Origin: Botrimarina mediterranea
GTDB lineage: Bacteria > Planctomycetota > Planctomycetia > Pirellulales > Lacipirellulaceae
Assembly (NCBI RefSeq): GCF_007753265.1
Contig: NZ_CP036349.1
Span: 4,559,363 to 4,623,362 of the forward strand
DNA length: 64,000 bases
Reading direction: 5' to 3'
The translations under genes and the position numbers were made by a program. This document shows positions 1-64,000 of the stretch, in pieces. Position 1 is the first letter of the stretch. Each line of letters starts with the position of its first letter. The notes under the pieces are model-generated. The model did not search any database. It saw only the letters and a program-made list of their open reading frames with translations, and was not told where the DNA came from.

Positions 1-480
1 GTCACACGACCATGAGCGACCCGTCGCCACTCGCGGCTGCTGCGGCCCCAAGGCAGTGCAGCAATCGAGTCGCTCGGCCGTGAGGGGAGCCTCACCCGTC
101 AAGGAGTTAGAAGCAGGCGTTTGTCTGTGCGGCAAGGGCCCAACGCCGGCGCCGCCAGCACCCGATTCCCGGACCGCCGCCGAACTGCTCATCACGCTGC
201 CAGGAAGCGCGCCCACTCTAGGAGTCGTCTCGCTTCAGCCACTAACAGGTCACCGACTTTCTTCGCGTTCGGCGCCGCTGGAGTCCATCCGGCATCCCGT
301 TCAGCGCCTTCTCTGCATCTGGCTCATCTGATGCTCGCGCCACCGATGCGCGCCCACGGTTACTAAATACCGCTGCGCGTCTCAAACCGGTGGTAATTCC
401 TCGTAGCCGCGCCTGGGCGTATCGATACGTCCCCTTGGCCTGAGGCCGGCGCGCCCCTGCGTCTCGTGCGAGCATGAGCC
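1..480. other. No recognisable gene upstream of the metal-efflux cluster
   Basis: Several short open frames exist on both strands here. None shows a signal peptide, a known motif or a good ribosome binding site, and they read as arginine/proline-rich shadows of GC-rich DNA. I looked for a mer-type operator like the one at 6981-7012 and for a clear -35/-10 pair ahead of the adaptor gene and found neither. The promoter of the cus-like operon may lie in this stretch or upstream of the window. Confidence 0.5.
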
Positions 481-2130
481 ATGACTTCAGAAGAACCTGT
501 GGAAAGAGAGCGATCGGTCAGCGGCCGACAGTGGCTGCTGCGAGTCGCTGTTCAATGCGCCGCTTTGCTGGCGACTTTGGCCCTCGCCGTCGCCCTCGTC
601 GGCGTCGCGCAGCGGACCGGATGGCTCGCCGCCACATCCGGAACAGGGGACCGCTCAGCAGGCCCCGAATCCGCCGTACAGCCCCAGTTCACCTGTCCGA
701 TGCACCCCGAGATACGCCAAGACGCGCCGGGCAAGTGCCCCATCTGCGGGATGACGCTGGTAGAGGTCGCCGGGCGCAAGACGGCGGCGGCGGAGCCAGT
801 GGCCGCGGGCGAGGCGGATCGCTACATCTGCCCGATGATGTGCACGCCGCCGCAGGGATCGCCTGGGAGATGCCCTGTGTGCGCGATGGAACTCGTGAAA
901 GCGCCGAGCGGGCCCGGTAGCGGGAATGAGCGCAGCGTGGTGATCGACGCGGCGACACGCCGTATTGCCGGCATCCGCACCGCCGTGGCGACGCGAAAAA
1001 CGGTCTTCCGATCGGTGCGGGCGGTCGGCGAAATCGCGTACGACCAGCAGCGGGTATCGACGATCTCCGCTTACGTCGATGGGCGCATCGAACAGATGTT
1101 CATCGACTATGAAGGCGCCGTCGTTGATGCAGGGGACGAGCTCGCCGTCGTCTACAGCCCCCAACTCTACTCGGCCCAAGTCGAGTACCTCGCCGCGCAG
1201 CGCTCGCCGGCCCTCGGGGGCGTACTAGGAGACACCGACGGGCTGCGGCGTGTCGCCGAGGACAATCTCCGCGAGCTAGGCATGACGGCGCAGCAGATCG
1301 ACGAGCTGCTGACAACGGAGAAGGCGAGAAAACGATCGACCATCACTTCGCCCCAAAGCGGCACGGTCATCTCCCGGCTGAAGGTCGAAGGCGACTACGT
1401 GAAGACGGGAGACCCGATCTACCGCATCGCCGACCTATCGACCGTCTGGCTGATGCTCGAACTCTACCCGAGCGACGCCGCTCAAGTACGGTACGCTCAA
1501 GAAGTCGATGTCGAGTTGTCGTCGGAGCCCGGCGTAATCTTCCCGGGGCGCGTCGCGTTTATCGATCCGGTCGTGAGCGCAACGACGCGGACCATCCAGG
1601 TACGGGTTGAGCTGTTCAACTCGGACGGGCGCTTCAAGCCGGGAGACTACGCAACCGCGAAGCTACGCCTCCCCGCGGTACAGGGCGACACCGTCTATGA
1701 CGCCGCGCTAGCGGGCGCCTGGATCAGCCCGCGCCACCCGCAGATAGTGCGAGACGAACCGGGAGAGTGCCCCCTGTGCGACACGCCGCTCGTTCCCGCC
1801 AGCGATTTTGGCTACGCAGCGAAACCCACCGCAAACTCAGGTTCGGTCACGGTACCCCGCTCGACGATCCTGCTGGCGGGCGATAACTCTGTCGCTTACG
1901 TGGAAGTCAACGAGGGGGAGTTTGAGCTTCGCAACGTCGTCGTCGCCGCGTTGACCCCGACCGAAGCGGCCCTCGCCGGAGGTATCGCCGAGGGCGAGGT
2001 GGTCGCCACCGACGGCGCTTTCCTCATCGACTCGCAGATGCAATTGGCTGGGAAGCCGTCGCTGATAGATCCGCAGCGAAGTGACCAACCGGCCACGCCA
2101 TCTGCTGGGGAGACGCAACATGCTCACTAG
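481..2130 (+). CDS. cusB: CusB-like RND efflux periplasmic adaptor with metal-binding domains
   Basis: Periplasmic adaptor (membrane fusion protein) that would join the RND pump at 2120-5599 to an outer-membrane channel and hand over Cu(I)/Ag(I). The 549-residue product has an N-terminal membrane anchor (about 18-46). Two heavy-metal-binding domains of the FTCPMHPEIRQDAPGKCPIC type follow, with Cys72, Cys86, Cys89 in the first and Cys117 onward in the second. The usual barrel-sandwich and coiled-coil adaptor core comes next (about 150-400). A third copy of the metal-binding domain (about 413-440) sits near the C-terminus, but its CPMHP has become SPRHP while CPLC is kept. The tail is His-rich (ETQHAH). 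The stop overlaps the pump start by 11 bases, so the two genes are probably translationally coupled. The family call is secure; Cu/Ag specificity rests on the pump residues. Confidence 0.93.
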   Translation: MTSEEPVERERSVSGRQWLLRVAVQCAALLATLALAVALVGVAQRTGWLAATSGTGDRSAGPESAVQPQFTCPMHPEIRQDAPGKCPICGMTLVEVAGRKTAAAEPVAAGEADRYICPMMCTPPQGSPGRCPVCAMELVKAPSGPGSGNERSVVIDAATRRIAGIRTAVATRKTVFRSVRAVGEIAYDQQRVSTISAYVDGRIEQMFIDYEGAVVDAGDELAVVYSPQLYSAQVEYLAAQRSPALGGVLGDTDGLRRVAEDNLRELGMTAQQIDELLTTEKARKRSTITSPQSGTVISRLKVEGDYVKTGDPIYRIADLSTVWLMLELYPSDAAQVRYAQEVDVELSSEPGVIFPGRVAFIDPVVSATTRTIQVRVELFNSDGRFKPGDYATAKLRLPAVQGDTVYDAALAGAWISPRHPQIVRDEPGECPLCDTPLVPASDFGYAAKPTANSGSVTVPRSTILLAGDNSVAYVEVNEGEFELRNVVVAALTPTEAALAGGIAEGEVVATDGAFLIDSQMQLAGKPSLIDPQRSDQPATPSAGETQHAH

Positions 2131-5100
2131 GGCGATTCGATTCTGTGTGAGCGAGGCGTGGCTGGTGGTCGCCGTGGCCTGCGCCGTATCGGCGTTCGGT
2201 TGGTGGTGCTTCCTTTCGGTTCCGATCGACGCGATCCCAAACGTCGGCGAGAACCAGGTCATCGTCCTGACGAACTGGCCGGGGCGATCGCCCAAGGATG
2301 TCGAGGATCAGATCACCTACCCGCTCAGCGGCGTCCTGCTGGCGACACCCGGCGCCGAGAGCGTCCGCGGCAAGAGCATGTTTGGCTACTCGTTCGTCCA
2401 AGTGACGTTCGAGGACGGCGTCGATTTCTACTGGGCGAGGAGCCGTGTCTCTGAGCAGCTCGACGCGGCCCGAGCACGCCTCCCCGAGGGCGTAACGCCT
2501 CAGCTGGGGCCGGACGCCACCGGGCTCGGCCAAATCCTCTACTACGTTCTTGAACCCCCACCGGAAGGCCGCAGCCTTGCCGAGCTGCGATCCCTACAGG
2601 ACTACGTCCTGAAGTACGAGCTCCAAGCCGTGGAAGGGGTGAGCGAGGTCGCGTCGATCGGCGGTTATGTGCAGCAGTATCAGATCGAGGTCGATCCCGA
2701 CCGCCTTCGCTTCTATGGCGTCACGCTCGACCAGCTGCTGATGGCGGTCCGAGGGTCCAACCTCGATGTCGGAGCGAAGACAGCCGAAGCGTCGGGGATG
2801 GAGTACATCGTCCGCAGCAAGGGTTTTATAGGCGGCGGCGCCCAAGGTGACGCGCTGATCGACTTGGAACAAACGGTCGTTATCCAGCGAGATGGCGTAC
2901 CCGTGAGGCTCCGGGACGTGGCCCAGGTCCAGATCGGCCCCGACTTCCGCCGGGGCGCCCTCGACTACAACGGTTCCGAAGCGGTCGGCGGGATTGTGGT
3001 GATGCGTTTCGGGGCCAACCCCCGCGCGGTTATCGACGCGGTCAAGCAGAGGATCAGCGAGTTGGCGCCATCCCTCGACGGCGTCAGAGTCACTCCCGTC
3101 TACGACCGTACCGGCCTGATCGATGAGACAGTCGCCACCCTCAGCGAGTCACTACGCGACGAGACGCTGATCACCGTGGTGGTGATCGTGCTCTTCCTCT
3201 TGCATGTGCGGGCCAGCTTCGTCGTTGCCATCACGTTGCCCTTGGCGGTCGTGATGTCGTTCATCGGCATGTGGGGCTTCGGGATCGATGCCAACATCAT
3301 GTCGCTCGCTGGGATCGCGATTGCGATCGGTGAGGTGGCGGACCTCGCGATCATCGTTTCGGAGAATATCTATCAACACTTGGTGGATTGGCGCAAAAAG
3401 AAGGGCGACGACGCTAACCAAACGCGTGCGGAAGTCATCATCGCCGCCGCCGCCGAGGTCGCACCCGCGGTCGTAACCGCCGTCTCGACGACCGTCATCA
3501 GCTTCATGCCGGTTTTCTTTCTGACGGGCCGCGACTACAAGCTCTTCGCACCGCTGGCCTATACCAAGACCTTTGCGATGCTCGCCGCGCTGGTGGCGGC
3601 CGTCCTCTTGACCCCGGCGTTGTGCCGACTGCTGCTCGACTCCGGGCGGTGGTCCCGGCGGCGAAGCCTTTTCGTCGCCACCGCGGTGGGCGCTATTTCG
3701 GCGATAGTTGCGGCAGCTTTCTGGCGGGCTGGCTTCGAGCACCTGCTCCCGTGGGGTCCCGTGTGGGGTCCGATTGCCCTCGGCTTTGCCGGAGGGGCGA
3801 TCACCTACATCGGCTCGCGCGAGCAACTGCGTTCGGTCGATGAGAACCCCACCAGCCGAGCGATCCTCTTCATTTACGAACCCCTGCTGCGTTTCCTGCT
3901 GAGCCACAAAGGGCTATTCGCCCTAGCGCCCGCCACGCTGATGGTGTTGGGCCTCGGCGCTTGGATCGGTTTGCCGACCGTGCTGCGACCGGCAGAGACC
4001 GTCGCGGAGTGGCTCGGGGTTCGCCCCAACGAACTGCCCGGGTATGTGGACTTGAAGCACACCTTCACGGGCCTTCGGAGCGACGACTGGATCGCCCTAG
4101 ACGAGGGGAGCTGGTTCTACATGCCAACCCTCTACCCCGCGGCGGGGTTCGGGCAGGCGATGCAGGTGTTGCAGACGCAAGACGTCTTGATCCGTCAGAT
4201 CCCTGAGGTGGCTGAAGTGCTCGGCAAGATCGGTCGCGCCGAGTCCGCGCTCGACCCGGCACCGGCGGAGATGATCGAGACCTACGTGATGCTGAAGCCG
4301 GTTGACGAGTGGCGAGAGGGCGTAACAGCCCGCGACGTTTGGGACGAGATCAACGCCGCAGCGACGCTCCCCGGTGTGACCCCCGCCAGCCCGCTGCAAC
4401 CCATCGAGGGGCGAGTGGTGATGTTGCAGGCCGGCATCAAGGCCCCGATGGCGGTCCGCATCTATGGGGATCGCCTCTCGGACCTTGCCGACGCCGCGCT
4501 AGCGGTAGCTGATCAGCTGCGAAAGACGCCGTACGTCAATCCCACCACGGTGAATCCCGACATTGTGCTGGGCAAGCCGTACGTGGAGTTCGAGGTCGAT
4601 CGCGAAGCGGCAGCGCGATACGGGATGTCGGTGGAAGAAGTCAACACTGTGGTTGAGGTCGCCCTCGGGGGCAAGAATCTTATCACCACTGTCGAAGGTC
4701 GGGAACGTTATCCCGTGCGACTCCGCTATCGACGCGACATCCGCGAGGGAATCGACGAGTTAGGTCGCCTGCCGGTCGTAGCGCCGACGGGAGAGGTGGT
4801 ACCTCTAGAAGAACTAGCGACCATCGGCACTTCTTGGGGCCCGGGAGCGATTAGTAGTGAGAACGCTAGGCTCGTCGCGCACGTCGCCTTCTCACCCGGG
4901 GGGCAGACAGGAGACCTAGAGACGGTGAGAGCCGTCGAAGAATCACTTGCCGCGGCGCTCCGCTCCGACGAGCTAACGCTTCCCGCCGGCTACACGTGGG
5001 AGATGGTGGGTTCGTTCCAGAACCAGATCGAGGCGAACCGTCGCCTCCTAGTCATCATCCCGCTAGTGGTCGTCGCGAACCTGCTGCTGATCTACCTGCA

Positions 5101-5599
5101 ATTCCGCAGCCTGCCGCTGGCGCTGATCATCTTCTCTCAGATCCCGGTCGCCTTCGCCGGAGGGATGATCGGGGTGGCGATCGCCGATGTCGAGATCAAC
5201 ACGGCCGTCTGGATCGGGTTCATTGCGTTGTTCGGGATTTCCGTGGACGACGGCGTGGTGATAGCGACCTACATGGAGCAACTCTTCATGCGCCGTAAAA
5301 TCGAATCCGTTGCTGACCTCCGCGAGGCGACCGTTGAGGCAGGCAAGCGCCGCATCCGTCCCTGCCTGATGACAGCCTTCACCACCTTCGCGGCCCTGAC
5401 GCCGGTGATGCTCGCCGATGGACGAGGGGCGGATGTCGCCCAAGCGATGGCGTTGCCGGTGTTTGCCGGCATGTTCATCGAGATGATCTCGCTGTTCGTT
5501 GTCCCCGTCTTCTACTGCGGCTTCATGGAAATGAAGCTGCGAGGCGGCTTCGCCGACACGCGTTGGCAGGCCCACCCGGAGATGGCGGCCCCTCCATGA
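2120..5599 (+). CDS. cusA: CusA-like Cu(I)/Ag(I) RND efflux pump
   Basis: Inner-membrane heavy-metal RND transporter driven by the proton gradient, about 1,159 residues. I start it at ATG 2120 (MLTRAIRFCVSEAW), which has GGGGA 8 bases upstream; an in-frame ATG at 2081 lies deep in the adaptor gene. Methionines 668 (FYMPTLYP), 718 (PAEMIET) and 768 (VVMLQAGIK) match in context and spacing the three-Met Cu(I) site of E. coli CusA (M573, M623, M672 from memory). The TM4 proton-relay segment reads IAIGEVADLAIIVSENIY, keeping the key Asp. The central region about 500-600 carries extra hydrophobic sequence. The gene ends with an ATGA overlap to a possible early start of the next frame. Function is confident. 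Confidence 0.95.
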   Translation: MLTRAIRFCVSEAWLVVAVACAVSAFGWWCFLSVPIDAIPNVGENQVIVLTNWPGRSPKDVEDQITYPLSGVLLATPGAESVRGKSMFGYSFVQVTFEDGVDFYWARSRVSEQLDAARARLPEGVTPQLGPDATGLGQILYYVLEPPPEGRSLAELRSLQDYVLKYELQAVEGVSEVASIGGYVQQYQIEVDPDRLRFYGVTLDQLLMAVRGSNLDVGAKTAEASGMEYIVRSKGFIGGGAQGDALIDLEQTVVIQRDGVPVRLRDVAQVQIGPDFRRGALDYNGSEAVGGIVVMRFGANPRAVIDAVKQRISELAPSLDGVRVTPVYDRTGLIDETVATLSESLRDETLITVVVIVLFLLHVRASFVVAITLPLAVVMSFIGMWGFGIDANIMSLAGIAIAIGEVADLAIIVSENIYQHLVDWRKKKGDDANQTRAEVIIAAAAEVAPAVVTAVSTTVISFMPVFFLTGRDYKLFAPLAYTKTFAMLAALVAAVLLTPALCRLLLDSGRWSRRRSLFVATAVGAISAIVAAAFWRAGFEHLLPWGPVWGPIALGFAGGAITYIGSREQLRSVDENPTSRAILFIYEPLLRFLLSHKGLFALAPATLMVLGLGAWIGLPTVLRPAETVAEWLGVRPNELPGYVDLKHTFTGLRSDDWIALDEGSWFYMPTLYPAAGFGQAMQVLQTQDVLIRQIPEVAEVLGKIGRAESALDPAPAEMIETYVMLKPVDEWREGVTARDVWDEINAAATLPGVTPASPLQPIEGRVVMLQAGIKAPMAVRIYGDRLSDLADAALAVADQLRKTPYVNPTTVNPDIVLGKPYVEFEVDREAAARYGMSVEEVNTVVEVALGGKNLITTVEGRERYPVRLRYRRDIREGIDELGRLPVVAPTGEVVPLEELATIGTSWGPGAISSENARLVAHVAFSPGGQTGDLETVRAVEESLAAALRSDELTLPAGYTWEMVGSFQNQIEANRRLLVIIPLVVVANLLLIYLQFRSLPLALIIFSQIPVAFAGGMIGVAIADVEINTAVWIGFIALFGISVDDGVVIATYMEQLFMRRKIESVADLREATVEAGKRRIRPCLMTAFTTFAALTPVMLADGRGADVAQAMALPVFAGMFIEMISLFVVPVFYCGFMEMKLRGGFADTRWQAHPEMAAPP

Positions 5600-5643
5600 T
5601 TTCTCAAGAACGCAATCCATTCTCAAACTCAAGGAATACGTCG

Positions 5644-6810
5644 ATGAAGATGTCACCCATTTTAACGCGGCTTCTATCCCTGGTGCTCTCGGCCGCACCG
5701 GCTGCAGGATTCGCTCAGCACGCAGGGCATGGCCCAAAGGATACCGATGCTGCGCAGGCCATTCAGGACCCAGCGAACCAAGGGTCTGCTTCGGAATCAC
5801 CGGCGGCGACTGCGGAAAAGAAAACCTCCGCGCTCGGACCGCACGGCGGCGTGATGGTCGAGCAGGACGGGCTGCGAGCAGAAATCCTCGTTGAGGAAAC
5901 GGGGATCAAGCTCTATTTGCTCGACATCGAGCCGATTGAGTCGAAGGGGCTGCGCGCCACCGCGGTGATGAAGATCGCCGACGACCCAAATCAGCGCCGG
6001 TTCGATTTGTTGTCACAACCGTCCGAAGAGGATGGAGTACGCCTGCTGGCCGCCCGCTACGATCTCTCGCGATATGGCGGCCAGACAGCAGAACTGAAGA
6101 TCGAGGGACTCGTGTATAAATCGACTAAACAGTCGTTCCCGAATCTCGTCGCGAACGTGCAGTTTCCGCTAACGGCAGAGCAGTCGCGCGCCACCGCCAT
6201 CGCCGATCAGAAAATATGCCCCGTCAGTGGCGAGCCGCTCGGCTCGATGGGAGACCCCGTCCCGGTGACGGTCGGCGATCAGACGATCTATGTCTGCTGC
6301 GATGGGTGCGTGGCGAAGGTAAAGGCTGATTTTGCCCACTACTTCCAGAAGCTTCACAAGACGACCGAGCTGATCGCAATCCCGGCCACAGAAGCCGACA
6401 GCGACGCCATCGCCAAGCAAGAAACTTGCCCGGTGATGGACGAGCCGCTTGGGTCGATGGGGACCCCCCTCAAGGTGACCGGCCTCGGGCGTGACGTCTT
6501 CCTGTGCTGCAAGGGGTGCCTGAAGTTCCTGCGAGCAGAACCCGAGAAGTACTTGGCCAAACTACCTCCGCTTCCGGCGCCCGCAGTAACCAAGGCCAGC
6601 GCTGCGGACGCCGCGCATGTCGAGGCGCAGAAGTTATGCCCCGTCATGGATGAGCCGCTCGACGCGATGGGGGGCCCGTATCGTACCGTCGTCGAAGGAC
6701 GCGTCGTCTACCTGTGCTGCCCCGGATGCGCTAAGCGGCTTCATGCCGATCCGGCGAAGTATCTTGAAAAGCTGGCTTCGCAGGGGGTCGAGCCCCCAGT
6801 GGCCCGTTGA
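5644..6810 (+). CDS. Secreted protein with three YHS/TRASH-like Cys domains
   Basis: 388-residue exported protein that probably binds metal in the periplasm as a chaperone or sponge for the efflux system. ATG 5644 has AAGGA 8 bases upstream and gives a clean signal peptide (MKMSPILTRLLSLVLSAAP then AGFAQ). An upstream in-frame ATG at 5596 overlaps the cusA stop and would add 16 residues before the signal, so it is less likely. The mature start is His-rich (HAGHG). Residues about 60-180 form a beta-rich domain starting LGPHGGVMVEQ. Three repeats follow, each with CPV(S/M)xEPLxxMG and then CCxGC, with first cysteines at 192, 262 and 332, an exact 70-residue period. The domains resemble YHS/TRASH metal-binding modules. 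No enzymatic motif was seen. Confidence 0.8.
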   Translation: MKMSPILTRLLSLVLSAAPAAGFAQHAGHGPKDTDAAQAIQDPANQGSASESPAATAEKKTSALGPHGGVMVEQDGLRAEILVEETGIKLYLLDIEPIESKGLRATAVMKIADDPNQRRFDLLSQPSEEDGVRLLAARYDLSRYGGQTAELKIEGLVYKSTKQSFPNLVANVQFPLTAEQSRATAIADQKICPVSGEPLGSMGDPVPVTVGDQTIYVCCDGCVAKVKADFAHYFQKLHKTTELIAIPATEADSDAIAKQETCPVMDEPLGSMGTPLKVTGLGRDVFLCCKGCLKFLRAEPEKYLAKLPPLPAPAVTKASAADAAHVEAQKLCPVMDEPLDAMGGPYRTVVEGRVVYLCCPGCAKRLHADPAKYLEKLASQGVEPPVAR

Positions 6811-6821
6811 GAGACGGCGCC

Positions 6822-6838
6822 GCCTCGGCGCCCGAGGC
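6822..6838 (+). terminator. GC-rich hairpin after the cus-like operon
   Basis: A perfect 7-bp stem GCCTCGG / CCGAGGC with loop CGC lies 12 bases after the stop at 6810. No T-run follows, so it is a weak candidate for an intrinsic terminator or an RNA 3'-end stabiliser. It could separate cusBA from the MerR-controlled unit downstream. Confidence 0.35.
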
Positions 6839-6980
6839 GCCACTACGCCCGCAGAACGGTCCGTAGCTCGGCTTGCTGCGCACTTATCACTGCACAGCCC
6901 CTTTAGTTTCCAATCAGACCCCTGCGTGCCAGGCAACGCGGGCTTGGACTCTGGAATGTGCGGATTCAACCAACACCGCC

Positions 6981-7012
6981 TTGACTCCGTACCGTAGTAC
7001 GGAGCCGATAAT
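6981..7012 (+). promoter_or_regulatory. MerR-type operator/promoter with long spacer
   Basis: The -35 TTGACT is at 6981-6986 and the -10 GATAAT at 7007-7012, separated by 20 bp. The dyad CTCCGTAC-CGTA-GTACGGAG (6985-7004) fills the spacer. The TTGACTCCGTAC..GTACGGA arrangement is essentially that of the mer operator of Tn501/Tn21 (known from the literature), and an overlong spacer is the hallmark of MerR-family promoters. Transcription runs rightward into the regulator itself, so the unit is co-directional and autoregulated rather than divergent. The predicted start site is about 12 bases before ATG 7031, so the leader is very short and carries the GGAGGA ribosome site at 7020-7025. Confidence 0.92.
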
Positions 7013-7030
7013 GCGTAGTGGAGGAAGCTT

Positions 7031-7447
7031 ATGGTCGAACGAACGATTGGAAAGCTGGCTAGTGCGGCTGGCGTTAACGTCGAGACGGTCCGGTATTACC
7101 AGCGGCGGGGGCTCTTCGATTGTCCCAGCGCCGACAACGGTTTCCGAAAGTATTCCGACCGGGACGTTGAGCGGCTCCGTTCGATCCGCCGGGCGAAAGA
7201 GCTTGGCTTTACGCTTGAGGAAATCCGCGACCTTCTGAGCCTTGCCGAAGGAACGCACGGAGGGCGAAGTGAGGTCAAGGCGCTCGCTGAAGCGCGAGCC
7301 AGAACTGTGCGGGCGAAGATCAACGACCTCCTCCGCATGGAGGAGGTGCTGAAGAAGCTGACTACCGCGTGCTCAGGACGAGGCCCCGTGAGAGGCTGCC
7401 CGATTATTGAGGCATTGAACGTTCCCGAAGGAACCCAAGAGGAGTAA
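7031..7447 (+). CDS. MerR-family metal-responsive regulator
   Basis: 138-residue MerR-family activator/repressor that would bind the dyad just upstream and untwist the 20-bp spacer when metal is bound. The N-terminal winged HTH (IGKLASAAGVNVETVRYYQRRG) and the dimer helix (about 85-115) are clear. Aligned by eye with Tn501 MerR, the two C-terminal mercury cysteines are present (TACSGRG and RGCPII), but the third one, in the GTHC motif, reads GTHG. A three-coordinate Hg(II) site as in MerR is therefore incomplete, and the inducer may be another soft metal or use a different geometry. GGAGGA precedes the start. The next gene begins 4 bases after the stop, so both form one transcript. Confidence 0.9.
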   Translation: MVERTIGKLASAAGVNVETVRYYQRRGLFDCPSADNGFRKYSDRDVERLRSIRRAKELGFTLEEIRDLLSLAEGTHGGRSEVKALAEARARTVRAKINDLLRMEEVLKKLTTACSGRGPVRGCPIIEALNVPEGTQEE

Positions 7448-7451
7448 GGCG

Positions 7452-8210
7452 ATGCAACAGACCTACGAGACCAATCTACGTTGCCAGAAGTGCTTGGCCA
7501 CGATCAAGCCGCTCCTCGATGGCGAAGATCGAGTGCTCAACTGGTCCGTCGATCTGGACGACGCCAAGAAGCCGCTCACCGTCGAGCTGGCGGCTGCGTC
7601 TGACGGCGATCGCGTCATCGAGCTACTGGCGGGCGCTGGCTACGAGGCGACCCCCATCAATCGGCCGCATGGCCAGCCGAGCGGCGCGCCGCAACCTCTG
7701 GCAACCGACGCCCCCGAGAACTTCAAGCTGTCCAACTACAAGCCGCTGATGCTGGTGATCGCTTACGTCGTCGGCGCGACCGCCGTCGCCGAATCGATCC
7801 ACGGTTCGTTCGAGTGGCCGCGAGCGATGAACTACTTCATGGGCTTTTTCTTCTTGGGATTCGCGTTCTTCAAGCTGCTCGATATCCCGGCGTTTGCCGA
7901 TTCGTTTTCTAGTTACGATATCGTCGCGAAAAGATCCCGCGGCTACGCGCTGGCGTATCCCTGGATCGAACTGGCGCTGGGGGTGTTTTTCGTCAGCGGC
8001 GCTCTACCTTTCGTCGCAAATGGTGTGACGGCAGTCATTATGGGGGTTGGCCTCGTCGGAGTCGCCGGGGCCGTCTTCCGTAAGCAAACGATCCAGTGCG
8101 CCTGCCTCGGAACCGTCTTCAACTTGCCGATGTCCGTGGTCACGATCGTCGAGAACACCGTCATGATGTTGATGGCGATCGTCATGCTAGCCATGCATCT
8201 CTCGACTTGA
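7452..8210 (+). CDS. HMA domain fused to MauE/DoxX-type membrane protein
   Basis: 252-residue protein with an N-terminal heavy-metal-associated fold carrying Cys11-Gln-Lys-Cys14 (about 1-70). A linker follows, then four predicted membrane helices (about 95-250) of the MauE/DoxX redox-associated type. The third/fourth helix region holds IQCACLGTVFNLPMS, a second Cys pair. The architecture suggests metal capture by the HMA head and transfer or redox handling at the membrane, a functional analogue of a MerP-MerT pair in one chain; that is inference. It is translated from the same MerR-controlled message, with GGAG just before the start. The exact substrate cannot be told from sequence. Confidence 0.78.
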   Translation: MQQTYETNLRCQKCLATIKPLLDGEDRVLNWSVDLDDAKKPLTVELAAASDGDRVIELLAGAGYEATPINRPHGQPSGAPQPLATDAPENFKLSNYKPLMLVIAYVVGATAVAESIHGSFEWPRAMNYFMGFFFLGFAFFKLLDIPAFADSFSSYDIVAKRSRGYALAYPWIELALGVFFVSGALPFVANGVTAVIMGVGLVGVAGAVFRKQTIQCACLGTVFNLPMSVVTIVENTVMMLMAIVMLAMHLST

Positions 8211-8379
8211 TTGCCCGGTACGCGTTCTATCGGCGTGAAGTCTGCCTGAGCCACAAACTCTAACGATTGGTGCGGTCGGTGCACCTCTGCGGAAGAGTTT
8301 CGCCGCATTGGAGACCGCCATACCGCCGACGCTGTAAGGAGAGTCGACAAAATATCTCTCTCAGCGGGTAGGACACGGA

Positions 8380-9807
8380 ATGCCTCGCTTTCTCCACGTC
8401 GCGAAGCTCGCCCTTTTCGCCACCGCTGCTGGCGCCGCGGCGCAAGAGCAGCTCGCGCCGCCGGCCGCCTTACGTCCTTCGGCGCCAGGAAAGTCGTTCA
8501 CTGCGCCGCCTGCCATTCCGCCTGCCCCCGGCGAGGAACTGAAGATCGACGTGCCTCAAGAAGGGGATGCTGTTGGGCCGGTCTACGCGCTAGACGAGCT
8601 GCTTACCCTCGCCGCGCAGAACAACCCAACCCTCCGGCAGGCGCAGCTGCACATCTCGGCCGACCTAGCCAAAGCACAGCAGGCCGGGCTCTACCCCAAC
8701 CCCGTCTTCACGTACCAGGCCGAGCAGATCGGTGTCGATTCCGAGACCGACACCGACACCCCAGGAGAGTTCCATGGAGGCGTCCTCGAACAGCGGTTCG
8801 TGACGGCCGGCAAGTTGCGACTGAGCCGTGAGAAGTATTTGCGACGTGCGCATGTCTCCGAGCACCTCGCTACCGCGCAGCAGTTCCGCGTCTGCAACGA
8901 CGTGCGGCTGCATTTCTATCGAGCCTTGGCCGCCGGCGAAACCTTGGCGGTCCGCCGAGAGTTGCTCAAGAGCGCCGAGGATGCTGCGGTTACGTCGCAA
9001 GAGGCGTACAACATGGGCCAAGCGCGCCGACCCGAGGTCCGCCGCGCGAACATCACGCTCCAGCGCGCCCGCCTCGACCTGTTGAGCGCCGAGAACGCCC
9101 AGCGTGAAAGCTTCCGCGCGCTTACCTCACTGGTCGGCGTCACCCTGGCGGAGGGGCGTGTCAAAGGAAGCCTTACGCCCGAGCGTGAACCAGCGTCGTT
9201 CGACGCCGAGTTGGGACGCCTGCTTGCCAACAGCCCCGAAGTCGCCGCCGCCCGCGCCAAGCTGGCCGTCGACCGGATGACGGTCCAGCGCGAGCGGGTG
9301 GAGTGGACCCCCGACATCGTCGCGCGCGGCGGCGCCGGGTACAATTTTGAAAGTGGAGAAACGGTTGCCGTTGCCGGTGTCGCCTTGGAAGTGCCCATCT
9401 ACGATCGCAACCAAGGAACGATCCGCCAGGCGCAGGCCGACTACGCCCGCCAACAGCAGGAGGTCCGACGGATCGAATTCCAGTTGCAGAATCGGTTGGC
9501 GACGGCCTACCAGCAGTACTTGACGGCTCTGCAGCACGCCCACGAGTACGAGCGGGTAATCCTGCCCGAGTCAAAAGCGGCGTACGCTGAATTGTTGGAG
9601 AGCTACAAGCGAGACCGGGTCGATTGGTCCGATGTGCTGATGGCGCAGCACGACTATTTCGACGCCAAGCTGACGCAAGTTGAGAACTTGCTCGAAGCCC
9701 GCACCCACGAGGTCCTGATCGCCGGTTACCTGCTCCACGACGGCCTGATGGCGGCCGAAGACGCCACACCGCCCGGCCACATCGACGCAACGCCCCGCCC
9801 GCGCTGA
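8380..9807 (+). CDS. cusC: TolC/CusC-like outer-membrane efflux protein
   Basis: 475-residue outer-membrane factor that would form the exit duct for the CusBA pump. It has a short N-terminal signal (MPRFLHVAKLALFATAAGAAAQ), a Pro-rich linker to about residue 55, then the two-fold helical/beta repeat typical of OEP/TolC proteins (ALDELLTLAAQNNPTLRQAQ opens the first repeat; FNFESGETVAVAG-like strands sit in the middle). It lies 170 bases downstream of the HMA/MauE gene with no clear terminator between, so it may share that message or have its own promoter. The family is secure; the pairing with the CusBA genes is from context. Confidence 0.88.
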   Translation: MPRFLHVAKLALFATAAGAAAQEQLAPPAALRPSAPGKSFTAPPAIPPAPGEELKIDVPQEGDAVGPVYALDELLTLAAQNNPTLRQAQLHISADLAKAQQAGLYPNPVFTYQAEQIGVDSETDTDTPGEFHGGVLEQRFVTAGKLRLSREKYLRRAHVSEHLATAQQFRVCNDVRLHFYRALAAGETLAVRRELLKSAEDAAVTSQEAYNMGQARRPEVRRANITLQRARLDLLSAENAQRESFRALTSLVGVTLAEGRVKGSLTPEREPASFDAELGRLLANSPEVAAARAKLAVDRMTVQRERVEWTPDIVARGGAGYNFESGETVAVAGVALEVPIYDRNQGTIRQAQADYARQQQEVRRIEFQLQNRLATAYQQYLTALQHAHEYERVILPESKAAYAELLESYKRDRVDWSDVLMAQHDYFDAKLTQVENLLEARTHEVLIAGYLLHDGLMAAEDATPPGHIDATPRPR

Positions 9808-9844
9808 TTCGCCCACCGACAACCCGCTAACTCGACAGTCGATC

Positions 9845-11365
9845 ATGAGCACGCCTCAGAACTCGAACCGTCCGCCGCGTCGTGAGTTCTTCCGTACGTC
9901 GGCGCTGGCCGCGGGCGGCGCCTTGGCCGCCACTTCGGCGGGGATGGCACAGCACAGCGGTCATGGGATGCCGGACGATGGTGAGAGGCGGCACGAGCTG
10001 CCGAAACCTGTAGGCGACCCCTCGGCGGGCCGGCCCGCCGGCGCTCAGGACGAGTACGAGGGCTTCCATCGCTTCGCGCCGAGTCGCGGCAACAGCCCCG
10101 ACAGCGACTTCTATCTCGGCAAGCTCGTGCCGGGCCTCCGCGATCCCGCAGCAGGCCGGGCGCCGTTCGTCGCGCCCGACGTGCCATCGCTCCCCTACGA
10201 GATCAAGGACGGCGTCAAGGAGTTTCACCTCCACGCGACGCCCGTCGAGGCCGACTTCTTACCCGGCTACAAGATGAACGTCTACGGCTACAACGGCAGC
10301 CTGCCGGGGCCGACGATCGAGGTCACACAAGGCGATCGGGTGCGGGTCATCGTCACCAACGATTTGCCCGAAGAGACCTTCATGCACTGGCACGGCTTCG
10401 AGTGCGGCATTCAATACGACGGCGCTGCTTCACTGGTGCAGAACCCGATCAAGCCGGGTGAAAGCTTCCGCTACGAGTTCACCTTCCACGAAGAAGGGAC
10501 GTTCTTCTACCACTCGCATGTCGCGATGCAGGAGGCGTTCGGCATGGTGGGCTGGTTCATCGTCCATCCGAGGAGCGACTGGGACCCGCCGGTCGACCGC
10601 GACTTTGGGTTGATCTTCCAGAACTTCTTCATCGAGCCGACCCAGACGGTGGCCGACTCCTGGAGGATGGACTGGAACTGGCACACCATCAACGGTCGCA
10701 GCGCGCCGTACATTTCGCCGCTGGTGGTCAAGCACGGCGAGCGGGTGCGGATCCGCATCCTCAACTTCTCGCCGATGCAGCACCACCCGATCCACCTCCA
10801 CGGGCATACGTTCTGGGTCACCGGCCACGAAGGCGCGCGGACGCCCAAGTCCGCTTGGATTCCGCGGAACACCGAGTTGATCGCGGTCGCCCAGGCGGCC
10901 GAGCTGGAGTTCATCGCTAACAACCCGGGCGACTGGATGATGCACTGCCATATGGTGCATCACATGATGAACCACATGACCAAGCAGGTCGGTCCTCGCG
11001 TCCGTCCCGGGCAATCGGTCGACGCCTATCTGAAGGACCTCGACCGCGTTCCCGAAGCAGCGCTACGGAATACCGATCCCGGCTTCGCGGTGCCCGGTTA
11101 CCCCCAAGACATGCAGGGGATGAACATGGGCATGATGATGAGCGACGCGATCGTCGGCCGCCGCGAGACGCTCGGCATGCGCAAGGGCTGGCCGATGGCA
11201 CTAATGGGCCTGATGCTCGCCGTGCGGGTGCTGCCCGAGGACCTGTACCACCTCGTGATGGAGACCGACGAGCACGTGGAGCCAGGCTCGGTCTTCGAGG
11301 AGATCGTCCGTCGCTTCGGCGATCCTTCCGATTACACACCGGCGATAAGAATGTCGCACGGCTAG
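9845..11365 (+). CDS. Tat-exported multicopper oxidase (CopA/CueO-like)
   Basis: 506-residue multicopper oxidase, probably oxidising periplasmic Cu(I) to the less toxic Cu(II). The N-terminus has a twin-arginine motif (RREFFRTSALAAGG) followed by a hydrophobic stretch, so it is exported folded. Copper ligand motifs appear in order: HWHGFE, FFYHSHV, HHPIHLHGHTF and MMHCHMVHHMMNHM. The last is unusually Met/His-rich, and a second Met cluster (QDMQGMNMGMMM) lies near residue 425, consistent with a Cu(I) substrate. It is the last gene of the metal cluster, 38 bases after the TolC-like gene. Identity as a multicopper oxidase is certain; the exact subfamily is less so. Confidence 0.92.
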   Translation: MSTPQNSNRPPRREFFRTSALAAGGALAATSAGMAQHSGHGMPDDGERRHELPKPVGDPSAGRPAGAQDEYEGFHRFAPSRGNSPDSDFYLGKLVPGLRDPAAGRAPFVAPDVPSLPYEIKDGVKEFHLHATPVEADFLPGYKMNVYGYNGSLPGPTIEVTQGDRVRVIVTNDLPEETFMHWHGFECGIQYDGAASLVQNPIKPGESFRYEFTFHEEGTFFYHSHVAMQEAFGMVGWFIVHPRSDWDPPVDRDFGLIFQNFFIEPTQTVADSWRMDWNWHTINGRSAPYISPLVVKHGERVRIRILNFSPMQHHPIHLHGHTFWVTGHEGARTPKSAWIPRNTELIAVAQAAELEFIANNPGDWMMHCHMVHHMMNHMTKQVGPRVRPGQSVDAYLKDLDRVPEAALRNTDPGFAVPGYPQDMQGMNMGMMMSDAIVGRRETLGMRKGWPMALMGLMLAVRVLPEDLYHLVMETDEHVEPGSVFEEIVRRFGDPSDYTPAIRMSHG

Positions 11366-11573
11366 TGCGCCGCCACGACATTTCGTGAGGGATGAGTCAT
11401 TATATCTACGTCGATCCGCCCACCGACAGCAGTCTAGGCATTTTTTTGCTACAGCGGTTGCATCCACCTCGCGGACTTCAGGCTCGGGCGAACTCGCCGA
11501 GGGTGCGTCAGCCGCCCGCACGAAGCCGTCTCGCGAAGCCGCTGAGGTGTCAAATCTCGGACAAGAACTCTGC

Positions 11574-11594
11574 ACTTAGCTTGGCAAGCTAAGT
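11574..11594. repeat. 21-bp near-perfect palindrome
   Basis: ACTTAGCTTG, one central G, then CAAGCTAAGT: 10-bp arms with a single unpaired base. So tight a dyad is more like a DNA-binding site for a dimeric protein than an RNA terminator, and no T-run follows. Its partner is unknown. Confidence 0.55.
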
Positions 11595-11670
11595 CGCTGG
11601 AGCTGGTCCACCCAACGGGATTTTGGAATAGCGAAGCCTGGGTGCCCCTGGCCGGCTTGTCCAGCAGTGG

Positions 11671-11694
11671 CGCCCGGCGGGGGTGAGCCGGGCG
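11671..11694 (+). repeat. 8-bp GC hairpin
   Basis: CGCCCGGC (11671-11678) pairs with GCCGGGCG (11687-11694) around an 8-nt loop. It could terminate or stabilise a transcript from the metal cluster, or sit in the leader of the next gene. No T-run follows. Confidence 0.4.
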
Positions 11695-11899
11695 ACGCTC
11701 CTCCCAGGAAGGTCACTCCGTGTATACTTGCAGGAGCTCCGATCGTCTGCGTAGATCCACGAACCGCGAATCGGTTTGGGCAATCACTGACTCGCCCATG
11801 TGATGTCCATCGATCTCTGACAACGCTGCGATCTTGAATCGCTAGTGCCAACAATTGCGAGGGTTTGTGCTGCATACCCTCTTCATCCTATAGCTCGAT

Positions 11900-13801
11900 A
11901 TGCCTTCGCTAACGAACTACAACGGCTCGCGCCTGCTGCTCTGCGTTCCGCTCCTTTACGCCTTGCCGCTCATCCTCGTCGCGCCCGCCATCGCCAGTGA
12001 CCTCCGGACGATCGCCGTCACCAATCAGCCCGCATCGGGGGGACCGGCGGGATCACGGTATTCGCGGTTTTCAACCTTTTTCCGGGCGCTCGACACGACG
12101 ATCAACGCCGCGGGGCAGACCGCCTTTCAAGGCGAGATGTCTACCTTTTATGGGGGCGTCACCAATGACGACAACGCTGCGATCTGGTCGGATGCGAGCG
12201 GCGCACTCGACATCCTCGTTCGCGAAGGGAACCAGGCCCCCGCGGCAGCCAGTGGCGCCGTGTTTGGGAGTTTTGGCGGAACGGTCGTCATCAACGATCA
12301 AGGCCGCGTCGCGTTTAGCGGAGGGCTGCGGATAGGTTCGGGAGGCGTGACAGTCGACAACCAGTCAGGTATTTGGACGGCGGGCCCGGGAGGACTCCGC
12401 CAGGTGATGCGCGAAGGGGACCAGGCTCCGAGTTCGCCGCCGGGCGTGGTGTTCTCCGGCTTATCGAGCGCGATCGACAACTTGATCTTCAACGACGCCG
12501 GGCACACGGCGTTCTATGCCTCGGTGCGCGACGCCGGCGGGTCGGTCGATGCGACCAACAACAGCGGCTTTTGGCTCGATGGCCCGAGTGGGTTGCAACT
12601 CTTGGCGCGAGAAGGGACGCAGGCCCCGGGGCTAGTGGCCGGCGCCGTGTTTGAGAGCCTCTCCACCAACGGGGTGACCGGGACGCTCAACAACAATGGG
12701 CAGGTCGCTTTTCGCGCGTTCCTCCGTCAAGGGGAAGGGGGCGTCAATAGTTATAACGATGCGGCTCTGTGGACGACGCTCGACGGGCCCGTGTCGCTCT
12801 TGCTGCGCGAAGGGGACCAGGCGCCCGGCTTGCCGAACGGCGCCTTCTTCGATTCCTTTGGCGAACCGCCACGGCTTAACGACTCAGGACACATCTTGTT
12901 TCGAGGTTTCATGCGTCCCGGGTTCGGCGGCGTGACCTACGACAGCGACGAAGGGCTTTATTCCAATCGCGGGGGGCAACTCTCACTGATTTACCAAACT
13001 GGCGACTTCGCTCCCGGGGCTCCGGGGGCCAACTTTGGCGCCTTTGATGACTACGTGTTGAACAACCAGAGCAATCTCGCCATCCGCGGTCGTCTGCAGG
13101 AGGGCGTAGGGGGCGTCACCGCGGATGACGATTCAGCGTTGTGGGTCGAGAAGGGCCAGGACCTCCAACTCGTCGCTCGGGAAGGTTCGCCAGCCCCGGG
13201 TGTGTCGGGAGCGATCTTTGACAGCATTAGTGGCCTCCCATTACTCAACCACCGCGACCAAGTGGCGTTTAGCGGTTCCTTGCGTGTTGGCTTCGGTGGC
13301 GTCACCGAGAACGACAACGACGGCATCTGGGCGACCGACTCGAATGGCGTGTTGCAGCTCATCGCCCGCGAAGGAGACTCGGTCGAAGTCGCCCCGGGCG
13401 ATTTTCGCACCTTCACTGAATTCCGCTTCTTCAGTAACACGGGCAACGCCGACGGCGTCCGCAGCCCCTTTAGCGATAACGGCGAGTTGGTGTTCTGGGC
13501 GAATCTCGACAGTTTCGATGGCGTCTTCGTGTCGAGCCGCGTCGCGGCAGCCGGTCTGGCCGGCGACTACAACAACGACGGCGTGGTCAACGCCGCCGAC
13601 TACACCGTGTGGCGAGACAACGTGGGTGCCCCGGCCGGCACGCTGGCGAACGACGCCGCCGGCGGCGTCGTCGGGCCCGCACAGTACGACGTGTGGCGAG
13701 ACAACTACGGCATGATGGTCCCCGCTTCAGCCGTCGTCCCAGAGCCCGCCACTATGGCGATATTGATGGCCGGCATCGTGACGGGAGTCCGCCGCCGCTG
13801 A
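11900..13801 (+). CDS. Secreted NxxGxxAF tandem-repeat protein with PEP-CTERM tail
   Basis: 633-residue exported protein of unknown substrate. A signal peptide (about 1-33, ending IASD) is followed by eight repeats of about 60-70 residues, each carrying an NxxGxxAF-type signature: INAAGQTAFQG, INDQGRVAFSG, FNDAGHTAFYA, LNNNGQVAFRA, LNDSGHILFRG, then degenerate LNNQSNLAIRG, LNHRDQVAFSG and FSDNGELVFWA. Between them recur LLVREGxQAPG-like stretches. This matches the tandem-repeat family of PEP-CTERM proteins that probably forms a beta-propeller or beta-solenoid. The tail has a dockerin-like block (GDYNNDGVVNAADYTVWRDN) and ends with VPEPAT, a hydrophobic helix and RRR, the exosortase sorting signal. 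Confidence 0.88.
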   Translation: MPSLTNYNGSRLLLCVPLLYALPLILVAPAIASDLRTIAVTNQPASGGPAGSRYSRFSTFFRALDTTINAAGQTAFQGEMSTFYGGVTNDDNAAIWSDASGALDILVREGNQAPAAASGAVFGSFGGTVVINDQGRVAFSGGLRIGSGGVTVDNQSGIWTAGPGGLRQVMREGDQAPSSPPGVVFSGLSSAIDNLIFNDAGHTAFYASVRDAGGSVDATNNSGFWLDGPSGLQLLAREGTQAPGLVAGAVFESLSTNGVTGTLNNNGQVAFRAFLRQGEGGVNSYNDAALWTTLDGPVSLLLREGDQAPGLPNGAFFDSFGEPPRLNDSGHILFRGFMRPGFGGVTYDSDEGLYSNRGGQLSLIYQTGDFAPGAPGANFGAFDDYVLNNQSNLAIRGRLQEGVGGVTADDDSALWVEKGQDLQLVAREGSPAPGVSGAIFDSISGLPLLNHRDQVAFSGSLRVGFGGVTENDNDGIWATDSNGVLQLIAREGDSVEVAPGDFRTFTEFRFFSNTGNADGVRSPFSDNGELVFWANLDSFDGVFVSSRVAAAGLAGDYNNDGVVNAADYTVWRDNVGAPAGTLANDAAGGVVGPAQYDVWRDNYGMMVPASAVVPEPATMAILMAGIVTGVRRR

Positions 13802-14360
13802 TCCCCATCAGAGGCCGCTGTCCGGCTTCTTTGGAACGTGCGGTCCGTTGCCTCACCCGAGGTGCCGAACGACAAAGCCGAATCTGCTGAGGTCATCTTC
13901 GCCTACCACAGATCGGTCCAATCCGACAGTAGTGGATTCGAAGCTGCAGACTGGCCGAGAACGAGCGCCGGATCGAGTTCCTTCGACGGCCTTGGCGTCC
14001 AACACAGTGTAGGTCCGACACGCCGAGGGGAGTTGTCGATGCGGCCAAGTCTGCGGACAAGTGAAACGCTAGAGGCACGAAGCGAGTGTCGCAACCAAGG
14101 GCCAGCACCGCTCCTTGGTGGATGGTCGCGACAGTGGCGACAGTAGCGCCAAAGTCCCCTCGGGTCGATGAAGCCCAGACAGCATTGGCGTCTCCGCGAG
14201 CGGGTCCACGAGCAGACGGGTCATTCGCTCAAGCCACCCGCCGCGGCGGTGCGCGACAGCCGGACCTTAAGGACGACCGAGCGAGGCGGGTAAGACTCCA
14301 ATCCTCCCGTTACGGGACCAACTGACAAGTAGGCTGGCGCAAAACGCACGTCGAACGATC
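13802..14360. other. Intergenic stretch, nothing recognised
   Basis: These 559 bases separate the plus-strand PEP-CTERM gene from the minus-strand fusion gene, whose 3' ends converge here. Short frames on both strands look random. GAACGA / TCGTTC at about 14352-14370 could form a small hairpin over the end of the minus-strand gene. I see no strong terminator and no repeat copy. Confidence 0.45.
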
Positions 14361-16328
14361 TCAATCGTTCTCTATCGCCATCTCCCAAAATTCTTCGCCG
14401 TAAGCCTGCCGCACCACGTCCATCCGCATCACATCGGTCGTCCCGTCGGCGATCCGCAGCCCCATCAAGTCGCGGACGCGGTCGCCCAGATCGACCTCGT
14501 CGGAATATCCCATCCCGCCGTGGGCACGCATCGCGGCGTCGGCTGCGCGGAGCGCCGCTTCGACGCCCTCGGCTTTGAGCCCGGAGATCATTGCGCGCGC
14601 TCCGCGATAGTCGCCACGGTCGAGTTGGTCGGCCGCGTCGCAGGCGAGGGCGTACGCCATCCTCAGTTCCGTCGTCGATTGGCCGAGGGCTTGCTGTAGG
14701 TGCGTGAACCGTCCGATCGGCGCCCCAAATGCCTCTCGCGTCGCGATCCGCGCCGCCATCTTTTCCAACGCCTTTTCACCCGTACCGATCGCGGCGGCGA
14801 CCTGCATCAATCGCCAGTACGGGAAGTGCTCGAAGAAGAGCTTCGAGCCGTCGCCCTGGTCGCCGATACGCATCGCTTCGGAAACAAACACCCCATCAAA
14901 AACGGCGCCGCCGTAGGAGTTGCCCGCCAGCCCGTGCGCCTCGAGCGTCTTGATAGCGACGCCTTGGGCGTCGCTCGGCAGCAAGAATGCCGTCAGCCAA
15001 CCAGGCGGGTCTTCGGGGACCTGGGCGAAGACGAGCATATGGCTTGCCTGCGCCAGCCGGGCGTTGTACCGCTTCTCACCGGTGATGCGATAACCGCCGT
15101 CCACTTTCACCGCCTCGGTGGCGAGCGCTTTGAGGTCGCTGCCAGCGGAGGGCTCGGTAAGAAGGATCGCTACGTAGCCATCGCCCCGCGCAACCTGCCG
15201 CACTACCTCCAAGACAGCCGGGTCATCGGAGTTGAGAAGAGGACGCGAATGGGCGCCCCCGACGACGTCGCGGAAGTTGAGGTTATATCGGCCCGCGTGC
15301 CGGAAGATGTCGAGCACTTGCCTAGCCGACCAGCCGCTGCCGCCGCAAGCTGGCGGCAGATCGAGCCCTGGCAAGCCAAACGCCGCGGTCTCCTTCCGCC
15401 ACCGCCTCGGGTTGAGGAAGTCGTCCGTACCCTTAAGCAGACGATCTGTTTTGTCGATCTGCGACTTGACGTGCTCAATTGCCGCGGCCGTGGGTCGGAG
15501 CGTAACGTTACCGCTCTGCTCGGCGTTGACGGTTACGCGGAAGAGGGTGTCGAGCTCGTAGATGTCCGTCGTCACCGGCACGCCGACCGGTCTCAGCAGG
15601 TAGACCCGGGTCGGCCCCCCCTTGGGGTCTTCTTGGTACTCCAGCACATAGCTTGAGTCTTTGTGAGGACGGAACGGGTCGAGTACGTCGATCTTGTTGC
15701 CAACGACGCGACGTAGCACGACGAAGTGGCGGCCCAACACCTTGCCCGCCTCCGTCCGCACCTCGTAAGTCAGTAGTGTCAACTCGCGCGGCTTGACGGC
15801 CAACTTGGGACCGGCGGCGTCCCATCTCTCGTAGCCCGCGCCGAGCGGTGAATGTGAACCAACCAGTACCGATACATCGACGCCACGATCTGGCAGCCAC
15901 TCCTGGCAGCGCCCAATCAGCTCGGTGAGCCCCTCGTTGGTCACCCGCCCCTCGAGCAACTGCGGCTGGTCGCTGAGCAACTTGAGCAGGGCTTGGTGGG
16001 GATTGGCCAGAGGCTCTTCGCCCGCGATGGCCCGCAAGCACTGCAGCACATTGATCCCGGTCGCAACGGCGCAGCCGCCGCCGCCATCCGGGTTAACGAA
16101 CAGCACCAGCCGATCGACCTCCCTTTGCACCACAAACACACCATCGCCGTCCGCTTGCTGCTGCTGCAGGCTTGCGATTGCCGCCGACGGGCAGAGGTCC
16201 GAAAGCAGTTGTGGCTTGGGAAGTTCCTTCGCAGCGAGCCGCGCGGGCTGGAGGACGAGAACGACGAGTACGCCGCCAACTAGACGCAGAGCGCGTGCCC
16301 GGCGTGAAGAGGTCATCGACGCCATCAT
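14361..16328 (-). CDS. Signal peptide + Cys-peptidase-like + acyl-CoA dehydrogenase fusion
   Basis: 655-residue protein joining modules not normally found together. Residues about 1-34 form a signal peptide (Arg-rich start, VLVVLVLQPARLAAK); a second in-frame ATG at 16316 would give a tidier one. Residues about 45-265 look like a papain/C39-type cysteine peptidase domain: Cys86 in GGGGCAVATG at a helix start, His201 in GRHFVVL and Asp217 in DVLDPF. Residues about 285-655 are a complete acyl-CoA dehydrogenase with TEPSAGSD, the FGAPIGRFTHLQQ helix and AHGGMGY. The position of the usual catalytic Glu motif (YEGT) reads ADGTTD, as in ACAD10/11-like enzymes. One continuous frame covers all parts. 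An exported FAD dehydrogenase would be odd, so the signal may be a membrane anchor. Function unknown. Confidence 0.82.
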   Translation of the reverse strand: MMASMTSSRRARALRLVGGVLVVLVLQPARLAAKELPKPQLLSDLCPSAAIASLQQQQADGDGVFVVQREVDRLVLFVNPDGGGGCAVATGINVLQCLRAIAGEEPLANPHQALLKLLSDQPQLLEGRVTNEGLTELIGRCQEWLPDRGVDVSVLVGSHSPLGAGYERWDAAGPKLAVKPRELTLLTYEVRTEAGKVLGRHFVVLRRVVGNKIDVLDPFRPHKDSSYVLEYQEDPKGGPTRVYLLRPVGVPVTTDIYELDTLFRVTVNAEQSGNVTLRPTAAAIEHVKSQIDKTDRLLKGTDDFLNPRRWRKETAAFGLPGLDLPPACGGSGWSARQVLDIFRHAGRYNLNFRDVVGGAHSRPLLNSDDPAVLEVVRQVARGDGYVAILLTEPSAGSDLKALATEAVKVDGGYRITGEKRYNARLAQASHMLVFAQVPEDPPGWLTAFLLPSDAQGVAIKTLEAHGLAGNSYGGAVFDGVFVSEAMRIGDQGDGSKLFFEHFPYWRLMQVAAAIGTGEKALEKMAARIATREAFGAPIGRFTHLQQALGQSTTELRMAYALACDAADQLDRGDYRGARAMISGLKAEGVEAALRAADAAMRAHGGMGYSDEVDLGDRVRDLMGLRIADGTTDVMRMDVVRQAYGEEFWEMAIEND

Positions 16329-16950
16329 AGGGTTCCGTTTTCGTCTGCTGGCTATGCGGCTCGTGGGCTTGCCATCGTGAAGTGAAGCAAGCCGGCGGAG
16401 AAAGACGCAATTGTATCACAACACAGGTTTGTCCCGCGCACGGCAGGATGGGAGCCAAGAAAAAGCAGGCAAGGTCGCGGCGTGTTGATCCTCAACAGCC
16501 CACAGCGAATGCAGGACAGAAGGCGTGCGTGAGGCGCCGAATCTCGTGGGTCCAGATGGCGCTGAATTGCATGACCAGCGATGGGCAATAACTGGTCGTG
16601 CGCGGGGCCCGCGAAACGCCTGGGGTAGCTGCGAATGTCCGCCTGAAAGCGCCCCAAGCACAACACATCCGCCAAAGCGTCGAATGGTCCTTCTGGCGAA
16701 ATAAACTGTGTCTTCAACTGCCCCTCGTTCGCGGCGTGGACCCCGGCCGAACCCCGCCGGAGGACCCTAGTTTGACCGCTGAGCGGCAGTACACGTCCAT
16801 CGGACGGCCCCCACCGTCGCGACCACCCCTCACACGCAAACGAGAGCACTTACTCGCGTGGTCACATGCGGCGGAATGCGCGCGCCGTGCTGAGCGCGGA
16901 CCGCGGGGAACTAAGGGGCGAGAATCCCGTAAACAACGCGGGAATATCGC
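16329..16950. other. Left shoulder of the accessory island, no confident gene
   Basis: A minus-strand open frame of 165 codons (16352-16849) fills much of this stretch but shows no motif, signal peptide or ribosome site. I do not call it. The base composition rises toward the island, and CCCG / CGGG (16926-16943) flanks an AT-rich core just before the first island promoter. No tRNA fragment matching 23711-23758 was noticed here. Confidence 0.4.
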
Positions 16951-16979
16951 TTGCCACATCGGCACTCTGCCGATATAAT
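16951..16979 (+). promoter_or_regulatory. Island promoter P1 with palindromic operator
   Basis: The -35 TTGCCA (16951-16956) and a perfect -10 TATAAT (16974-16979) are separated by exactly 17 bp. The spacer is occupied by the dyad ATCGGCA-CTC-TGCCGAT (16958-16974), whose last base is the first base of the -10. A repressor bound there would block RNA polymerase. The same dyad with a different centre recurs in P2 (18388-18404) and P3 (19778-19794). Predicted transcription starts about 16986, just ahead of the leader hairpin. Confidence 0.85.
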
Positions 16980-16989
16980 AGAAGCACGC

Positions 16990-17007
16990 GGCGCCCATTG
17001 GGGCGCC
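16990..17007 (+). promoter_or_regulatory. Island leader hairpin, copy 1
   Basis: GGCGCCC (16990-16996), loop ATTG, GGGCGCC (17001-17007), followed by GACCT. It would lie within the first bases of the P1 transcript. The same stem is found ahead of five island genes with variable loops (ATTG, ACTA, ATTG, ACAG, ACTG), which argues for a conserved structure acting at RNA level or as a DNA box. Confidence 0.8.
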
Positions 17008-17029
17008 GACCTACTTCGGATTCGGCCAG

Positions 17030-17818
17030 ATGTCTAATTCCCGAGAATGGCTCGGCGCCTACAAGGCGCCCGCATCGGCACTACTCTGCGCTGTTCGTGC
17101 GGCGCTCGTCGCTCACGCAGCAGACGGCGCCCCGGTGACGCTTGAGGCTACCGAGCGTGGCGCCCGCATCGGCGCTCGCGACGTCGCCGAGGCGCCCGAC
17201 GCGTTGGCGTTCGGCGCCGTTGTCCTGCCCTATGCAGCGGCGCAGGCGCTGGCGCTGTGGCTGGCCGGCCGCGGCGCCGACCTGGTCAGCGTCGCGCGCC
17301 TGGCCGGCGCCGTTCAACTCAGCGCCCACGGCGCCGACGCTTGGCTTGTGGTCGCTTGCGACGCCGCGGCCGCGGCCGAGCCCCCCCGCGGCCGCTTGCA
17401 GGCGCTGCAGGCCGAGGCGCGGCGCCTTGGCGTCCGCTGGTCGGACGTCCGCGCGCTGGCGGCCGAGCTTGCCGAGCGCGACGGCGCCGCAGAACTGGAC
17501 GCACTGCGGCGCCGCGTCGCCGAGCTTTTCGGGCGCCAGCGCAGCGCCTGGCGCCGTAACGTCCGCCTAATGGCGCAGCGCCTCGACCGCTCCGACCTAG
17601 ACTCGGCCGCGCTGGCTGGCTGGGACTGTGCGGCCGCGACGCTCCGCGAGGAGTTCCCGCAGTATGCGGGCCTCGATTCGGCCGCGCTCTTCGATCTGGC
17701 CACGTCCGACAACGCCCCCCCGAGCGCCTGCGACTATCTGGCGGAGGCGCTGGGCTGGATTGAGGCGCACGCCGCGCTTGCCGCGGCGGCCGACGATTTG
17801 GACGCCGTTCCGTTCTAA
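17030..17818 (+). CDS. Unknown Ala-rich island protein
   Basis: 262-residue protein, not recognised. It is very rich in Ala, Arg and Leu (GC of 82% counted over 17401-17460) and mostly helical in appearance. Residues about 125-175 (LQALQAEARRLGVRWSDVRALAAELAERD) look like amphipathic helices, and the C-terminus is acidic (AAAADDLDAVPF). There is no signal peptide, membrane helix or catalytic motif. ATG 17030 is 23 bases after the leader hairpin and has only a weak GGA upstream, unlike the other leaders, which carry AGAGG. It opens a three-gene set (with 17848 and 18112) downstream of promoter P1. The reading frame is convincing because of its length and codon bias. Confidence 0.7.
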   Translation: MSNSREWLGAYKAPASALLCAVRAALVAHAADGAPVTLEATERGARIGARDVAEAPDALAFGAVVLPYAAAQALALWLAGRGADLVSVARLAGAVQLSAHGADAWLVVACDAAAAAEPPRGRLQALQAEARRLGVRWSDVRALAAELAERDGAAELDALRRRVAELFGRQRSAWRRNVRLMAQRLDRSDLDSAALAGWDCAAATLREEFPQYAGLDSAALFDLATSDNAPPSACDYLAEALGWIEAHAALAAAADDLDAVPF

Positions 17819-17847
17819 CCCCACCACGAGCACCACGAGCACCCACC

Positions 17848-18063
17848 ATGGCCAACGACAACCAGCCCCGCCACGCACCCCAGCGCGGCGCCTACGAGCC
17901 CCACGCCCACCACGACATGGCCGAGCATGACGCGGCGGCCGCGTTCGTGCTCACGAACCACGAGCCAAAGCGCAAGCAGGCTGCGTTCTGCTCGGCGCCC
18001 GCCACGCAACGCAAGCTACTGGATGGGCTCGATTGCCTGCCCGGCCAACATGATCTGTTTTGA
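17848..18063 (+). CDS. Small island protein ending in a clamp-binding-like motif
   Basis: 71-residue basic protein, 29 bases after the preceding gene and on the same message. The N-terminal half is His/Pro-rich (QRGAYEPHAHHDMAEHDAAAA). The C-terminus is KLLDGLDCLPGQHDLF, whose last five residues fit the QxxLF pattern of DNA-polymerase beta-clamp binding peptides. That pattern is short, so this is only a suggestion that the protein touches the replication machinery. No other motif is visible. Confidence 0.6.
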   Translation: MANDNQPRHAPQRGAYEPHAHHDMAEHDAAAAFVLTNHEPKRKQAAFCSAPATQRKLLDGLDCLPGQHDLF

Positions 18064-18068
18064 TACGC

Positions 18069-18086
18069 GGCGCCCACTAGGGCGCC
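18069..18086 (+). promoter_or_regulatory. Island leader hairpin, copy 2
   Basis: GGCGCCC (18069-18075), loop ACTA, GGGCGCC (18080-18086), then GACCTAC and an AGAGG ribosome site before ATG 18112. Here no promoter precedes it: it sits inside an operon between two genes, so its role cannot be limited to transcription start. Confidence 0.75.
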
Positions 18087-18111
18087 GACCTACAACCCCA
18101 AGAGGTAAGCA

Positions 18112-18360
18112 ATGGCTAAGTCGACACTCTACATGATCGGCGAGCCGCACTGCTGGGTCGGCTCCGTTCACCACCAAACCCGCAAGCTTCTGCGCTGGAC
18201 GGGAGAGCGCAGGAGCGCGGCTCGCTTTACGCGCGAACAGGGCGCCGCGGTGCTCGAGGTGATTCGCGCCGATCTTCGCGCCCACTCGCCCGAGGCGGCC
18301 GCCTGCGCGAAGCGATTGCGTATGTACCCCACGACCGGCGGCCACCCCGCGGAGGTCTGA
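18112..18360 (+). CDS. Small unknown island protein
   Basis: 82-residue protein with no family I recognise. It starts MAKSTLYMIGEPHCWVGSV, has a basic middle (RKLLRWTGERRSAARFTREQ) and ends with TTGGHPAEV. It has no membrane helix or signal. The start is supported by AGAGG 7 bases upstream and by the leader hairpin. It is the third gene behind promoter P1; the next promoter (P2) begins 20 bases after its stop. Confidence 0.65.
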   Translation: MAKSTLYMIGEPHCWVGSVHHQTRKLLRWTGERRSAARFTREQGAAVLEVIRADLRAHSPEAAACAKRLRMYPTTGGHPAEV

Positions 18361-18380
18361 CAACTTCCGCGGAAATTCGC

Positions 18381-18409
18381 TTGCCGTATCGGCACAGTGC
18401 CGATAAAAT
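18381..18409 (+). promoter_or_regulatory. Island promoter P2 with palindromic operator
   Basis: The -35 TTGCCG (18381-18386) and -10 TAAAAT (18404-18409) are 17 bp apart. The perfect dyad ATCGGCAC-A-GTGCCGAT (18388-18404) fills the spacer in the same register as in P1. Bases upstream (CGCTTGCC) are also conserved with P1. Confidence 0.82.
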
Positions 18410-18419
18410 CAAGCGACGC

Positions 18420-18437
18420 GGCGCCCATTGGGGCGCC
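18420..18437 (+). promoter_or_regulatory. Island leader hairpin, copy 3
   Basis: GGCGCCC, loop ATTG, GGGCGCC, then GACC. The leader continues with GGCC-TGAT-GGCC, a smaller hairpin, and an AGAGG ribosome site before ATG 18479. Confidence 0.78.
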
Positions 18438-18478
18438 GACCTTCACGGCCTGATGGCCATAACCCCAAGAGGTTTCCC

Positions 18479-18943
18479 ATGGCTACCGCGCACCGTTCGC
18501 CGGGCACCGCTTCCACCGCAACTTATCAAACGGAGAGTCCGGCTGAGGCGCTAGCCCGCATCCGTTCTGGCGCCAGCCGCAACGACCTGGCCGCAGTGTT
18601 CGCGTTCGCCGACTGTGGCATCGATCCGTTCGACGTCCGGCCACGGCAAAACGTCCTAACGTTCCGGGCGTGGCAAGCGCTTGGGCGCCGCGTCGCCAAG
18701 GGCGCCACCAGCGTCCGCGTCGAGGTCTGGATTCCGACCCGCGGCAAGTCGACTGATGACGATTCGAGTCGCGGCAGCGACGCTTCGATCGGCGGCGCGG
18801 CGGCCCGCGACGGCCTGCGCCTTAAAACGGCTTTCCTGTTCCACGAGTCGCAGACGGTCCCAGCCGACGCACCCGCCGGCGCTCGCCCCTCCGCGTGGAA
18901 CAACCCGCGACTGGTGAAGCCCGGCACACACGACGCTGCCTGA
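18479..18943 (+). CDS. ArdC-like antirestriction/ssDNA-binding domain protein
   Basis: 154-residue protein resembling the N-terminal domain of ArdC, an antirestriction protein of conjugative elements that binds single-stranded DNA and protects incoming DNA. The supporting stretches are FRAWQALGRRVAKGATSVRVEVWIP, which parallels the G-x-VRKGEKG core, and LRLKTAFLFHESQT, which parallels the final FN/FxxxQT strand. The C-terminal metallopeptidase domain of full ArdC is absent. The start at 18479 follows AGAGG and the leader hairpin under promoter P2. The tail after residue 130 is Pro/Ala-rich. The domain call is by eye and moderate. Confidence 0.6.
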   Translation: MATAHRSPGTASTATYQTESPAEALARIRSGASRNDLAAVFAFADCGIDPFDVRPRQNVLTFRAWQALGRRVAKGATSVRVEVWIPTRGKSTDDDSSRGSDASIGGAAARDGLRLKTAFLFHESQTVPADAPAGARPSAWNNPRLVKPGTHDAA

Positions 18944-18958
18944 CGCGTTCCTGGTCGC

Positions 18959-18978
18959 CGCTTGCGACGCGGCTTCCC
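18959..18978 (+). repeat. 20-bp island repeat, copy 1
   Basis: CGCTTGCGACGCGGCTTCCC is identical to 22154-22173. Both copies lie just after the stop of an island gene (16 and 13 bases downstream), so it may be a 3'-end or processing element. A small hairpin GGGATG-TCG-CATCCC follows at 19005-19019. Confidence 0.7.
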
Positions 18979-19042
18979 CACACCCCCGGCCGTTGCGTTA
19001 TCGCGGGATGTCGCATCCCCGCCGGCCGCTTCGCTGCTTTCC

Positions 19043-19060
19043 GGCGCCCACAGGGGCGCC
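19043..19060 (+). promoter_or_regulatory. Island leader hairpin, copy 4
   Basis: GGCGCCC (19043-19049), loop ACAG, GGGCGCC (19054-19060), then GACCTTCATCCCGAGG and ATG 19087. No operator precedes this copy. Confidence 0.75.
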
Positions 19061-19086
19061 GACCTTCATCCCGAGGCCGCCATGCC

Positions 19087-19474
19087 ATGAGCACGAATGC
19101 CCCTGCCGCCCTGTTCGACGTCACCCCCACGCAGACGACGCCGCCCACTGTTTACGAGCGATTTGCTGTTCTGGCCGGGCCGATCGTCAAGCACTACCGC
19201 AAAGACCTTACGAAGCACGACCGCGAGACAGGGACGCACCTTTGGCTGACTCCCTACCGCCGACGACCTGCCCGCCCCGGGCGAGCGCGTGCCGTATCTG
19301 TTCGGCGACGTAGACCGCCGCGGATGGCTGGAAAACTTCGTCATCGACGTCGAGGCCGCGGCGGGCGATTCCTGCCGCCTGTGCCTGTGGTTCGACGGGC
19401 ACCGCTTCCGCATCGTCGAGCCGGCCCGCACCGTGCAGATCGCCACCGAGTCCGCCAAACGGCTCCGCCCCTAG
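19087..19474 (+). pseudogene. Island gene interrupted by a one-base frameshift
   Basis: The frame from ATG 19087 codes sensibly (YERFAVLAGPIVKHYRKDLT, HDRETGTHLWLTPY) up to about 19275. It then turns into Arg-rich nonsense. The +1 frame takes over with ADDLPAPGERVPYLFGDV and continues to FRIVEPARTVQ and a stop at 19474. One extra C near 19276 would explain it. The rebuilt product is about 128 residues, of no family I recognise, with a WFDGHRFRIVEP beta-hairpin. It could be a decayed gene, a sequencing error or, less likely, a programmed shift. Its end overlaps the end of the minus-strand HTH gene by 4 bases. The start has GAGG upstream and the leader hairpin. Confidence 0.7.
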
Positions 19475-19686
19475 CAACTGTGCGGGCGATGCGTCTCCTC
19501 CTTCCATCGCTTCACTTCGCGCAGATCGACCAGCGGCAGCCCGTCGCCCAGCGTATAGGACGCGACGTAACCCAGCCCAACGGCCGAATGGAGCGTCTGC
19601 CGGCTTACCTGGACGGCCGCCGCCGCCGGGGTAATCCGGTAAAGGTGCTTGAGAGGGGGGACGGCGGCGGGTTTGCTCTTGGCCAT
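19471..19686 (-). CDS. Excisionase/MerR-type small HTH protein
   Basis: 71-residue protein from ATG at 19686 (MAKSKPAAVPPLKHLYRITP). The core YRITPAAAAVQVSRQTLHSAVGL followed by LPLVDLREVKRW is a typical helix-turn-helix of the excisionase / MerR-like class, with a short wing. It is the only minus-strand gene of the island and points toward the frameshifted gene. Its upstream region faces operator P3. It is thus a candidate for the regulator that reads the island dyads, or for the recombination directionality factor of the element; sequence alone cannot decide. Longer in-frame starts upstream would cross the P3 operator and are less likely. Confidence 0.7.
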   Translation of the reverse strand: MAKSKPAAVPPLKHLYRITPAAAAVQVSRQTLHSAVGLGYVASYTLGDGLPLVDLREVKRWKEETHRPHSC

Positions 19687-19768
19687 TACTCGCAGAGTAC
19701 CGTCAGCAAGACTTTCAGACAATCGCCGATACGACGCAACCCGTCCACACACGCTCATCTCGCAACGC

Positions 19769-19798
19769 TTGCTTAACTTCGGCACTGTGCCGAATGAT
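19769..19798 (+). promoter_or_regulatory. Island operator P3 with weaker promoter
   Basis: The dyad TTCGGCAC-T-GTGCCGAA (19778-19794) is perfect, with the outermost pair changed from A/T to T/A relative to P1 and P2, a compensating change that supports selection on the palindrome. TTGCTT (19769-19774) may be the -35; a -10 in register (AATGAT) is poor. It lies between the divergent HTH gene and the DUF3560 gene, so it could control either. Confidence 0.65.
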
Positions 19799-19807
19799 CC
19801 GCCACAC

Positions 19808-19825
19808 GGCGCCCACTGGGGCGCC
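19808..19825 (+). promoter_or_regulatory. Island leader hairpin, copy 5
   Basis: GGCGCCC (19808-19814), loop ACTG, GGGCGCC (19819-19825), followed by GGCCTTCACTCC. The leader then holds another potential stem (GGCC pairs around 19827-19853) and ACGAGG before the GTG start at 19876. Confidence 0.76.
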
Positions 19826-19875
19826 GGCCTTCACTCCGGCCGTAACTCTGGCCGACAACCCCACGAGGTTTCCCC

Positions 19876-21498
19876 GTGTACCTGATCGACGAAGACCGCG
19901 CCCGCCACGCCGCCGCGCTCGCCGATAGCGGCCCCATCGACGGCGCCAGCGCCACCTACTGCCCCGAAGACGACAAGCTCCGCCTCTACGTCGGCTACGT
20001 GAGCCGGCCCGTGTACGACGCCCTACGGGCCCACGGCTGGACCGCCACGCCCAAGCAAGACTGCGACTTCGCCGCGGTCTGGACCGTCTACCGCGAAGAC
20101 ATGGCGCTCGCTCTCTTGCCCGAGGGGCTCGACATCGAAGACGAAGACACGCCCCCCGAGGAGCGGGCCGCCGACCGCGCCGAGCGCTTCGGCGGCTACC
20201 GCGACAAGCGGCTCGGCGAGGCGATCGGCCACGCCGACGCCTTCGACGAGGGGCCGCAGGCGATCGGCTGTCAGTCCGCGGCGCGGGCCGAGCGGATCGC
20301 CCGCCGGCACGACCGCACCCGCGGCCGCGCCGTCACCCAGTGGAGCAAAGCCGAGTACTGGACCCGCCGCACGGCAGGCGTCATCGGCCACGCGCTCTAC
20401 AAGTCATCGGCGCACGTCCGCCGCGGCCGGATCGCCAAGCTAGAGAGCGACCTGCGGAAGATCGAGGCGGGCATCGAGGAGGCGCAGACGCGAATCGACG
20501 CCTGGCGGAAGGTCGCCGGCTGGGCTCTGGTCGAGGGCACGGCCGAGCAGGCCCACCGCTGGGCCGTCAAGCTGGCCAACATCGGCTACGGCTCGCGCGA
20601 CTACACCCACCCCCGCACGGGCGAGACGGGCCCGCTGTGGCGGCTCTTGGATAGCGAGCTGACGCCCGACCCGCTGACCGCCGCCGAGGCGGCCGCGCTG
20701 TGGCTGGAGAACCGGGCCGATCCCGCGGCGGGCGGCTACGGGCGCCACCGCGACCACCTCCGCAACCGCATCGCCTACGAACGGCAGATGCTCGCCGCTC
20801 AAGGCGGCAGCGCCAAGGAGGTCGAGATCGAGCCGGGCGGCTACATCCACGCCGGCCGCTCTTGGTATCAGGGCCGGGCGATCCACCACGACGCCGACGG
20901 GCGGATTCGCGTTGAGAAGGTCAACAAGGGGCGCGACGGCCTCGTGTCGTCGGTGGGCGTGCTCTGCGTCGATCGCTGGGGCAACGGCGACGCTAAGCAG
21001 TTCGTGTCGGTGATGAAGGTCGAGCGGCTGGGGGAAGACGCCTACCGGCCGCCGACCGACGAGGAGCGCGCCCGCTTCGCCGCGGAGAAGAAGCGCAAGC
21101 CCAAGGCGCCGCCGCTCATCAACCCCACCGACGAAGACGCCCAGCGCCTGCAAGACTTGGCGAACGCGGCGGCGGCCCTGGCCAAATACCCCGGCAAGCC
21201 CGCCGAGGTCAAGCGGATGACGCAGGCCGAATACTCCCGTTTTAGCGGTGAGGATCGCCCTTACAACGTGTGGTCCGTCACCACCGCGGCGCCGCTGAGC
21301 TGGCGCAACTGGACGAAGAACGGGGCGCAGGTGCTGGCCCGCGTCCGCGCCGCTCAGGGCGCCATCTGCACGAGCAACGCCCCGGCCGTGATCGTGCTCA
21401 CCGACAAGCCGCAGAAGCCGCTACCGGCCGCCGTGTTCGAGCGGGCCGCCCAACCCCCAACTGTCAAGCAATCCTTGACCGCTCAGGAGGTCGCCTAG
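19876..21498 (+). CDS. DUF3560-domain island protein
   Basis: 540-residue protein of a family found mainly on plasmids and integrative elements; its biochemical role is unknown. Residues about 90-215 are a clear DUF3560 domain (RAERFGGYRDKRLGEAI, then KAEYWTRRTAGVIGHALYK and RIAKLESDLRKIEAGIEEAQ as a coiled coil). The N-terminal 90 residues contain a small domain with a YxRPVYDALRAHGW motif, and the C-terminal half has beta-rich stretches (GYIHAGRSWYQGRAI). The start is GTG 19876, 8 bases after ACGAGG. The stop is one base from the start of the methyltransferase gene, so they are co-translated. Expression is probably under operator P3. Confidence 0.85.
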   Translation: MYLIDEDRARHAAALADSGPIDGASATYCPEDDKLRLYVGYVSRPVYDALRAHGWTATPKQDCDFAAVWTVYREDMALALLPEGLDIEDEDTPPEERAADRAERFGGYRDKRLGEAIGHADAFDEGPQAIGCQSAARAERIARRHDRTRGRAVTQWSKAEYWTRRTAGVIGHALYKSSAHVRRGRIAKLESDLRKIEAGIEEAQTRIDAWRKVAGWALVEGTAEQAHRWAVKLANIGYGSRDYTHPRTGETGPLWRLLDSELTPDPLTAAEAAALWLENRADPAAGGYGRHRDHLRNRIAYERQMLAAQGGSAKEVEIEPGGYIHAGRSWYQGRAIHHDADGRIRVEKVNKGRDGLVSSVGVLCVDRWGNGDAKQFVSVMKVERLGEDAYRPPTDEERARFAAEKKRKPKAPPLINPTDEDAQRLQDLANAAAALAKYPGKPAEVKRMTQAEYSRFSGEDRPYNVWSVTTAAPLSWRNWTKNGAQVLARVRAAQGAICTSNAPAVIVLTDKPQKPLPAAVFERAAQPPTVKQSLTAQEVA

Positions 21499-21499
21499 C

Positions 21500-22141
21500 A
21501 TGACGCCGCAAAATCCCACCAACCCAGCCCACCGGCGCCTCCTCGCCCTGCGGGCCGAGAACGAGGCCGCCCGCGAAGACATGGCCGCCCAGGCCCCCCG
21601 GTTCCGCCATCTGGCGGAGCCGGGGGCGGCGCCCCGCGTGATCGTCTCGGACAACCTGTTCCAGACGCCGCCGGTGATCGCCGAGCTGATGGTCAAGCTA
21701 CTGGCCCCGCGGGCCGGCTGGCGGGTGCTAGAGCCCTCCGTGGGGCTCGGCCGGCTGGTGACGGCGCTGCACGGCTACAACGTCGAGGTGACCGCCGTCG
21801 ATGTTTCGCAAGAGTGCTGCGATGAGGTTTTGCACCTGCGCTGGATTCCCGGCCGGCTGACGGTCTGCCGCGAAGACTTCTTGACCGTCCCCGTCACCCG
21901 CTGGCCCGCGTTCGACGCGGTGCTGATGAATCCCCCCTTCCGCCGCGGCGCCGACATCAAGCACACCAGGCACGCCCTGGCGATGCTCAAGCCCGGGGGG
22001 CGGCTGGTGGGCCTCTGCTACGGCGGGACGCGGCAGGAGGCCGCTCTGCGGCCCCTGGCGGCCACCTGGCGGCGTCTCCCCGCGGCGAGCTTCGCCAGCG
22101 AGGGCACGCGGGCCGATGTTGTGCTTTTTTCGATCGGCTGA
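21500..22141 (+). CDS. N6-adenine-type SAM-dependent methyltransferase
   Basis: 213-residue methyltransferase. Motif I is VLEPSVGLGRLVTAL (about 75-89), followed by an acidic residue in VTAVDVS. The catalytic motif is NPPF at residues 144-147, typical of N6-adenine DNA (or related amino-group) methylation. KPGGRLVGLCYGG is the conserved strand after motif IV. No target-recognition domain and no partner endonuclease are nearby, so it looks like an orphan enzyme that may protect the element from host restriction, fitting the ArdC-like gene in the same island. It begins one base after the DUF3560 stop, with GGAGG upstream. Confidence 0.85.
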   Translation: MTPQNPTNPAHRRLLALRAENEAAREDMAAQAPRFRHLAEPGAAPRVIVSDNLFQTPPVIAELMVKLLAPRAGWRVLEPSVGLGRLVTALHGYNVEVTAVDVSQECCDEVLHLRWIPGRLTVCREDFLTVPVTRWPAFDAVLMNPPFRRGADIKHTRHALAMLKPGGRLVGLCYGGTRQEAALRPLAATWRRLPAASFASEGTRADVVLFSIG

Positions 22142-22153
22142 GCCTCTTGGGAA

Positions 22154-22173
22154 CGCTTGCGACGCGGCTTCCC
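22154..22173 (+). repeat. 20-bp island repeat, copy 2
   Basis: Identical to 18959-18978 and placed 13 bases after the methyltransferase stop. See copy 1. Confidence 0.7.
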
Positions 22174-22283
22174 GGTGACCGGCTCGGGCGATCACGGCCG
22201 AACCGCGGCCCTGCCCCGCCGGCAAATCGGATCGAATCGACTCGCCACCACATTTCCTCTTCTCGTGCCCCCTGCCCACTTTC

Positions 22284-22799
22284 ATGAACTTTTCCGACCC
22301 CAACCTCTGGGCGCTGCTCGCCTGGCTCTTCTGGTGCTACTGCTTCCTGGACTTCAAGGCGCACCGCTACGACCGCATCCCCGACGATCGGCTACGCGTT
22401 GCCCTGGCCGAGCACGAGGCGGCGTTGCGGAAGGAGGCGGCCGGCAAGGGCGACCCGGGCCGCGTCAATCGGGCCAAGCGGGACGTCGTCCGCCGGCAGA
22501 AGGCGGCCAGCGCCAACCGCCGGGCGCACCAGCGGCTCCACCAAGAGGTCGCCGCCGCCAACTGGCCGGTCCTGGGCCGCGTGGCGTGCGCTTTGGTGGC
22601 GTCCTTTCTGTGGTGCCATATACTGGCGTCCGTCTTGGAGTGTGCCCGCCAGACTCTCCCCCGCCCCGTTGCCCCATGCGTATCGACCCGTCCTCCCGTT
22701 TCGGACCCCTCTACGCAAAGTACGGCAAGGGATCGGAAAAGCCCCGCGCTCTGCTCCAGCGAGCGATTCGCGCAGAGGCGCCGGGGGGCGCCGATTTGA
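22284..22799 (+). CDS. Small membrane protein with coiled-coil middle
   Basis: 171-residue protein, not recognised. It starts with a membrane helix (LWALLAWLFWCYCFLDF), continues with a highly charged helical stretch (about 35-90, RVALAEHEAALRKEAAGKG and RAKRDVVRRQKAASANRRA) and has a second hydrophobic helix (GRVACALVASFLWCHILASVL, about 97-117). The last 40 residues are low-complexity and overlap the next gene by 124 bases, so the functional part may end near residue 130. The island leader hairpin is absent here. Such small spanning proteins occur among mobile-element genes, but I cannot assign a role. Confidence 0.55.
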   Translation: MNFSDPNLWALLAWLFWCYCFLDFKAHRYDRIPDDRLRVALAEHEAALRKEAAGKGDPGRVNRAKRDVVRRQKAASANRRAHQRLHQEVAAANWPVLGRVACALVASFLWCHILASVLECARQTLPRPVAPCVSTRPPVSDPSTQSTARDRKSPALCSSERFAQRRRGAPI

Positions 22800-23059
22800 T
22801 GGCGGCCCTCGTACTGATCAACGACATCAACACTTGGTACGACCCGGCCGCACGACGTCAAGCGCTCGATCTAGCAGAGACGGCGGCCGCCGAGGCCGAT
22901 AGAGCGGCGGTCTCGTGGGCCGAACTGGCCAAGGCGGCCCACTCACGGATCGCTAGCGGCAGCGACACCAAGGACGACTGGGCCCAAACCTTCGACCTGC
23001 TCACCGCATGCCGTGACGCGGCGGGAGACTGGGTTCTCGCGCGGTTGGCGGAGGAATGA
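22676..23059 (+). CDS. Unknown small helical protein
   Basis: 127-residue protein with no family I recognise. It starts MRIDPSSRFGPLYAKYGKG and is largely helical (ALDLAETAAAEADRAAVSWAELAKAA) with an acidic C-terminus (DWVLARLAEE). There is no signal or membrane helix. The same frame stays open upstream to 22157, but that part is Pro/Arg-rich noise against the membrane-protein gene, so I start at ATG 22676. It is the last gene on the island side of the tRNA fragment. Confidence 0.5.
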   Translation: MRIDPSSRFGPLYAKYGKGSEKPRALLQRAIRAEAPGGADLMAALVLINDINTWYDPAARRQALDLAETAAAEADRAAVSWAELAKAAHSRIASGSDTKDDWAQTFDLLTACRDAAGDWVLARLAEE

Positions 23060-23710
23060 GAGGCTGAGACTTGAGACCAATGGTGTTTGAGAGATGGGCG
23101 GAATGGCCCACCTTTTTGCGCCAGCGTAGGCGAGAGTATCGAGCAGCGATCGGATCCTGTTACCCGCGACGACACCGCAGACGTCTTGGACGTTGACCTC
23201 CATTCTCGGCGCCTCGCTCCCTTCGCCACCAGCCGCAGCCGTTATTGACCAGTTCGACTGCGGACTCGCGATGACGGCCAGCCTTACGGAGGTTGGCGAC
23301 GCCTTGAGGGAAGAGGCACACCTCCATCGAGACCATGCAGGGCACTGCGAATCGGATGTGGTAGTGGCGCAAGTCGATACGACGGTGGCCGCGGGAGAGG
23401 CGACTGGCGTCACGGCATGGGCGGTCACCCTAGATGCCCACTCACTGCACATGACCCACGGCTCACTACGGGTGACCTCGACCGTGCGTCTCAACTTATC
23501 GCCGAGGAGGGCGGTCAGGGGGTAAGAGAAACCCTCGGGAGCAACCCGCAAAGATGAACGGTACTACCGTTTTGCTGCTGACTAAATCTACCCGCGTACC
23601 GCTAATCAGTGCGTCCACTCAATTCACGGCGCCTATTCTTGCGACAGCACGCCTGCTTGCTAGAATACCCTGAAATCAAGCGGGAAACGTTGATACTCAT
23701 TGATTTGGCA
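23060..23710. other. Island right shoulder, no confident gene
   Basis: A plus-strand frame (23193-23525) and a longer minus-strand frame (22943-23551) overlap here. Neither shows a motif or a ribosome site, and they compete for the same bases. GC content drops from the island level. It may hold decayed mobile-element sequence. No operator dyad or leader hairpin was seen. Confidence 0.4.
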
Positions 23711-23758
23711 GCGGTTTTCACACGGCAGAGGTCACAGATTCGAGTTCTGTATCGCCCA
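23711..23758 (+). pseudogene. 3' fragment of a tRNA-Val(CAC) gene, probable att site
   Basis: An intact T-arm (stem ACAGA / TCTGT around TTCGAGT, 23734-23750) is followed by ATCGCCC and a discriminator A (23751-23758), the 3' strand of a GGGCGAT acceptor stem typical of tRNA-Val. Upstream, TTCACAC (23717-23723) fits an anticodon loop with CAC, but its stem is degenerate. The D-arm and 5' acceptor strand are missing, and CT replaces CCA. A tRNA 3' end beside an integrase remnant is the usual mark of site-specific integration. Confidence 0.72.
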
Positions 23759-23876
23759 CTGCTTTTAACTCCTCTCGGCGTGGCGCCTTACGGCCCAACC
23801 CTCTGATGGCCAGAGCTGCTGTCGGCGAGCCAAGCACCGTTACACCGTAACGGTTGGACTTAGCCCCAGCCCTCCA

Positions 23877-24164
23877 ATGCCCGTCAAAGTCCCGAAGTTC
23901 TGCCACTTCAAGCCCTGCAATCTGGCCTGCGTCTGGATCATCCCAGAGCGGCGCATCTACCTCGGGCAGTGGCGCTCGGCCGAAGCCCAAGAGCGTTACG
24001 TCGAAGTCATGCTTCGTCTCCTGCTTGGCATAGAGGTTACCGAAGCACCGACGCTTGGCGGCGCCAACTCTTTACCGGCGCCAATGGTCACCGTCCGCCA
24101 GTTGGCCGACCGGCTTATTGCCGACGCCCGTGACTACTACGTCCGCGACGGTGTAGCCGTGTAG
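23877..24164 (+). pseudogene. N-terminal remnant of a tyrosine-type integrase
   Basis: 95-codon frame starting MPVKVPKFCHFKPCNLACVW, then RRIYLGQWRSAEAQERYVEVM and VTVRQLADRLIADARDYYVR. This has the layout of the arm-binding N-terminus of phage-type integrases common in planctomycetes (MPKxPKYxxHKxxGxAxVxxxGRxxYLGxWxSxxSxxxYxRL then VxELxxxYxxFxxxYYVKDG). It stops at 24164, and neither the core-binding domain nor the catalytic Arg..His-x-x-Arg..Tyr domain is visible downstream in any frame. It lies 118 bases after the tRNA fragment. It is likely a dead copy of the enzyme that brought in the island or a neighbouring element. Confidence 0.6.
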
Positions 24165-25213
24165 AGGTACGGATAGCATGAAGAACCGTTGACGAGGGCG
24201 GCTCCGTCCTCGAAGGCGGCAACCCAGGTAGAAGACGAAGGAGCCCTGGGGGCCCATAGATGAACGACATCTGGGCAAGAATGCTTACCCGCAACGAGTT
24301 TTGCGACCGCCCGGGCATAATGTAGCGACGTACGGCCCGAGCGATCACGGTAAGCAGCCCTGGGGGAACCCGTGCGGGGGCGGGAAAGCATGGGCGTAAG
24401 CGGCGGTGAAGGGCCGACTGCGAGAACAGCTCATGTCCCCTAGTGATCGTCGGTCTGGCGCGAGGCTCGCAGCTCTCTCAGCGGCCAACACTCGCAGATT
24501 GCCGACCGTGATCGAGAACACGAACGCTGGCGTAGCGTCGACGATAGCCAGCGGCGTGCAGGGCGACTTCCAATTCAGCACAAGCGGTCGGCGCGCGGAT
24601 CCTGATTGACTTGACGAGTTCATGGACCATGGCCATCGGCAAGTTGCTCCCCGGCGTTCGCGCCATCGTCTCATAGCGATCCGTGGGTAGGTGATGGCGG
24701 TCACCCAGGCGCTCCAGCCGTCTTTGGCGTGCTGACTATGTGCAACAGCGGCATCGGTGACGTTCGGCAGCCAATCTACCTGAACACCCAATAGCAGCAG
24801 CCACGTTCGGCCTCGACGTTCGCAAAGTAGCCAACGCGCGCCCAGTCGAGACCCAGAGCGTCACTGTTCACGACGCCGAAGGCTCGGCCTGTGGCGGCTT
24901 CTCCTCGCGCGCTGGCGGCGGCCATCCCAAGGTCGTTGGTCTCCCGCTCAGCGAAAGCCACTCGACTGCTTCATAGTTATCACCCCCGGCGGTGAAAACC
25001 TTCAGACATCCCGACCTCGCACAGCGATTGGCGCCGTCATTCAAGGGGGGGGAAGCGGCTCTGTTAGACGAAGTCGAGTTCCGCCACTCGAAAATGGCCA
25101 AGATTTTTCAAATTAGTGCGAAAGGCCTACTGCGACGCCAATCATATCCCTGGGATGAGATGGCTATCGTTCGCTTACCGGGCATGAACAAGGGAATAGA
25201 ACTTCCTTTTTTG
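24165..25213. other. Degenerate DNA between integrase remnant and MoxR operon
   Basis: About 1 kb without a convincing gene. Short minus-strand frames at 24345-24791, 24776-24961 and 24868-25101 follow each other in different phases and could be one decayed gene, but I recognise no family. No terminal inverted repeats were found. Confidence 0.4.
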
Positions 25214-25244
25214 TTGACGCCGTCCATTTGAAACTGCGTACAAT
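25214..25244 (+). promoter_or_regulatory. Possible promoter of the MoxR operon
   Basis: TTGACG (25214-25219) and TACAAT (25239-25244) are separated by 19 bp, longer than the ideal 17. No better pair was found in the 140 bases before the MoxR gene. The predicted leader would be about 135 nt. Low confidence. Confidence 0.35.
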
Positions 25245-25386
25245 AAGCGACTAATTCACCGGAGCTTGCCAACGCCTTTCTACAGTCACCCGACTTCAAC
25301 GAGCCCCCTATCGAACCGACGCGGTAGGGACATGCCTGTGGCGCCAGCCTTCCTCGCTTAGACCTCGGGGTTTGAGACGCAAGCCT

Positions 25387-26433
25387 ATGATTAAGACGTC
25401 TGATGATTACTCGTTGACGGATTCGGCGCCCCAGTCGCTTAGTGACGACGACGTACAGGCAGTCGATCATCTTCGGGCCGCTTATTCCCGTCTGTGCGAC
25501 GAACTGGGACGCGTGATTGTCGGTCAGCAGCAGGTCATCGAATTGCTGTCGATCTGCCTCTTCGCACGTGGCCACTCACTTCTCATGGGCGTTCCCGGGC
25601 TGGCGAAGACGCTCCTGGTGAGCAAGCTGGCGGAGACGATGTCGCTCCGCTTCAGCCGCATCCAGTTCACGCCTGACCTGATGCCGATGGACATTACCGG
25701 CACCGACATCCTGCAGGACGTCGGCGACGGACGTCGGGCGTTCGAGTTCGTCCACGGGCCGGTGTTTGCAAACGTCGTGCTGGCGGACGAGATCAACCGC
25801 GCCCCGCCGAAAACGCAGGCGGCGATGCTCGAAGCGATGCAGGAGAGTCGGGTCACCGCCGTTGGCCATACGTTCCCGCTCGACCCGCCGTTCTTGGTCC
25901 TCGCGACGCAAAACCCGGTCGAGCAAGAGGGGACCTACCCGCTCCCCGAGGCGCAACTCGACCGCTTTATGTTCCTGATTGAACTGGACTACCCGACGAC
26001 CGAGCAGGAAGAGATCGAGATCGCACGCAGCACGACGGGCGACCCGCTGCCAACGCTCGACCCGTTGATGGACGCCGACGAGATCATCCGGCATCAAAAC
26101 CTCGTTCGCCGGATTCCCACGCCGGACCACATCTACGCCTACGCGGCGCGGCTGGTCCGCAAAACACGGCCGAACCACGCCGACGCCCCCGACTGGCTGC
26201 GGCCGTTGGTGGCATGGGGCGCGGGACCGCGGGCGGTGCAGAACCTGATCCTCGGCGCCAAAGCGCGGGCCGCGCTACATGGGAGTTATATGGTGCGGCT
26301 GGAGGACCTTGAAGCCGTCACGGATCCCGTCCTCACCCATCGCATCATCACCACGTTCGCCGCCCAGGCAGAGGGGATCGACGCGAAGGGGGTCGTACGA
26401 CGGCTCGTTGAAGAGGCCGACAGCGATCGTTAA
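25387..26433 (+). CDS. MoxR-family AAA+ ATPase
   Basis: 348-residue cytoplasmic AAA+ ATPase that acts as a chaperone on VWA-domain partners. The Walker A motif is GVPGLAKT (about residue 70), Walker B with the MoxR signature is VVLADEINRAPPKTQAAMLEAM, and sensor 1 lies in LATQNPVEQEGTYPLPEAQLDRF. The C-terminal lid domain covers about 240-348. I prefer ATG 25387 (MIKTSDDYSL); an in-frame TTG at 25372 would add five residues. It opens a nine-gene plus-strand operon, and the next genes (DUF58, BatA-like, VWA) are its classic partners. Confidence 0.95.
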   Translation: MIKTSDDYSLTDSAPQSLSDDDVQAVDHLRAAYSRLCDELGRVIVGQQQVIELLSICLFARGHSLLMGVPGLAKTLLVSKLAETMSLRFSRIQFTPDLMPMDITGTDILQDVGDGRRAFEFVHGPVFANVVLADEINRAPPKTQAAMLEAMQESRVTAVGHTFPLDPPFLVLATQNPVEQEGTYPLPEAQLDRFMFLIELDYPTTEQEEIEIARSTTGDPLPTLDPLMDADEIIRHQNLVRRIPTPDHIYAYAARLVRKTRPNHADAPDWLRPLVAWGAGPRAVQNLILGAKARAALHGSYMVRLEDLEAVTDPVLTHRIITTFAAQAEGIDAKGVVRRLVEEADSDR

Positions 26434-26462
26434 AGTCTCAACGCGGAGGGCTCCTGTGTTTC

Positions 26463-27383
26463 ATGGCTGTCGATGATTCATCGCGATCGTTCCTGGAACC
26501 TGAGGTGCTTGCTCGCCTTGCGAGCGTGCCGCTGTTCGCGCGTCGCCCAATGCATGGAAACGTCTCGGGCAAGCACCGCAGCCCCCACCGGGGATCCAGC
26601 GTTGAGTTTGCCGAGTACCGGAAGTACGTCCCCGGCGATGACCTGCGTCGATTGCACTGGCGGGCGCTGGCGAGGACGGGCCGGCAGTACGTCAAGGAGT
26701 TCGAGGCCGACACGAATCTGCGGTGCTGTTTCGTCGTGGACACCAGTGGTTCGATGCGTTTCGGCTCGGGCTACGAGGGGGGCCTCTCGAAGATCGACTA
26801 CGCACGCCGCTTAGCCGGCGCACTCGGTTACCTGGCGGTGCAGCAGGGCGACGCCGTCGGGCTGACGTGCGTTTCGGACACGGTCGTCACCAGCATCCCT
26901 GCACGCCGGAACCCCGCTCACCTCCGGCACGTCTTCGACACGCTTGAGAAGGCGAAGCCGGCCGGGGGGACCCGACTTGTGCCGGTCCTGCACGAACTGG
27001 CCGAAACGATTCGGCAGCGCGCGCTCGTGGTGATCGTCTCGGACTTTTTCGTACAGCCAGACGAGCTGCGAGAGTGCTTCGAGCACTTCCGATTCCGGAA
27101 CCACGACCTGGCGGCATTCCACCTGCTAGACCAGCAGGAGTTGGAGTTTGATTTCAAACGCCCGATGCGGTTCGTCGATCTGGAAGGGGGAACGAGCATC
27201 CTCGCCGAGCCGACCGAGATCGCTAGCCTGTACCACAAAGCGCTCCAGTCTTACCTGACGGCGATCAAACAAGCCGTCCTGGAGACGGGCGTCGACTACC
27301 ACGCTGTGCAGGTCGACGAGCCTTACGACAAGGCGCTGATGCGGTTCCTCGTGGGACGCACTCAGAGGGTCGGAGTCCGATGA
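26463..27383 (+). CDS. DUF58/VWA-like protein of the MoxR operon
   Basis: 306-residue cytoplasmic DUF58 protein, the usual second member of MoxR operons. The DUF58 signature is VEFAEYRKYVPGDDLRRLHWRALARTG (about 47-73). A VWA-like fold follows with the metal-ion site VVDTSGSM (about 92-99), the D-x-S-x-S pattern needed to bind Mg2+. There are no membrane helices. It ends with an ATGA overlap to the BatA-like gene at 27380-27383, which indicates coupled translation. Function in planctomycetes is unproven; related operons act in stress tolerance and metallo-enzyme maturation. Confidence 0.93.
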   Translation: MAVDDSSRSFLEPEVLARLASVPLFARRPMHGNVSGKHRSPHRGSSVEFAEYRKYVPGDDLRRLHWRALARTGRQYVKEFEADTNLRCCFVVDTSGSMRFGSGYEGGLSKIDYARRLAGALGYLAVQQGDAVGLTCVSDTVVTSIPARRNPAHLRHVFDTLEKAKPAGGTRLVPVLHELAETIRQRALVVIVSDFFVQPDELRECFEHFRFRNHDLAAFHLLDQQELEFDFKRPMRFVDLEGGTSILAEPTEIASLYHKALQSYLTAIKQAVLETGVDYHAVQVDEPYDKALMRFLVGRTQRVGVR

Positions 27384-29446
27384 GTTTCCTCCAGCCATGG
27401 CTGCTCTGGGCGTTGCCGATCGCCGGGCTGCCGATCCTCATTCACCTGATCAACCAGCGACGCTACCGGACCGTCGAGTGGGGCGCCATGCAGTTCTTGC
27501 TGGCGGCTAACCAGATGTCTCGCGGCTTTGCTCGGGTCCGCCAGTGGCTGATCCTGGCGATGCGTGTGCTGGCGATCGCGGGGCTGCTCTTCGCGATCAG
27601 CCGCCCTCTGGCCAGCGGTTGGCTTGGTCTGGCGGCTGGCAGCAAGACCGACACTACCGTGGTCTTGCTGGATTGTTCGCCCAGCATGCAGAGGCAGGAG
27701 GCCGGAGTCTCGAAGCTTGACACGGCCCGTCGGCACCTGGCCGACGTCCTTTCGACGCTAAGCTCCAACCGCTGGGTGCTGATCGACAGCGCCTCGGAAA
27801 CGCCTCTCGAACTAGAAGCGTCAACCGACTTGCTCGAGTCGCCCCACGCGACCGGCGTCAGCGCCTCGGCCGACCTGCCCGCGATGATGCAGTCGCTATA
27901 CGACTACATCAAGGCCAACAACCCGGGCCACACCGAGGTGTGGATCGCTTCGGACCTCCGTGAGAGCGACTGGCAGAGTGACAGCGGCCGTTGGACGTCG
28001 CTGCGTGAGGCGCTGCTGGAGTTCCCTCAAGAGGTCCGGTTTCATCTGCTTAACTACGGCGATAACGCCGCCAACCCCAACTCCCCTCCCAACTTGTCGG
28101 TCCGCGTGACCGAAGCCCGACGGGTCGAGGTTGGGAGCGACGCGGAGTTGCTCGTGTCGGTCCTGGTGACGCGTGACGCTGAAGGCCCCGACGACCTCCA
28201 GAAAATCAGTCTGCCGATTCAATTCGAGGTCGACGGCGCGCGGACGCAGATGCGTGTCGAGCTGTCGGGGGTCCGTTTTGAGCTCAAAGACCAACGCATC
28301 CCACTGGCGGGAGGCGCAGTTCGTGGTTGGGGCCGCGTGAGCCTGCCGGCCGACATCAACCCGGCGGACGACAACGCCTATTTCGTATTCGACAAGCCAG
28401 CGCCGCGACGGACCGTGGTGATCGCCGACAACGCCGACACGGTCCGCCCTCTGAGCCTAGCGGCGTCGATCGCGCCCGACGCGGCGGCGTGCCCGTCGGA
28501 TGCCTTCGCGCCCGACGCGCTGCAGACACTGGCTTGGGAAGAGCTGGCTCTGGTGCTGTGGACATCCGACATCCCCACCGGCAAAACCGCCGACGCCTTG
28601 AGGGCTTACGTTGACCGTGGCGGGCAGGTCATGTTCTTCCCCTCCAAGGAACCGACCAGTCGGCAGTTCTTAGGGGTTGGTTGGGAAGCTTGGCAACCGC
28701 TAGCGCGACCGGCTACTCCAGACAATTGGCGCGGCGACCAGGACCTGCTGGCGAACACCGCTAGCGGCGCTTCGCTGCCGGTGGGCCGATGGGAAGTGAG
28801 TCGAAGTTGCTCGTTGGCGGGTGAGTTCAACACATTGGCGAGCCTGCCGGAGGGCAAGCCGCTGCTCGCCCGTGTCCCAACCAACGCCGGTGGGGTTTAC
28901 TTCCTTGCGACGACCGTATCCCCTAGCGACTCGACTCTCGCCGCCGACGGGGTGGTGCTCTACGTCGCCATGCAACGGGCGATCGAAGCCGGGCTCGCCG
29001 TTCTGGGTGACGCCCGCAGCCAGTCGGCCGGCACGCCGCTGCCAGCAACGGGCGAGCCTTGGCTTCGCCGTGCCGGGGACCCTTCTCCCCATGACGAAGA
29101 GGCCTTGTCCACCTCGTATGCCTACCGCCAGGGCGTGTACAGCAGCGGCGAGAAGCTATTAGCGATCAACCGGCCGGTCGCGGAGGACCAAACCTTGCAG
29201 GCGCCGAGCGAACAGGTACAGCAGCTGTTCACTGGCCTCGACTTCGATCAGGTCGATACAAGCCCTGGCGCTGACTCGACCCTGGTGCAAGAGGTCTGGC
29301 GGATCTTCTTGGGCGCCATGATGCTCGCCATGGCATTAGAAGCCGGCATCAGCCTGCCGCGGGTTCCGCAGCAGGTCCAGGCGTTCGCCCCGAGAGTCGG
29401 CAGCCCGCGGGGCGCGCCGCCTCGGGCGTTAGAGGAGGTCGCATGA
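27380..29446 (+). CDS. BatA-type VWA membrane protein
   Basis: 688-residue inner-membrane protein. Residues 1-80 match the BatA / aerotolerance N-terminal domain (FLQPWLLWALPIAGLPILIHLINQRRYRTVEWGAM, then FARVRQWLILAMRVLAIAGLL as the second membrane helix). A VWA domain follows with the metal site LLDCSPSM (about 95-102). The rest is a large beta-rich part, and a C-terminal membrane helix lies near residue 645 (MMLAMALEAGISL). It is a likely substrate or scaffold for the MoxR ATPase. It is coupled by ATGA overlaps at both ends (27380 and 29443). Confidence 0.9.
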   Translation: MSFLQPWLLWALPIAGLPILIHLINQRRYRTVEWGAMQFLLAANQMSRGFARVRQWLILAMRVLAIAGLLFAISRPLASGWLGLAAGSKTDTTVVLLDCSPSMQRQEAGVSKLDTARRHLADVLSTLSSNRWVLIDSASETPLELEASTDLLESPHATGVSASADLPAMMQSLYDYIKANNPGHTEVWIASDLRESDWQSDSGRWTSLREALLEFPQEVRFHLLNYGDNAANPNSPPNLSVRVTEARRVEVGSDAELLVSVLVTRDAEGPDDLQKISLPIQFEVDGARTQMRVELSGVRFELKDQRIPLAGGAVRGWGRVSLPADINPADDNAYFVFDKPAPRRTVVIADNADTVRPLSLAASIAPDAAACPSDAFAPDALQTLAWEELALVLWTSDIPTGKTADALRAYVDRGGQVMFFPSKEPTSRQFLGVGWEAWQPLARPATPDNWRGDQDLLANTASGASLPVGRWEVSRSCSLAGEFNTLASLPEGKPLLARVPTNAGGVYFLATTVSPSDSTLAADGVVLYVAMQRAIEAGLAVLGDARSQSAGTPLPATGEPWLRRAGDPSPHDEEALSTSYAYRQGVYSSGEKLLAINRPVAEDQTLQAPSEQVQQLFTGLDFDQVDTSPGADSTLVQEVWRIFLGAMMLAMALEAGISLPRVPQQVQAFAPRVGSPRGAPPRALEEVA

Positions 29447-31638
29447 ACTCCACCAACACCCTGATCTTCCAGACCGGGCCATTCATTATCGCCCTGTCGG
29501 TGCTGTCGGTGATTGCCACGCTGACGTTCAGCCTCATCACGTGCCGGCGCAGCGGGTGGCGCCGTTCCATGGTGCTGCTCGAACTCTTGCGACTCGGCGT
29601 CGTGGCGTTGGCGGCGTTGCTCTTCAATCAGCCAGAGTGGATTGAGGAGTTCCGGCCGAAAGACAAGCCGGTCGTGGTGGTGCTGTGGGACGACTCCGTC
29701 AGCATGCAGACCCGCGACGTGATCTCGGCCGACCTGCCCAACGGCCCCGTGAAACGCAGCGACGGGGTCTTGCCGCTAACCGAGCCTGAGTATTGGGATT
29801 CGCTCGCCGAACGGTACGAGGTGGTGTTGACCCCCTTCTCCTCGGCCGAAGGCGAATCCGCAAGCGACCTGCACTCCCCTCTAGCAGACGCCCTCTCCCA
29901 GCACAGCCAACTGAGGGCCGTGGTGCTGGCCTCGGACGGGGACTGGAACGCGGGCAAGCCGCCCGTCGACGCCGCGACACGTTTGCGTCTGCGCGACATC
30001 CCGGTCTTCGCAATCCCGGTCGGAAGTCCGACTCGTTTGCCCGACGTCGAGTTGGTGAGCGTTGACGCCCCCACCTTCGGAGTGGCCGGCAAGCCGCTGC
30101 AGGTCCCAATAACGATCGACAGCTCGCTGCCGAGAGACTTCGCGGCGACGGCGCAGCTCAAGACCTCCTCGGGAGAGACCATCGAAAAGCAGGTCCGCGT
30201 CGAGGCGATGAGCCGTTCGACCAACTCCTTCATCTGGATACCAGCGCAGACTGGCGACTACACCCTGACGGTCAGCATCCCGACGCACGCCGAGGAACTG
30301 ATCCTTACGAACAACGAGCGATCGGTTCCGATCGCCGTCCGCGAAGAAAAACTGCGAGTGCTGGTTGTCGAGTCTTACCCTCGCTGGGAGTACCGCTACC
30401 TGCGAAACGCGCTCTCCCGCGACCCCGGTGTGCAGGTGTCATGCCTGCTGTTCCAACCGGGGCTGTCAAAACCCGGCGGCGGCAACGCGGACTACATCAA
30501 AGACTTCCCCGAAGGACTCGACCAGCTCTCTACCTACGACGTGGTCTTCCTCGGCGACGTGGGCTGCTCAGCCGAACAACTGACGGCCGAGCAGTGCCGG
30601 CTGTTGAAGGGGCTCGTCGAGCATCAGGCGTCCGGATTGGTGCTGATGCCCGGCTGGCAGGGACGGCAGATCAGCCTTCTCGACACGGAGCTGGCGATCC
30701 TCTACCCGGTGCAGCTCGATCCGAGTCAGCCCGAGGGCTGGGGGTCGCGAACGCCCAGTCACTTCGAGCTGACCGAGGCCGGCCGACGAAGCCTGCTCAC
30801 GAAGCTGGCCGACACCCGCGACGAAAACGTTGAGGTCTGGGTAAACCTACCCGGCTTCCAGTGGTACGCCCCGGTGCTCAAAGCTCGCGCCGGCAGCGAG
30901 GTGCTTTGCGTCCACGAGTCGGCCTCGAATCAATACGGCCGACTGCCGATGCTGGCCACCCGGACTTTCGGAGCGGGGAAGGTCCTGTTCATGGGGACCG
31001 ACGGCGCCTGGCGTTGGCGGAAGGGTGTCGAGGACAAGTACCACTACCGGTTCTGGGGGCAGGTGGTGCGTTGGATGGCATACCAGCGCAACATGGCTCG
31101 TGGCGAGTCGATGCGTCTGTACTACGCGCCCGACCAGCCCCAGCTCAACCAGACGCTGACGATCAACGCCAACGTGATGGACAACTCGGGGGAACCCCTA
31201 GCGGAGGGGGAGGTCGTCGCCCGCATCACTGCGCCTTCTGGGAAGGCCCAGACCGTACGCTTCCAATCGGCCGGCCAAGAGTGGGGCGCCTTCTCGGGGC
31301 GTTTCACCAGCAACGAACCCGGCAAGCATGCGGTGACCCTCTCGGTGAAGCAGACCGGGGCTCTGCTGGAGACCTCCTTCTACGTCCAGGGCGAGCTATC
31401 GGAAAAAACCGGGCAGCCCGCCCGGGTTGAGGTTCTCGACGAAATCGCCCGCGTAAGTCGCGGCAATACGATTACGATCGACCGTGCCGACGAAGCGATC
31501 CGCCAGCTGTCGTCGCTGGCCGAACCGCCGCCGACCCTGCGCCGGCTCCAGCTTTGGAGCAGCCCGCTGGTCGCCACGGGCATGGTCACGATGCTTGGCG
31601 TCTTTTGGGTTCTGAGAAAGGCGGTCGGATTGTTGTGA
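29443..31638 (+). CDS. VWA / glutamine-amidotransferase-like membrane protein
   Basis: 731-residue protein with two N-terminal membrane helices (FIIALSVLSVIATLTFSLI and LLRLGVVALAALLF), a VWA domain (VVVLWDDSVSMQTRD holds the metal site) and beta-sandwich domains. A class I glutamine-amidotransferase-like fold follows (LRVLVVESYPRWEYRYLRNAL, about 305-330, and the FGAGKVLFMGTDGAWRW stretch near residue 510), and a membrane helix ends the protein (MVTMLGVFWVLRKAVG). The amidotransferase nucleophile is not evident, so this domain is probably structural, as in other planctomycete MoxR-operon proteins. GGAGG precedes the start, inside the upstream gene. Confidence 0.87.
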   Translation: MNSTNTLIFQTGPFIIALSVLSVIATLTFSLITCRRSGWRRSMVLLELLRLGVVALAALLFNQPEWIEEFRPKDKPVVVVLWDDSVSMQTRDVISADLPNGPVKRSDGVLPLTEPEYWDSLAERYEVVLTPFSSAEGESASDLHSPLADALSQHSQLRAVVLASDGDWNAGKPPVDAATRLRLRDIPVFAIPVGSPTRLPDVELVSVDAPTFGVAGKPLQVPITIDSSLPRDFAATAQLKTSSGETIEKQVRVEAMSRSTNSFIWIPAQTGDYTLTVSIPTHAEELILTNNERSVPIAVREEKLRVLVVESYPRWEYRYLRNALSRDPGVQVSCLLFQPGLSKPGGGNADYIKDFPEGLDQLSTYDVVFLGDVGCSAEQLTAEQCRLLKGLVEHQASGLVLMPGWQGRQISLLDTELAILYPVQLDPSQPEGWGSRTPSHFELTEAGRRSLLTKLADTRDENVEVWVNLPGFQWYAPVLKARAGSEVLCVHESASNQYGRLPMLATRTFGAGKVLFMGTDGAWRWRKGVEDKYHYRFWGQVVRWMAYQRNMARGESMRLYYAPDQPQLNQTLTINANVMDNSGEPLAEGEVVARITAPSGKAQTVRFQSAGQEWGAFSGRFTSNEPGKHAVTLSVKQTGALLETSFYVQGELSEKTGQPARVEVLDEIARVSRGNTITIDRADEAIRQLSSLAEPPPTLRRLQLWSSPLVATGMVTMLGVFWVLRKAVGLL

Positions 31639-31744
31639 GGCGCTCGGGCGCCCTCTCACATAGCAGGCGAATACAACCTCCGAAGGCTACGCGGATGCGA
31701 TCGGCCAAGAAAAGAGTACCCGTTCATTCTCGAAGGACGCCATA

Positions 31745-34700
31745 ATGACCACGGACGATAGCAAGCTGCATGTGCCGGAGTCGCTAAGGGTACAGCTGCG
31801 CGGCTACCGACGTCGGGTTTGGGCGATCAAGGTCACCGAGGCTGTCGCGATCTGTCTGTTCAGCATCGGTATCGCCTACGCGACGGTGTTCGTACTCGAC
31901 CGGTTGTTCGACACCCCAAGGCCCGTGCGGACCCTCGCGCTCGTCGCCGCCATGTTGGGGTGCGCCGTCTTCCCATGGTTCCTGCACCGCTGGGTGTGGC
32001 GCCGCCGGACGCCTTCGCAACTGGCCCGACTGGTCGCTCAGCGCATGCCGCGGCTCGGCGATCAGTTGCTGGGCGTCATCGAGCTCGCGGAGAACCAATC
32101 GGAACAGACACGCTCCCGCAGGCTCGTACAGGCGGCGATCGAGCAGGCGGCGAACGACGCCGCGCGGAGCGATCTTGCCCCGGCGGCGCCCGCTTCACGT
32201 CGACCGTTGTGGGGGGGGCTCGCGGCGTCGTTCCTTGGTCTAGCGGTGGGGCTCGGCATCGTTTTTCCCGCCGCGGCGCAAAACGCGTGGTCCAGGTTTC
32301 TGCGCCCTTGGGGTTCGACCGAGCGATACACCTTCACGGCTGTTGAGCCGATCCCCAAGAAGTTGGTTGTCGCTCACGGCGAGCCTTTCGACTTCGACGT
32401 CCGACTCGCTGCGATGTCCGAGTGGCGCCCGGACGACGCCGAAGCCCGAATCGGCCGCCAGCGGCCCGTCCAGGCAACACTGGAAGGCGACCAGTATAAG
32501 TTCGCCCTCCCCGCCCAGATCGGCGAGGACCGCCTGCAGATAAAGGTAGGTGACGCAACGCGCCAGGTGCAGGTCTTGCCGACGGTTCGGTCCGAACTCG
32601 TGAGTCTCTCTGCGCGGGTGCGCCTGCCAGAGTATTTAGGCCGCGTCGAGACCGTTGAGAAAGAGGTCCGCGGGGGAGCCGTCGCGGTCGTAAAGGGGAG
32701 CCGCGCCGTGATCGAGGCGACCGCTAGCCGACCTCTTAAATCGGCGACAGTCGATGGCGCCGACGCGACACCGCGGGGTGAATCGTTCCAGATCCCCGAG
32801 ACGCTCGTCGACGACTCAACGCAGAAAGAACTCGCTTGGCAAGACACGCTGGGGCTGTCGGGCGCCGACCCTCTGAAGCTTTCGATTCTCGCCATGGACG
32901 ACGAGCCACCCACGCTGGTCGTAGAAAACCTCCCTTCGCAAAAGGTGGTCCTCGACTCGGAGGTGATCCAGTTCTCTGTGCGGGCGCGCGACGACTACGG
33001 CGTCCAGCGAATCGGGTTCGAGTGGCGTAGCCTGCCGTTCGCGTACGGCCCCCCTGTCAACGACGAGCAGATGTTGGCGGCCGGTGACCCGTACTCCGAG
33101 ACGCTAGACGCCAAGGGCGTGTTCTCCGCTAACTCCCTGGGCGTCTCAGCGCAGCCGCTTGAGGTGCGTGTCTTCGTTGAGGATTACTTCCCCGAAAGGG
33201 GCCGCGTCTACTCAGCGCCGCATGTGCTCTATGTGCTGACACCCGACCAGCACGCAATCTGGATCACCGAAGAGCTCAGCAAGTGGCATCGTCAGGCGCT
33301 CGAAGTCCGTGACCGGGAGATGCAGCTGTACGAGGAGAACCACACAATCCGCGAGCTTTCCAACGAGCAACTCGACCTGGCGGAAACTCGGCAGCGTATC
33401 GAGAAACAAGCCGCCGCCGAACGGTCGAACGGGCGTCAGCTCCGCCGACTGACCGCGGCGGGAGGCGATCTGCTGCGTGAGGCCGCGCGAAACTCGGAAA
33501 TCGGCGTGGGGCACATCGACCGCTGGGCCAGTATGCTCAAGGTGCTCGATGAGATTTCCGCCAACCGCATGCCCTCGGTAGCCGACCTCCTTACAGAGTT
33601 CTCCGACGCCCCCAATGTCGCCCAAAGCCAACAGCCCTCGGCGCCGCAGGCGGGCCAGAACCGCGACCCGCGGCCCGGCAAGCCGGCGGCCATGGACCCT
33701 AGCGGCAAGCCCAAACCGGCTGTGCCAACAATCGCCGACGGCGAATCGAGCCAGCGCCGCCCCGACGAGGGCGGCGACGATGGCGAGCAGCCCAAGAAGA
33801 AGCCTTCCGCGGGCAAGCTGACGCTGCCGGTGACGACCGTCGTCGGCGCCGCGAAGAAGGGTGGAGGCGACAACCCCGCAGGCCAGATATTGGAGCAGGC
33901 CGTCACCGAGCAACGCGACCTGCTGGAAGAGTTCGGCAAGATCGCCGACGAGTTGAACGAGGTCCTCGCCAACCTTGAGGGGAGCACCCTGATCAAGCGG
34001 CTGAAGGCGGCGTCGCGTGTGCAGTACCAGATCGCCGAGGGCCTGGGGACTCACCTCCCCGACTCGTTTGGTAAATCCGAGAATAGCCTCTCCAAGGAGA
34101 CGCAGGAGTCGCTCGGGGGGACCGCCAAGCAGCAGGGCGAGAACGGGGTCGCCGTCTCGTACATCATGGACGACCTCCACTCGTACTACGAACGGCGCCG
34201 GATGGTCCGTTTCAAACAGGTGCTCGACGAGATGCGCGAAATGCAGGTCCTGCAAGGCCTTCGGCGCGTCGGCGTAGACATCACCGATAAGCAGGGCCTG
34301 GCGATCGCGCAGAGCGAGTTCTGGTCCGACTCGTTCGACCGCTGGGCCGACGACCTGTTCGACCCTGCCTGTTCGGGCTCATGCCCCGGCGGCGCGTCGC
34401 CCGAGAGCTTGCCGCCGTCAATCGTGTTGGAGGCGATGCGGATTCTCGAGGCGGAGGTCGGGCTCCGCGAAGAGACCCGGGTCGCCGAGCAATCCGAATC
34501 GGCTGTCGAATACGAGCAGCACGTCGAGGAAGCCAATCGGCTGAGCAAGTCACAGAACACGCTGGACGAGCGCGTCGCCGAGTTGAGCGACCGTATCCTC
34601 GAACTCGAAGACGCCGAGAAGCACTTCGGCAAAGAGCTGAGTCTGCTCGCGGCCGTCTCTCAAGTCATGGGCGAGGCGACTGGCATCCTCGCCGAGCCGG

Positions 34701-34999
34701 AAACGGGCGACCGAGCGATCGCCGCCGAGACCGAGGCGATCGAGCTTCTACTGCAGTCAAAGAAGCTCAACCCGAAGGGGGGCGGCGGGGGCGGATCGTC
34801 TCCCGGCGGCGGTGGCGGCGGCGACACCGAAACGCCCGCCATCGCGCTGGCTGGGAGGGGCGTCAACGAGAACGAGGTGCGAGAAGATCACCAGGTCACC
34901 CAGGTCACCGGCGAGACCGGCCGGGTGCTGCCCGAAGAGTTCCGCGTCGGCCTCGACGAGTACTTCAGCCGACTAGACGGCGCCGGAGGGAGTCGGTGA
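31745..34999 (+). CDS. DUF4175-like membrane coiled-coil protein
   Basis: 1,084-residue protein resembling the DUF4175 / large MoxR-operon protein. Two membrane helices lie near the N-terminus (about 28-50 and 58-78) and a third near residue 160 (LWGGLAASFLGLAVGLGIV). The periplasmic part has beta domains (180-500), then long coiled-coil segments (about 505-630 and 700-1000) separated by a Pro/Lys-rich linker. A poly-Gly stretch (positions 34783-34824) precedes the C-terminus, which ends with a conserved-looking VLPEEFRVGLDEYFSRL. The coiled coils suggest a scaffold between membrane and envelope. A 106-base gap separates it from the VWA gene; its stop overlaps the next start by one base (TGATG). 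Confidence 0.78.
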   Translation: MTTDDSKLHVPESLRVQLRGYRRRVWAIKVTEAVAICLFSIGIAYATVFVLDRLFDTPRPVRTLALVAAMLGCAVFPWFLHRWVWRRRTPSQLARLVAQRMPRLGDQLLGVIELAENQSEQTRSRRLVQAAIEQAANDAARSDLAPAAPASRRPLWGGLAASFLGLAVGLGIVFPAAAQNAWSRFLRPWGSTERYTFTAVEPIPKKLVVAHGEPFDFDVRLAAMSEWRPDDAEARIGRQRPVQATLEGDQYKFALPAQIGEDRLQIKVGDATRQVQVLPTVRSELVSLSARVRLPEYLGRVETVEKEVRGGAVAVVKGSRAVIEATASRPLKSATVDGADATPRGESFQIPETLVDDSTQKELAWQDTLGLSGADPLKLSILAMDDEPPTLVVENLPSQKVVLDSEVIQFSVRARDDYGVQRIGFEWRSLPFAYGPPVNDEQMLAAGDPYSETLDAKGVFSANSLGVSAQPLEVRVFVEDYFPERGRVYSAPHVLYVLTPDQHAIWITEELSKWHRQALEVRDREMQLYEENHTIRELSNEQLDLAETRQRIEKQAAAERSNGRQLRRLTAAGGDLLREAARNSEIGVGHIDRWASMLKVLDEISANRMPSVADLLTEFSDAPNVAQSQQPSAPQAGQNRDPRPGKPAAMDPSGKPKPAVPTIADGESSQRRPDEGGDDGEQPKKKPSAGKLTLPVTTVVGAAKKGGGDNPAGQILEQAVTEQRDLLEEFGKIADELNEVLANLEGSTLIKRLKAASRVQYQIAEGLGTHLPDSFGKSENSLSKETQESLGGTAKQQGENGVAVSYIMDDLHSYYERRRMVRFKQVLDEMREMQVLQGLRRVGVDITDKQGLAIAQSEFWSDSFDRWADDLFDPACSGSCPGGASPESLPPSIVLEAMRILEAEVGLREETRVAEQSESAVEYEQHVEEANRLSKSQNTLDERVAELSDRILELEDAEKHFGKELSLLAAVSQVMGEATGILAEPETGDRAIAAETEAIELLLQSKKLNPKGGGGGGSSPGGGGGGDTETPAIALAGRGVNENEVREDHQVTQVTGETGRVLPEEFRVGLDEYFSRLDGAGGSR

Positions 35000-35901
35000 T
35001 GTATGACCGTCGAATCGCCGCAGTGGGTCTCTTCGTCGCAATGGCGTCCGTTCCGACGTTTGTCGGAGCGACGGCTGCCGATGCGCAGTCCATCATTCGG
35101 GAAGTGCTCGGGATCGACGTCGACAGGCTGCTCGCCAAGAAGGCTGAGCCCGCAAACGAGGACCAGGAAGAGGACGAGAACCCGCAAATCAACGCCCTCA
35201 TCCAGCAGTATCGCCCGGCCTACAAGGGCAAACTCGACGCCAGCCTCCACACGCTGCGGGAACTCTGCCATCCCAGCCGCGAGCAACAAGAGAAGCTTCT
35301 GGAAGCAGGCGACGCCGCCCTCGACGCGGCGTTACGAGTCCACGCCAAACGGATGCTGAAATTGAACCAACAGAATGGCAATATCGTCGTCAACGTCGGA
35401 CGTTCACGCGGTAGCAACCCGTGGACCGCGGTGCAAATCGCCTTGAACGCGGCGGTGAGAGATCATCTTTCTCCCGAACAGTCGAAGCTCTATTTGGAGG
35501 ACCTACGCGAACGTGAGAAGTTCCGTCGCCGGGCGACCGCTAGGACCTTGGTGAGCGCGCTGGACACCCAACTCAACCTCAACCAAGAGCAGCGTGAAGC
35601 GATCTTTGCGGCGTTGCTGGAGAATTGGCAGGACGAATGGGAGAACTCGGTGCGTGGGCTGATGTACGGCGCAACGTACCTTCCCAACCTGCCGAGCAAG
35701 GCCCTGACGCCCCATCTTAACGAGAAGCAAATGCAGCTCTGGAGTCAGAGCCCGCACGGCAACACGATTCACTTCGGCGACAACGAAGGTTTCCTGGGGC
35801 ACGGCAAGTTGAACATCCCCCCCTTCGTGGTGCAGGACGATACCGAAAGCGGTGATGAGGCCGCCGAACCCGTGGCGGAGCAGCCGGGGGAGGAGTCCTA
35901 G
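34999..35901 (+). CDS. Secreted helical protein of the MoxR operon (A)
   Basis: 300-residue exported protein, unknown function. It has a signal peptide (AAVGLFVAMASVPTFVGATAADA) and an acidic linker (NEDQEEDENPQ). A helical core follows that begins QINALIQQYRPAYKGKLDASL and contains VHAKRMLKLN, then REQQEKL- and LNLNQEQREAIFAAL-type helices. The tail is acidic (ESGDEAAEPVAEQPGEES). The design parallels the next gene, so the two look like distant paralogues. ATG 34999 overlaps the preceding stop by one base; the frame stays open far upstream, but that is the shadow of the previous gene. Confidence 0.72.
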   Translation: MYDRRIAAVGLFVAMASVPTFVGATAADAQSIIREVLGIDVDRLLAKKAEPANEDQEEDENPQINALIQQYRPAYKGKLDASLHTLRELCHPSREQQEKLLEAGDAALDAALRVHAKRMLKLNQQNGNIVVNVGRSRGSNPWTAVQIALNAAVRDHLSPEQSKLYLEDLREREKFRRRATARTLVSALDTQLNLNQEQREAIFAALLENWQDEWENSVRGLMYGATYLPNLPSKALTPHLNEKQMQLWSQSPHGNTIHFGDNEGFLGHGKLNIPPFVVQDDTESGDEAAEPVAEQPGEES

Positions 35902-35902
35902 C

Positions 35903-36745
35903 ATGGCCCGAAAGCATCTCCTCCGCCGCCAAACGCTCAGCGCGGCCCTGCTGCTCTCCGCCCTTGCGACGTCGCCTACCTGGGGAGAAGACGACGGCTG
36001 GATCGAGTTCGGGGACGCCCCGCAGCAGCAAGAGCAAGGATGGATGATCCCTCCGGAGCAATTCGACCAATGGGTTTTCCAACATGCGTCTAACATCCAG
36101 GGCCAGCGCAAGGAGTTCGAGACCAAGTTGGCTCTGGCGATCGACAACGTCAACGACGTTTGCCAACTGACGGAAGAGCAACGGTTGACGCTACGCCTCG
36201 CAGGCGAAATAGAGATCAACCGCTACTTCGCGAAGTACAAGCAGGTAAAGGCCTACTACATCAAGACCAAGCCCGACCAAAACAACTTCAACGACATCTG
36301 GCAGCTGATCCAGCCGCTCCAGCAGATCGCCCAGGTTGGGCTGTTCGGCGAGGACTCGGCATTGGTGAAGGCGTCGCAAGAGATGCTCAAGGGGGAACAA
36401 CGGAGCCGCCTTCGCGAGTTGGAGAAAGAACGCCGCGACTACCGCTACCGGGCGCTCGTCGAGGCGTATGTGATGCTTTTCGACGACGTCGCGCCACTGA
36501 GTTCCACTCAGCGGGAGCGGCTGGTGGCTGTTTTACTCGAGAACACTTGGCCGCCAAACGTGTTCGGCACGAACGACCAGCACTACATCATGCACCAATC
36601 GAGTCTCCTTTCCCGAAAGAAGATCGAGAAAGCGGTCGACGGCCCCCTGCTCGACTTGGTTTACGACACTTTCCAAAAGGGCAAGGGGTACAAGAGCTTC
36701 TTGGAATCCCAAGGAATCAAGCCTTATGCCGAGGAGGATGAATGA
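35903..36745 (+). CDS. Secreted helical protein of the MoxR operon (B)
   Basis: 280-residue exported protein, unknown function. The signal peptide is MARKHLLRRQTLSAALLLSALATSPTWGE with ATG 35903. The core holds FETKLALAIDNVNDVCQLTEEQRLTLRLAG, which mirrors YKGKLDASLHTLRELCHPSREQQEKL of the neighbour upstream, followed by basic helices (RYFAKYKQVKAYYIK). It starts one base after the stop of its paralogue and ends in an ATGA overlap with the next gene, so it is firmly in the operon. Confidence 0.72.
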   Translation: MARKHLLRRQTLSAALLLSALATSPTWGEDDGWIEFGDAPQQQEQGWMIPPEQFDQWVFQHASNIQGQRKEFETKLALAIDNVNDVCQLTEEQRLTLRLAGEIEINRYFAKYKQVKAYYIKTKPDQNNFNDIWQLIQPLQQIAQVGLFGEDSALVKASQEMLKGEQRSRLRELEKERRDYRYRALVEAYVMLFDDVAPLSSTQRERLVAVLLENTWPPNVFGTNDQHYIMHQSSLLSRKKIEKAVDGPLLDLVYDTFQKGKGYKSFLESQGIKPYAEEDE

Positions 36746-37818
36746 TCGTTCCAGCGATCTTGCGGCGCCGCGCCGCCTACACTTCGGTCCTTGCGGTGCT
36801 CACCGTCCTTGGATGGGGCGACCGGCCTTGCTATGCACAGCTCCCGGTCACGATGCACGGGGAGGCCGTGCCCCGCGACATCCGCGAGATGTACGACCGC
36901 GGCCTCCAGTACCTGGCGGGCTCTCAGAACGAGGACGGCGACTGGGGGAACGGCGGCTACCAAGGGGCTGGCACGACCGGAATGGCGGTGATGGCGATGC
37001 TCGCCTCGGGCGAGGACCCCAACTTCGGCGTCTATAGCGTGCAGCTCCGCAAGGCGCTGCGCAGCATGATCCGCCAGCAGGACGCCTCCACCGGGTACTT
37101 CGGCAACAGCATGTACCACCACGGGTTCGCGACGCTCGCCCTTTCCGAGGCCTACGGCGCCGTCGACGACAGAGACCTCTGGCCCCAGGGGGAAGGAGAC
37201 CGGCAACGGTCGATCGGCGAAGCCCTCGAGCTCGGGGTGCGCGCGTCGATCACGTCACAAAAGAACAACCCTACTTCCGCTTGGCGTTACTCACCCAACG
37301 GCAACGACGCAGACACCTCCGTGAGCGGCGCGGTGTTGATGGGCTTGCTGGCCGCTCGGAACGCGGGGATTGAGGTCCCCGACGAGTCGGTGGACAGCGC
37401 GATCAAGTATTTCGCGAACATGACCAGCGAGAACGGGATGGTCGGGTACTCGGGTGGTTTTGGGGGCGGCTTTGACGAATCGATCGCTCGCATATCCATC
37501 GCCACCCTTGTCTATGCAATCTCTCGGCAGAAGGACCTCCCAGAGTACGAGGCGACCCTCAAACATCTGTCGCGAAACCTCGAACAGACTGGGGCAGGGC
37601 ATTACCAGCAGTACACCGATTACTACAAAGCGCAGGCCCTGTTCCAGGGCGACATCGAGGCCTGGGAGAAGTGGAACAAGCTGCTGGTGCGGCGGTTGCG
37701 AGACTCCCAGCAGGAGGACGGCAGCTTCAGCGGGCAACTAGGCCCAGAGACCAGCACGCAGCTCTCCCTGCTGGCGTTGGCGGTCAATTACCGCTTCCTT
37801 CCCATCTACGAACGGTGA
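36742..37818 (+). CDS. Exported prenyltransferase/terpene-cyclase-fold protein
   Basis: 358-residue protein with an alpha/alpha toroid of the squalene-hopene cyclase / prenyltransferase type. The repeats carry QNEDGDWGNGGY (about residue 65) and the late QQEDGSFSG, the QW-like signature of the fold. An N-terminal hydrophobic segment (YTSVLAVLTVLGWGDRPCYAQ) looks like a signal peptide, so it acts outside the cytoplasm. The catalytic DxDD of cyclases was not seen, so an enzymatic role is doubtful; a binding scaffold is more likely. The start overlaps the previous stop (ATGA) and follows GAGGAGG. Confidence 0.82.
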   Translation: MIVPAILRRRAAYTSVLAVLTVLGWGDRPCYAQLPVTMHGEAVPRDIREMYDRGLQYLAGSQNEDGDWGNGGYQGAGTTGMAVMAMLASGEDPNFGVYSVQLRKALRSMIRQQDASTGYFGNSMYHHGFATLALSEAYGAVDDRDLWPQGEGDRQRSIGEALELGVRASITSQKNNPTSAWRYSPNGNDADTSVSGAVLMGLLAARNAGIEVPDESVDSAIKYFANMTSENGMVGYSGGFGGGFDESIARISIATLVYAISRQKDLPEYEATLKHLSRNLEQTGAGHYQQYTDYYKAQALFQGDIEAWEKWNKLLVRRLRDSQQEDGSFSGQLGPETSTQLSLLALAVNYRFLPIYER

Positions 37819-37822
37819 TCGC

Positions 37823-40800
37823 GTGCGAAGGACCAACTCTCTATTGCTGCTCGGTCTGATGGGGATCGCGATACCCATTAGCGCCACCTCGCCGACCGGA
37901 AGCCTGTTCCTCACCAACGGCGGCCAACTCTCTGGAGAGTGGCGAGACAACGCTTCCGCCGACGAAGTCTCTTGGCAGCCCCCTTTCACGAACGAGCCTT
38001 ACGCCTTTCCCTGGGGTAACGTCGCCTACGCCCAATTCCCGCCGCCACGCGAGGCGGCCGCTCAGCCCGGCGCCTACCGCATCGACACGACAAGCGGCGA
38101 CGTGCTCGTTGGCGATCTTGTCGACGTGAACCCGGAGTGGGTCACCCTGGCCGTTAACCTCGGCCCCCGGCGTGGCGAGGAGCCAATCAAGGTCGCACGA
38201 GCGAGCATCCGCAGCATCACACGGACCGACGGCGCCGGAGGCCGGGTCTACATGGGCCCCGACCCGTTGTCTGAATGGACAACAGGCGACGGGGACGCGT
38301 GGCGTTACTCGCAAGGCGCGCTGTCAACTTCCCGCCACGACGCCGTCGCCTACAGGGGAATGACGCTCCCCGAGAAAGCGCTGATTGAGATCGAGGTCTC
38401 CTGGAAAGTCAAAGCGGACTTCTCACTCGAATTGGGCGTTCCTCGATACCGCGGAAAAGCAATCGGCTCGCAAGTCGGCGCCGACGAGGAACTCGCCAAT
38501 CTCGCGGAGAAGCTTGCACTCCCGATGCGGGGCCGCGTGCGCCAGGCGCCGAATCGAGAGAGCTCGGAAACGACGAACGCCTTCCGACTCGAAACCGTCT
38601 CCGACTACCTGGTCGCCGTGCGCGAAACCGACGAAGCGACAAACCTGACCATCATCAGGAAACTCGATAAGGGCGCCGGACGCGTCAGCCTCCTGCTCTA
38701 TCTCGACCAGCCCCAGAACCGCCTGGTAGTCACTTCACTCCGCAAGGAACAGCTCGCCGAACTGAGCGTGGATTGCGGCGAAAATCCGCTGGAGAGCGGC
38801 GTGCTGCTCACCAACCGGGAGGGCGACATCCAGCTTGACAAGCTTTATGTCAGCGAGTGGAACGGAGAGTCGCCAACCACAGATCGCACCGATCAGCCTT
38901 CCGTCACGTTGACCGACGGAAAGATCGTCTACGGCGAAGTTGTCGGCTACCAACCGGATGACAAGAAGCTGCTGTTCGCCAAGCCTCCGGAACGACATGC
39001 GCCTGCCGAGAAAGATGTCGAACCCGACGCCGACGCGAGCCCCGCCGAAGAGCAACCGGAGGAAACGGAAGAAGAGGGGGCCGACGAAACGCTCACAGGT
39101 GACCAAACGCAGCCCGCTGCTGAGCCTGACTCGGAGGAGCCTGACTCGGAGGAGCCTACCTCTGAGGAGACGCCCAACGAAGTCGCCCTCGACGACATCG
39201 CTTACATCTATTTTGCCTTGCCCCAAAGCCCAAGCGCGGCCCCGGCCCGCCCCGACAATCTGCTCACCGTCGTTTCACACGAAGGTCTGAGGATCACCGG
39301 CGTTGCGAGAGGGGTTGCAAACCAAGAATTGAGTCTTTCGTCCGAGAGCCTCGAGCAGCCGCTCCACCTTCCCCTCAGCGAGATCCGCAGCGTCCGGACC
39401 TTCGCCCAGCCTCAACCGGTCGAGCAGAAATGGTCGGTCCCTCGGCTCGAAGTCGAAGGATTGCAGACGTCGGGCGAACTCACGGGCGCCGAGGCTTCGC
39501 CGGGCGGCTCTTGCCTGCTGTGGCGACCCCAGGGGAGTCGCAACGCCGTGGCGTTACGTAACGACGCCTCTGGCCGGATCGACTTTCGGCTGCCCAAAGA
39601 GTCCAAGCCCGACGACCCCACGCTCACGCCAAGGAGGCGGCAGCCGAACAATGGCATCTTCGGAGCGATCGGCGCCATCTTTTCCAGAAAGCAGGCGACG
39701 TCAACGTCAAGAGAGTCGCACCCTACGCCGTCCCAACCGGCGATGATGTACCTGCGGCTCGGCGACAAGATCCCTTGCAAGATTGACCGGATCGACGAGC
39801 AAGGCGTCTTCTTCAGTTCTCCCTACTCGAACGCCGACTTCGCAACCCATGAAAACATCAAAGCGATCGAACTCGTCATCCGCGGCGTCGATGGCCGGCT
39901 GACCTCGGATCGAAGGGACCATCTGCTCACGCTCCCCCGCATGCGAGCGCAGAATCCTCCGACGCATTTGCTGGTGTCGACACGAGGCGACTACGTCCGT
40001 TGCCGGTTGCTGAGGCTCACGGAGAAGACTGCGGACGTCGAGATTGGACTCGAGGAAACCCAGCTTGACCGATCCCGTATCGCACGGATCATCTGGCTTG
40101 ATCCGCCGCCGGACGAAGACGACGAGCCAACAAGCAAGAAGGCCGAAGAGTTGGGTGCGGCAGATCAGCTCCGGGTCCAAGCGGTGCGCCGCGACGGCGT
40201 GCGTCTAACCTTCCGCCTCCAAGCGTTCGAGACCCCGTCCGAGGAGGAGCCAGCGGGAGCCTCCAAAGACGCCGCCCCCGCGCTGGTCGGCGCCAGCGAC
40301 GTGCTCGCCGCTTGCGTGGTGAAGCTGGCGGATATCGACGTGTTGCTGTTCGGCGACCGCATCGAGCAGGCGGCCGCCGAGCTGTCCTACCAGCGTTGGA
40401 AGATGCGTCACGCCATCGAGCCTCGCGACGTCATCGAAGGCGAATCCGAAGACGTGTCCGCAGGGTTCCCACTCGTTGGTCTACAGGCGCCCGAGCTGCA
40501 GCTCCCCTTCTTCAACCAAGGCGACCGGAAGCAAAGGAAAGAGTTCAAGGTCGTCGACTACAAGGGGGACGTCCTGATTCTCGACTTCTGGGCCAGTTGG
40601 TGCGGCCCCTGCATGCAGGCGATGCCGAAGCTACAGCAAATAGGCAACGATTACGCGGACAAGGGCGTTCATGTCGTCGCCGTCAACTTGCAGGACAGCG
40701 CGGAGGAGATCCGCGCCGCGTTGCTCCGATTGAAGATCGAGCCAACTATCGCGTTGGACCGTGACGGCGTCGCCGCCCAACGCTACCAGGTGACGGGCAT

Positions 40801-40924
40801 CCCTCAGACCGTACTGATCGACCGCGAGGGAAACGTGGCGAACGTCTTCGTCGGCGGGAACTTTGAAGAGAAACTCCGCAACGCCATCGATGCCGCCCTG
40901 GCAGAAGCTGAGGACGCCCCTTGA
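37823..40924 (+). CDS. Large exported protein with C-terminal TlpA thioredoxin domain
   Basis: 1,033-residue exported protein that closes the MoxR operon. It begins at GTG 37823, 4 bases after the previous stop, with a signal peptide (LLLLGLMGIAIPISAT). The long N-terminal part holds several beta domains with recurring SGEW/SGDVLVGDL-type motifs and an acidic, Glu/Pro-rich linker (about residues 395-450, with repeated PDSEEPDSEEPTSEE). The last ~140 residues are a thioredoxin of the TlpA/ResA type with Cys927-Gly-Pro-Cys930 in DFWASWCGPCMQAM and the cis-Pro loop TGIPQTVLID. It would reduce disulfides or cytochrome c-type sites in the periplasm. Joining a redox head to so large a body is unusual. 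Confidence 0.8.
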   Translation: MRRTNSLLLLGLMGIAIPISATSPTGSLFLTNGGQLSGEWRDNASADEVSWQPPFTNEPYAFPWGNVAYAQFPPPREAAAQPGAYRIDTTSGDVLVGDLVDVNPEWVTLAVNLGPRRGEEPIKVARASIRSITRTDGAGGRVYMGPDPLSEWTTGDGDAWRYSQGALSTSRHDAVAYRGMTLPEKALIEIEVSWKVKADFSLELGVPRYRGKAIGSQVGADEELANLAEKLALPMRGRVRQAPNRESSETTNAFRLETVSDYLVAVRETDEATNLTIIRKLDKGAGRVSLLLYLDQPQNRLVVTSLRKEQLAELSVDCGENPLESGVLLTNREGDIQLDKLYVSEWNGESPTTDRTDQPSVTLTDGKIVYGEVVGYQPDDKKLLFAKPPERHAPAEKDVEPDADASPAEEQPEETEEEGADETLTGDQTQPAAEPDSEEPDSEEPTSEETPNEVALDDIAYIYFALPQSPSAAPARPDNLLTVVSHEGLRITGVARGVANQELSLSSESLEQPLHLPLSEIRSVRTFAQPQPVEQKWSVPRLEVEGLQTSGELTGAEASPGGSCLLWRPQGSRNAVALRNDASGRIDFRLPKESKPDDPTLTPRRRQPNNGIFGAIGAIFSRKQATSTSRESHPTPSQPAMMYLRLGDKIPCKIDRIDEQGVFFSSPYSNADFATHENIKAIELVIRGVDGRLTSDRRDHLLTLPRMRAQNPPTHLLVSTRGDYVRCRLLRLTEKTADVEIGLEETQLDRSRIARIIWLDPPPDEDDEPTSKKAEELGAADQLRVQAVRRDGVRLTFRLQAFETPSEEEPAGASKDAAPALVGASDVLAACVVKLADIDVLLFGDRIEQAAAELSYQRWKMRHAIEPRDVIEGESEDVSAGFPLVGLQAPELQLPFFNQGDRKQRKEFKVVDYKGDVLILDFWASWCGPCMQAMPKLQQIGNDYADKGVHVVAVNLQDSAEEIRAALLRLKIEPTIALDRDGVAAQRYQVTGIPQTVLIDREGNVANVFVGGNFEEKLRNAIDAALAEAEDAP

Positions 40925-41076
40925 GCGCTGATAGGCCTTGGAGGCGAATTCGGAAGATACGAAGAAGCGCAGCGGTATTGGTCGCTTCGTCGGCTTCGAT
41001 GTATCGGGCGAATGGCGCGTATTTCGGCGCAAGTCAATTCTAAGAAGCTCTGACAAACCCTAAGTTTAAGAGCTAT

Positions 41077-41343
41077 AGCGTACTTTATTTTGCCGTAGCG
41101 TCTCGCACAGAGACGCGGAGACGTAGAGGGTAGGCAGCGAAGACTCACGCCAAGCCGCCAAGGCGCAAAGACAAAGTCGTTGAGAAATCGCAAACGATCG
41201 CGCAGCAACGCGTTCTTTGCGGCTTAGCGCCTTTGCGTGAGTCTTGAAGGCATCCAACTCTGCGTCTGTGCGCGAGACTTCCACGTCGCTCCGTGGATCA
41301 GAGCGAGGCTAGAAACGCTACGGCCAAGTGAAGCACGCTCTAA
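41077..41343. repeat. Foldback (MITE-like) element, copy A
   Basis: About 267 bp whose ends are imperfect inverted repeats (AGCGTACTTTATTTTGCCG at the left, the complement of AGCGTGCTTCACTTGGCCG at the right). Internal GACTCACGC..AAGCCGCCAAGG at 41141-41165 pairs with the GGCTTAGCGCC..GCGTGAGTC stretch at 41221-41244. The whole unit can fold into one long hairpin. A second copy lies at 57068-57346. It has no coding frame and sits between two genes that converge (TlpA-like and putA), where it could act as a bidirectional transcript end. Confidence 0.82.
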
Positions 41344-41364
41344 TCTATCTTCTTTTCGGTGGCG

Positions 41365-44300
41365 TTAGTCCTCCTCGCCGGGGTCGGCTGTTCTGCGGCC
41401 GAGGTTGCCGTAGCGGTGGTAGTCGTGCGAGATGCTCTGCTCCGCAACGCACCACAGCAGTTCAAGCCGGCCGCAAGCGCTGACGGGGGCGTCGGCGAGG
41501 TACGCCAGCGATTCGGCTGCCCGTTGACGGATCGAAGAGGGCGCCCGGTCGGGCGCGGCGTAGCGTAACCTCACGCCTTGGTGTTCGAGCTTCGCGGCGA
41601 GGGCGCCGTCTCCTTCCATGAGGAACTCGACGTCGGCGCCCCAGCTGTCGGTTGCGACGTCGAGCGACTCGACGAGCCGCACCAGCGGCGTCGGCAGGTC
41701 GGGTGGCGAACTGATGACCGTCCGGCAACCGAGCGTCCGCGCCGCGACGACGCGGGCGACGACCTCGCAAGGCGTGTCGTCGGAATGGAGGCGGACGACG
41801 ACTTGGTTCAAGGGCAAGTAACGCCGCACGTTGTCTTGCCCGACGAGGTTGAAGTGGTCATGTTCGCTGAGGAACTCTTCGTCGGCGGCCGCGGCGTAGC
41901 TCGCCACCGCGCCGTGGAGCCAAGTCGCTTCTTCGGCATGGATCACTTCGGCGGCGAGGAGGTCTTCGACGAGCGTCGACAACTCGGCGTCATCGACGGG
42001 AGAGATGTCGGCGTCGCCGCCCTTTGGCGCGTCTTCGAGCCGCATCAACGGGGCGACGTAGTTGGGACCGCCCGCCTTCACGCCCGGCCCGACCGAAGAG
42101 AAACCGAGGCCGCCGAACGGCTGTCGCAAGACGATCGCGCCGGTGGTCGGGCGGTTGATGTAGAGATTGCCGGCGCGGATGCGTTCGCGCCAGAGGGCGT
42201 GTTCGCGGTCGTCGAGGCTTTCGATTCCCGACGTGAGGCCGTAGCCGGTCGCATTCACAAGATCGATCGCTTCGTTCAGGTTGCGGGCGCGCATCACGCC
42301 GAGGAGCGGTCCGAAGAACTCGGTTGTGTGCGCCGTCGATCCGGGCCGCACGCCCCATTTCACTCCGGGCGAAACGAGGCATGGGTTACCGTCGAGGGAC
42401 ATTCGCGGCTCGACGGCCCACGTTTCGCCTTCTTCGAGCTCGGTGAGGCCGCGTCGCAGATCTCCCGAGGGCGCATCGATCAGCGGCGCGACGCGCGTCG
42501 GCAACTCCCAGGCGCTGCCGACTTGCAGACTCGTCACCGCATCGATCAGCGTGTCGCGGAACGACGGGTCGTGATAGACCTCGTCTTCGAGGATCAGCAG
42601 CGATGTCGCCGAGCACTTCTGCCCGGCATGACTGAACGCCGAGTGTAGCACGTGGGCGATCGCCAGTTCGCGGTCGCATAAGGCGGTGATGATGGTGGCG
42701 TTCTTGCCGCCGGTCTCGGCCGAGAGCCGCATGTCGTGGCGGGCGGCGAGCATCCGCCGGGCGGTCTCGGTGCCGCCGGTGAGGATGACTTGATCGACGG
42801 CCGGGTGCGTCACGAGTCGCTCGCCGGGGCCGCTCCCGGAGCACGGCGCGAACTGCAACGCCTCGCGCGGCACGCCGGCGTCCCAGAACGCGCGGCAGAG
42901 GTGGTGCGCCGTCAGCACCGTGTGGCTGGCGGGTTTGAGGATCACCGTGTTGCCGGCCGCCAGAGCCGCCGCGACGCCGCCGCAGGGGATCGCCAGCGGG
43001 AAGTTCCACGGCGAGACGACCGCAACGACACCCGCCGCTTGAGCCCGCAGGCCCGGCGTACGCGCCCAATCGACGGCCGACGCGCCGTAGAAGCGGCAGA
43101 AGTCGATCGCCTCGGAGACCTCGGGGTCGCCTTCGGTGAGCAGCTTGCCCCCTTCGGCGAGCATCACGCCCAAGAGGTCGCCGCGGCGTTGGGCTAGCAA
43201 GTCGGCGACACGGCCGAGCACGTCGCGCCGTTCTTCGGGCGATCGCCGACGCCAGCCGCTCGGGTCTTCCGTTGCGCAGGCGACGGCGCGGTCGATGTCG
43301 TCGTCGCTCGCCAACTGAAAGGTAGCGACGAGGACGTCTGGACGCGACGGGTCGTGCGACGGCTTGGTGGACCGGCCGCTGATTTCTTCGCCCGCGATGA
43401 CGAGCGGGACGGCTTCGGCGCGCTCGCCGCAACGTGGGGCCCACTCGGCGAGGATCAACTCGGCCCACTCGCTGTGGCGCGGCAGTGTCCAGTCGGTGTC
43501 GGGCTCGTTAACGAACTCGTCGATCGTCGTCGGCGCCGCGATCGTCGATGCTGGCGACGTGCGACGGTCTTGCGTGCGGCGCGGACTGTCGTCGAGTTGA
43601 TCCACCAGTTGGAGCGACTCAAGAAACTGCGCTTCTAGCCGCCGCCAGTCGTCGCTGTCGGGCCGGATGTTGAAGGCGTGACGCAAGAAGTTATCCGGGC
43701 CGGTGTTCTCGTCGAGGCGCCGGACGAGGTAACCGATCGCATGCAAGAACTCTTCGTGCCGGCAGGCCGGCGCGTAGAGGAGCATGTCGGGGGCGATCTC
43801 CGTGAGCGCGCGGCGTTGGTGGTTCGCCATGCCTTCGAGCATCTCGAACTGCACGTGACCGAAAGCGTCGGCTTCGGCGACCTTGACGAGGGCGTGCGCC
43901 ACCGTGAAGAGGTTGTGCGACGCCACGCCGAGCCGCACGGCGGTAATGTTCTCCGGACGCAATCCCTCGTGCAGCATTCGCAGGTAGTTGGCGTCGGTCT
44001 CGGCCTTGTTGGTGAACGGCGCCTGGCGCCAGCCGCGGTGGCTCGCTTCGACGCGTTCCATCTCCATGTTGGCGCCTTTGACGATCCGCAGGGTGATCGG
44101 CGCGCCGCCCTCCGCGACGCGGCGCCGCGCCCATTCGTTGAGCTCTTGTTGCACGGCGAACGAGTCGGGGAGGTAGGCTTGCAGCACGATGCCCGTGGAC
44201 GCCTGCTCCAGCCCCGGGCGGTCGAGCGCCATCGTGTACGCCTCGAACGTGAGCCGCATGTCGCGGTACTCTTCCATATCGACGTAGACAAACTTCGGCG

Positions 44301-45039
44301 TCACGGCGCCGTCGCTGCGGACGAAGCGGCCCGCCTTGGCGGCGCGGAAGAGCTTCTCGAGCCGGTCGGCGAGCAGGCCAACGGTGTGCTTTCGCGCGAC
44401 CGACATGATCTGCGAAGAAAGCGTCGAGGCCTTGACGCTGATCACCTCGATCTCGTCCCGCTCAAGCATCGACAGATAACCACGCATCCGTCGCGCGGCC
44501 TCGGCTTCGCCCAGGAGCGATTCGCCGAGGTGGTTGACGTTCATCCGCAGCCCCTCTCGGCGACGGGCGTCGAGGTGCTTGCGCAGGTGCTCCGGCTCGG
44601 CGGGGAGGATGACGTTGGCGGTCTCACGCTGCATCTGCTCTTTGACGAGCGGCATCGCGACGCCCGGCAGGTAGCCGCCGAAGGTCTGGAAGCCGGTGAG
44701 CATGCCGCGCTCGATGGGGCTGAAGAAGCGCGGCACGCCCTGCACGTCGAGGACGTGAATCAACTGGTCGGCGGCCCTGGACGCGGTGTGCGAGCGGAAC
44801 GCCTGGTCGGTCATCTCGACGAGCGTCGCTTTGTCGCCGGGGTTCTGCAGCATGCGGTCGAGCTCCGCTTGTTGGCGGCGTTCTTGCGGCGTCTGGAGCT
44901 CGGCGGCGCGCTGTTGCAGGCGTTTCGCTAGCGCGAGCGCCAGCTGTGTCGAGGGCGTATGGGCCGAGGAGGGATCGACCGGCAGACGCTGGAGGAACTC
45001 GGGCAGGCCTGAGCTAGGGGAAGTCGCTTGAAGGGGCAT
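41365..45039 (-). CDS. putA: Bifunctional proline dehydrogenase / P5C dehydrogenase
   Basis: 1,224-residue PutA, which oxidises proline to glutamate in two steps using FAD and then NAD+. The N-terminal half is the proline dehydrogenase barrel (ISVKASTLSSQI, LVFEAY-type strand DMRLTFEAYTMALDRPG, and RIVKGANMEMER). The C-terminal half is an aldehyde dehydrogenase with ETGGKNATI and catalytic Cys809 in HAGQKCSAT. An additional C-terminal region (about 1060-1224) follows, as in long bifunctional PutAs. No N-terminal DNA-binding domain is present, so it is not a self-repressor like enterobacterial PutA. The start CAT is at 45037-45039. It lies alone on the minus strand. Confidence 0.95.
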   Translation of the reverse strand: MPLQATSPSSGLPEFLQRLPVDPSSAHTPSTQLALALAKRLQQRAAELQTPQERRQQAELDRMLQNPGDKATLVEMTDQAFRSHTASRAADQLIHVLDVQGVPRFFSPIERGMLTGFQTFGGYLPGVAMPLVKEQMQRETANVILPAEPEHLRKHLDARRREGLRMNVNHLGESLLGEAEAARRMRGYLSMLERDEIEVISVKASTLSSQIMSVARKHTVGLLADRLEKLFRAAKAGRFVRSDGAVTPKFVYVDMEEYRDMRLTFEAYTMALDRPGLEQASTGIVLQAYLPDSFAVQQELNEWARRRVAEGGAPITLRIVKGANMEMERVEASHRGWRQAPFTNKAETDANYLRMLHEGLRPENITAVRLGVASHNLFTVAHALVKVAEADAFGHVQFEMLEGMANHQRRALTEIAPDMLLYAPACRHEEFLHAIGYLVRRLDENTGPDNFLRHAFNIRPDSDDWRRLEAQFLESLQLVDQLDDSPRRTQDRRTSPASTIAAPTTIDEFVNEPDTDWTLPRHSEWAELILAEWAPRCGERAEAVPLVIAGEEISGRSTKPSHDPSRPDVLVATFQLASDDDIDRAVACATEDPSGWRRRSPEERRDVLGRVADLLAQRRGDLLGVMLAEGGKLLTEGDPEVSEAIDFCRFYGASAVDWARTPGLRAQAAGVVAVVSPWNFPLAIPCGGVAAALAAGNTVILKPASHTVLTAHHLCRAFWDAGVPREALQFAPCSGSGPGERLVTHPAVDQVILTGGTETARRMLAARHDMRLSAETGGKNATIITALCDRELAIAHVLHSAFSHAGQKCSATSLLILEDEVYHDPSFRDTLIDAVTSLQVGSAWELPTRVAPLIDAPSGDLRRGLTELEEGETWAVEPRMSLDGNPCLVSPGVKWGVRPGSTAHTTEFFGPLLGVMRARNLNEAIDLVNATGYGLTSGIESLDDREHALWRERIRAGNLYINRPTTGAIVLRQPFGGLGFSSVGPGVKAGGPNYVAPLMRLEDAPKGGDADISPVDDAELSTLVEDLLAAEVIHAEEATWLHGAVASYAAAADEEFLSEHDHFNLVGQDNVRRYLPLNQVVVRLHSDDTPCEVVARVVAARTLGCRTVISSPPDLPTPLVRLVESLDVATDSWGADVEFLMEGDGALAAKLEHQGVRLRYAAPDRAPSSIRQRAAESLAYLADAPVSACGRLELLWCVAEQSISHDYHRYGNLGRRTADPGEED

Positions 45040-45176
45040 ATCGATCGGGTACCGTCCGGCAGAAGTGATGAATCAACCTGCGGTAACTCTACGCACCTTG
45101 GCTTCCGCAGGCAGTTTGGGGCCCTCCCGGCCGGGGGTTTGGCCCCGGGATTTTCCTAGGGAATAGCCACTGGCAC

Positions 45177-45185
45177 TGATATACT
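45177..45185 (+). promoter_or_regulatory. Extended -10 promoter element
   Basis: TG-A-TATACT, an extended -10 box within CTGATATACT, 153 bases before the PEP-CTERM gene at 45338. No good -35 is present, which is acceptable for extended -10 promoters. The same CTGATATA(A/C)T occurs at 51210-51219 ahead of another PEP-CTERM gene. Confidence 0.5.
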
Positions 45186-45337
45186 CTCGCCTACACGGCC
45201 TCGAAGTGGGGCCTGGCCCCGCCGGGACAGGCATTCGACTGTCCCTCGGGCTCCCCGCCCGCGGCTGAGTGGTGTTGGTTAGTCTCGAGTAAGTTTCTGC
45301 CGCACGCATCCCGTCACTGCATCCCTTGGAGCGTCTC

Positions 45338-46501
45338 ATGAAGAAAGCTGTGGTCACTAGCGGCCTGATGGCCGTTGCCCTCTGCGCTGTCGGCGCGTCT
45401 AGCGCGACGGCGATGGACTTCTTCTATGTCGGCCCCGCTGGGGGCAGCTTCTTCGACACGATGAACTGGAACGACGCCCCGGACGGCTCTGGTTCGTTCC
45501 TCGCCACGCCGGTGATCGATGGCGGGACGAATCTGGTTGAGCATTCGCTGGTGATCGACGGGGACTCGGTTCTCGCTGGAATGGGCCTGTCGTTCGGCAT
45601 GGGCTCGCTGTCGCTCGGTACGGGCTCTGCCCTCACCGTGAGCGGCGACGACTTGGTCTTTGGTTCGGGCAGCTCGCTCACCTCGAGCGGAGCGTCGCTG
45701 ATCGTCGATGGCGCGGGCGACGCCGGCCAGGTCCAGTTCAACTCGGGCTCCACCGTCTCGCTCACCGACACAACTCTCACGGCGTCCGACGACATCTTCT
45801 TTCGCGGTTCGATCTCCATCACGGATTCGATACTCGAGAGCCTGGGAGATGACATCGAGTTCCAGTCGAGCGCTTCAATCGTTTCGATCTCAGGGTCCGA
45901 CTTCCTTGCGTCGGGGACGGGCTCCGGCGGCGGGTTGAACCAGGTGATCTACGTGCGGACTTCGACCGATCAAATCTTCGACTCGTCGTTCCGCGCCGGA
46001 CGCTTTGGCGTGGTGACGGATGGGGTCGGGACCACGACCGACGTGAAGATGACCGACTCGTTCATCCACGTGGACGGCGACATCGACAACGTCTTTGCCT
46101 CGTCTAACGGCGGCGTTCACCGGCTGACGCTTGCCGGCGATACGGAAGTCATCGCGGACCAGCTGCAGATCGTCGCGATGTTCCTGGATGACTCGTCTAG
46201 CGCGACGTTTACGGATGACGCCGACGACGACGGCGGCACCTGGCTCGCCGACAACGCGTTGGTTCGACTCGACTCGGTAGACGCGTCGGTGACGTTCGAG
46301 CAGAGCCAGCCGAACGACGCCCGCTCGCGCGTTTTCGACGGCGTCAACCTTACGACCTACGCCCTCTCGCCCGGCAACTTCTCGCCGAGTGACTGGGACG
46401 GGATGTCGGCCGCCACGATCCGGCTGGTCCCCGAGCCGACGACGCTCGCGCTCGTGGCGCTTGGCTGCGGGTTGCTGGTGGGCGGGCGTCGTCTCGCTTG
46501 A
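45338..46501 (+). CDS. Secreted beta-rich protein with PEP-CTERM tail
   Basis: 387-residue exported protein. ATG 45338 has GGAG 6 bases upstream and starts a signal peptide (MKKAVVTSGLMAVALCAVG, ending SSATAM). The body is made of short Ser/Gly/Asp-rich strands (LTVSGDDLVFGSGSSLTSSG, ITDSILESLGDDIEFQ) that suggest a right-handed beta-helix. It ends with VPEPTT, a hydrophobic helix (LALVALGCGLLVG) and GRR, the PEP-CTERM sorting signal. Unlike the other four PEP-CTERM proteins in the window it lacks the dockerin-like block. A strong terminator follows at 46529. Confidence 0.85.
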   Translation: MKKAVVTSGLMAVALCAVGASSATAMDFFYVGPAGGSFFDTMNWNDAPDGSGSFLATPVIDGGTNLVEHSLVIDGDSVLAGMGLSFGMGSLSLGTGSALTVSGDDLVFGSGSSLTSSGASLIVDGAGDAGQVQFNSGSTVSLTDTTLTASDDIFFRGSISITDSILESLGDDIEFQSSASIVSISGSDFLASGTGSGGGLNQVIYVRTSTDQIFDSSFRAGRFGVVTDGVGTTTDVKMTDSFIHVDGDIDNVFASSNGGVHRLTLAGDTEVIADQLQIVAMFLDDSSSATFTDDADDDGGTWLADNALVRLDSVDASVTFEQSQPNDARSRVFDGVNLTTYALSPGNFSPSDWDGMSAATIRLVPEPTTLALVALGCGLLVGGRRLA

Positions 46502-46528
46502 TGACGGCTTCATTCGTTTAGCAATGGT

Positions 46529-46557
46529 GGGCGTGCGGGGCCGAGCCCCGCACGCCC
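46529..46557 (+). terminator. Strong intrinsic terminator
   Basis: A perfect 13-bp stem GGGCGTGCGGGGC / GCCCCGCACGCCC closes on the triloop CGA. The bases after it are TTCCCTGTTT, a T-rich but not continuous tail. It lies 28 bases after the stop at 46501 and separates this gene from the next PEP-CTERM gene. Confidence 0.85.
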
Positions 46558-46591
46558 TTCCCTGTTTCGACCCCTCCTAGGATGACCCGCC

Positions 46592-48046
46592 TTGAACTCT
46601 CGTGTATGGATGTGGCGAGAAGTCGCCGTCCGGGCAGCGCTCGTTGTGACGCTCGCCTCGGTGGGCGTCTCGGCCGACGCGGTGAAGATCGTGATCCCCG
46701 GCATCAGCACGTCGGCGACCGACAACCCGTTGCGGAGTGTCGATACGATCGGCATCAGCCCGGACGGGACAACGCTCGCCTTCGTCGCCAACCTCGGCGG
46801 CACAACAGCGGACCGGCTCTATACGATTCCGATCACGGGCGGGACGCCGACGCAAGCGGTCAGCAGCTCCGAGGTCGATGACATCCCGTTCTACACGCCC
46901 GATGGGCAGACGCTGGTCTATGTCGATTCGGATGGCGGCGTCGACAAGGTGCACCGCGTCTCGACCGCGGGCGGCGCTGGCATGGTCATCAACGATGTGG
47001 ACGTGAGCTTCGGCTTCCGGCTCAGCCCCGACGGGCAAACGGTCGTCGTCGCCACGAGGGATGGCTCGGACGACGTGCTGCGGGCGTTCCCGACCTTCGG
47101 CAACGGCCCGGTGGTGAATCTCTCGTCCTCCGCGGTCGAAGGGGACGTCGATACCGAGACATTCAACTTCAGCGCCGACGGGACGGAGGTCTACTTCGCC
47201 ACCGACAGCCGTTTCCGTGGCGCCAATGAGTCGTCGCTCTACCGTGTGCCGATCACCGGCGGGCCGGCGGTCGAGATCCCGATCGCCGGGACCATCCCCA
47301 CGAGCTTCGACATCGACCACGTCTTCTTTGTTGACGATACGGTCTACTTCAAGGGCGACTACGCCGTGAATGGCGAGAACCAGATCAACACCCTCCCCGT
47401 CACGGGAGGTGTGCCACAGGTGCTCCCGATTAGTAACCTGTCGTCGTCGTCCGACGTGGACAACTTTGCGATCTCTCCCGACGGCAAGACCATCGCGTTC
47501 AGCGCCGACCTCCAAACGATCGGCGTCTTTGAGTTGTTCGTCGTGCCGATCGAAGGGGGTGAAGCCATTAAGGTGAACGATCCGTTCTCGGCCGAAGCGA
47601 TCGACCTCGACATCACCGGCGACGGCGTGCCGGATATCTCCGACGGCGACATTGATAGCGACGTGCTCCGCGAGCCGCTGGGGCTCGGCATCGTTTGGTC
47701 GGCGGATAGCCGAAAGATCGTTTACTTGGCGGATGGGGAGGTGGATGGGGTGTTCGAGCCATACGTGGTTGAAAATCCATTGTTCGAGGCGGTCCCGGGA
47801 GACTACAACTCGGACGGCCTGGTCAATGCGGCCGACTACACGGTGTGGCGTGACACCTTGAACTCGACCACCGACCTTCGCGCCGACGGCGACGAGAGCG
47901 GTCAGGTGGGGCCGGAAGACTACGCGATTTGGGCGGGAGGTTACGGCGGCCCGGCTGACGCCGAGGGCGTCGCGGTCCCCGAGCCATCGACGTGCTTGGC
48001 ACTGGCGTCGTGCCTGTTGGCGTCGATGGGCTGGCGGCGGCGGTGA
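46592..48046 (+). CDS. TolB/WD40-like propeller protein with dockerin-like block and PEP-CTERM
   Basis: 484-residue exported protein. I start at TTG 46592 because AGGA lies 9 bases upstream; the next in-frame ATG (46610) has no ribosome site but would also give a signal peptide (VAVRAALVVTLASVGVSADA). The body carries TolB-type propeller blades: ISPDGTTLAFVA, SADGTEVYFAT, ISPDGKTIAFSAD, WSADSRKIVYLAD. The tail has the dockerin-like GDYNSDGLVNAADYTVWRD and ends with VPEPSTCLAL, a helix and WRRR. It probably binds ligands or partners at the cell surface or matrix; no enzyme motif. Confidence 0.85.
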   Translation: MNSRVWMWREVAVRAALVVTLASVGVSADAVKIVIPGISTSATDNPLRSVDTIGISPDGTTLAFVANLGGTTADRLYTIPITGGTPTQAVSSSEVDDIPFYTPDGQTLVYVDSDGGVDKVHRVSTAGGAGMVINDVDVSFGFRLSPDGQTVVVATRDGSDDVLRAFPTFGNGPVVNLSSSAVEGDVDTETFNFSADGTEVYFATDSRFRGANESSLYRVPITGGPAVEIPIAGTIPTSFDIDHVFFVDDTVYFKGDYAVNGENQINTLPVTGGVPQVLPISNLSSSSDVDNFAISPDGKTIAFSADLQTIGVFELFVVPIEGGEAIKVNDPFSAEAIDLDITGDGVPDISDGDIDSDVLREPLGLGIVWSADSRKIVYLADGEVDGVFEPYVVENPLFEAVPGDYNSDGLVNAADYTVWRDTLNSTTDLRADGDESGQVGPEDYAIWAGGYGGPADAEGVAVPEPSTCLALASCLLASMGWRRR

Positions 48047-48083
48047 ACGGCGTTGCGTGAGTTTGCGGAGCTACTAAGTCGTT

Positions 48084-49169
48084 GTGATATCGGCCCTTGT
48101 GTCGGAGACCGTAAGCGTGCCTACCCTTCTGTGCCAACGATTGGCGTCGCGTCGCGAGCGTGCGTTCACGCTTGTCGAGTTATTGGTGGTGATCGCCATC
48201 ATTGGGATCCTCGTGGCGCTGTTGCTGCCGGCGGTGCAGGCGGCGCGCGAGTCGGCCCGGCGGATGCAGTGCAGCAGCAATCTCAAGCAGCTCGCCTTGG
48301 CGGTGCTCAACTACGAGGGATCGAAGAAGCGGCTGCCGCCGGGCGGATCGTTCGGACCGAAGCCATCGTCACCGACGGCGACGGTCAACGAGATCAGCGG
48401 CCTCAACCACAGCTGGATCGTGCACATCCTCAATGAATTCGAGGAGCGTTCGCTGTACGACCAGTTCGACCTCAAGGCCACAAACGTCGCGATGACGCCG
48501 GGATCGCCGGCGGCGAATCAGCCGGCCTCGTTGCTGTGCCCCTCGGACGGCGCGGTGGGGCGTCGGTACGAGCATCGTCTGATCAAGGCGCCCGACGGCT
48601 CGCCGTCGTACTTCGGTAAGGGGAACTACGCTGCGTTCGCCAGCGCCTACCACCTCGACCGACTCGGATACCCTGGAGCGATCCCGCTTTTCGGCCAGGA
48701 GTTGCGGAAGATTTCGGACGGCACGTCGTCGACGCTGTTGATGTCGGAAGTCCGCACGCGCGACAACGAGAAGGATTCGCGCGGCGCCTGGGCGCTACCG
48801 TGGGCCGGGTCCGCACTGCTCGCCTACGATATGCATAACATCAACGGGCCGACGGCGATCGATAACTTCGAGCCCGACCCGATCTGGCTCGAAGAAGAGT
48901 TGGCTCGGACGCCGAACGGGCTAATCTACGACTCGATCGACCGCTGCGACGACGGCGAGGGGGCGTTGTTCGAGGGGATGCCATGCTCGGGAGACAGCCG
49001 CGAAGGGTCGGCTTCGTTCCGGTCGGCAGCGCCGCGTTCGCTTCACGCCGGCGGTGTCAACACGGCGTTCCTCGACGGGCACGTTCAGTTCCTGCAAGAG
49101 GGCGTCGATCCCCGCGTCATGACGTACCTGGTCTACATCCAAGACGGCTTGGTCTTCGAGAAGCCGTAA
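48084..49169 (+). CDS. DUF1559 pseudopilin-type protein
   Basis: DUF1559 protein, a family greatly expanded in planctomycetes with a type IV pilin/pseudopilin N-terminus. The prepilin signature is [40 protein letters not shown] split around the cleavage site before FTLVE. The body ends with the typical [20 protein letters not shown] and [15 protein letters not shown] codons at 48084, 48099 and 48117 are all possible starts. The 48117 start would give a 350-residue protein with the short leader usual for the family. The exact role of DUF1559 proteins is unknown; they are thought to be exported by a type II-like system. Confidence 0.9.
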
Positions 49170-49201
49170 CTCCCCTGCCCCCAAGTGCTGCGCTTTAACT
49201 T

Positions 49202-49552
49202 ATGAAAACGTATGCGACCGGCCTCGGCGCCGCGCTGGTGGTCTTGGGAATGGCGGCGCTGGTCTGGGGGATCGTCGGCCCGTCGATGGCGGGCGGCCCG
49301 AGTGCGGCGCAGCGCGACAAGGCCAAGGAGTTCCTCTCCGCCGCCGCCGACATGGAGGCCGCCGCCAGCAAAGGGAACCGCGCCGAACGCGACGCGGCGG
49401 TCGCGGGAGCCCGCGATTCGTATCGGGCGAATCGCGAAGCGGTTGAGGCGATGCAGGCCGCTCAGAAGAGCCGGCAATTCTGGCTGAAGGCCGGCGGTGG
49501 GGCGATCGCCGCCCTCGGGGTCGGGCTGCTGCTGATGAATCGGCCCAAGTAA
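49202..49552 (+). CDS. Small two-helix membrane protein
   Basis: 116-residue protein, unknown. It has one membrane helix at each end (LGAALVVLGMAALVWGIVG and AGGGAIAALGVGLLLM) and an Ala/Glu/Arg-rich central helix (about 40-85, AADMEAAASKGNRAERDAAV) likely to be a coiled coil outside the membrane. It lies between the DUF1559 gene and the next exoprotein gene, on the same strand with short gaps. DUF3185-like topology is possible but not proven. Confidence 0.65.
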   Translation: MKTYATGLGAALVVLGMAALVWGIVGPSMAGGPSAAQRDKAKEFLSAAADMEAAASKGNRAERDAAVAGARDSYRANREAVEAMQAAQKSRQFWLKAGGGAIAALGVGLLLMNRPK

Positions 49553-49578
49553 TTCCCCGAATGGGCCGGAGCCCGGCG

Positions 49579-50835
49579 ATGATCCGTCGTTTTCTGATGC
49601 TAGTGGTGGCAGGCGTCGCGCTCGCCCCCGGTCGCGCCTCCGCGATCGATATTGTCCTGGACTACACGCTCGACGAGCAGAACTGGAATTGGTTCTCGGG
49701 TACGGCGGCGGGGCTCGAGCGCCGCGCCGCGCTCGACGCCGCGGCGGGGTTCTTGTCGGCGATCCTTACCGACGACGATTGGGACGCCGTCGCGATCGAC
49801 TCGACAGCGATCGGCCTCTACGACTTGTTCCAGTCGAGCATCAACGGCTTCGACGGCTTGCCGGTCAGCGGGACGGCGGAGTCGGACGGCGCCGGGTACT
49901 CGTACAACCTGCCGATCTCGAACCGCTCGACGGTCGGCGCGAACGAGTTCGTCGTCTACGTGACGGCGTTCGCGTTCGACAACCGATCGACGGCTCACGC
50001 CAAGGCGAGCGCCAACGGCGCCGCGCGGCGCAACGCGGCGGGCGCGGCGGGAGCCGAGTTCAGCACGTGGGGGGGCGACGTGCTGTTCGACCTCAGCGAC
50101 ACGTGGTACGCGGGGCAGAACCCGGGGATCGACCCGACCGATGACTACGGCGTGCAGGACCCGGACAAGACGCCGGCGAGCGACATTACGACCGACAACT
50201 GGGACTTCTCGACCTCGTCGTTCACCTGGAAGGGTTACGACCTCGAGAAGACCGACCCGGCGGCCGACGGGCGGCTCGACTTGTACGCGACGGCGCTGCA
50301 CGAGTTGGTGCATACGCTCGGCATGACGACCGCGAACGTGCCGATCTATATCGGGACCAACGCGCAAGGCGAGCTCATCGGCGAGAACGTGACGGCGGTC
50401 TACGGCGGCCCCGTGCCGGCCTCCGGCGGTCACGTGGCGCAGAACGTCGAGTCGGTCGTGTGGGGCTCGGACGGGATCGTCTCGGAGGCGCTGCTCGACC
50501 CGAACTCCTTGCGCGGCGTGCGGAAGTACCTGACGGAGCTCGACGCCGCCCTGCTGCGTGACCTGGGCTACACGGTCGCGACCGGCTTCGCCACGCCGCT
50601 GCCGGGCGACTACAACGACGACGGCCTGGTGGACGCGGCGGACTACACGGTGTGGCGCGACGGCGGTTCGCCCGACGATTCGGTCGAGGGTTACAACGTG
50701 TGGGCGGGCAACTACGGCGCGACGGCGCCGGCGAGCCGTGCATCGGCGGAGGGCTCGGCGGTTCCCGAGCCGGGGGCGATCGTGTTGCTCGGCTCGCTGC
50801 TGACGTTGACGGCGCTGGAGCGGCGTGGTCGCTAA
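49579..50835 (+). CDS. Secreted putative zinc protease with dockerin-like block and PEP-CTERM
   Basis: 418-residue exported protein. I choose ATG 49579, which has GGAG 7 bases upstream; ATG 49561 would add six residues. The signal peptide ends GRASA. At residues 241-245, in YATALHELVHTLGMT, is an HExxH zinc-binding motif followed by TLGM, fitting a family of PEP-CTERM metalloproteases. The third metal ligand is not evident (no His at the metzincin position), so activity is uncertain. The tail has GDYNDDGLVDAADYTVWRD and ends VPEPGAIVLL, a helix and ERRGR. Confidence 0.82.
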   Translation: MIRRFLMLVVAGVALAPGRASAIDIVLDYTLDEQNWNWFSGTAAGLERRAALDAAAGFLSAILTDDDWDAVAIDSTAIGLYDLFQSSINGFDGLPVSGTAESDGAGYSYNLPISNRSTVGANEFVVYVTAFAFDNRSTAHAKASANGAARRNAAGAAGAEFSTWGGDVLFDLSDTWYAGQNPGIDPTDDYGVQDPDKTPASDITTDNWDFSTSSFTWKGYDLEKTDPAADGRLDLYATALHELVHTLGMTTANVPIYIGTNAQGELIGENVTAVYGGPVPASGGHVAQNVESVVWGSDGIVSEALLDPNSLRGVRKYLTELDAALLRDLGYTVATGFATPLPGDYNDDGLVDAADYTVWRDGGSPDDSVEGYNVWAGNYGATAPASRASAEGSAVPEPGAIVLLGSLLTLTALERRGR

Positions 50836-51291
50836 AGCTTTTCTTGGGGCGACTCCGGGCGCTGACGGGCATTGGCGATCGAGAGGTTCTGTTACACGAT
50901 CGGCGAAGAACCGGGGGCTACCAACAGGCGTTCAAGTACTGAGAACGGTTGTCTCCGGGTCGCCCGCGGTATCCGCCGCGGCTCGTCGGTCCGACGCAGA
51001 TTTGATCGGCGAGCCGAAGCCGTGGAAGAAGACGATTCCAAAATCGTTCTTGGCCCCCTGCGCCGTCAGATGGACCGCGGCCGATTTTGACCGAGGTGTG
51101 CACAGCGAAGGACGACCTCGGCGAGTTAGCTCGCCGCCGAACTGGGGCCGGGCGATGCAACCTCAGCGAATTGCGAGCGGGGATTCTGACGCATGTGGCC
51201 AATCGGCTTCTGATATAATGGGGTCCTCGCAGCGGGTGCTTGAGTGGGCGACCACCGGATTCGCGCGCACCCCCGAATCTTGTGTGCCGCC
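50836..51291. other. Intergenic region with promoter for the next PEP-CTERM gene
   Basis: No gene in these 456 bases; competing short frames look random. The only clear signal is the extended -10 at 51211-51219. Confidence 0.5.
51211..51219 (+). promoter_or_regulatory. Extended -10 promoter of PEP-CTERM gene
   Basis: TG-A-TATAAT (extended -10 with consensus TATAAT at 51214-51219). A -35 of fair quality was not found 17 bp upstream. The predicted leader to ATG 51292 is about 66 nt. Confidence 0.6.
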
Positions 51292-53511
51292 ATGAAACGC
51301 CGCCGGTTCTTGCCGACGTTGCTACTGGTGTCTCTGGCCGTGCCTTTCGTCGGCTCCGTGTCAGCCCAGCCGCTCGATCCGTTCGACTACGCGTCGCTCG
51401 GCACGCTTAATCTGTCGGTGGGCGACTACACGATCGACACCGACACGCTGACGATCTTCGACAACACGGTGCCCGGCGAGCCGCTCTTCACCGGTGTCGT
51501 CGATAACCAGAACGGGCAGGCCGACACGTTCGGCGGTGTCTGGGACCAGATCGCCAACCCGGGCCAGCTCGGCATCCCCGAGATCGCCGTATTTGCGTTT
51601 GACGACATCGCCCTCCAGCCGACGGCCAACATCACGATCACCGGGACGCGGGCGATCGCTCTCCTGTCGCGCGGCGACGCAACCATCGGAACCGCACTTT
51701 CGGTCGACGGTTTCGACGGCGATCAGCTCAACACGATCGGACTCGGCGGGGCAGGCGGGGCAGGCGGCTTCGCCGGGGGCGAGCTCGTGGAGCCCGCGTC
51801 CTCTATCTTCGAAGGCCTCGCCGGCCACGGACCGGGAGGCGGAGCGGGCACGGGAGCGATCGCGGGAAGCTTCGAGTTCACCGGGCCGCCCGGCGCGGGC
51901 GCCTTCGGGGGCCGCGGGTCCGACGGGTCCGGCGGAGCGCCGGGGGGATCGGCGTACGGCGACCTGACCGACGTACTGCAAGGCGGAAGCGGGGGCGGCG
52001 GAGCGGGGAATGTCGGATTCGGGCGCACCGGCAGCGGGGGCGGGGGCGCCATCGAACTCTCCGCGAGCGGTATCCTCGACATCGACGCCGACATCACGGC
52101 CCGCGGCGGCGAGTTGTTTGGACCCGGTTCCGGGGGCGGTATCCGGCTCTCGGCCAGCCGCATTCGACTCGACGCATCGCTGCTGGCTCACGCCGGCTCG
52201 ACTTCCAGCGGAGCGGGGACCGCCGGTGGAGGCCGGGTCTACCTCGCCGGACAGGTGGCCAACGACTTCATCTATACCGTCGGCCAACCCTCGGACGCGC
52301 TCGGACTGGCCGACTTTTCGACTATCAACGTGGCGTCGAGCAGCGGCAGTTCAGCGGAAACCGGTCCAGAGTTCTTCGGCGTGATCACGCTCAGCCCCGC
52401 CCTGACCATCGTCCCCAGCGCGCAGTCCCTCGATCTGTCCAAGCCGATCGACGCAAGCAACCCCGCTGAATCGCTTAACTTGTTCCTCGTGCCCCTCAAC
52501 GTGCAGGTCCATCGCAGCGGCACGATCGACATCGCCGAAGGCGTGGAGATCGCGCCGGCCCAAGAGATCACGCTCGCCGCCGCCGACGCGCGTGTTCTCA
52601 GCTCCACGACCGCAACCGCCATCCTATCCAACGATGGCTCGATCTCAGGCACGGGCCGCGTCGAAACCCTCTTCAACAACCGCGACGGCGGCGCCGTTAA
52701 TGCCGTCAACGACACGCTCACGTTCACTCGCCAAGCGTCAGCCGCCGGTGGGTCGGAGATCAACGCGATCAACTCGACGCTCGCTTTCGAGCAGGGCCTC
52801 AACCTCGCCGGCGATCTCAACCTCATCAACACTACCTTCGAGGGAGACCTCGTCAACAACGGCAGTGTCTCCCTCGCCGGCGTAAACACCTTCACGGGCG
52901 CCGTGTCGGGCACGGGCACGTTCACCGGCACCGGGACTGGCGCGTTCGCGGGCACGCTCGCTCCGGGTAACAGCCCCGGCCTCGTATCCTTTGAGGGCGA
53001 TTTCGAGCTCGGGCCAACCGGGACCCTCAAGATCGAGATCGCCGGCACGACGCCCGGCGCCGAGCACGATCGGGTCGAAGTCGGCGGCTTCGCGACGCTG
53101 GAAGGCGCGCTCGACGTGACGTTGCTCGACGGCTTCGTCCCCCAGCTCGGCGACAGCTTTGCGTTCTTGTTCGCCAGTGGTGCGTTCGACGCGAGCTTCG
53201 CCGCGATCAACCTGCCCGACCTGTCGGCCTCGGGCCTCGCCTGGGAACTCAACCCGGGCGGGTCGACGCTCTTTCTCGAAGCCGTTCCGGCGCTCGACGG
53301 CGACTTCAACCTCGACGGCACGGTCGACGCCGCCGACTACACCGTCTGGCGTGACGGCCTCGGCACGATGTTCACGCCCGGCGAATACGACGTATGGTCA
53401 GCCAACTTTGGGGCGACCGCCCCGGCATCGTCGATATCGGTACCCGAACCGACCGCTGGCCTTCTGCTGATAATCGCTGTCACCGCAGGACAACAACGGC
53501 GACGGAACTGA
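51292..53511 (+). CDS. Large Gly-rich secreted protein with dockerin-like block and PEP-CTERM
   Basis: 739-residue exported protein of unknown role. The signal peptide is KRRRFLPTLLLVSLAVPFVG then SVSAQ. Residues about 140-290 are very Gly-rich (GGAGGAGGFAGGELV, GGSGGGGAGNVGFGRTGSGG), as in proteins that describe beta-roll or beta-helix folds. Later strands (about 440-560) repeat N-x-G/A-x-x-x-L motifs typical of autotransporter-like passenger beta-helices (INAINSTLAFEQGLNLAGDL, LVNNGSVSLAGVNTFTGAV). The tail has GDFNLDGTVDAADYTVWRD and ends VPEPTAGLLLIIAV and QQRRRN. It may be a surface or matrix adhesin. Confidence 0.83.
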   Translation: MKRRRFLPTLLLVSLAVPFVGSVSAQPLDPFDYASLGTLNLSVGDYTIDTDTLTIFDNTVPGEPLFTGVVDNQNGQADTFGGVWDQIANPGQLGIPEIAVFAFDDIALQPTANITITGTRAIALLSRGDATIGTALSVDGFDGDQLNTIGLGGAGGAGGFAGGELVEPASSIFEGLAGHGPGGGAGTGAIAGSFEFTGPPGAGAFGGRGSDGSGGAPGGSAYGDLTDVLQGGSGGGGAGNVGFGRTGSGGGGAIELSASGILDIDADITARGGELFGPGSGGGIRLSASRIRLDASLLAHAGSTSSGAGTAGGGRVYLAGQVANDFIYTVGQPSDALGLADFSTINVASSSGSSAETGPEFFGVITLSPALTIVPSAQSLDLSKPIDASNPAESLNLFLVPLNVQVHRSGTIDIAEGVEIAPAQEITLAAADARVLSSTTATAILSNDGSISGTGRVETLFNNRDGGAVNAVNDTLTFTRQASAAGGSEINAINSTLAFEQGLNLAGDLNLINTTFEGDLVNNGSVSLAGVNTFTGAVSGTGTFTGTGTGAFAGTLAPGNSPGLVSFEGDFELGPTGTLKIEIAGTTPGAEHDRVEVGGFATLEGALDVTLLDGFVPQLGDSFAFLFASGAFDASFAAINLPDLSASGLAWELNPGGSTLFLEAVPALDGDFNLDGTVDAADYTVWRDGLGTMFTPGEYDVWSANFGATAPASSISVPEPTAGLLLIIAVTAGQQRRRN

Positions 53512-53563
53512 AGGCGGTTGGACCAACACCAGCAAGTTGGCGGCTTGTCCAACTGAAGGCGGT
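53506..53563 (+). repeat. 13-bp direct repeat with inner hairpin
   Basis: AACTGAAGGCGGT occurs at 53506-53518 and again at 53551-53563, a 45-base period. Between them GTTGGAC (53517-53523) pairs with GTCCAAC (53547-53553). It overlaps the end of the PEP-CTERM gene and may serve as a transcript end. Confidence 0.4.
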
Positions 53564-53747
53564 GGCGAAGACCTCCGAGGCAGGGCTGTCGATTTGAACG
53601 CGGCCGTACGGCGTCAATAGACGAGCCGCCGCGGGCTGGTCGATCGTCGCAATGCGGCCCGGTCCGAACCTGCGCAGGCCGTAAACACCGACGCCGTTCG
53701 GGAGAGACGTAATATTCTTTGGTACTTGTCCTAGATGTAGTCCGCCT

Positions 53748-54041
53748 GTGCGCGACGAAGCCCTCGCCAAGATCACCGGCGGTCTCCGCGCCATTTATCA
53801 CACGCTCGGCCTCCCCGGCAAGCATCCGCTCATGGACGCGCACGCCACGCTCGACGCCGTCGTGCTGAAGGCCTACGGCTTCTCGGCGAAGAAGGACCTG
53901 CTGAAGCAACTGCTCGACCTCAACCACGAGGTGGCCGCGCGCGAGGCGAAGGGCCAGAGCGTCACGGCGCCTGGCGTGTCGAAGGGTTATCCCAAGCCGG
54001 CGAAGCTCGTCACCGATGATTGCATTCGGCCGGCGGAATGA
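53748..54041 (+). pseudogene. C-terminal remnant of a DNA methyltransferase (type II, MmeI/Eco57I-like)
   Basis: 97 codons read in one frame from a GTG. The run KHPLMDAHATLDAVVLKAYG followed by LLKQLLDLNHEVAAREAKG resembles the extreme C-terminus of class I SAM-dependent DNA methylases (the NAHxALDxAVxAAYGW..LLxLNxERA pattern). It ends PAKLVTDDCIRPAE. The catalytic NPPY, SAM motif and target-recognition parts are absent upstream. It is therefore a decayed tail of a restriction-modification gene, flanked by short repeats. Confidence 0.6.
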
Positions 54042-54045
54042 GGGC

Positions 54046-54086
54046 GATTGCGGGTTGGGGATTGCGGGTTGGGGATTGCGGATTGG
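54046..54086 (+). repeat. 14-bp tandem repeat, 3 units
   Basis: GATTGCGGGTTGGG occurs twice exactly (54046-54059, 54060-54073), and a third, slightly changed, unit follows to 54086. It starts 4 bases after the methylase remnant stop and looks like a simple intergenic repeat. Confidence 0.85.
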
Positions 54087-54308
54087 AAGCCGTGCTGAAC
54101 CGGACGCAAAGGCGTCCCCCGTCCCTCAGACCCTCCGTGGCGGCGCCCGCGGCTAGCGCCGACGGCTCATGGTCGGCTGAGTTCGGGCGCCTGATTTTGT
54201 CGCGAATCGTGGCTTTATTGATTCGAAAATTGGCCGGTGATGCGGTACAATAGGGGTTCACTTGTTCACCATAACGAACCCGCCGTGGAAGCCGACCGGG
54301 AGACCGCG

Positions 54309-57005
54309 TTGAATCGGGTGTTGCCGATCTTTGTTTGCTTGTTCGCCGTGCTGCTAACCGGCGCGCTGGGCGCCGCGCAGACGGTCGCTTGGCCCGAGCC
54401 GACCCAATCCGCGCGGCCGTGGACGCGGTGGTGGCAGCATGGGTCGGCGGTGGACGAGGCGAACCTGACGCGGCTCTTGGAAGAGTACCATCGCGTCGGC
54501 CTCGGCGGCGTGGAGATCACGTGCATCTACGGCGTGAAGGGCGAGCCGCACCCGAATCGTGTGTACCGTTCGGACGCGTGGCGCGAGGCGATCCGCCATG
54601 CGATCGACGAGGCGACGCGGCTCGGCATGGGCGTCGATCTGCCGGCGGGGTCGGGCTGGCGGATGGGGGACCCCGAGCTGCCGATGGAGTTGGCGAACAA
54701 TCGCTTGGTGCTCGGCCACGAGGACGTGACCGGGCCGCGAGAGGTAACGATCACGTTCGACGGCAGGCTGACGCCGCAAGCGGCGAAGGCGACCTCGGCC
54801 GGCGGCGAGTCGGTCGACCTGACGGACTTCATCGAAAGCGACGGGCTCAATGGCAGTCGGCTCGTGTGGTCGGCGCCCGCGGGCGAGTGGCGGATCGATA
54901 CGGCCGCGTATCGCTGGGCGGGGGACAGGGTGAAGCGTCCCGGACCCGGCGGCGAGGGGATGAACATCAACCCGTTCTGGCGGGATTCGGTCGAGGATTT
55001 CTTAACCCGCTTCGCGAAGGACATGCCGGGCTTCGAGGGGGTCCGCGCGCAGTTCCACGACTCGTTCGAGTACGAGGGGGACTGGCAGCCGGAGTTCTTT
55101 GCGGAGTTCGCCGAGCGCCGCGGCTACCGACTCGAAGAGCATCTGGCCGAGCTTGCTGGCGAGGGGGACGCCGAGCGGGTTGGCCGCGTCAAAGCCGACT
55201 ATCGGTTGACGCTCGATGACCTCGTGCGTGAGGACTTGATCGGCACGTGGAACGAGTGGTCGCACGGCCACGGGATGCTCACCCGCAATCAGTCGCACGG
55301 CTCGCCGGCGAACTGGCTTGATCTGTACGCGGCGGTGGATATCCCGGAGATCGAGAGTTTTGGGCGGCTCACCGGCGGCGACGCCGACCCACTAGTGCTG
55401 AAGTTCGCCTCGTCCGCGGCGAACGTGGCGGGCAAGAAGCACGTCTCGGCGGAGACCGCGACGTGGCTCGACGAGCACTTCAACGTGACGCTCGCGCAGG
55501 TAAAGCAAAACGTCGATCGGCTGCTGCTCGCGGGCGTGAACCACGTCGTCTACCATGGGACGGCCTACTCGCCCGACGACGCGGCGTGGCCGGGCTGGTT
55601 GTTCTACGCGTCGACGCAGTTCAACCCGCAGAACCCGATCTGGCGCGACTTCCCGGCGCTGAACGATTACGTCACGCGCGTGCAGTCGGTGCTGCAAGCG
55701 ACGCGGCCCGACAGCGATGTGCTGTTGTACTGGCCGATCAGCAACCTGCGGCACGACCCGAACGGCTTGCGGCAAGACTTCCGTGTTCACAACAGCCACC
55801 GCTGGTTCACCGACCAGCCGATCGGCGCCGCCGCGGAGGCGATGCAAGAACGCGGCATGTCATTCGACTATGTGTCGGATCGGTTGCTCGCCAGGTGCGA
55901 AGCGAGCGACGAAGGGGGCGTCAGCGCGCCGAGCGGCGCCGTGTATCGGGCGGTCGTGGTTCCGCAGGCGGAACACATGCCGCTAGAGACGATCCGCAAG
56001 CTGGCGGAGCTCGCCGAAGCGGGTTGCCCAGTGCTGTTCTGGGGCGGGCTGCCGCGGAGCTTGCCGGGGCTCGAGGGCGCCGCCGACGCGCAGCGCTGGA
56101 GCAACGTGAGGAAGCGTTTCGGGGCGGCGGCGAAGCGGCTGGAGGAGAAGGCGCTACGGGGCGCGGACCTGCCTGCCCTGCTCTCTCAAGCGGCCATGCG
56201 CAGCGAACGCTGGGCGGCGGCCAACGGCGTCGGCTTCCTGCGTCGGCAGCGCGACGACGGCGTCGTGTATTTGCTTTGCAACCAGCGCGACGAAGCGCTC
56301 GATACGTGGATCGAGCCCGAGGTCGAGTCGGACGGCGCCGTCTTGATGGACCCCGCGACGGGTCGCGTCGGCGCCGCGGCGCAGCAGATGACCGGCGAGC
56401 ACCACCGCCGCGTGCGCGTGCAGCTCGAGCCCCATGAGACGGTGCTGCTGGTGATGACGGCCGACCCTGTGAAGGCAGAGCCTTGGCGTTATCACGACGC
56501 AGAAGGCAAAGCCCAGACGCTTACTGGTTGGACAGTCACTTTTATCGATGGCGGGCCGACGAAGCCGGCGCCGTATACGTCGGAGGAGCCGCGGGCGTGG
56601 ACCGAATCGGATGACCCGGCGGCCGAGTCGTTCGCGGGCACGGCGCGATACGCCTGCGAGTTCGACGCGCCGGGCGACACCGGGCGTTATCGGCTCGAGC
56701 TTGGCGACGTGCTCGGCAGCGCGGCGGTGCGGATCAACGGCGAGGAGATCGGCACGCTCATTGGCCCCTCGTTCGCCATCGACGTCGCGGGGCTGAAGCC
56801 CTCTGGCAATCGATTGGAGATCGACGTCACGGGCGTCGCCGCCAACCGCCTCCGCGACCTCGATCGCCGCGGCGTGGATTGGCGTCTCTTTGAAGACATC
56901 AACATCGTCGGCATCGATTACAAGCCGCTCGATGCGTCGGCCTGGCCGGTGCGGCCACTGGGGCTGCGCGGCCCCGTCATGCTGACGCCGTTGCGGGGCG
57001 ATTGA
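54309..57005 (+). CDS. GH106-like secreted glycosidase (alpha-L-rhamnosidase-type)
   Basis: 898-residue exported glycoside hydrolase of the GH106 type (family members release rhamnose from polysaccharides). I start at TTG 54309, with GGGAG 6 bases upstream. The frame is open to 54237, but a -10-like TACAAT at 54246-54251 would place the transcript start after that. The signal peptide is VLPIFVCLFAVLLTGALGAAQ. The opening SARPWTRWWQHGSAVDEANLTRLLEEY and GGVEITCIYGVKG are the family signature. Catalytic acids cannot be placed with certainty; FHDSFEYEG (near residue 250) is a likely part of the active site. The C-terminus is a beta-sandwich with a galactose-binding look (RYRLELGDVLGSAAVRINGEEIGT). 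Confidence 0.82.
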   Translation: MNRVLPIFVCLFAVLLTGALGAAQTVAWPEPTQSARPWTRWWQHGSAVDEANLTRLLEEYHRVGLGGVEITCIYGVKGEPHPNRVYRSDAWREAIRHAIDEATRLGMGVDLPAGSGWRMGDPELPMELANNRLVLGHEDVTGPREVTITFDGRLTPQAAKATSAGGESVDLTDFIESDGLNGSRLVWSAPAGEWRIDTAAYRWAGDRVKRPGPGGEGMNINPFWRDSVEDFLTRFAKDMPGFEGVRAQFHDSFEYEGDWQPEFFAEFAERRGYRLEEHLAELAGEGDAERVGRVKADYRLTLDDLVREDLIGTWNEWSHGHGMLTRNQSHGSPANWLDLYAAVDIPEIESFGRLTGGDADPLVLKFASSAANVAGKKHVSAETATWLDEHFNVTLAQVKQNVDRLLLAGVNHVVYHGTAYSPDDAAWPGWLFYASTQFNPQNPIWRDFPALNDYVTRVQSVLQATRPDSDVLLYWPISNLRHDPNGLRQDFRVHNSHRWFTDQPIGAAAEAMQERGMSFDYVSDRLLARCEASDEGGVSAPSGAVYRAVVVPQAEHMPLETIRKLAELAEAGCPVLFWGGLPRSLPGLEGAADAQRWSNVRKRFGAAAKRLEEKALRGADLPALLSQAAMRSERWAAANGVGFLRRQRDDGVVYLLCNQRDEALDTWIEPEVESDGAVLMDPATGRVGAAAQQMTGEHHRRVRVQLEPHETVLLVMTADPVKAEPWRYHDAEGKAQTLTGWTVTFIDGGPTKPAPYTSEEPRAWTESDDPAAESFAGTARYACEFDAPGDTGRYRLELGDVLGSAAVRINGEEIGTLIGPSFAIDVAGLKPSGNRLEIDVTGVAANRLRDLDRRGVDWRLFEDINIVGIDYKPLDASAWPVRPLGLRGPVMLTPLRGD

Positions 57006-57067
57006 CGAGGGGTGATGGCGTCTGCGTGTCAGTGAAATCGTCGGCGTCGCTGGATGAATCGTGGCGC

Positions 57068-57346
57068 AGCGTACTTCATTTTGCCGTTGCGTCTCGCGCT
57101 GAGACGCTGAGGGTAGGCAGCGAAGACTCACGCAAAGCCGCCAAGGCGCAAAGATAAAGTCTCTTAGAAAGCATCGCGGCCGCATACGACCGCGCAGGAG
57201 CGTGTTCTTGGCGGCTTGGCGCCTTGGCGTGAGTCTCGAAGGCATCCAACTCTGTACCTCTGCCTCTCTGCGCGAGACATCCCCACGTTGCTCCGTGGAT
57301 CAGCGCGAGGTTAGATACGCTACGACGAGATGAGGCATGCTCTAAG
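57068..57346. repeat. Foldback (MITE-like) element, copy B
   Basis: About 279 bp, clearly related to 41077-41343. The shared landmarks are the left end AGCGTACTT.ATTTTGCCG, the GGGTAGGCAGCGAAGACTCACGC block, the AAGGCATCCAACTCTG block, CTCCGTGGATCAG and the right end with GCTCTAAG. Ends and internal blocks are inverted repeats. Copies differ by many substitutions and small indels, so the insertion or duplication is old. It lies between the GH106 gene and egtD; the following 57347-57614 shows no gene. Confidence 0.82.
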
Positions 57347-57614
57347 CCCAGAGCGTCATCAGGCGAAGTGTCCTTCGACGCCGAATCTTCATCGAAAGCG
57401 GTTCCGTCCGCTCCATGCCGACGTCATCGCCCGCGCGCTTGAACTTCGAGGGCTGACACGATCGCCACAGTCGCGTACGGTCCGGAGATACCCCCGGGCG
57501 CCATCCACCGCGGCACGGACCGTGTGGCATGGATTGTGCTCCCGCGGTTAGCGAACTCTCCTTTCACGTCACGTGCTCCTTTCACGACGGCTCATCCCCG
57601 ACGGCGAGGCCCCG

Positions 57615-58574
57615 ATGTCGATCGCTCTTACGCCCTTCACGGGCTCCGCTGCCGCACGCTTCCTCCACGATGTCCGCGCCGGCTTGCGTCAGCCGCAGAA
57701 GCGGTTGCCGTGCAAGTATCTGTATGACCAACGCGGTTCGGAGCTGTTCGATCAGATCTGCGACCTTGATGAGTACTATCCGACGCGCACCGAACTGGCG
57801 ATCACGCGGCGGTACGCGGGCGAGATCGCCGATCAGATCGGCGCGGGCGCGGCGCTGGTGGAGTATGGCAGCGGCAGCAGCGTGAAGACGCGGCTGCTGC
57901 TTGACGAGCTATCGGACGCGCGGGCCTATGTGCCGGTGGACATCTCGCGCGAGCACCTGGCGTCGGCGGCGGGGCGGATCGCGACGGCGTATCCCTCGCT
58001 CGACGTGCTGCCAGTCTGCGCGGATTTCACCCAGGAGCTGGTGCTGCCGGTGTTCCCCAGGCAGCCAACGCACTCGGCCGTTTACTTCCCCGGATCGACA
58101 ATCGGCAACTTCCCGCCGTCCGCCGCTCAAGAACTGCTGCGGTCGATTCGTGGGACGGTCGGCGTCGGCGGCGGGGCGATCCTCGGAATCGACTTGCAGA
58201 AGCCCGTCGAGGTGGTGACCGCCGCTTACAACGACGCCGAGGGGGTCACCGCGGCCTTCAATCTCAACTTGCTCGAGCGGATCAACCGCGAGCTCGGCGC
58301 CGATTTCTGCGTCGATGACTTCGAGCACCGCGCGGATTACAACGCCAAGCACGGCCGCATCGACATGCTGCTGGTGGCGCAGCGCGACCAGGTCGTCGAG
58401 ATCGCCGGCGAGCAGGTCGAGTTCCAAGCGGGCGAGACGATCCACACCGAGCACTCGCACAAGTACACGCTCGACGGCTTCGCCGAACTCGCCGCCGAGG
58501 CGGGGCTCACGATGCACAAGGCATGGACCGACGCGAAACGCTGGTTTGCGGTCGTGCACTTGGTTGCCGAGTGA
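57615..58574 (+). CDS. egtD: L-histidine N-alpha-trimethyltransferase
   Basis: 319-residue SAM-dependent methyltransferase that trimethylates histidine to hercynine, the first step of ergothioneine synthesis. ATG 57615 is preceded by GAGG. The family signature appears in order: KYLYDQRGSELFDQICDLDEYY (about 36-57), TELAITRRY, SAM-binding VEYGSGSSVKTRLLLD (about 80-95) and FPGSTIGNFPPSAAQELL. It is followed by egtB 75 bases downstream on the same strand, so the two form an operon. No gene for the later lyase step is nearby. Confidence 0.93.
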   Translation: MSIALTPFTGSAAARFLHDVRAGLRQPQKRLPCKYLYDQRGSELFDQICDLDEYYPTRTELAITRRYAGEIADQIGAGAALVEYGSGSSVKTRLLLDELSDARAYVPVDISREHLASAAGRIATAYPSLDVLPVCADFTQELVLPVFPRQPTHSAVYFPGSTIGNFPPSAAQELLRSIRGTVGVGGGAILGIDLQKPVEVVTAAYNDAEGVTAAFNLNLLERINRELGADFCVDDFEHRADYNAKHGRIDMLLVAQRDQVVEIAGEQVEFQAGETIHTEHSHKYTLDGFAELAAEAGLTMHKAWTDAKRWFAVVHLVAE

Positions 58575-58649
58575 TCCGTGCGTGGCCGAGTGATCTGCGC
58601 GAATGATCCGTGATTGGGCGCCCCCACCAACTTGTTCGAGGTCTCAAGC

Positions 58650-59927
58650 ATGACGCTGCTAACCGAAACCGCTACCGAGCGACCGGCCACGCTGCTTGAC
58701 GACTATCGGCGCGTGCGGCGTTTCAGCGAGCGGCTCGCCGAGACGCTCTCTCCCGAGGACGCAACGCTTCAGTCGATGACCAGCGCGAGCCCGACGAAGT
58801 GGCACCTCGCGCACACGACGTGGTTCTTCGAGACGTTCTTGCTGCGGGAGTCAATCGACTACGCTCCTTTCGATCCGGTCTTCCAGACCCTCTTCAACTC
58901 CTACTACAACACGGTCGGCGTCCCCTACCCGCGCGACAAGCGGGGTCTCTTGTCGCGGCCTTCGCTGGAGATGACGCTCGACTATCGGCGGAGCGTCGAC
59001 GAACACGTCGAGCGGTTGCTGTCCGCGGACGACCTGAGCGACGAGCAGCGGCGCGTGATGGTGCTAGGGCTGCACCACGAGCAGCAGCACCAGGAATTGA
59101 TCGTCACCGACATCAAGCACGCCCTCGCGCACAACCCGCTCGACCCGATCTATCGCGAAGGGGCGTTTCGACTTGGCGTCGCGCCGAAGCTTGAGTGGCT
59201 CGAGCGCGACGGAGGCGTCCGGCCGATCGGTCACGACGGCGAGGGGTTCGGTTTCGACTGCGAAGGGCCGCGGCACGACGCGTTGCTGCGGCCGCATCGG
59301 CTAGCGACTCGGCCCGTCAGTTGTGGCGAGTATCTCGAGTTCATGAAGGACCGCGGTTACGAAACGCCGCAGCTGTGGCTCTCCGACGGCTGGCACGCGG
59401 TGCAGACCGAGGGCTGGCGGGCGCCGCTGTACTGGCGTGACGAAGGGGACGGCGAGTGGACGGCGTTCACCGCCGCCGGCCGGCAGACGATCGACCCCGC
59501 AGCGCCGGTGTGCCACGTGAGTTACTTCGAGGCCGACGCCTACGCCCGCTGGGCCGGAGCGCGGCTGCCTCTTGAGGAAGAACTGGAGACGGCGACCGAG
59601 TCGTTGCCGATGGAAGGCGACTTCGCCGACACGCTGATCGACGCCGGCTGGGCGCTGCACCCGCAACCGCTCGCCGCCGCGGAGCGCGGCCTCGCGCAAC
59701 CGTTTGGCGCCGTGTGGGAATGGACCGCGAGCCCCTTCACGGCCTATCCCGGCTACCGCCCGCCCGACGGCGCGCTGGGCGAGTACAACGGCAAGTTCAT
59801 GTGCAACCAGTTCGTGTTGCGCGGCGGCTCGGTCGCGACGCCGAGCGGACACCTGCGGGCGACTTATCGGAACTTCTTTCCGGCGACGGCGCGGTGGCAG
59901 TTTAGTGGGGTGCGGTTGGCGCGATAA
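58650..59927 (+). CDS. egtB: Ergothioneine iron-dependent sulfoxide synthase
   Basis: 425-residue non-haem iron enzyme that couples hercynine to a thiol (gamma-Glu-Cys or Cys) with O2. The N-terminal DinB-like domain holds His residues of KWHLAHTTWFFE and the iron triad motif H143-E-Q-Q-H147-Q-E149. The C-terminal part is a formylglycine-generating-enzyme (FGE) fold (VCHVSYFEADAYARWAGARLPLEEE, VWEWTASPF, FVLRGGS). I start at ATG 58650; the frame opens upstream at a TTG (58614). Which thiol it uses cannot be told by eye. Confidence 0.93.
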   Translation: MTLLTETATERPATLLDDYRRVRRFSERLAETLSPEDATLQSMTSASPTKWHLAHTTWFFETFLLRESIDYAPFDPVFQTLFNSYYNTVGVPYPRDKRGLLSRPSLEMTLDYRRSVDEHVERLLSADDLSDEQRRVMVLGLHHEQQHQELIVTDIKHALAHNPLDPIYREGAFRLGVAPKLEWLERDGGVRPIGHDGEGFGFDCEGPRHDALLRPHRLATRPVSCGEYLEFMKDRGYETPQLWLSDGWHAVQTEGWRAPLYWRDEGDGEWTAFTAAGRQTIDPAAPVCHVSYFEADAYARWAGARLPLEEELETATESLPMEGDFADTLIDAGWALHPQPLAAAERGLAQPFGAVWEWTASPFTAYPGYRPPDGALGEYNGKFMCNQFVLRGGSVATPSGHLRATYRNFFPATARWQFSGVRLAR

Positions 59928-59942
59928 AGGCGTCGTAGTAAC

Positions 59943-61313
59943 TCAACGCTGATTCCGCACGGCAGCTGGGTTAGAAGAGACGGCCGCCTTCGGGATGTCA
60001 CGCACGAAAACTTCGCCGATATCTTGAGGCTTCGCCTCTTCATCGTCTGGCAATGTCCTGACCGAAAAATTCTTTCCACCGAGTCGTGTGGTAGTCCTTC
60101 TGCCCCGTCGCTCTACCGTCAACTGATAGTGTTCTGGGCGAACGCCATCAAACTGAAAGCTGCCGTCCACGGCAACAGGAACTGGTGGACTCCGATAGAG
60201 CTTGCCTACTTTAGACTTCATAAAAAGTTCGTAAGCAGTTGAGCCGTCGTGCCCATTGACTGCATATCGAACCGTGATATTCGCGTAGTCGAGCCCCGCT
60301 GGGAGATGACCGACGATCGACGTGCTACGCCCTAGAGTAAATCGGGTTGGCGCCCGCTCCGCCTCGACAAGTACCGACTGATAGGGATGGCCATACCAGT
60401 TGTGCGACGCTTCTGAAACTTGGTGAGAGAAGCTGGAGTAGCCGGGCGGAACCTTGTCGATGACGAACGCGCCGCTGGCGTCCGTCGTCAGGTATTCTTT
60501 CTGATACCTGATAAGCGGCGCAGCCTCGTTCAAATACTGAACGCAGAGCCTCACACCTGCATTCGGCAGGACGCCCCAATCAAGTTTACCCTCAATTCTC
60601 CCCCAAGGATGGAGCTTGAGATCGTCGCCCGCCTTGTACTCAGCCAAGGGCTTGGTGACGAACCCGGATGCATGGGCAACGACGATCCCCGCCGGCGGGA
60701 GATCATCAGGCAAAGCAAACCGGCCTTCGTCGTCGGTTTGGACAAGCGGCGGTGGATCCCAGATATCTTGTCCGTTGTCGTACTGCCAAAACGTCGTGTT
60801 GGATAACTGCCCCTCTTTTAACGTGATAGAACGGCAGTCTTGCGTTATGCCGACTTGAGCCGAACGAGCAGGCTCACCATCAGGCGTCAGGACGCGTCCA
60901 ACGATCCCCAAGTCGAGCTGCAACTTGATGGTCAACTTAACCGGCTGACCCGGCGTCACGACGGTGGCTGTATCGGGGATTCGTTCTGCATGATTTCGGG
61001 CAATCGGGACCGTCACAAACGGTTTGTAACCAGGCGATTCAATTCGTATGCACTGCACGTCGTACCCTTGCCTGCCATCACGTGGCCACTGCAACTTGCC
61101 GGCAGTACACTTGGTTATCGTATGATCCTGCCACGAGTAGCCTTTGCTTGCTTCGAGCCACCCCACGCCGACAAAGAATCGGGCGTCTTCGATTGGCTCG
61201 CCGGTCTCCGCATCGACGATTTCAGCGACGACGAGCGTGTGCTGGTCGATCGCTGAGGACATGTTTGCGATGGAGCACCACAATACTACCAGTTGCCAGC
61301 AAGGGCGAGACAT
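59943..61313 (-). CDS. Exported carboxypeptidase-regulatory-like repeat protein
   Basis: 456-residue exported protein, unknown role. The start at 61313 (MSRPCWQLVVLWCSIANMSSA) has GGAG 9 bases upstream and gives a signal peptide. The body is a chain of carboxypeptidase-regulatory-like beta-sandwich domains: VVAEIVDAETGEPIEDARFFVGV, GIVGRVLTPDGEPARSAQVGI, GRIEGKLDWGVLPNAGVRLCV and GYSSFSHQVSEASHNW. No catalytic domain is attached. The frame stays open upstream through argG, but that is antisense shadow. It is divergent from argG, with 240 bases between them. Confidence 0.8.
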   Translation of the reverse strand: MSRPCWQLVVLWCSIANMSSAIDQHTLVVAEIVDAETGEPIEDARFFVGVGWLEASKGYSWQDHTITKCTAGKLQWPRDGRQGYDVQCIRIESPGYKPFVTVPIARNHAERIPDTATVVTPGQPVKLTIKLQLDLGIVGRVLTPDGEPARSAQVGITQDCRSITLKEGQLSNTTFWQYDNGQDIWDPPPLVQTDDEGRFALPDDLPPAGIVVAHASGFVTKPLAEYKAGDDLKLHPWGRIEGKLDWGVLPNAGVRLCVQYLNEAAPLIRYQKEYLTTDASGAFVIDKVPPGYSSFSHQVSEASHNWYGHPYQSVLVEAERAPTRFTLGRSTSIVGHLPAGLDYANITVRYAVNGHDGSTAYELFMKSKVGKLYRSPPVPVAVDGSFQFDGVRPEHYQLTVERRGRRTTTRLGGKNFSVRTLPDDEEAKPQDIGEVFVRDIPKAAVSSNPAAVRNQR

Positions 61314-61553
61314 TCCGGAATCTCCGTAAGCTAACCAATAGGTCAAATGAGCCGCCGAACTTGTTGTACGCGGACTGTGTCTCCCCGGATACGCCAGCGG
61401 CCGAGCTTTCGGCTGCGTTGATCGAATCGCCGCGGCCGAAGGTAGCTTCCCCCGCCGCCCTCGCCGGCTTACGCTGAGGGGTCGTTTTTGGCGGCTTTCC
61501 GCCGTCCCTTGCCCCTGTCCCCGCGTCCCTCCCTCCACGTCCGTCCCTCCATC

Positions 61554-62768
61554 ATGCCCAGCTGCGTCCTCGCTTATTCTGGTGGCCTCGACACGTCCGT
61601 TATCCTTGGTTGGCTTCAGGACCAGGGGTACGACTGCCACTGCGTCTATGTCGATGTCGGGCAGCCGTGCGAAGACCGCCAGGCGATCCTGAAGAAGGCT
61701 CACGACTGCGGCGCCAAGAGCGCGCGGATTGTGGACGTGCAGGAGGAGATGATCCGCGACTTTGCCTTCCCGGTCCTCCAGTACCAAGCGAAGTACGAGG
61801 GGATCTACCTGCTCGGCACGTCGATCGCCCGGCCGATCATCGCCAAGGCGTGTCTGCAAGTGGCGCGTGAGGTTGGCGCCGAGGCGTTCGCCCACGGCGC
61901 GACCGGCAAGGGGAACGACCAGTGCCGCTTCCAGTTGGCGGCCGAGGCGCTCGACCCGACGGTGAAGATCATCGCGCCGTGGCGGATGAAGGAGTTCCGC
62001 GATTTGTTCCCGGGCCGCACCGAGATGATCGCCTACTGCGCCGAGAAGAACATCCCGGTGAAGGCGTCGACCTCGAAGCCGTACAGCTCGGACGAGAACT
62101 GCCTGCACATCAGCTACGAGGCGGGCGAGCTCGAAGAGGTTGATAACTGCGGCGTGAGCGTCCCCGACTTCGGCATGACCGTCTCGCCGCAAGAGGCGCC
62201 GGACAAGGTTGAAGAGGTGTCGGTCGGCTTCGAGTCGGGTGTGCCGGTGAGCGTCAACGGCAAGAAGCTGTCGGCACTAGAGGTGGTGCAAGAGTTGAAC
62301 ACGATCGCCGGGCGTAACGGCGTCGGGCGGATCGACATCGTCGAGAACCGCTTCGTCGGCATGAAGAGCCGTGGCGTCTACGAGGCGCCGGGCATGACCG
62401 TTCTCTACGCGGCCCACTTGCAGCTCGAGCAACTGACGCTTGACCGCGACTTGGTGAACCTGCGTGACCGGATCGCGCCGGAAGTGGCGCGCGACGTTTA
62501 CTATGGCTTCTGGTACACGGCGAAGATGGACGCGCTCTTGGCGTTCATCAAGGAAGCCCAGCAGCCGGTAACGGGCGAGATCAAGCTCGGCCTCTACAAA
62601 GGAACGATCGAAGTCCACGGCCGCACCAGCCCACAGAGCCTCTACGACGCGGCGGTGGCGAGCATGGAAGGGGGCGGCAGCTACGACCAAACCGACGCCG
62701 AAGGCTTCCTGCGTTTGCAAGGCCTACCGGGCCGCGTCCAGGGCACCGTGCGGCCTCGTGCTTATTGA
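61554..62768 (+). CDS. argG: Argininosuccinate synthase
   Basis: 404-residue ATP-dependent enzyme that joins citrulline and aspartate in arginine biosynthesis. ATG 61554 gives the canonical N-terminus VLAYSGGLDTSVILGWL with the PP-loop SGGLDTS (residues 9-15). Further signatures are GTSIARPIIAKACL and FAHGATGKGNDQCRFQ. Length is normal for the family. It is divergent from the carboxypeptidase-regulatory-like gene and ends 12 bases before a foldback element. No other arg gene is adjacent, so it is a single-gene unit. Confidence 0.96.
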   Translation: MPSCVLAYSGGLDTSVILGWLQDQGYDCHCVYVDVGQPCEDRQAILKKAHDCGAKSARIVDVQEEMIRDFAFPVLQYQAKYEGIYLLGTSIARPIIAKACLQVAREVGAEAFAHGATGKGNDQCRFQLAAEALDPTVKIIAPWRMKEFRDLFPGRTEMIAYCAEKNIPVKASTSKPYSSDENCLHISYEAGELEEVDNCGVSVPDFGMTVSPQEAPDKVEEVSVGFESGVPVSVNGKKLSALEVVQELNTIAGRNGVGRIDIVENRFVGMKSRGVYEAPGMTVLYAAHLQLEQLTLDRDLVNLRDRIAPEVARDVYYGFWYTAKMDALLAFIKEAQQPVTGEIKLGLYKGTIEVHGRTSPQSLYDAAVASMEGGGSYDQTDAEGFLRLQGLPGRVQGTVRPRAY

Positions 62769-62780
62769 GTCGATTTAGGT

Positions 62781-63029
62781 GAAGGAGATAGGGGGATGTT
62801 GGTGATAGGGGGGATCGCAAGCGGGTAGGACGCGAGGATGTACTTCGCTACGCCTTCATGTTGGCAAACTAGTTCATTATGGAGATGAGCAGGCAATCGC
62901 AGAGCGATTGCTATTTATCTCCACAAAGCTTTGCTATCGACTCACTCCTTCAAGCAACGCTGCCGGCTGGAACGCGCAATCCCTCCGCTTGCGATCCCCC
63001 CTATCACCAACATCCCCCTTATCTCCTTC
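62781..63029. repeat. 249-bp foldback element with 44-bp inverted ends
   Basis: The left arm (62781-62824) and right arm (62985-63029) are inverted copies that differ by a single inserted base, about 44 of 45 matching. The middle (about 160 bp) is AT-richer than its flanks and holds GCAATCGC-AGA-GCGATTGC (62893-62911). It has no coding frame and is unrelated to the 41.1/57.1-kb element. It fills the space between argG and the ABC permease and could terminate both strands. Near-identical arms suggest recent formation or selection on the hairpin. Confidence 0.88.
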
Positions 63030-63043
63030 CTCAATAGCGACCC

Positions 63044-64000
63044 GTGTACCTAACGCAGAATCCCGTCCTGCAGCATGAGTTGTTGGCGAATTTGCGCCGG
63101 CCGCGGGCGTTTTTGTTGTTGGCGGCTTATGTGGCGTTGCTGGGGGGGATCGTGCTGCTGGCTTGGCCGCAGCAGCGGGTTATTGATATGGCGCAGCCGG
63201 CCGAGGCGCAGCGGCTGGTGAATCTGTTCTTCTTGGGGCAGTACCTGCTGGCTTCGCTGATGGCGCCGAGCTTTGCGGCGGGGGCGATCACCGGTGAGAA
63301 GGAGCGGCTGTCGTTCGAGCAGCTGGTGGCGTCGCCGCTGCGGCCCGGGGCGGTGGTGCTCGGCAAGCTGCTGGCGTCGCTGACGCACTTGGCGGTGCTC
63401 GTGTTCTGCTCGCTGCCGATTGTGATGCTGTGTCTGCCGCTGGGTGGCGTCGGCTTCTACGACGTGGCGGCGGCTTATGTGGCGATGTTGTCGTCGATCG
63501 TGCTCTTCGGCATGGTGAGCTTGTGGGCGAGCAGCCTGTTTGGCCGGACCGCTGCGGCGCTGGTGGTGTCGTACCTGATGATCCTGCCGTTGGCTTTGGT
63601 GGGCGTGCTGGTGTGGATCGAGTTGCAGTCGCTCGGCGAAGCGCGGCTGTTAGTGGCGACGACCTTCGTGCCGGCCTTCTGCCTGGCGGGGTCGGTGGTG
63701 TTGTGGGACATGGCGCGGAAGCGGCTGCTTTACCCGCCCGACCTTGGCGCCGGCGGGCAGGACGTCGTTGACGTCGAGAGCGAATCGACCAAGGCGATCG
63801 GCCTGTACATCGACCGCGACGCGTTCCCCGACCGGCTCTTTGCGCCGCCGAAGCGGACTGACTTTCTGCCGGAGGGCGCCAACCCGATCTACGACAAGGA
63901 GATGCGTAGCGAGATCTTCAGCGGCGGGACGCTGATGCTGCGGATCGTGATCCAGATCTCGATGGTGCTGGCGATCCCGATCATGGGCTACTGCCTGTAC
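63044..64000 (+). CDS. ABC-2 type transporter permease, partial
   Basis: 319 codons are visible and the frame runs off the right edge. It starts at GTG 63044 (VYLTQNPVLQHELLANLRRP). Predicted membrane helices: FLLLAAYVALLGGIVLLAW, the LFFLGQYLLASLMAP stretch, LTHLAVLVFCSLPIVMLCLPL, VAMLSSIVLFGMVSLWASSLF and ALVVSYLMILPLALVGVL. Between them is ITGEKERLSFEQLVASPLRP, a motif typical of ABC-2 permeases of the gliding/Nat/CcmB-like type. The ATP-binding partner is not in the window and should lie to the right or upstream of argG. No clear ribosome site precedes the GTG, and the start lies 14 bases from the right arm of the foldback. Confidence 0.85.
   Translation, partial: MYLTQNPVLQHELLANLRRPRAFLLLAAYVALLGGIVLLAWPQQRVIDMAQPAEAQRLVNLFFLGQYLLASLMAPSFAAGAITGEKERLSFEQLVASPLRPGAVVLGKLLASLTHLAVLVFCSLPIVMLCLPLGGVGFYDVAAAYVAMLSSIVLFGMVSLWASSLFGRTAAALVVSYLMILPLALVGVLVWIELQSLGEARLLVATTFVPAFCLAGSVVLWDMARKRLLYPPDLGAGGQDVVDVESESTKAIGLYIDRDAFPDRLFAPPKRTDFLPEGANPIYDKEMRSEIFSGGTLMLRIVIQISMVLAIPIMGYCLY

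Follow-up and report, generated by a model that had tools for sequence, protein, structure and literature searches.

A promoter dyad and a repeated leader hairpin mark a probable establishment regulon in a tRNA-Val island of Botrimarina mediterranea

Five genes inside the right end of a 46.5-kb island, which lies at a tRNA-Val gene and has an integrase and 44-bp repeats, are each preceded by the same leader hairpin, and three of the hairpins follow a common palindromic dyad. These genes probably form an establishment regulon of an integrated mobile island, repressed while the island is resident and expressed briefly on entry into a new cell. As the repeats are not due to chance, are confined to the island and include two of three dyads within good promoters, a coordinately controlled mobile-element regulon, as the initial annotation had proposed, is the best reading of the region. 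Gene 4, one of the five, carries a frameshift, which may be a sign that the module is in decay. The features are listed below in coordinates of the window, the whole 64,000-nucleotide stretch of contig NZ_CP036349.1 that was analysed.

16951..16979 (+), predicted promoter 1, TTGCCA-17-TATAAT, 11 of 12 consensus positions (promoter scan)
16958-16974, dyad 1, putative operator, ATCGGCACTCTGCCGAT, in the promoter 1 spacer (exact dyad search)
16989..17008 (+), leader hairpin 1, 8-bp stem, loop ATTG, then ACCTAC (pattern search, fold)
17030..17818 (+), gene 1, ORF of 262 aa, rich in GGCGCC
17848..18063 (+), second cistron, ORF of 71 aa that lacks its own hairpin
18068..18087 (+), leader hairpin 2, loop ACTA, intercistronic (pattern search, fold)
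18094..18106 (+), start-associated box of leader 2, AACCCCAAGAGGT
18112..18360 (+), gene 2, ORF of 82 aa
18381..18409 (+), predicted promoter 2, TTGCCG-17-TAAAAT, 9 of 12 consensus positions (promoter scan)
18388-18404, dyad 2, putative operator, ATCGGCACAGTGCCGAT, in the promoter 2 spacer (exact dyad search)
18419..18438 (+), leader hairpin 3, loop ATTG, then ACCTTC (pattern search, fold)
18461..18473 (+), start-associated box of leader 3
18479..18943 (+), gene 3, 154 aa, ArdC N-terminal-domain-like (PF08401 ArdcN)
19042..19061 (+), leader hairpin 4, loop ACAG (pattern search, fold)
19082..19474 (+), gene 4, frameshifted, start at 19082 or 19087, second frame 19289-19474 (ORF list)
19471..19686 (-), ORF of 71 aa, divergent from dyad 3, a candidate only for the repressor
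19769-19798, promoter 3, weak, placed by eye, TTGCTT-18-AATGAT around dyad 3, absent from the scan output
19778-19794, dyad 3, putative operator, TTCGGCACTGTGCCGAA, outer pair changed on both sides (exact dyad search)
19807..19826 (+), leader hairpin 5, loop ACTG, then GCCTTC (pattern search, fold)
19857..19869 (+), start-associated box of leader 5, AACCCCACGAGGT
19876..21498 (+), gene 5, DUF3560 protein of 540 aa (PF12083, E 1.1e-8, over cut-off)
21500..22141 (+), probable methyltransferase of 213 aa, directly 3' of gene 5 (PHROG)
23717..23760 (+), attR, the right end of the island, a 44-bp exact copy of the tRNA-Val 3' end

A pattern search of the window found the hairpin GGCGCCC-N4-GGGCGCC exactly at 16990, 18069, 18420, 19043 and 19808, just as first annotated, loops included. 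One outer C-G pair beyond the 7 bp described earlier makes an 8-bp stem possible in all five; in leader 5 the minimum-energy stem has 7 bp and the centroid 8 bp. With up to two mismatches there were 11 matches in the window compared to 3.04 expected, a number reached in none of 100 shuffles. The 5,871,207-bp genome holds six exact hairpins, five of them within this 3-kb stretch and the sixth, at 1,329,610, inside a 476-aa ORF (43 places carry the hairpin with one mismatch and 22 the reversed pattern). Similarly, three of the four genome copies of the dyad TCGGCA-N3-TGCCGA lie in this stretch and the fourth is inside a 560-aa ORF. The scatter of dyad and hairpin through the host genome that had been named as evidence against a shared regulon was thus not observed. 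From hairpin end to start codon we counted 22, 25, 41, 21 or 26 (gene 4 having two possible starts) and 50 bases, close to the 22 to 51 previously given. The hairpin stems are identical in all copies while loops and spacers differ, and as the stem never varies, covariation cannot show an RNA function for it.

Dyads 1 and 2 fill the 17-bp spacers of sigma-70-like promoters, each overlapping the -10 by one base. The promoter scan of 7.5 kb returned three promoter-like sites against 0.6 expected, the third of which (23639) is unrelated. The earlier placement of all three dyads between or next to -35 and -10 elements holds well for these two; the promoter around dyad 3 is weak. Hairpins 2 and 4 have neither a recognisable promoter nor a dyad upstream by promoter scan and dyad search. 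The distance from -10 to hairpin is 10, 10 and about 9 nt for promoters 1, 2 and 3, which, on the assumption of a transcription start 7 nt downstream of the -10, would place the beginning of the hairpin at +3 to +4 of the RNA. As the predicted start comes after the dyad, the dyad should act as DNA.

The gene content is consistent with this reading, in that genes of anti-restriction type (ArdcN and DUF3560 over the Pfam cut-offs, with activity predicted from sequence) share promoter elements, as broadly expected of an establishment regulon. Gene 3 matches PF08401 ArdcN at E 2.5e-5 and 24.9 bits (cut-off 22.6) over residues 56-94 only, and its tblastn matches are plasmid ArdC and DUF3560 proteins. 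The protein encoded after gene 5 falls in PHROG methyltransferase families (best named E 5.2e-20), with Pfam Methyltransf_25 below cut-off. Relatives of the DUF3560 protein occur in at least 5000 plasmid records, and 3850 of those listed are typed conjugative. Neither gene 1 nor gene 2 has a Pfam, PHROG or NCBIfam match, and the two pieces of gene 4, searched apart, have no Pfam match.

In the mechanism we propose, a putative dimeric repressor of the island would bind the dyad between -35 and -10; because dyads 1 and 2 lie inside good promoters, a repressor there would block RNA polymerase and could hold the genes silent for as long as the island is resident. On entry into a repressor-free cell the promoters would fire until repressor accumulates, and the ArdC-like, DUF3560 and methyltransferase proteins made in this brief burst may shield the incoming DNA. 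The hairpin, which is predicted to lie right at the RNA 5' end and also stands before two internal cistrons, might protect the mRNA or its downstream segment from decay. A translational role of the hairpin is possible. Pairing of GACCU with AGGU of the start box, which would connect the hairpin to the Shine-Dalgarno region, was considered and dropped, as leader 2 is the only one whose fold contains it.

Several observations count against an establishment regulon. No repressor was recognised; the 71-aa candidate at 19471..19686 has no PHROG or NCBIfam family match and no PDB match better than E 0.85, its single-sequence structure model (pLDDT 56) is too poor for a fold search, and it is present in one of 294 genomes, its own. 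Promoter 3 is weak, gene 4 is frameshifted, the invariant stem offers no covariation, the ArdC match spans 39 residues only, and no relaxase or transfer gene was found among the island proteins scanned, which represent part of the ORFs. In addition, DUF3560 is absent from the main text of a large leading-region survey (PMC11541004), and on pSB102 an ArdC-like gene is present but no repeated leader was seen.

The initial annotation knew of no described system that pairs such an operator with such a leader, a view that two plasmid systems overturn: the dyad and hairpin sequences are unrelated to theirs, but the operator-promoter-leader layout has already been described. In the IncN conjugative plasmids pKM101 and R46, the available text of PMC6289460 and PMC5371602 describes ArdK-controlled CUP cassettes, in which a shared operator-promoter and leader hairpin precede several anti-restriction and neighbouring genes and the operator also precedes the repressor gene. 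The R46 sequence contains five copies of the CUP leader and five of the operator-promoter, with four shared. The island has the same layout of a common cassette before several genes of one region, with three dyads accompanied by a hairpin (two with a good promoter) and two hairpins alone; these last, hairpins 2 and 4, resemble ccgC, the one CUP gene whose leader lacks a promoter. The R46 leader is likewise a GC-rich hairpin near the RNA start, at +2 to +3 with the -10 placed by eye. In contrast to the island, where the dyad occupies the spacer, the R46 operator lies by the -35 (by eye), and CUP repeats extend up to 300 nt and are carried on a conjugative plasmid. The CUP operator/-35 sequence from R46, GTACTTGTATTGAC, gave two window matches at three mismatches (1.18 expected), none in the island, and ArdK had no match at E 0.01 in the host genome in a search run without a positive control.

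The second system is EGeRS2 of the Bacillus plasmid p576, where, according to the parts of PMC8708921 available, a Reg operator, a strong promoter and short leader inverted repeats stand ahead of ardC and other operons, expression is transient on entry and ardC is termed a typical establishment gene. As described there, it differs from the island in having a dual heptamer adjacent to the -35 as operator and a ribbon-helix-helix protein, Reg, as repressor. The dual heptamer, TTATCCCnnTTATCCC, had two window matches at three mismatches compared to 1.35 expected, none in the island. Three DUF3560 plasmids, pAOVO01, pIPM3H3-GES5 and Denitratisoma pI, are also similar in layout, with ssb and DUF3560 genes behind structured leaders and one identical 17-bp promoter palindrome (in 3, 2 and 2 promoter regions; two of the plasmids are near-copies), although palindrome and leader are unrelated to those of the island. 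Literature queries on CUP, STAXI and DUF3560, rather than on plasmid names, returned no account of the DUF3560 regions of these three plasmids. The STAXI RNA motif (RF01728) is a structured element near ssb and anti-restriction genes; it consists of repeated pseudoknots in the available portion of PMC2864571, unlike the island leaders. Rfam covariance models gave no match at gathering score in the window, none up to E 5 in 16900-22300 and none in the plasmid regions used for comparison (L054-L057, L038 and R46).

If the establishment reading is correct, establishment control by repressor plus leader, described for IncN and Bacillus plasmids, would also operate on a chromosomal tRNA island whose sequences are unrelated to theirs. 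More tentatively, establishment genes of unrelated elements may repeatedly evolve a two-layer cassette of private sequences, with a repressor dyad in the promoter and a GC-rich hairpin at the RNA 5' end and before internal cistrons. In this island the hairpin would then work with the repressor as a second layer of control, specific to the element; a protein of the element might bind it, or an mRNA produced in one burst might need it to survive. Were the layout general, operator-promoter-hairpin repeats could serve to find gene sets for establishment and anti-defence from sequence alone in bacteria that have been little studied.

No further copy of the dyad-plus-hairpin cassette was detected in the collections searched, which may omit the island's own or very near genomes. 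In an 84,980-genome collection, the hairpin followed by GNCCTNC matched once in each of 26 stretches, none with a dyad within 80 nt upstream. Each of the 26 is covered, on one or other strand, by an ORF of 157 aa or more, though in GC-rich DNA such ORFs are possibly spurious; in 18 a start codon within 70 nt downstream opens at least 60 codons, and two (L105 and L107) show, by eye, a Shine-Dalgarno-like stretch before the start codon. Among viral contigs, the dyad followed by GGCGCC occurred in 105 stretches; three of the 80 listed have a second GGCGCC, two of these being the same sequence. The sequence GGCGCCCAYTGGGGCGCC was found among 392 genomes of the phylum in its own genome and in one other, where we read it as a terminator-like hairpin after an ORF. 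No over-represented word was found in L056, L065, L066 and L068 (cut-off 8) or in L071, L072 and L074 (cut-off 7), negatives that say little as the window's own cassette scores at most 7.2.

Of the other explanations, the one that survives best, while still unlikely, is that these are phage-like early genes of a prophage-derived island, with the repeats acting as start-associated translation elements. The box AACCCCAMGAGGT has four exact genome copies, three of them in these leaders, and together with the inverted repeats before starts it resembles the SAS/ESAS of Cluster K mycobacteriophages, a 13-bp start-associated repeat (GGGATAGGAGCCC) of which about half the copies have upstream inverted repeats (PMC3203893, available part). 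This likeness is one of layout; the SAS/ESAS inverted repeats have 17-bp arms and no promoter dyad is described with them in that part of the source, and no structural phage gene was found among the island proteins scanned (part of the ORFs). Pairs of DUF3560 and methyltransferase genes also occur on contigs of the viral collection: four starts on L069 are preceded by hairpins, judged by eye, and L070 carries a start box that is repeated. On L065 a neighbouring gene, which we take to be RecT-like, also favours a phage origin. The hairpin pattern itself is present on three viral contigs, 27-30 nt before an ATG opening an ORF of 202, 202 or 69 aa, with the dyad absent. The start box gave 15 viral matches, two of them directly before an ATG (L039, ORF of 387 aa; L051, ORF of 24 aa), and a repeat search of both contigs found no repeated leader of this type.

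Plain duplication of strong promoters with mRNA-stabilising hairpins, the dyad being a by-product and no dedicated repressor existing, is more doubtful still. The 72-nt cassettes of leaders 1 and 3 are 83% identical, so duplication did happen, and the failure to recognise a repressor also fits. Yet the three dyads keep perfect arms while their flanking bases differ, and the change in dyad 3 is two-sided, so that symmetry is retained, a point that also favours the establishment reading. Single-stranded-DNA promoters of the Frpo/ssi type, used on the entering strand, are very improbable: each of the three upstream regions has a strong fold as single-stranded DNA (z of -3.96, -5.39 and -3.04, minus strand only), but these folds pair the hairpin with itself, and the dyad too is self-paired in folds 1 and 2 as well as in the fold 3 centroid. 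No duplex presenting both -35 and -10 was seen, although fold 2 places part of the -35 in a stem and so leaves some room for this reading; as double-strand promoters, 1 and 2 are good. The GC-rich stem directly 3' of the promoters could suggest a terminator or attenuator controlling read-through, which we consider scarcely credible, as no T-run follows the stem and a terminator scan of 7.5 kb, which returned 6 sites against 4.7 expected, did not flag any of the five hairpins on the + strand.

Finally, the sequence GGCGCC was counted in ORFs of the region against synonymous shuffles. Five other ORFs tested (gene 4 left out) showed no enrichment, with 150 to 970 of 2000 shuffles reaching the observed count, while gene 1 contains 14 copies compared to 5.2 in its shuffles, none of 2000 reaching 14.

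All five leader hairpins (GGCGCCC-N4-GGGCGCC), their loops and the three 17-bp operator-like dyads (TCGGCA-N3-TGCCGA) were located where the initial annotation had placed them. In window coordinates, the hairpins are as follows.

16990, leader 1, preceded by dyad 1
18069, leader 2, before an internal cistron, with neither dyad nor promoter
18420, leader 3, preceded by dyad 2
19043, leader 4, before an internal cistron, with neither dyad nor promoter
19808, leader 5, preceded by dyad 3

The check for host-wide scatter of dyad and hairpin that had been proposed alongside was run: the exact hairpin pattern occurs at six places genome-wide, five in this ~3-kb stretch, and the dyad at four, three of them here. 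The sixth hairpin and the fourth dyad each lie within an ORF, and the elements are not scattered in the host. The start-associated box AACCCCAMGAGGT has four exact genome places, three in these leaders and one within an ORF.

The promoter scan returned TTGCCA-17-TATAAT for promoter 1 and TTGCCG-17-TAAAAT for promoter 2, each with the dyad in the spacer and a one-base overlap with the -10; promoter 3 is weak and absent from the scan output. In the three dyad-bearing leaders, the GGCGCC stem begins 10, 10 and ~9 nt after the end of the -10, so that, with RNA start assumed 7 nt past the -10, the hairpin would stand at the head of the RNA (+3 or +4). Because the dyad lies upstream of this predicted start, it should act at the DNA level, and the hairpin can act as RNA. 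Leaders 1 and 3 share 83% identity over 72 nt, which is evidence of duplication. Between copies, dyad arms and stem are constant while loops and spacers differ; the invariant stem therefore offers no covariation evidence. An exact 20-nt repeat, CGCTTGCGACGCGGCTTCCC, also occurs shortly past two gene ends in the module (18959-18978 and 22154-22173).

The initial claim that no described system has such a pairing does not hold, as the CUP regulon of the IncN plasmid R46 is of this kind. R46 carries a 58-nt CUP leader at five places and an operator-promoter repeat at five, four of them in common. At ccgC the leader is present and the promoter missing; at ardK there is an operator and no leader. 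If the -10 is chosen by eye, RNA from R46 would likewise have a GC-rich hairpin at its start, at +2 to +3. ArdK is reported to bind CUP sequences and to repress (PMC6289460), and CUP operons are described in PMC5371602 and PMC3490853. The cassette is real and orderly, and its kind is already described; as far as the searches reach, its sequence and its place on a chromosomal island are new. A general rule is weakened, since no repeated leader was seen upstream of the ArdC-like gene of plasmid pSB102 and DUF3560 is absent from the main text of PMC11541004. Seven further related loci yielded nothing in word scans, at a sensitivity barely or not sufficient for the window's own cassette.

Three DUF3560 plasmid records, two of them near-copies, carry the palindrome CTATTGACGGTCAATAG in 3, 2 and 2 promoter regions, preceding ssb and DUF3560 genes and, in L055, one further gene. 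The identical copies are listed here.

L055: 768, 2832, 6034
L054: 2657, 6131
L057: 2627, 6131

A fourth DUF3560 record (L056) has it in 0 promoter regions. On the Denitratisoma plasmid pI, one hairpin is common to two of three leaders, with a different hairpin in the ssb leader.

Within the module, gene 3 matches ArdcN slightly above the Pfam cut-off and gene 5 is DUF3560, followed by a probable methyltransferase gene; Pfam gave no match for genes 1 and 2 or for either piece of gene 4, which is frameshifted. DUF3560 relatives occur in at least 5000 plasmid records (3850 of the matches listed are typed conjugative) and gene 3 relatives in 38, with none for gene 1 in the plasmid collection. Gene 5 has relatives in 5 of 397 genomes of the class, its own included. 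Gene 1 (17030-17818) holds 14 GGCGCC words, spread over all three frames; synonymous shuffles give 5.2, and none of 2000 reaches 14. A 71-aa ORF facing dyad 3 may, by resemblance, be a small helix-turn-helix protein; the libraries searched gave this identity no support, and its structure model is poor.

The five genes sit at the opposite end of the island from its tyrosine integrase, which comes after an intact tRNA-Val. The tRNA 3' end recurs as an exact 44-bp repeat (23717-23760), 46,478 bp from the intact copy. Ten scanned ORFs of the island include HsdM, HsdS, two RND pumps and a MerR regulator; among all the island ORFs scanned, part of the total, no relaxase was recognised. Just beyond attR, an ORF without a Pfam match (23877-24164) weakly resembles the island integrase start (alignment score 42) and may be what is left of another island that used this tRNA-Val site.

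The reading that fits best is that the genes would be repressed while resident and expressed in a burst upon entry into a new cell. Position and symmetry support the operator step; that a repressor acts, that a burst occurs and what the hairpin does are inferred by analogy. A less likely alternative is a phage-like module: on viral-collection contigs, too, starts can be preceded by hairpins or start boxes, and three of these contigs carry the same stem.

L036: 6993-7015
L037: 3726-3748
L038: 10777-10799

These stems lie 27-30 nt ahead of an ATG, two of them before a similar gene, and the dyad accompanies none of the viral-contig hairpins or boxes. Viral contig L069 (7900-11050) shows, by eye, CAGGG..CCCTG hairpins ahead of four starts, including DUF3560 and methyltransferase, in a similar layout with different sequence and no promoter seen; a T-rich stretch after one makes terminators possible. 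On L070 (6703-7990), a repeated box of type GGGAGACCAGAGACAATG runs into an ATG four times, the fourth time into the start of the DUF3560 gene.

Finally, in a 5-kb DUF3560 island of another genome, G680 (L067:7614-12543), one strand carries 15 copies of GCCGCCAG and the opposite strand none (0.74 expected). Across G680, TGCCGCCAG has 419 places compared with 224 for the reversed pattern and is strand-polar, all + on contig C1 from ~0.87 to 2.97 Mb among the matches listed; we take the word crowded in this mobile island to be KOPS- or Chi-like.
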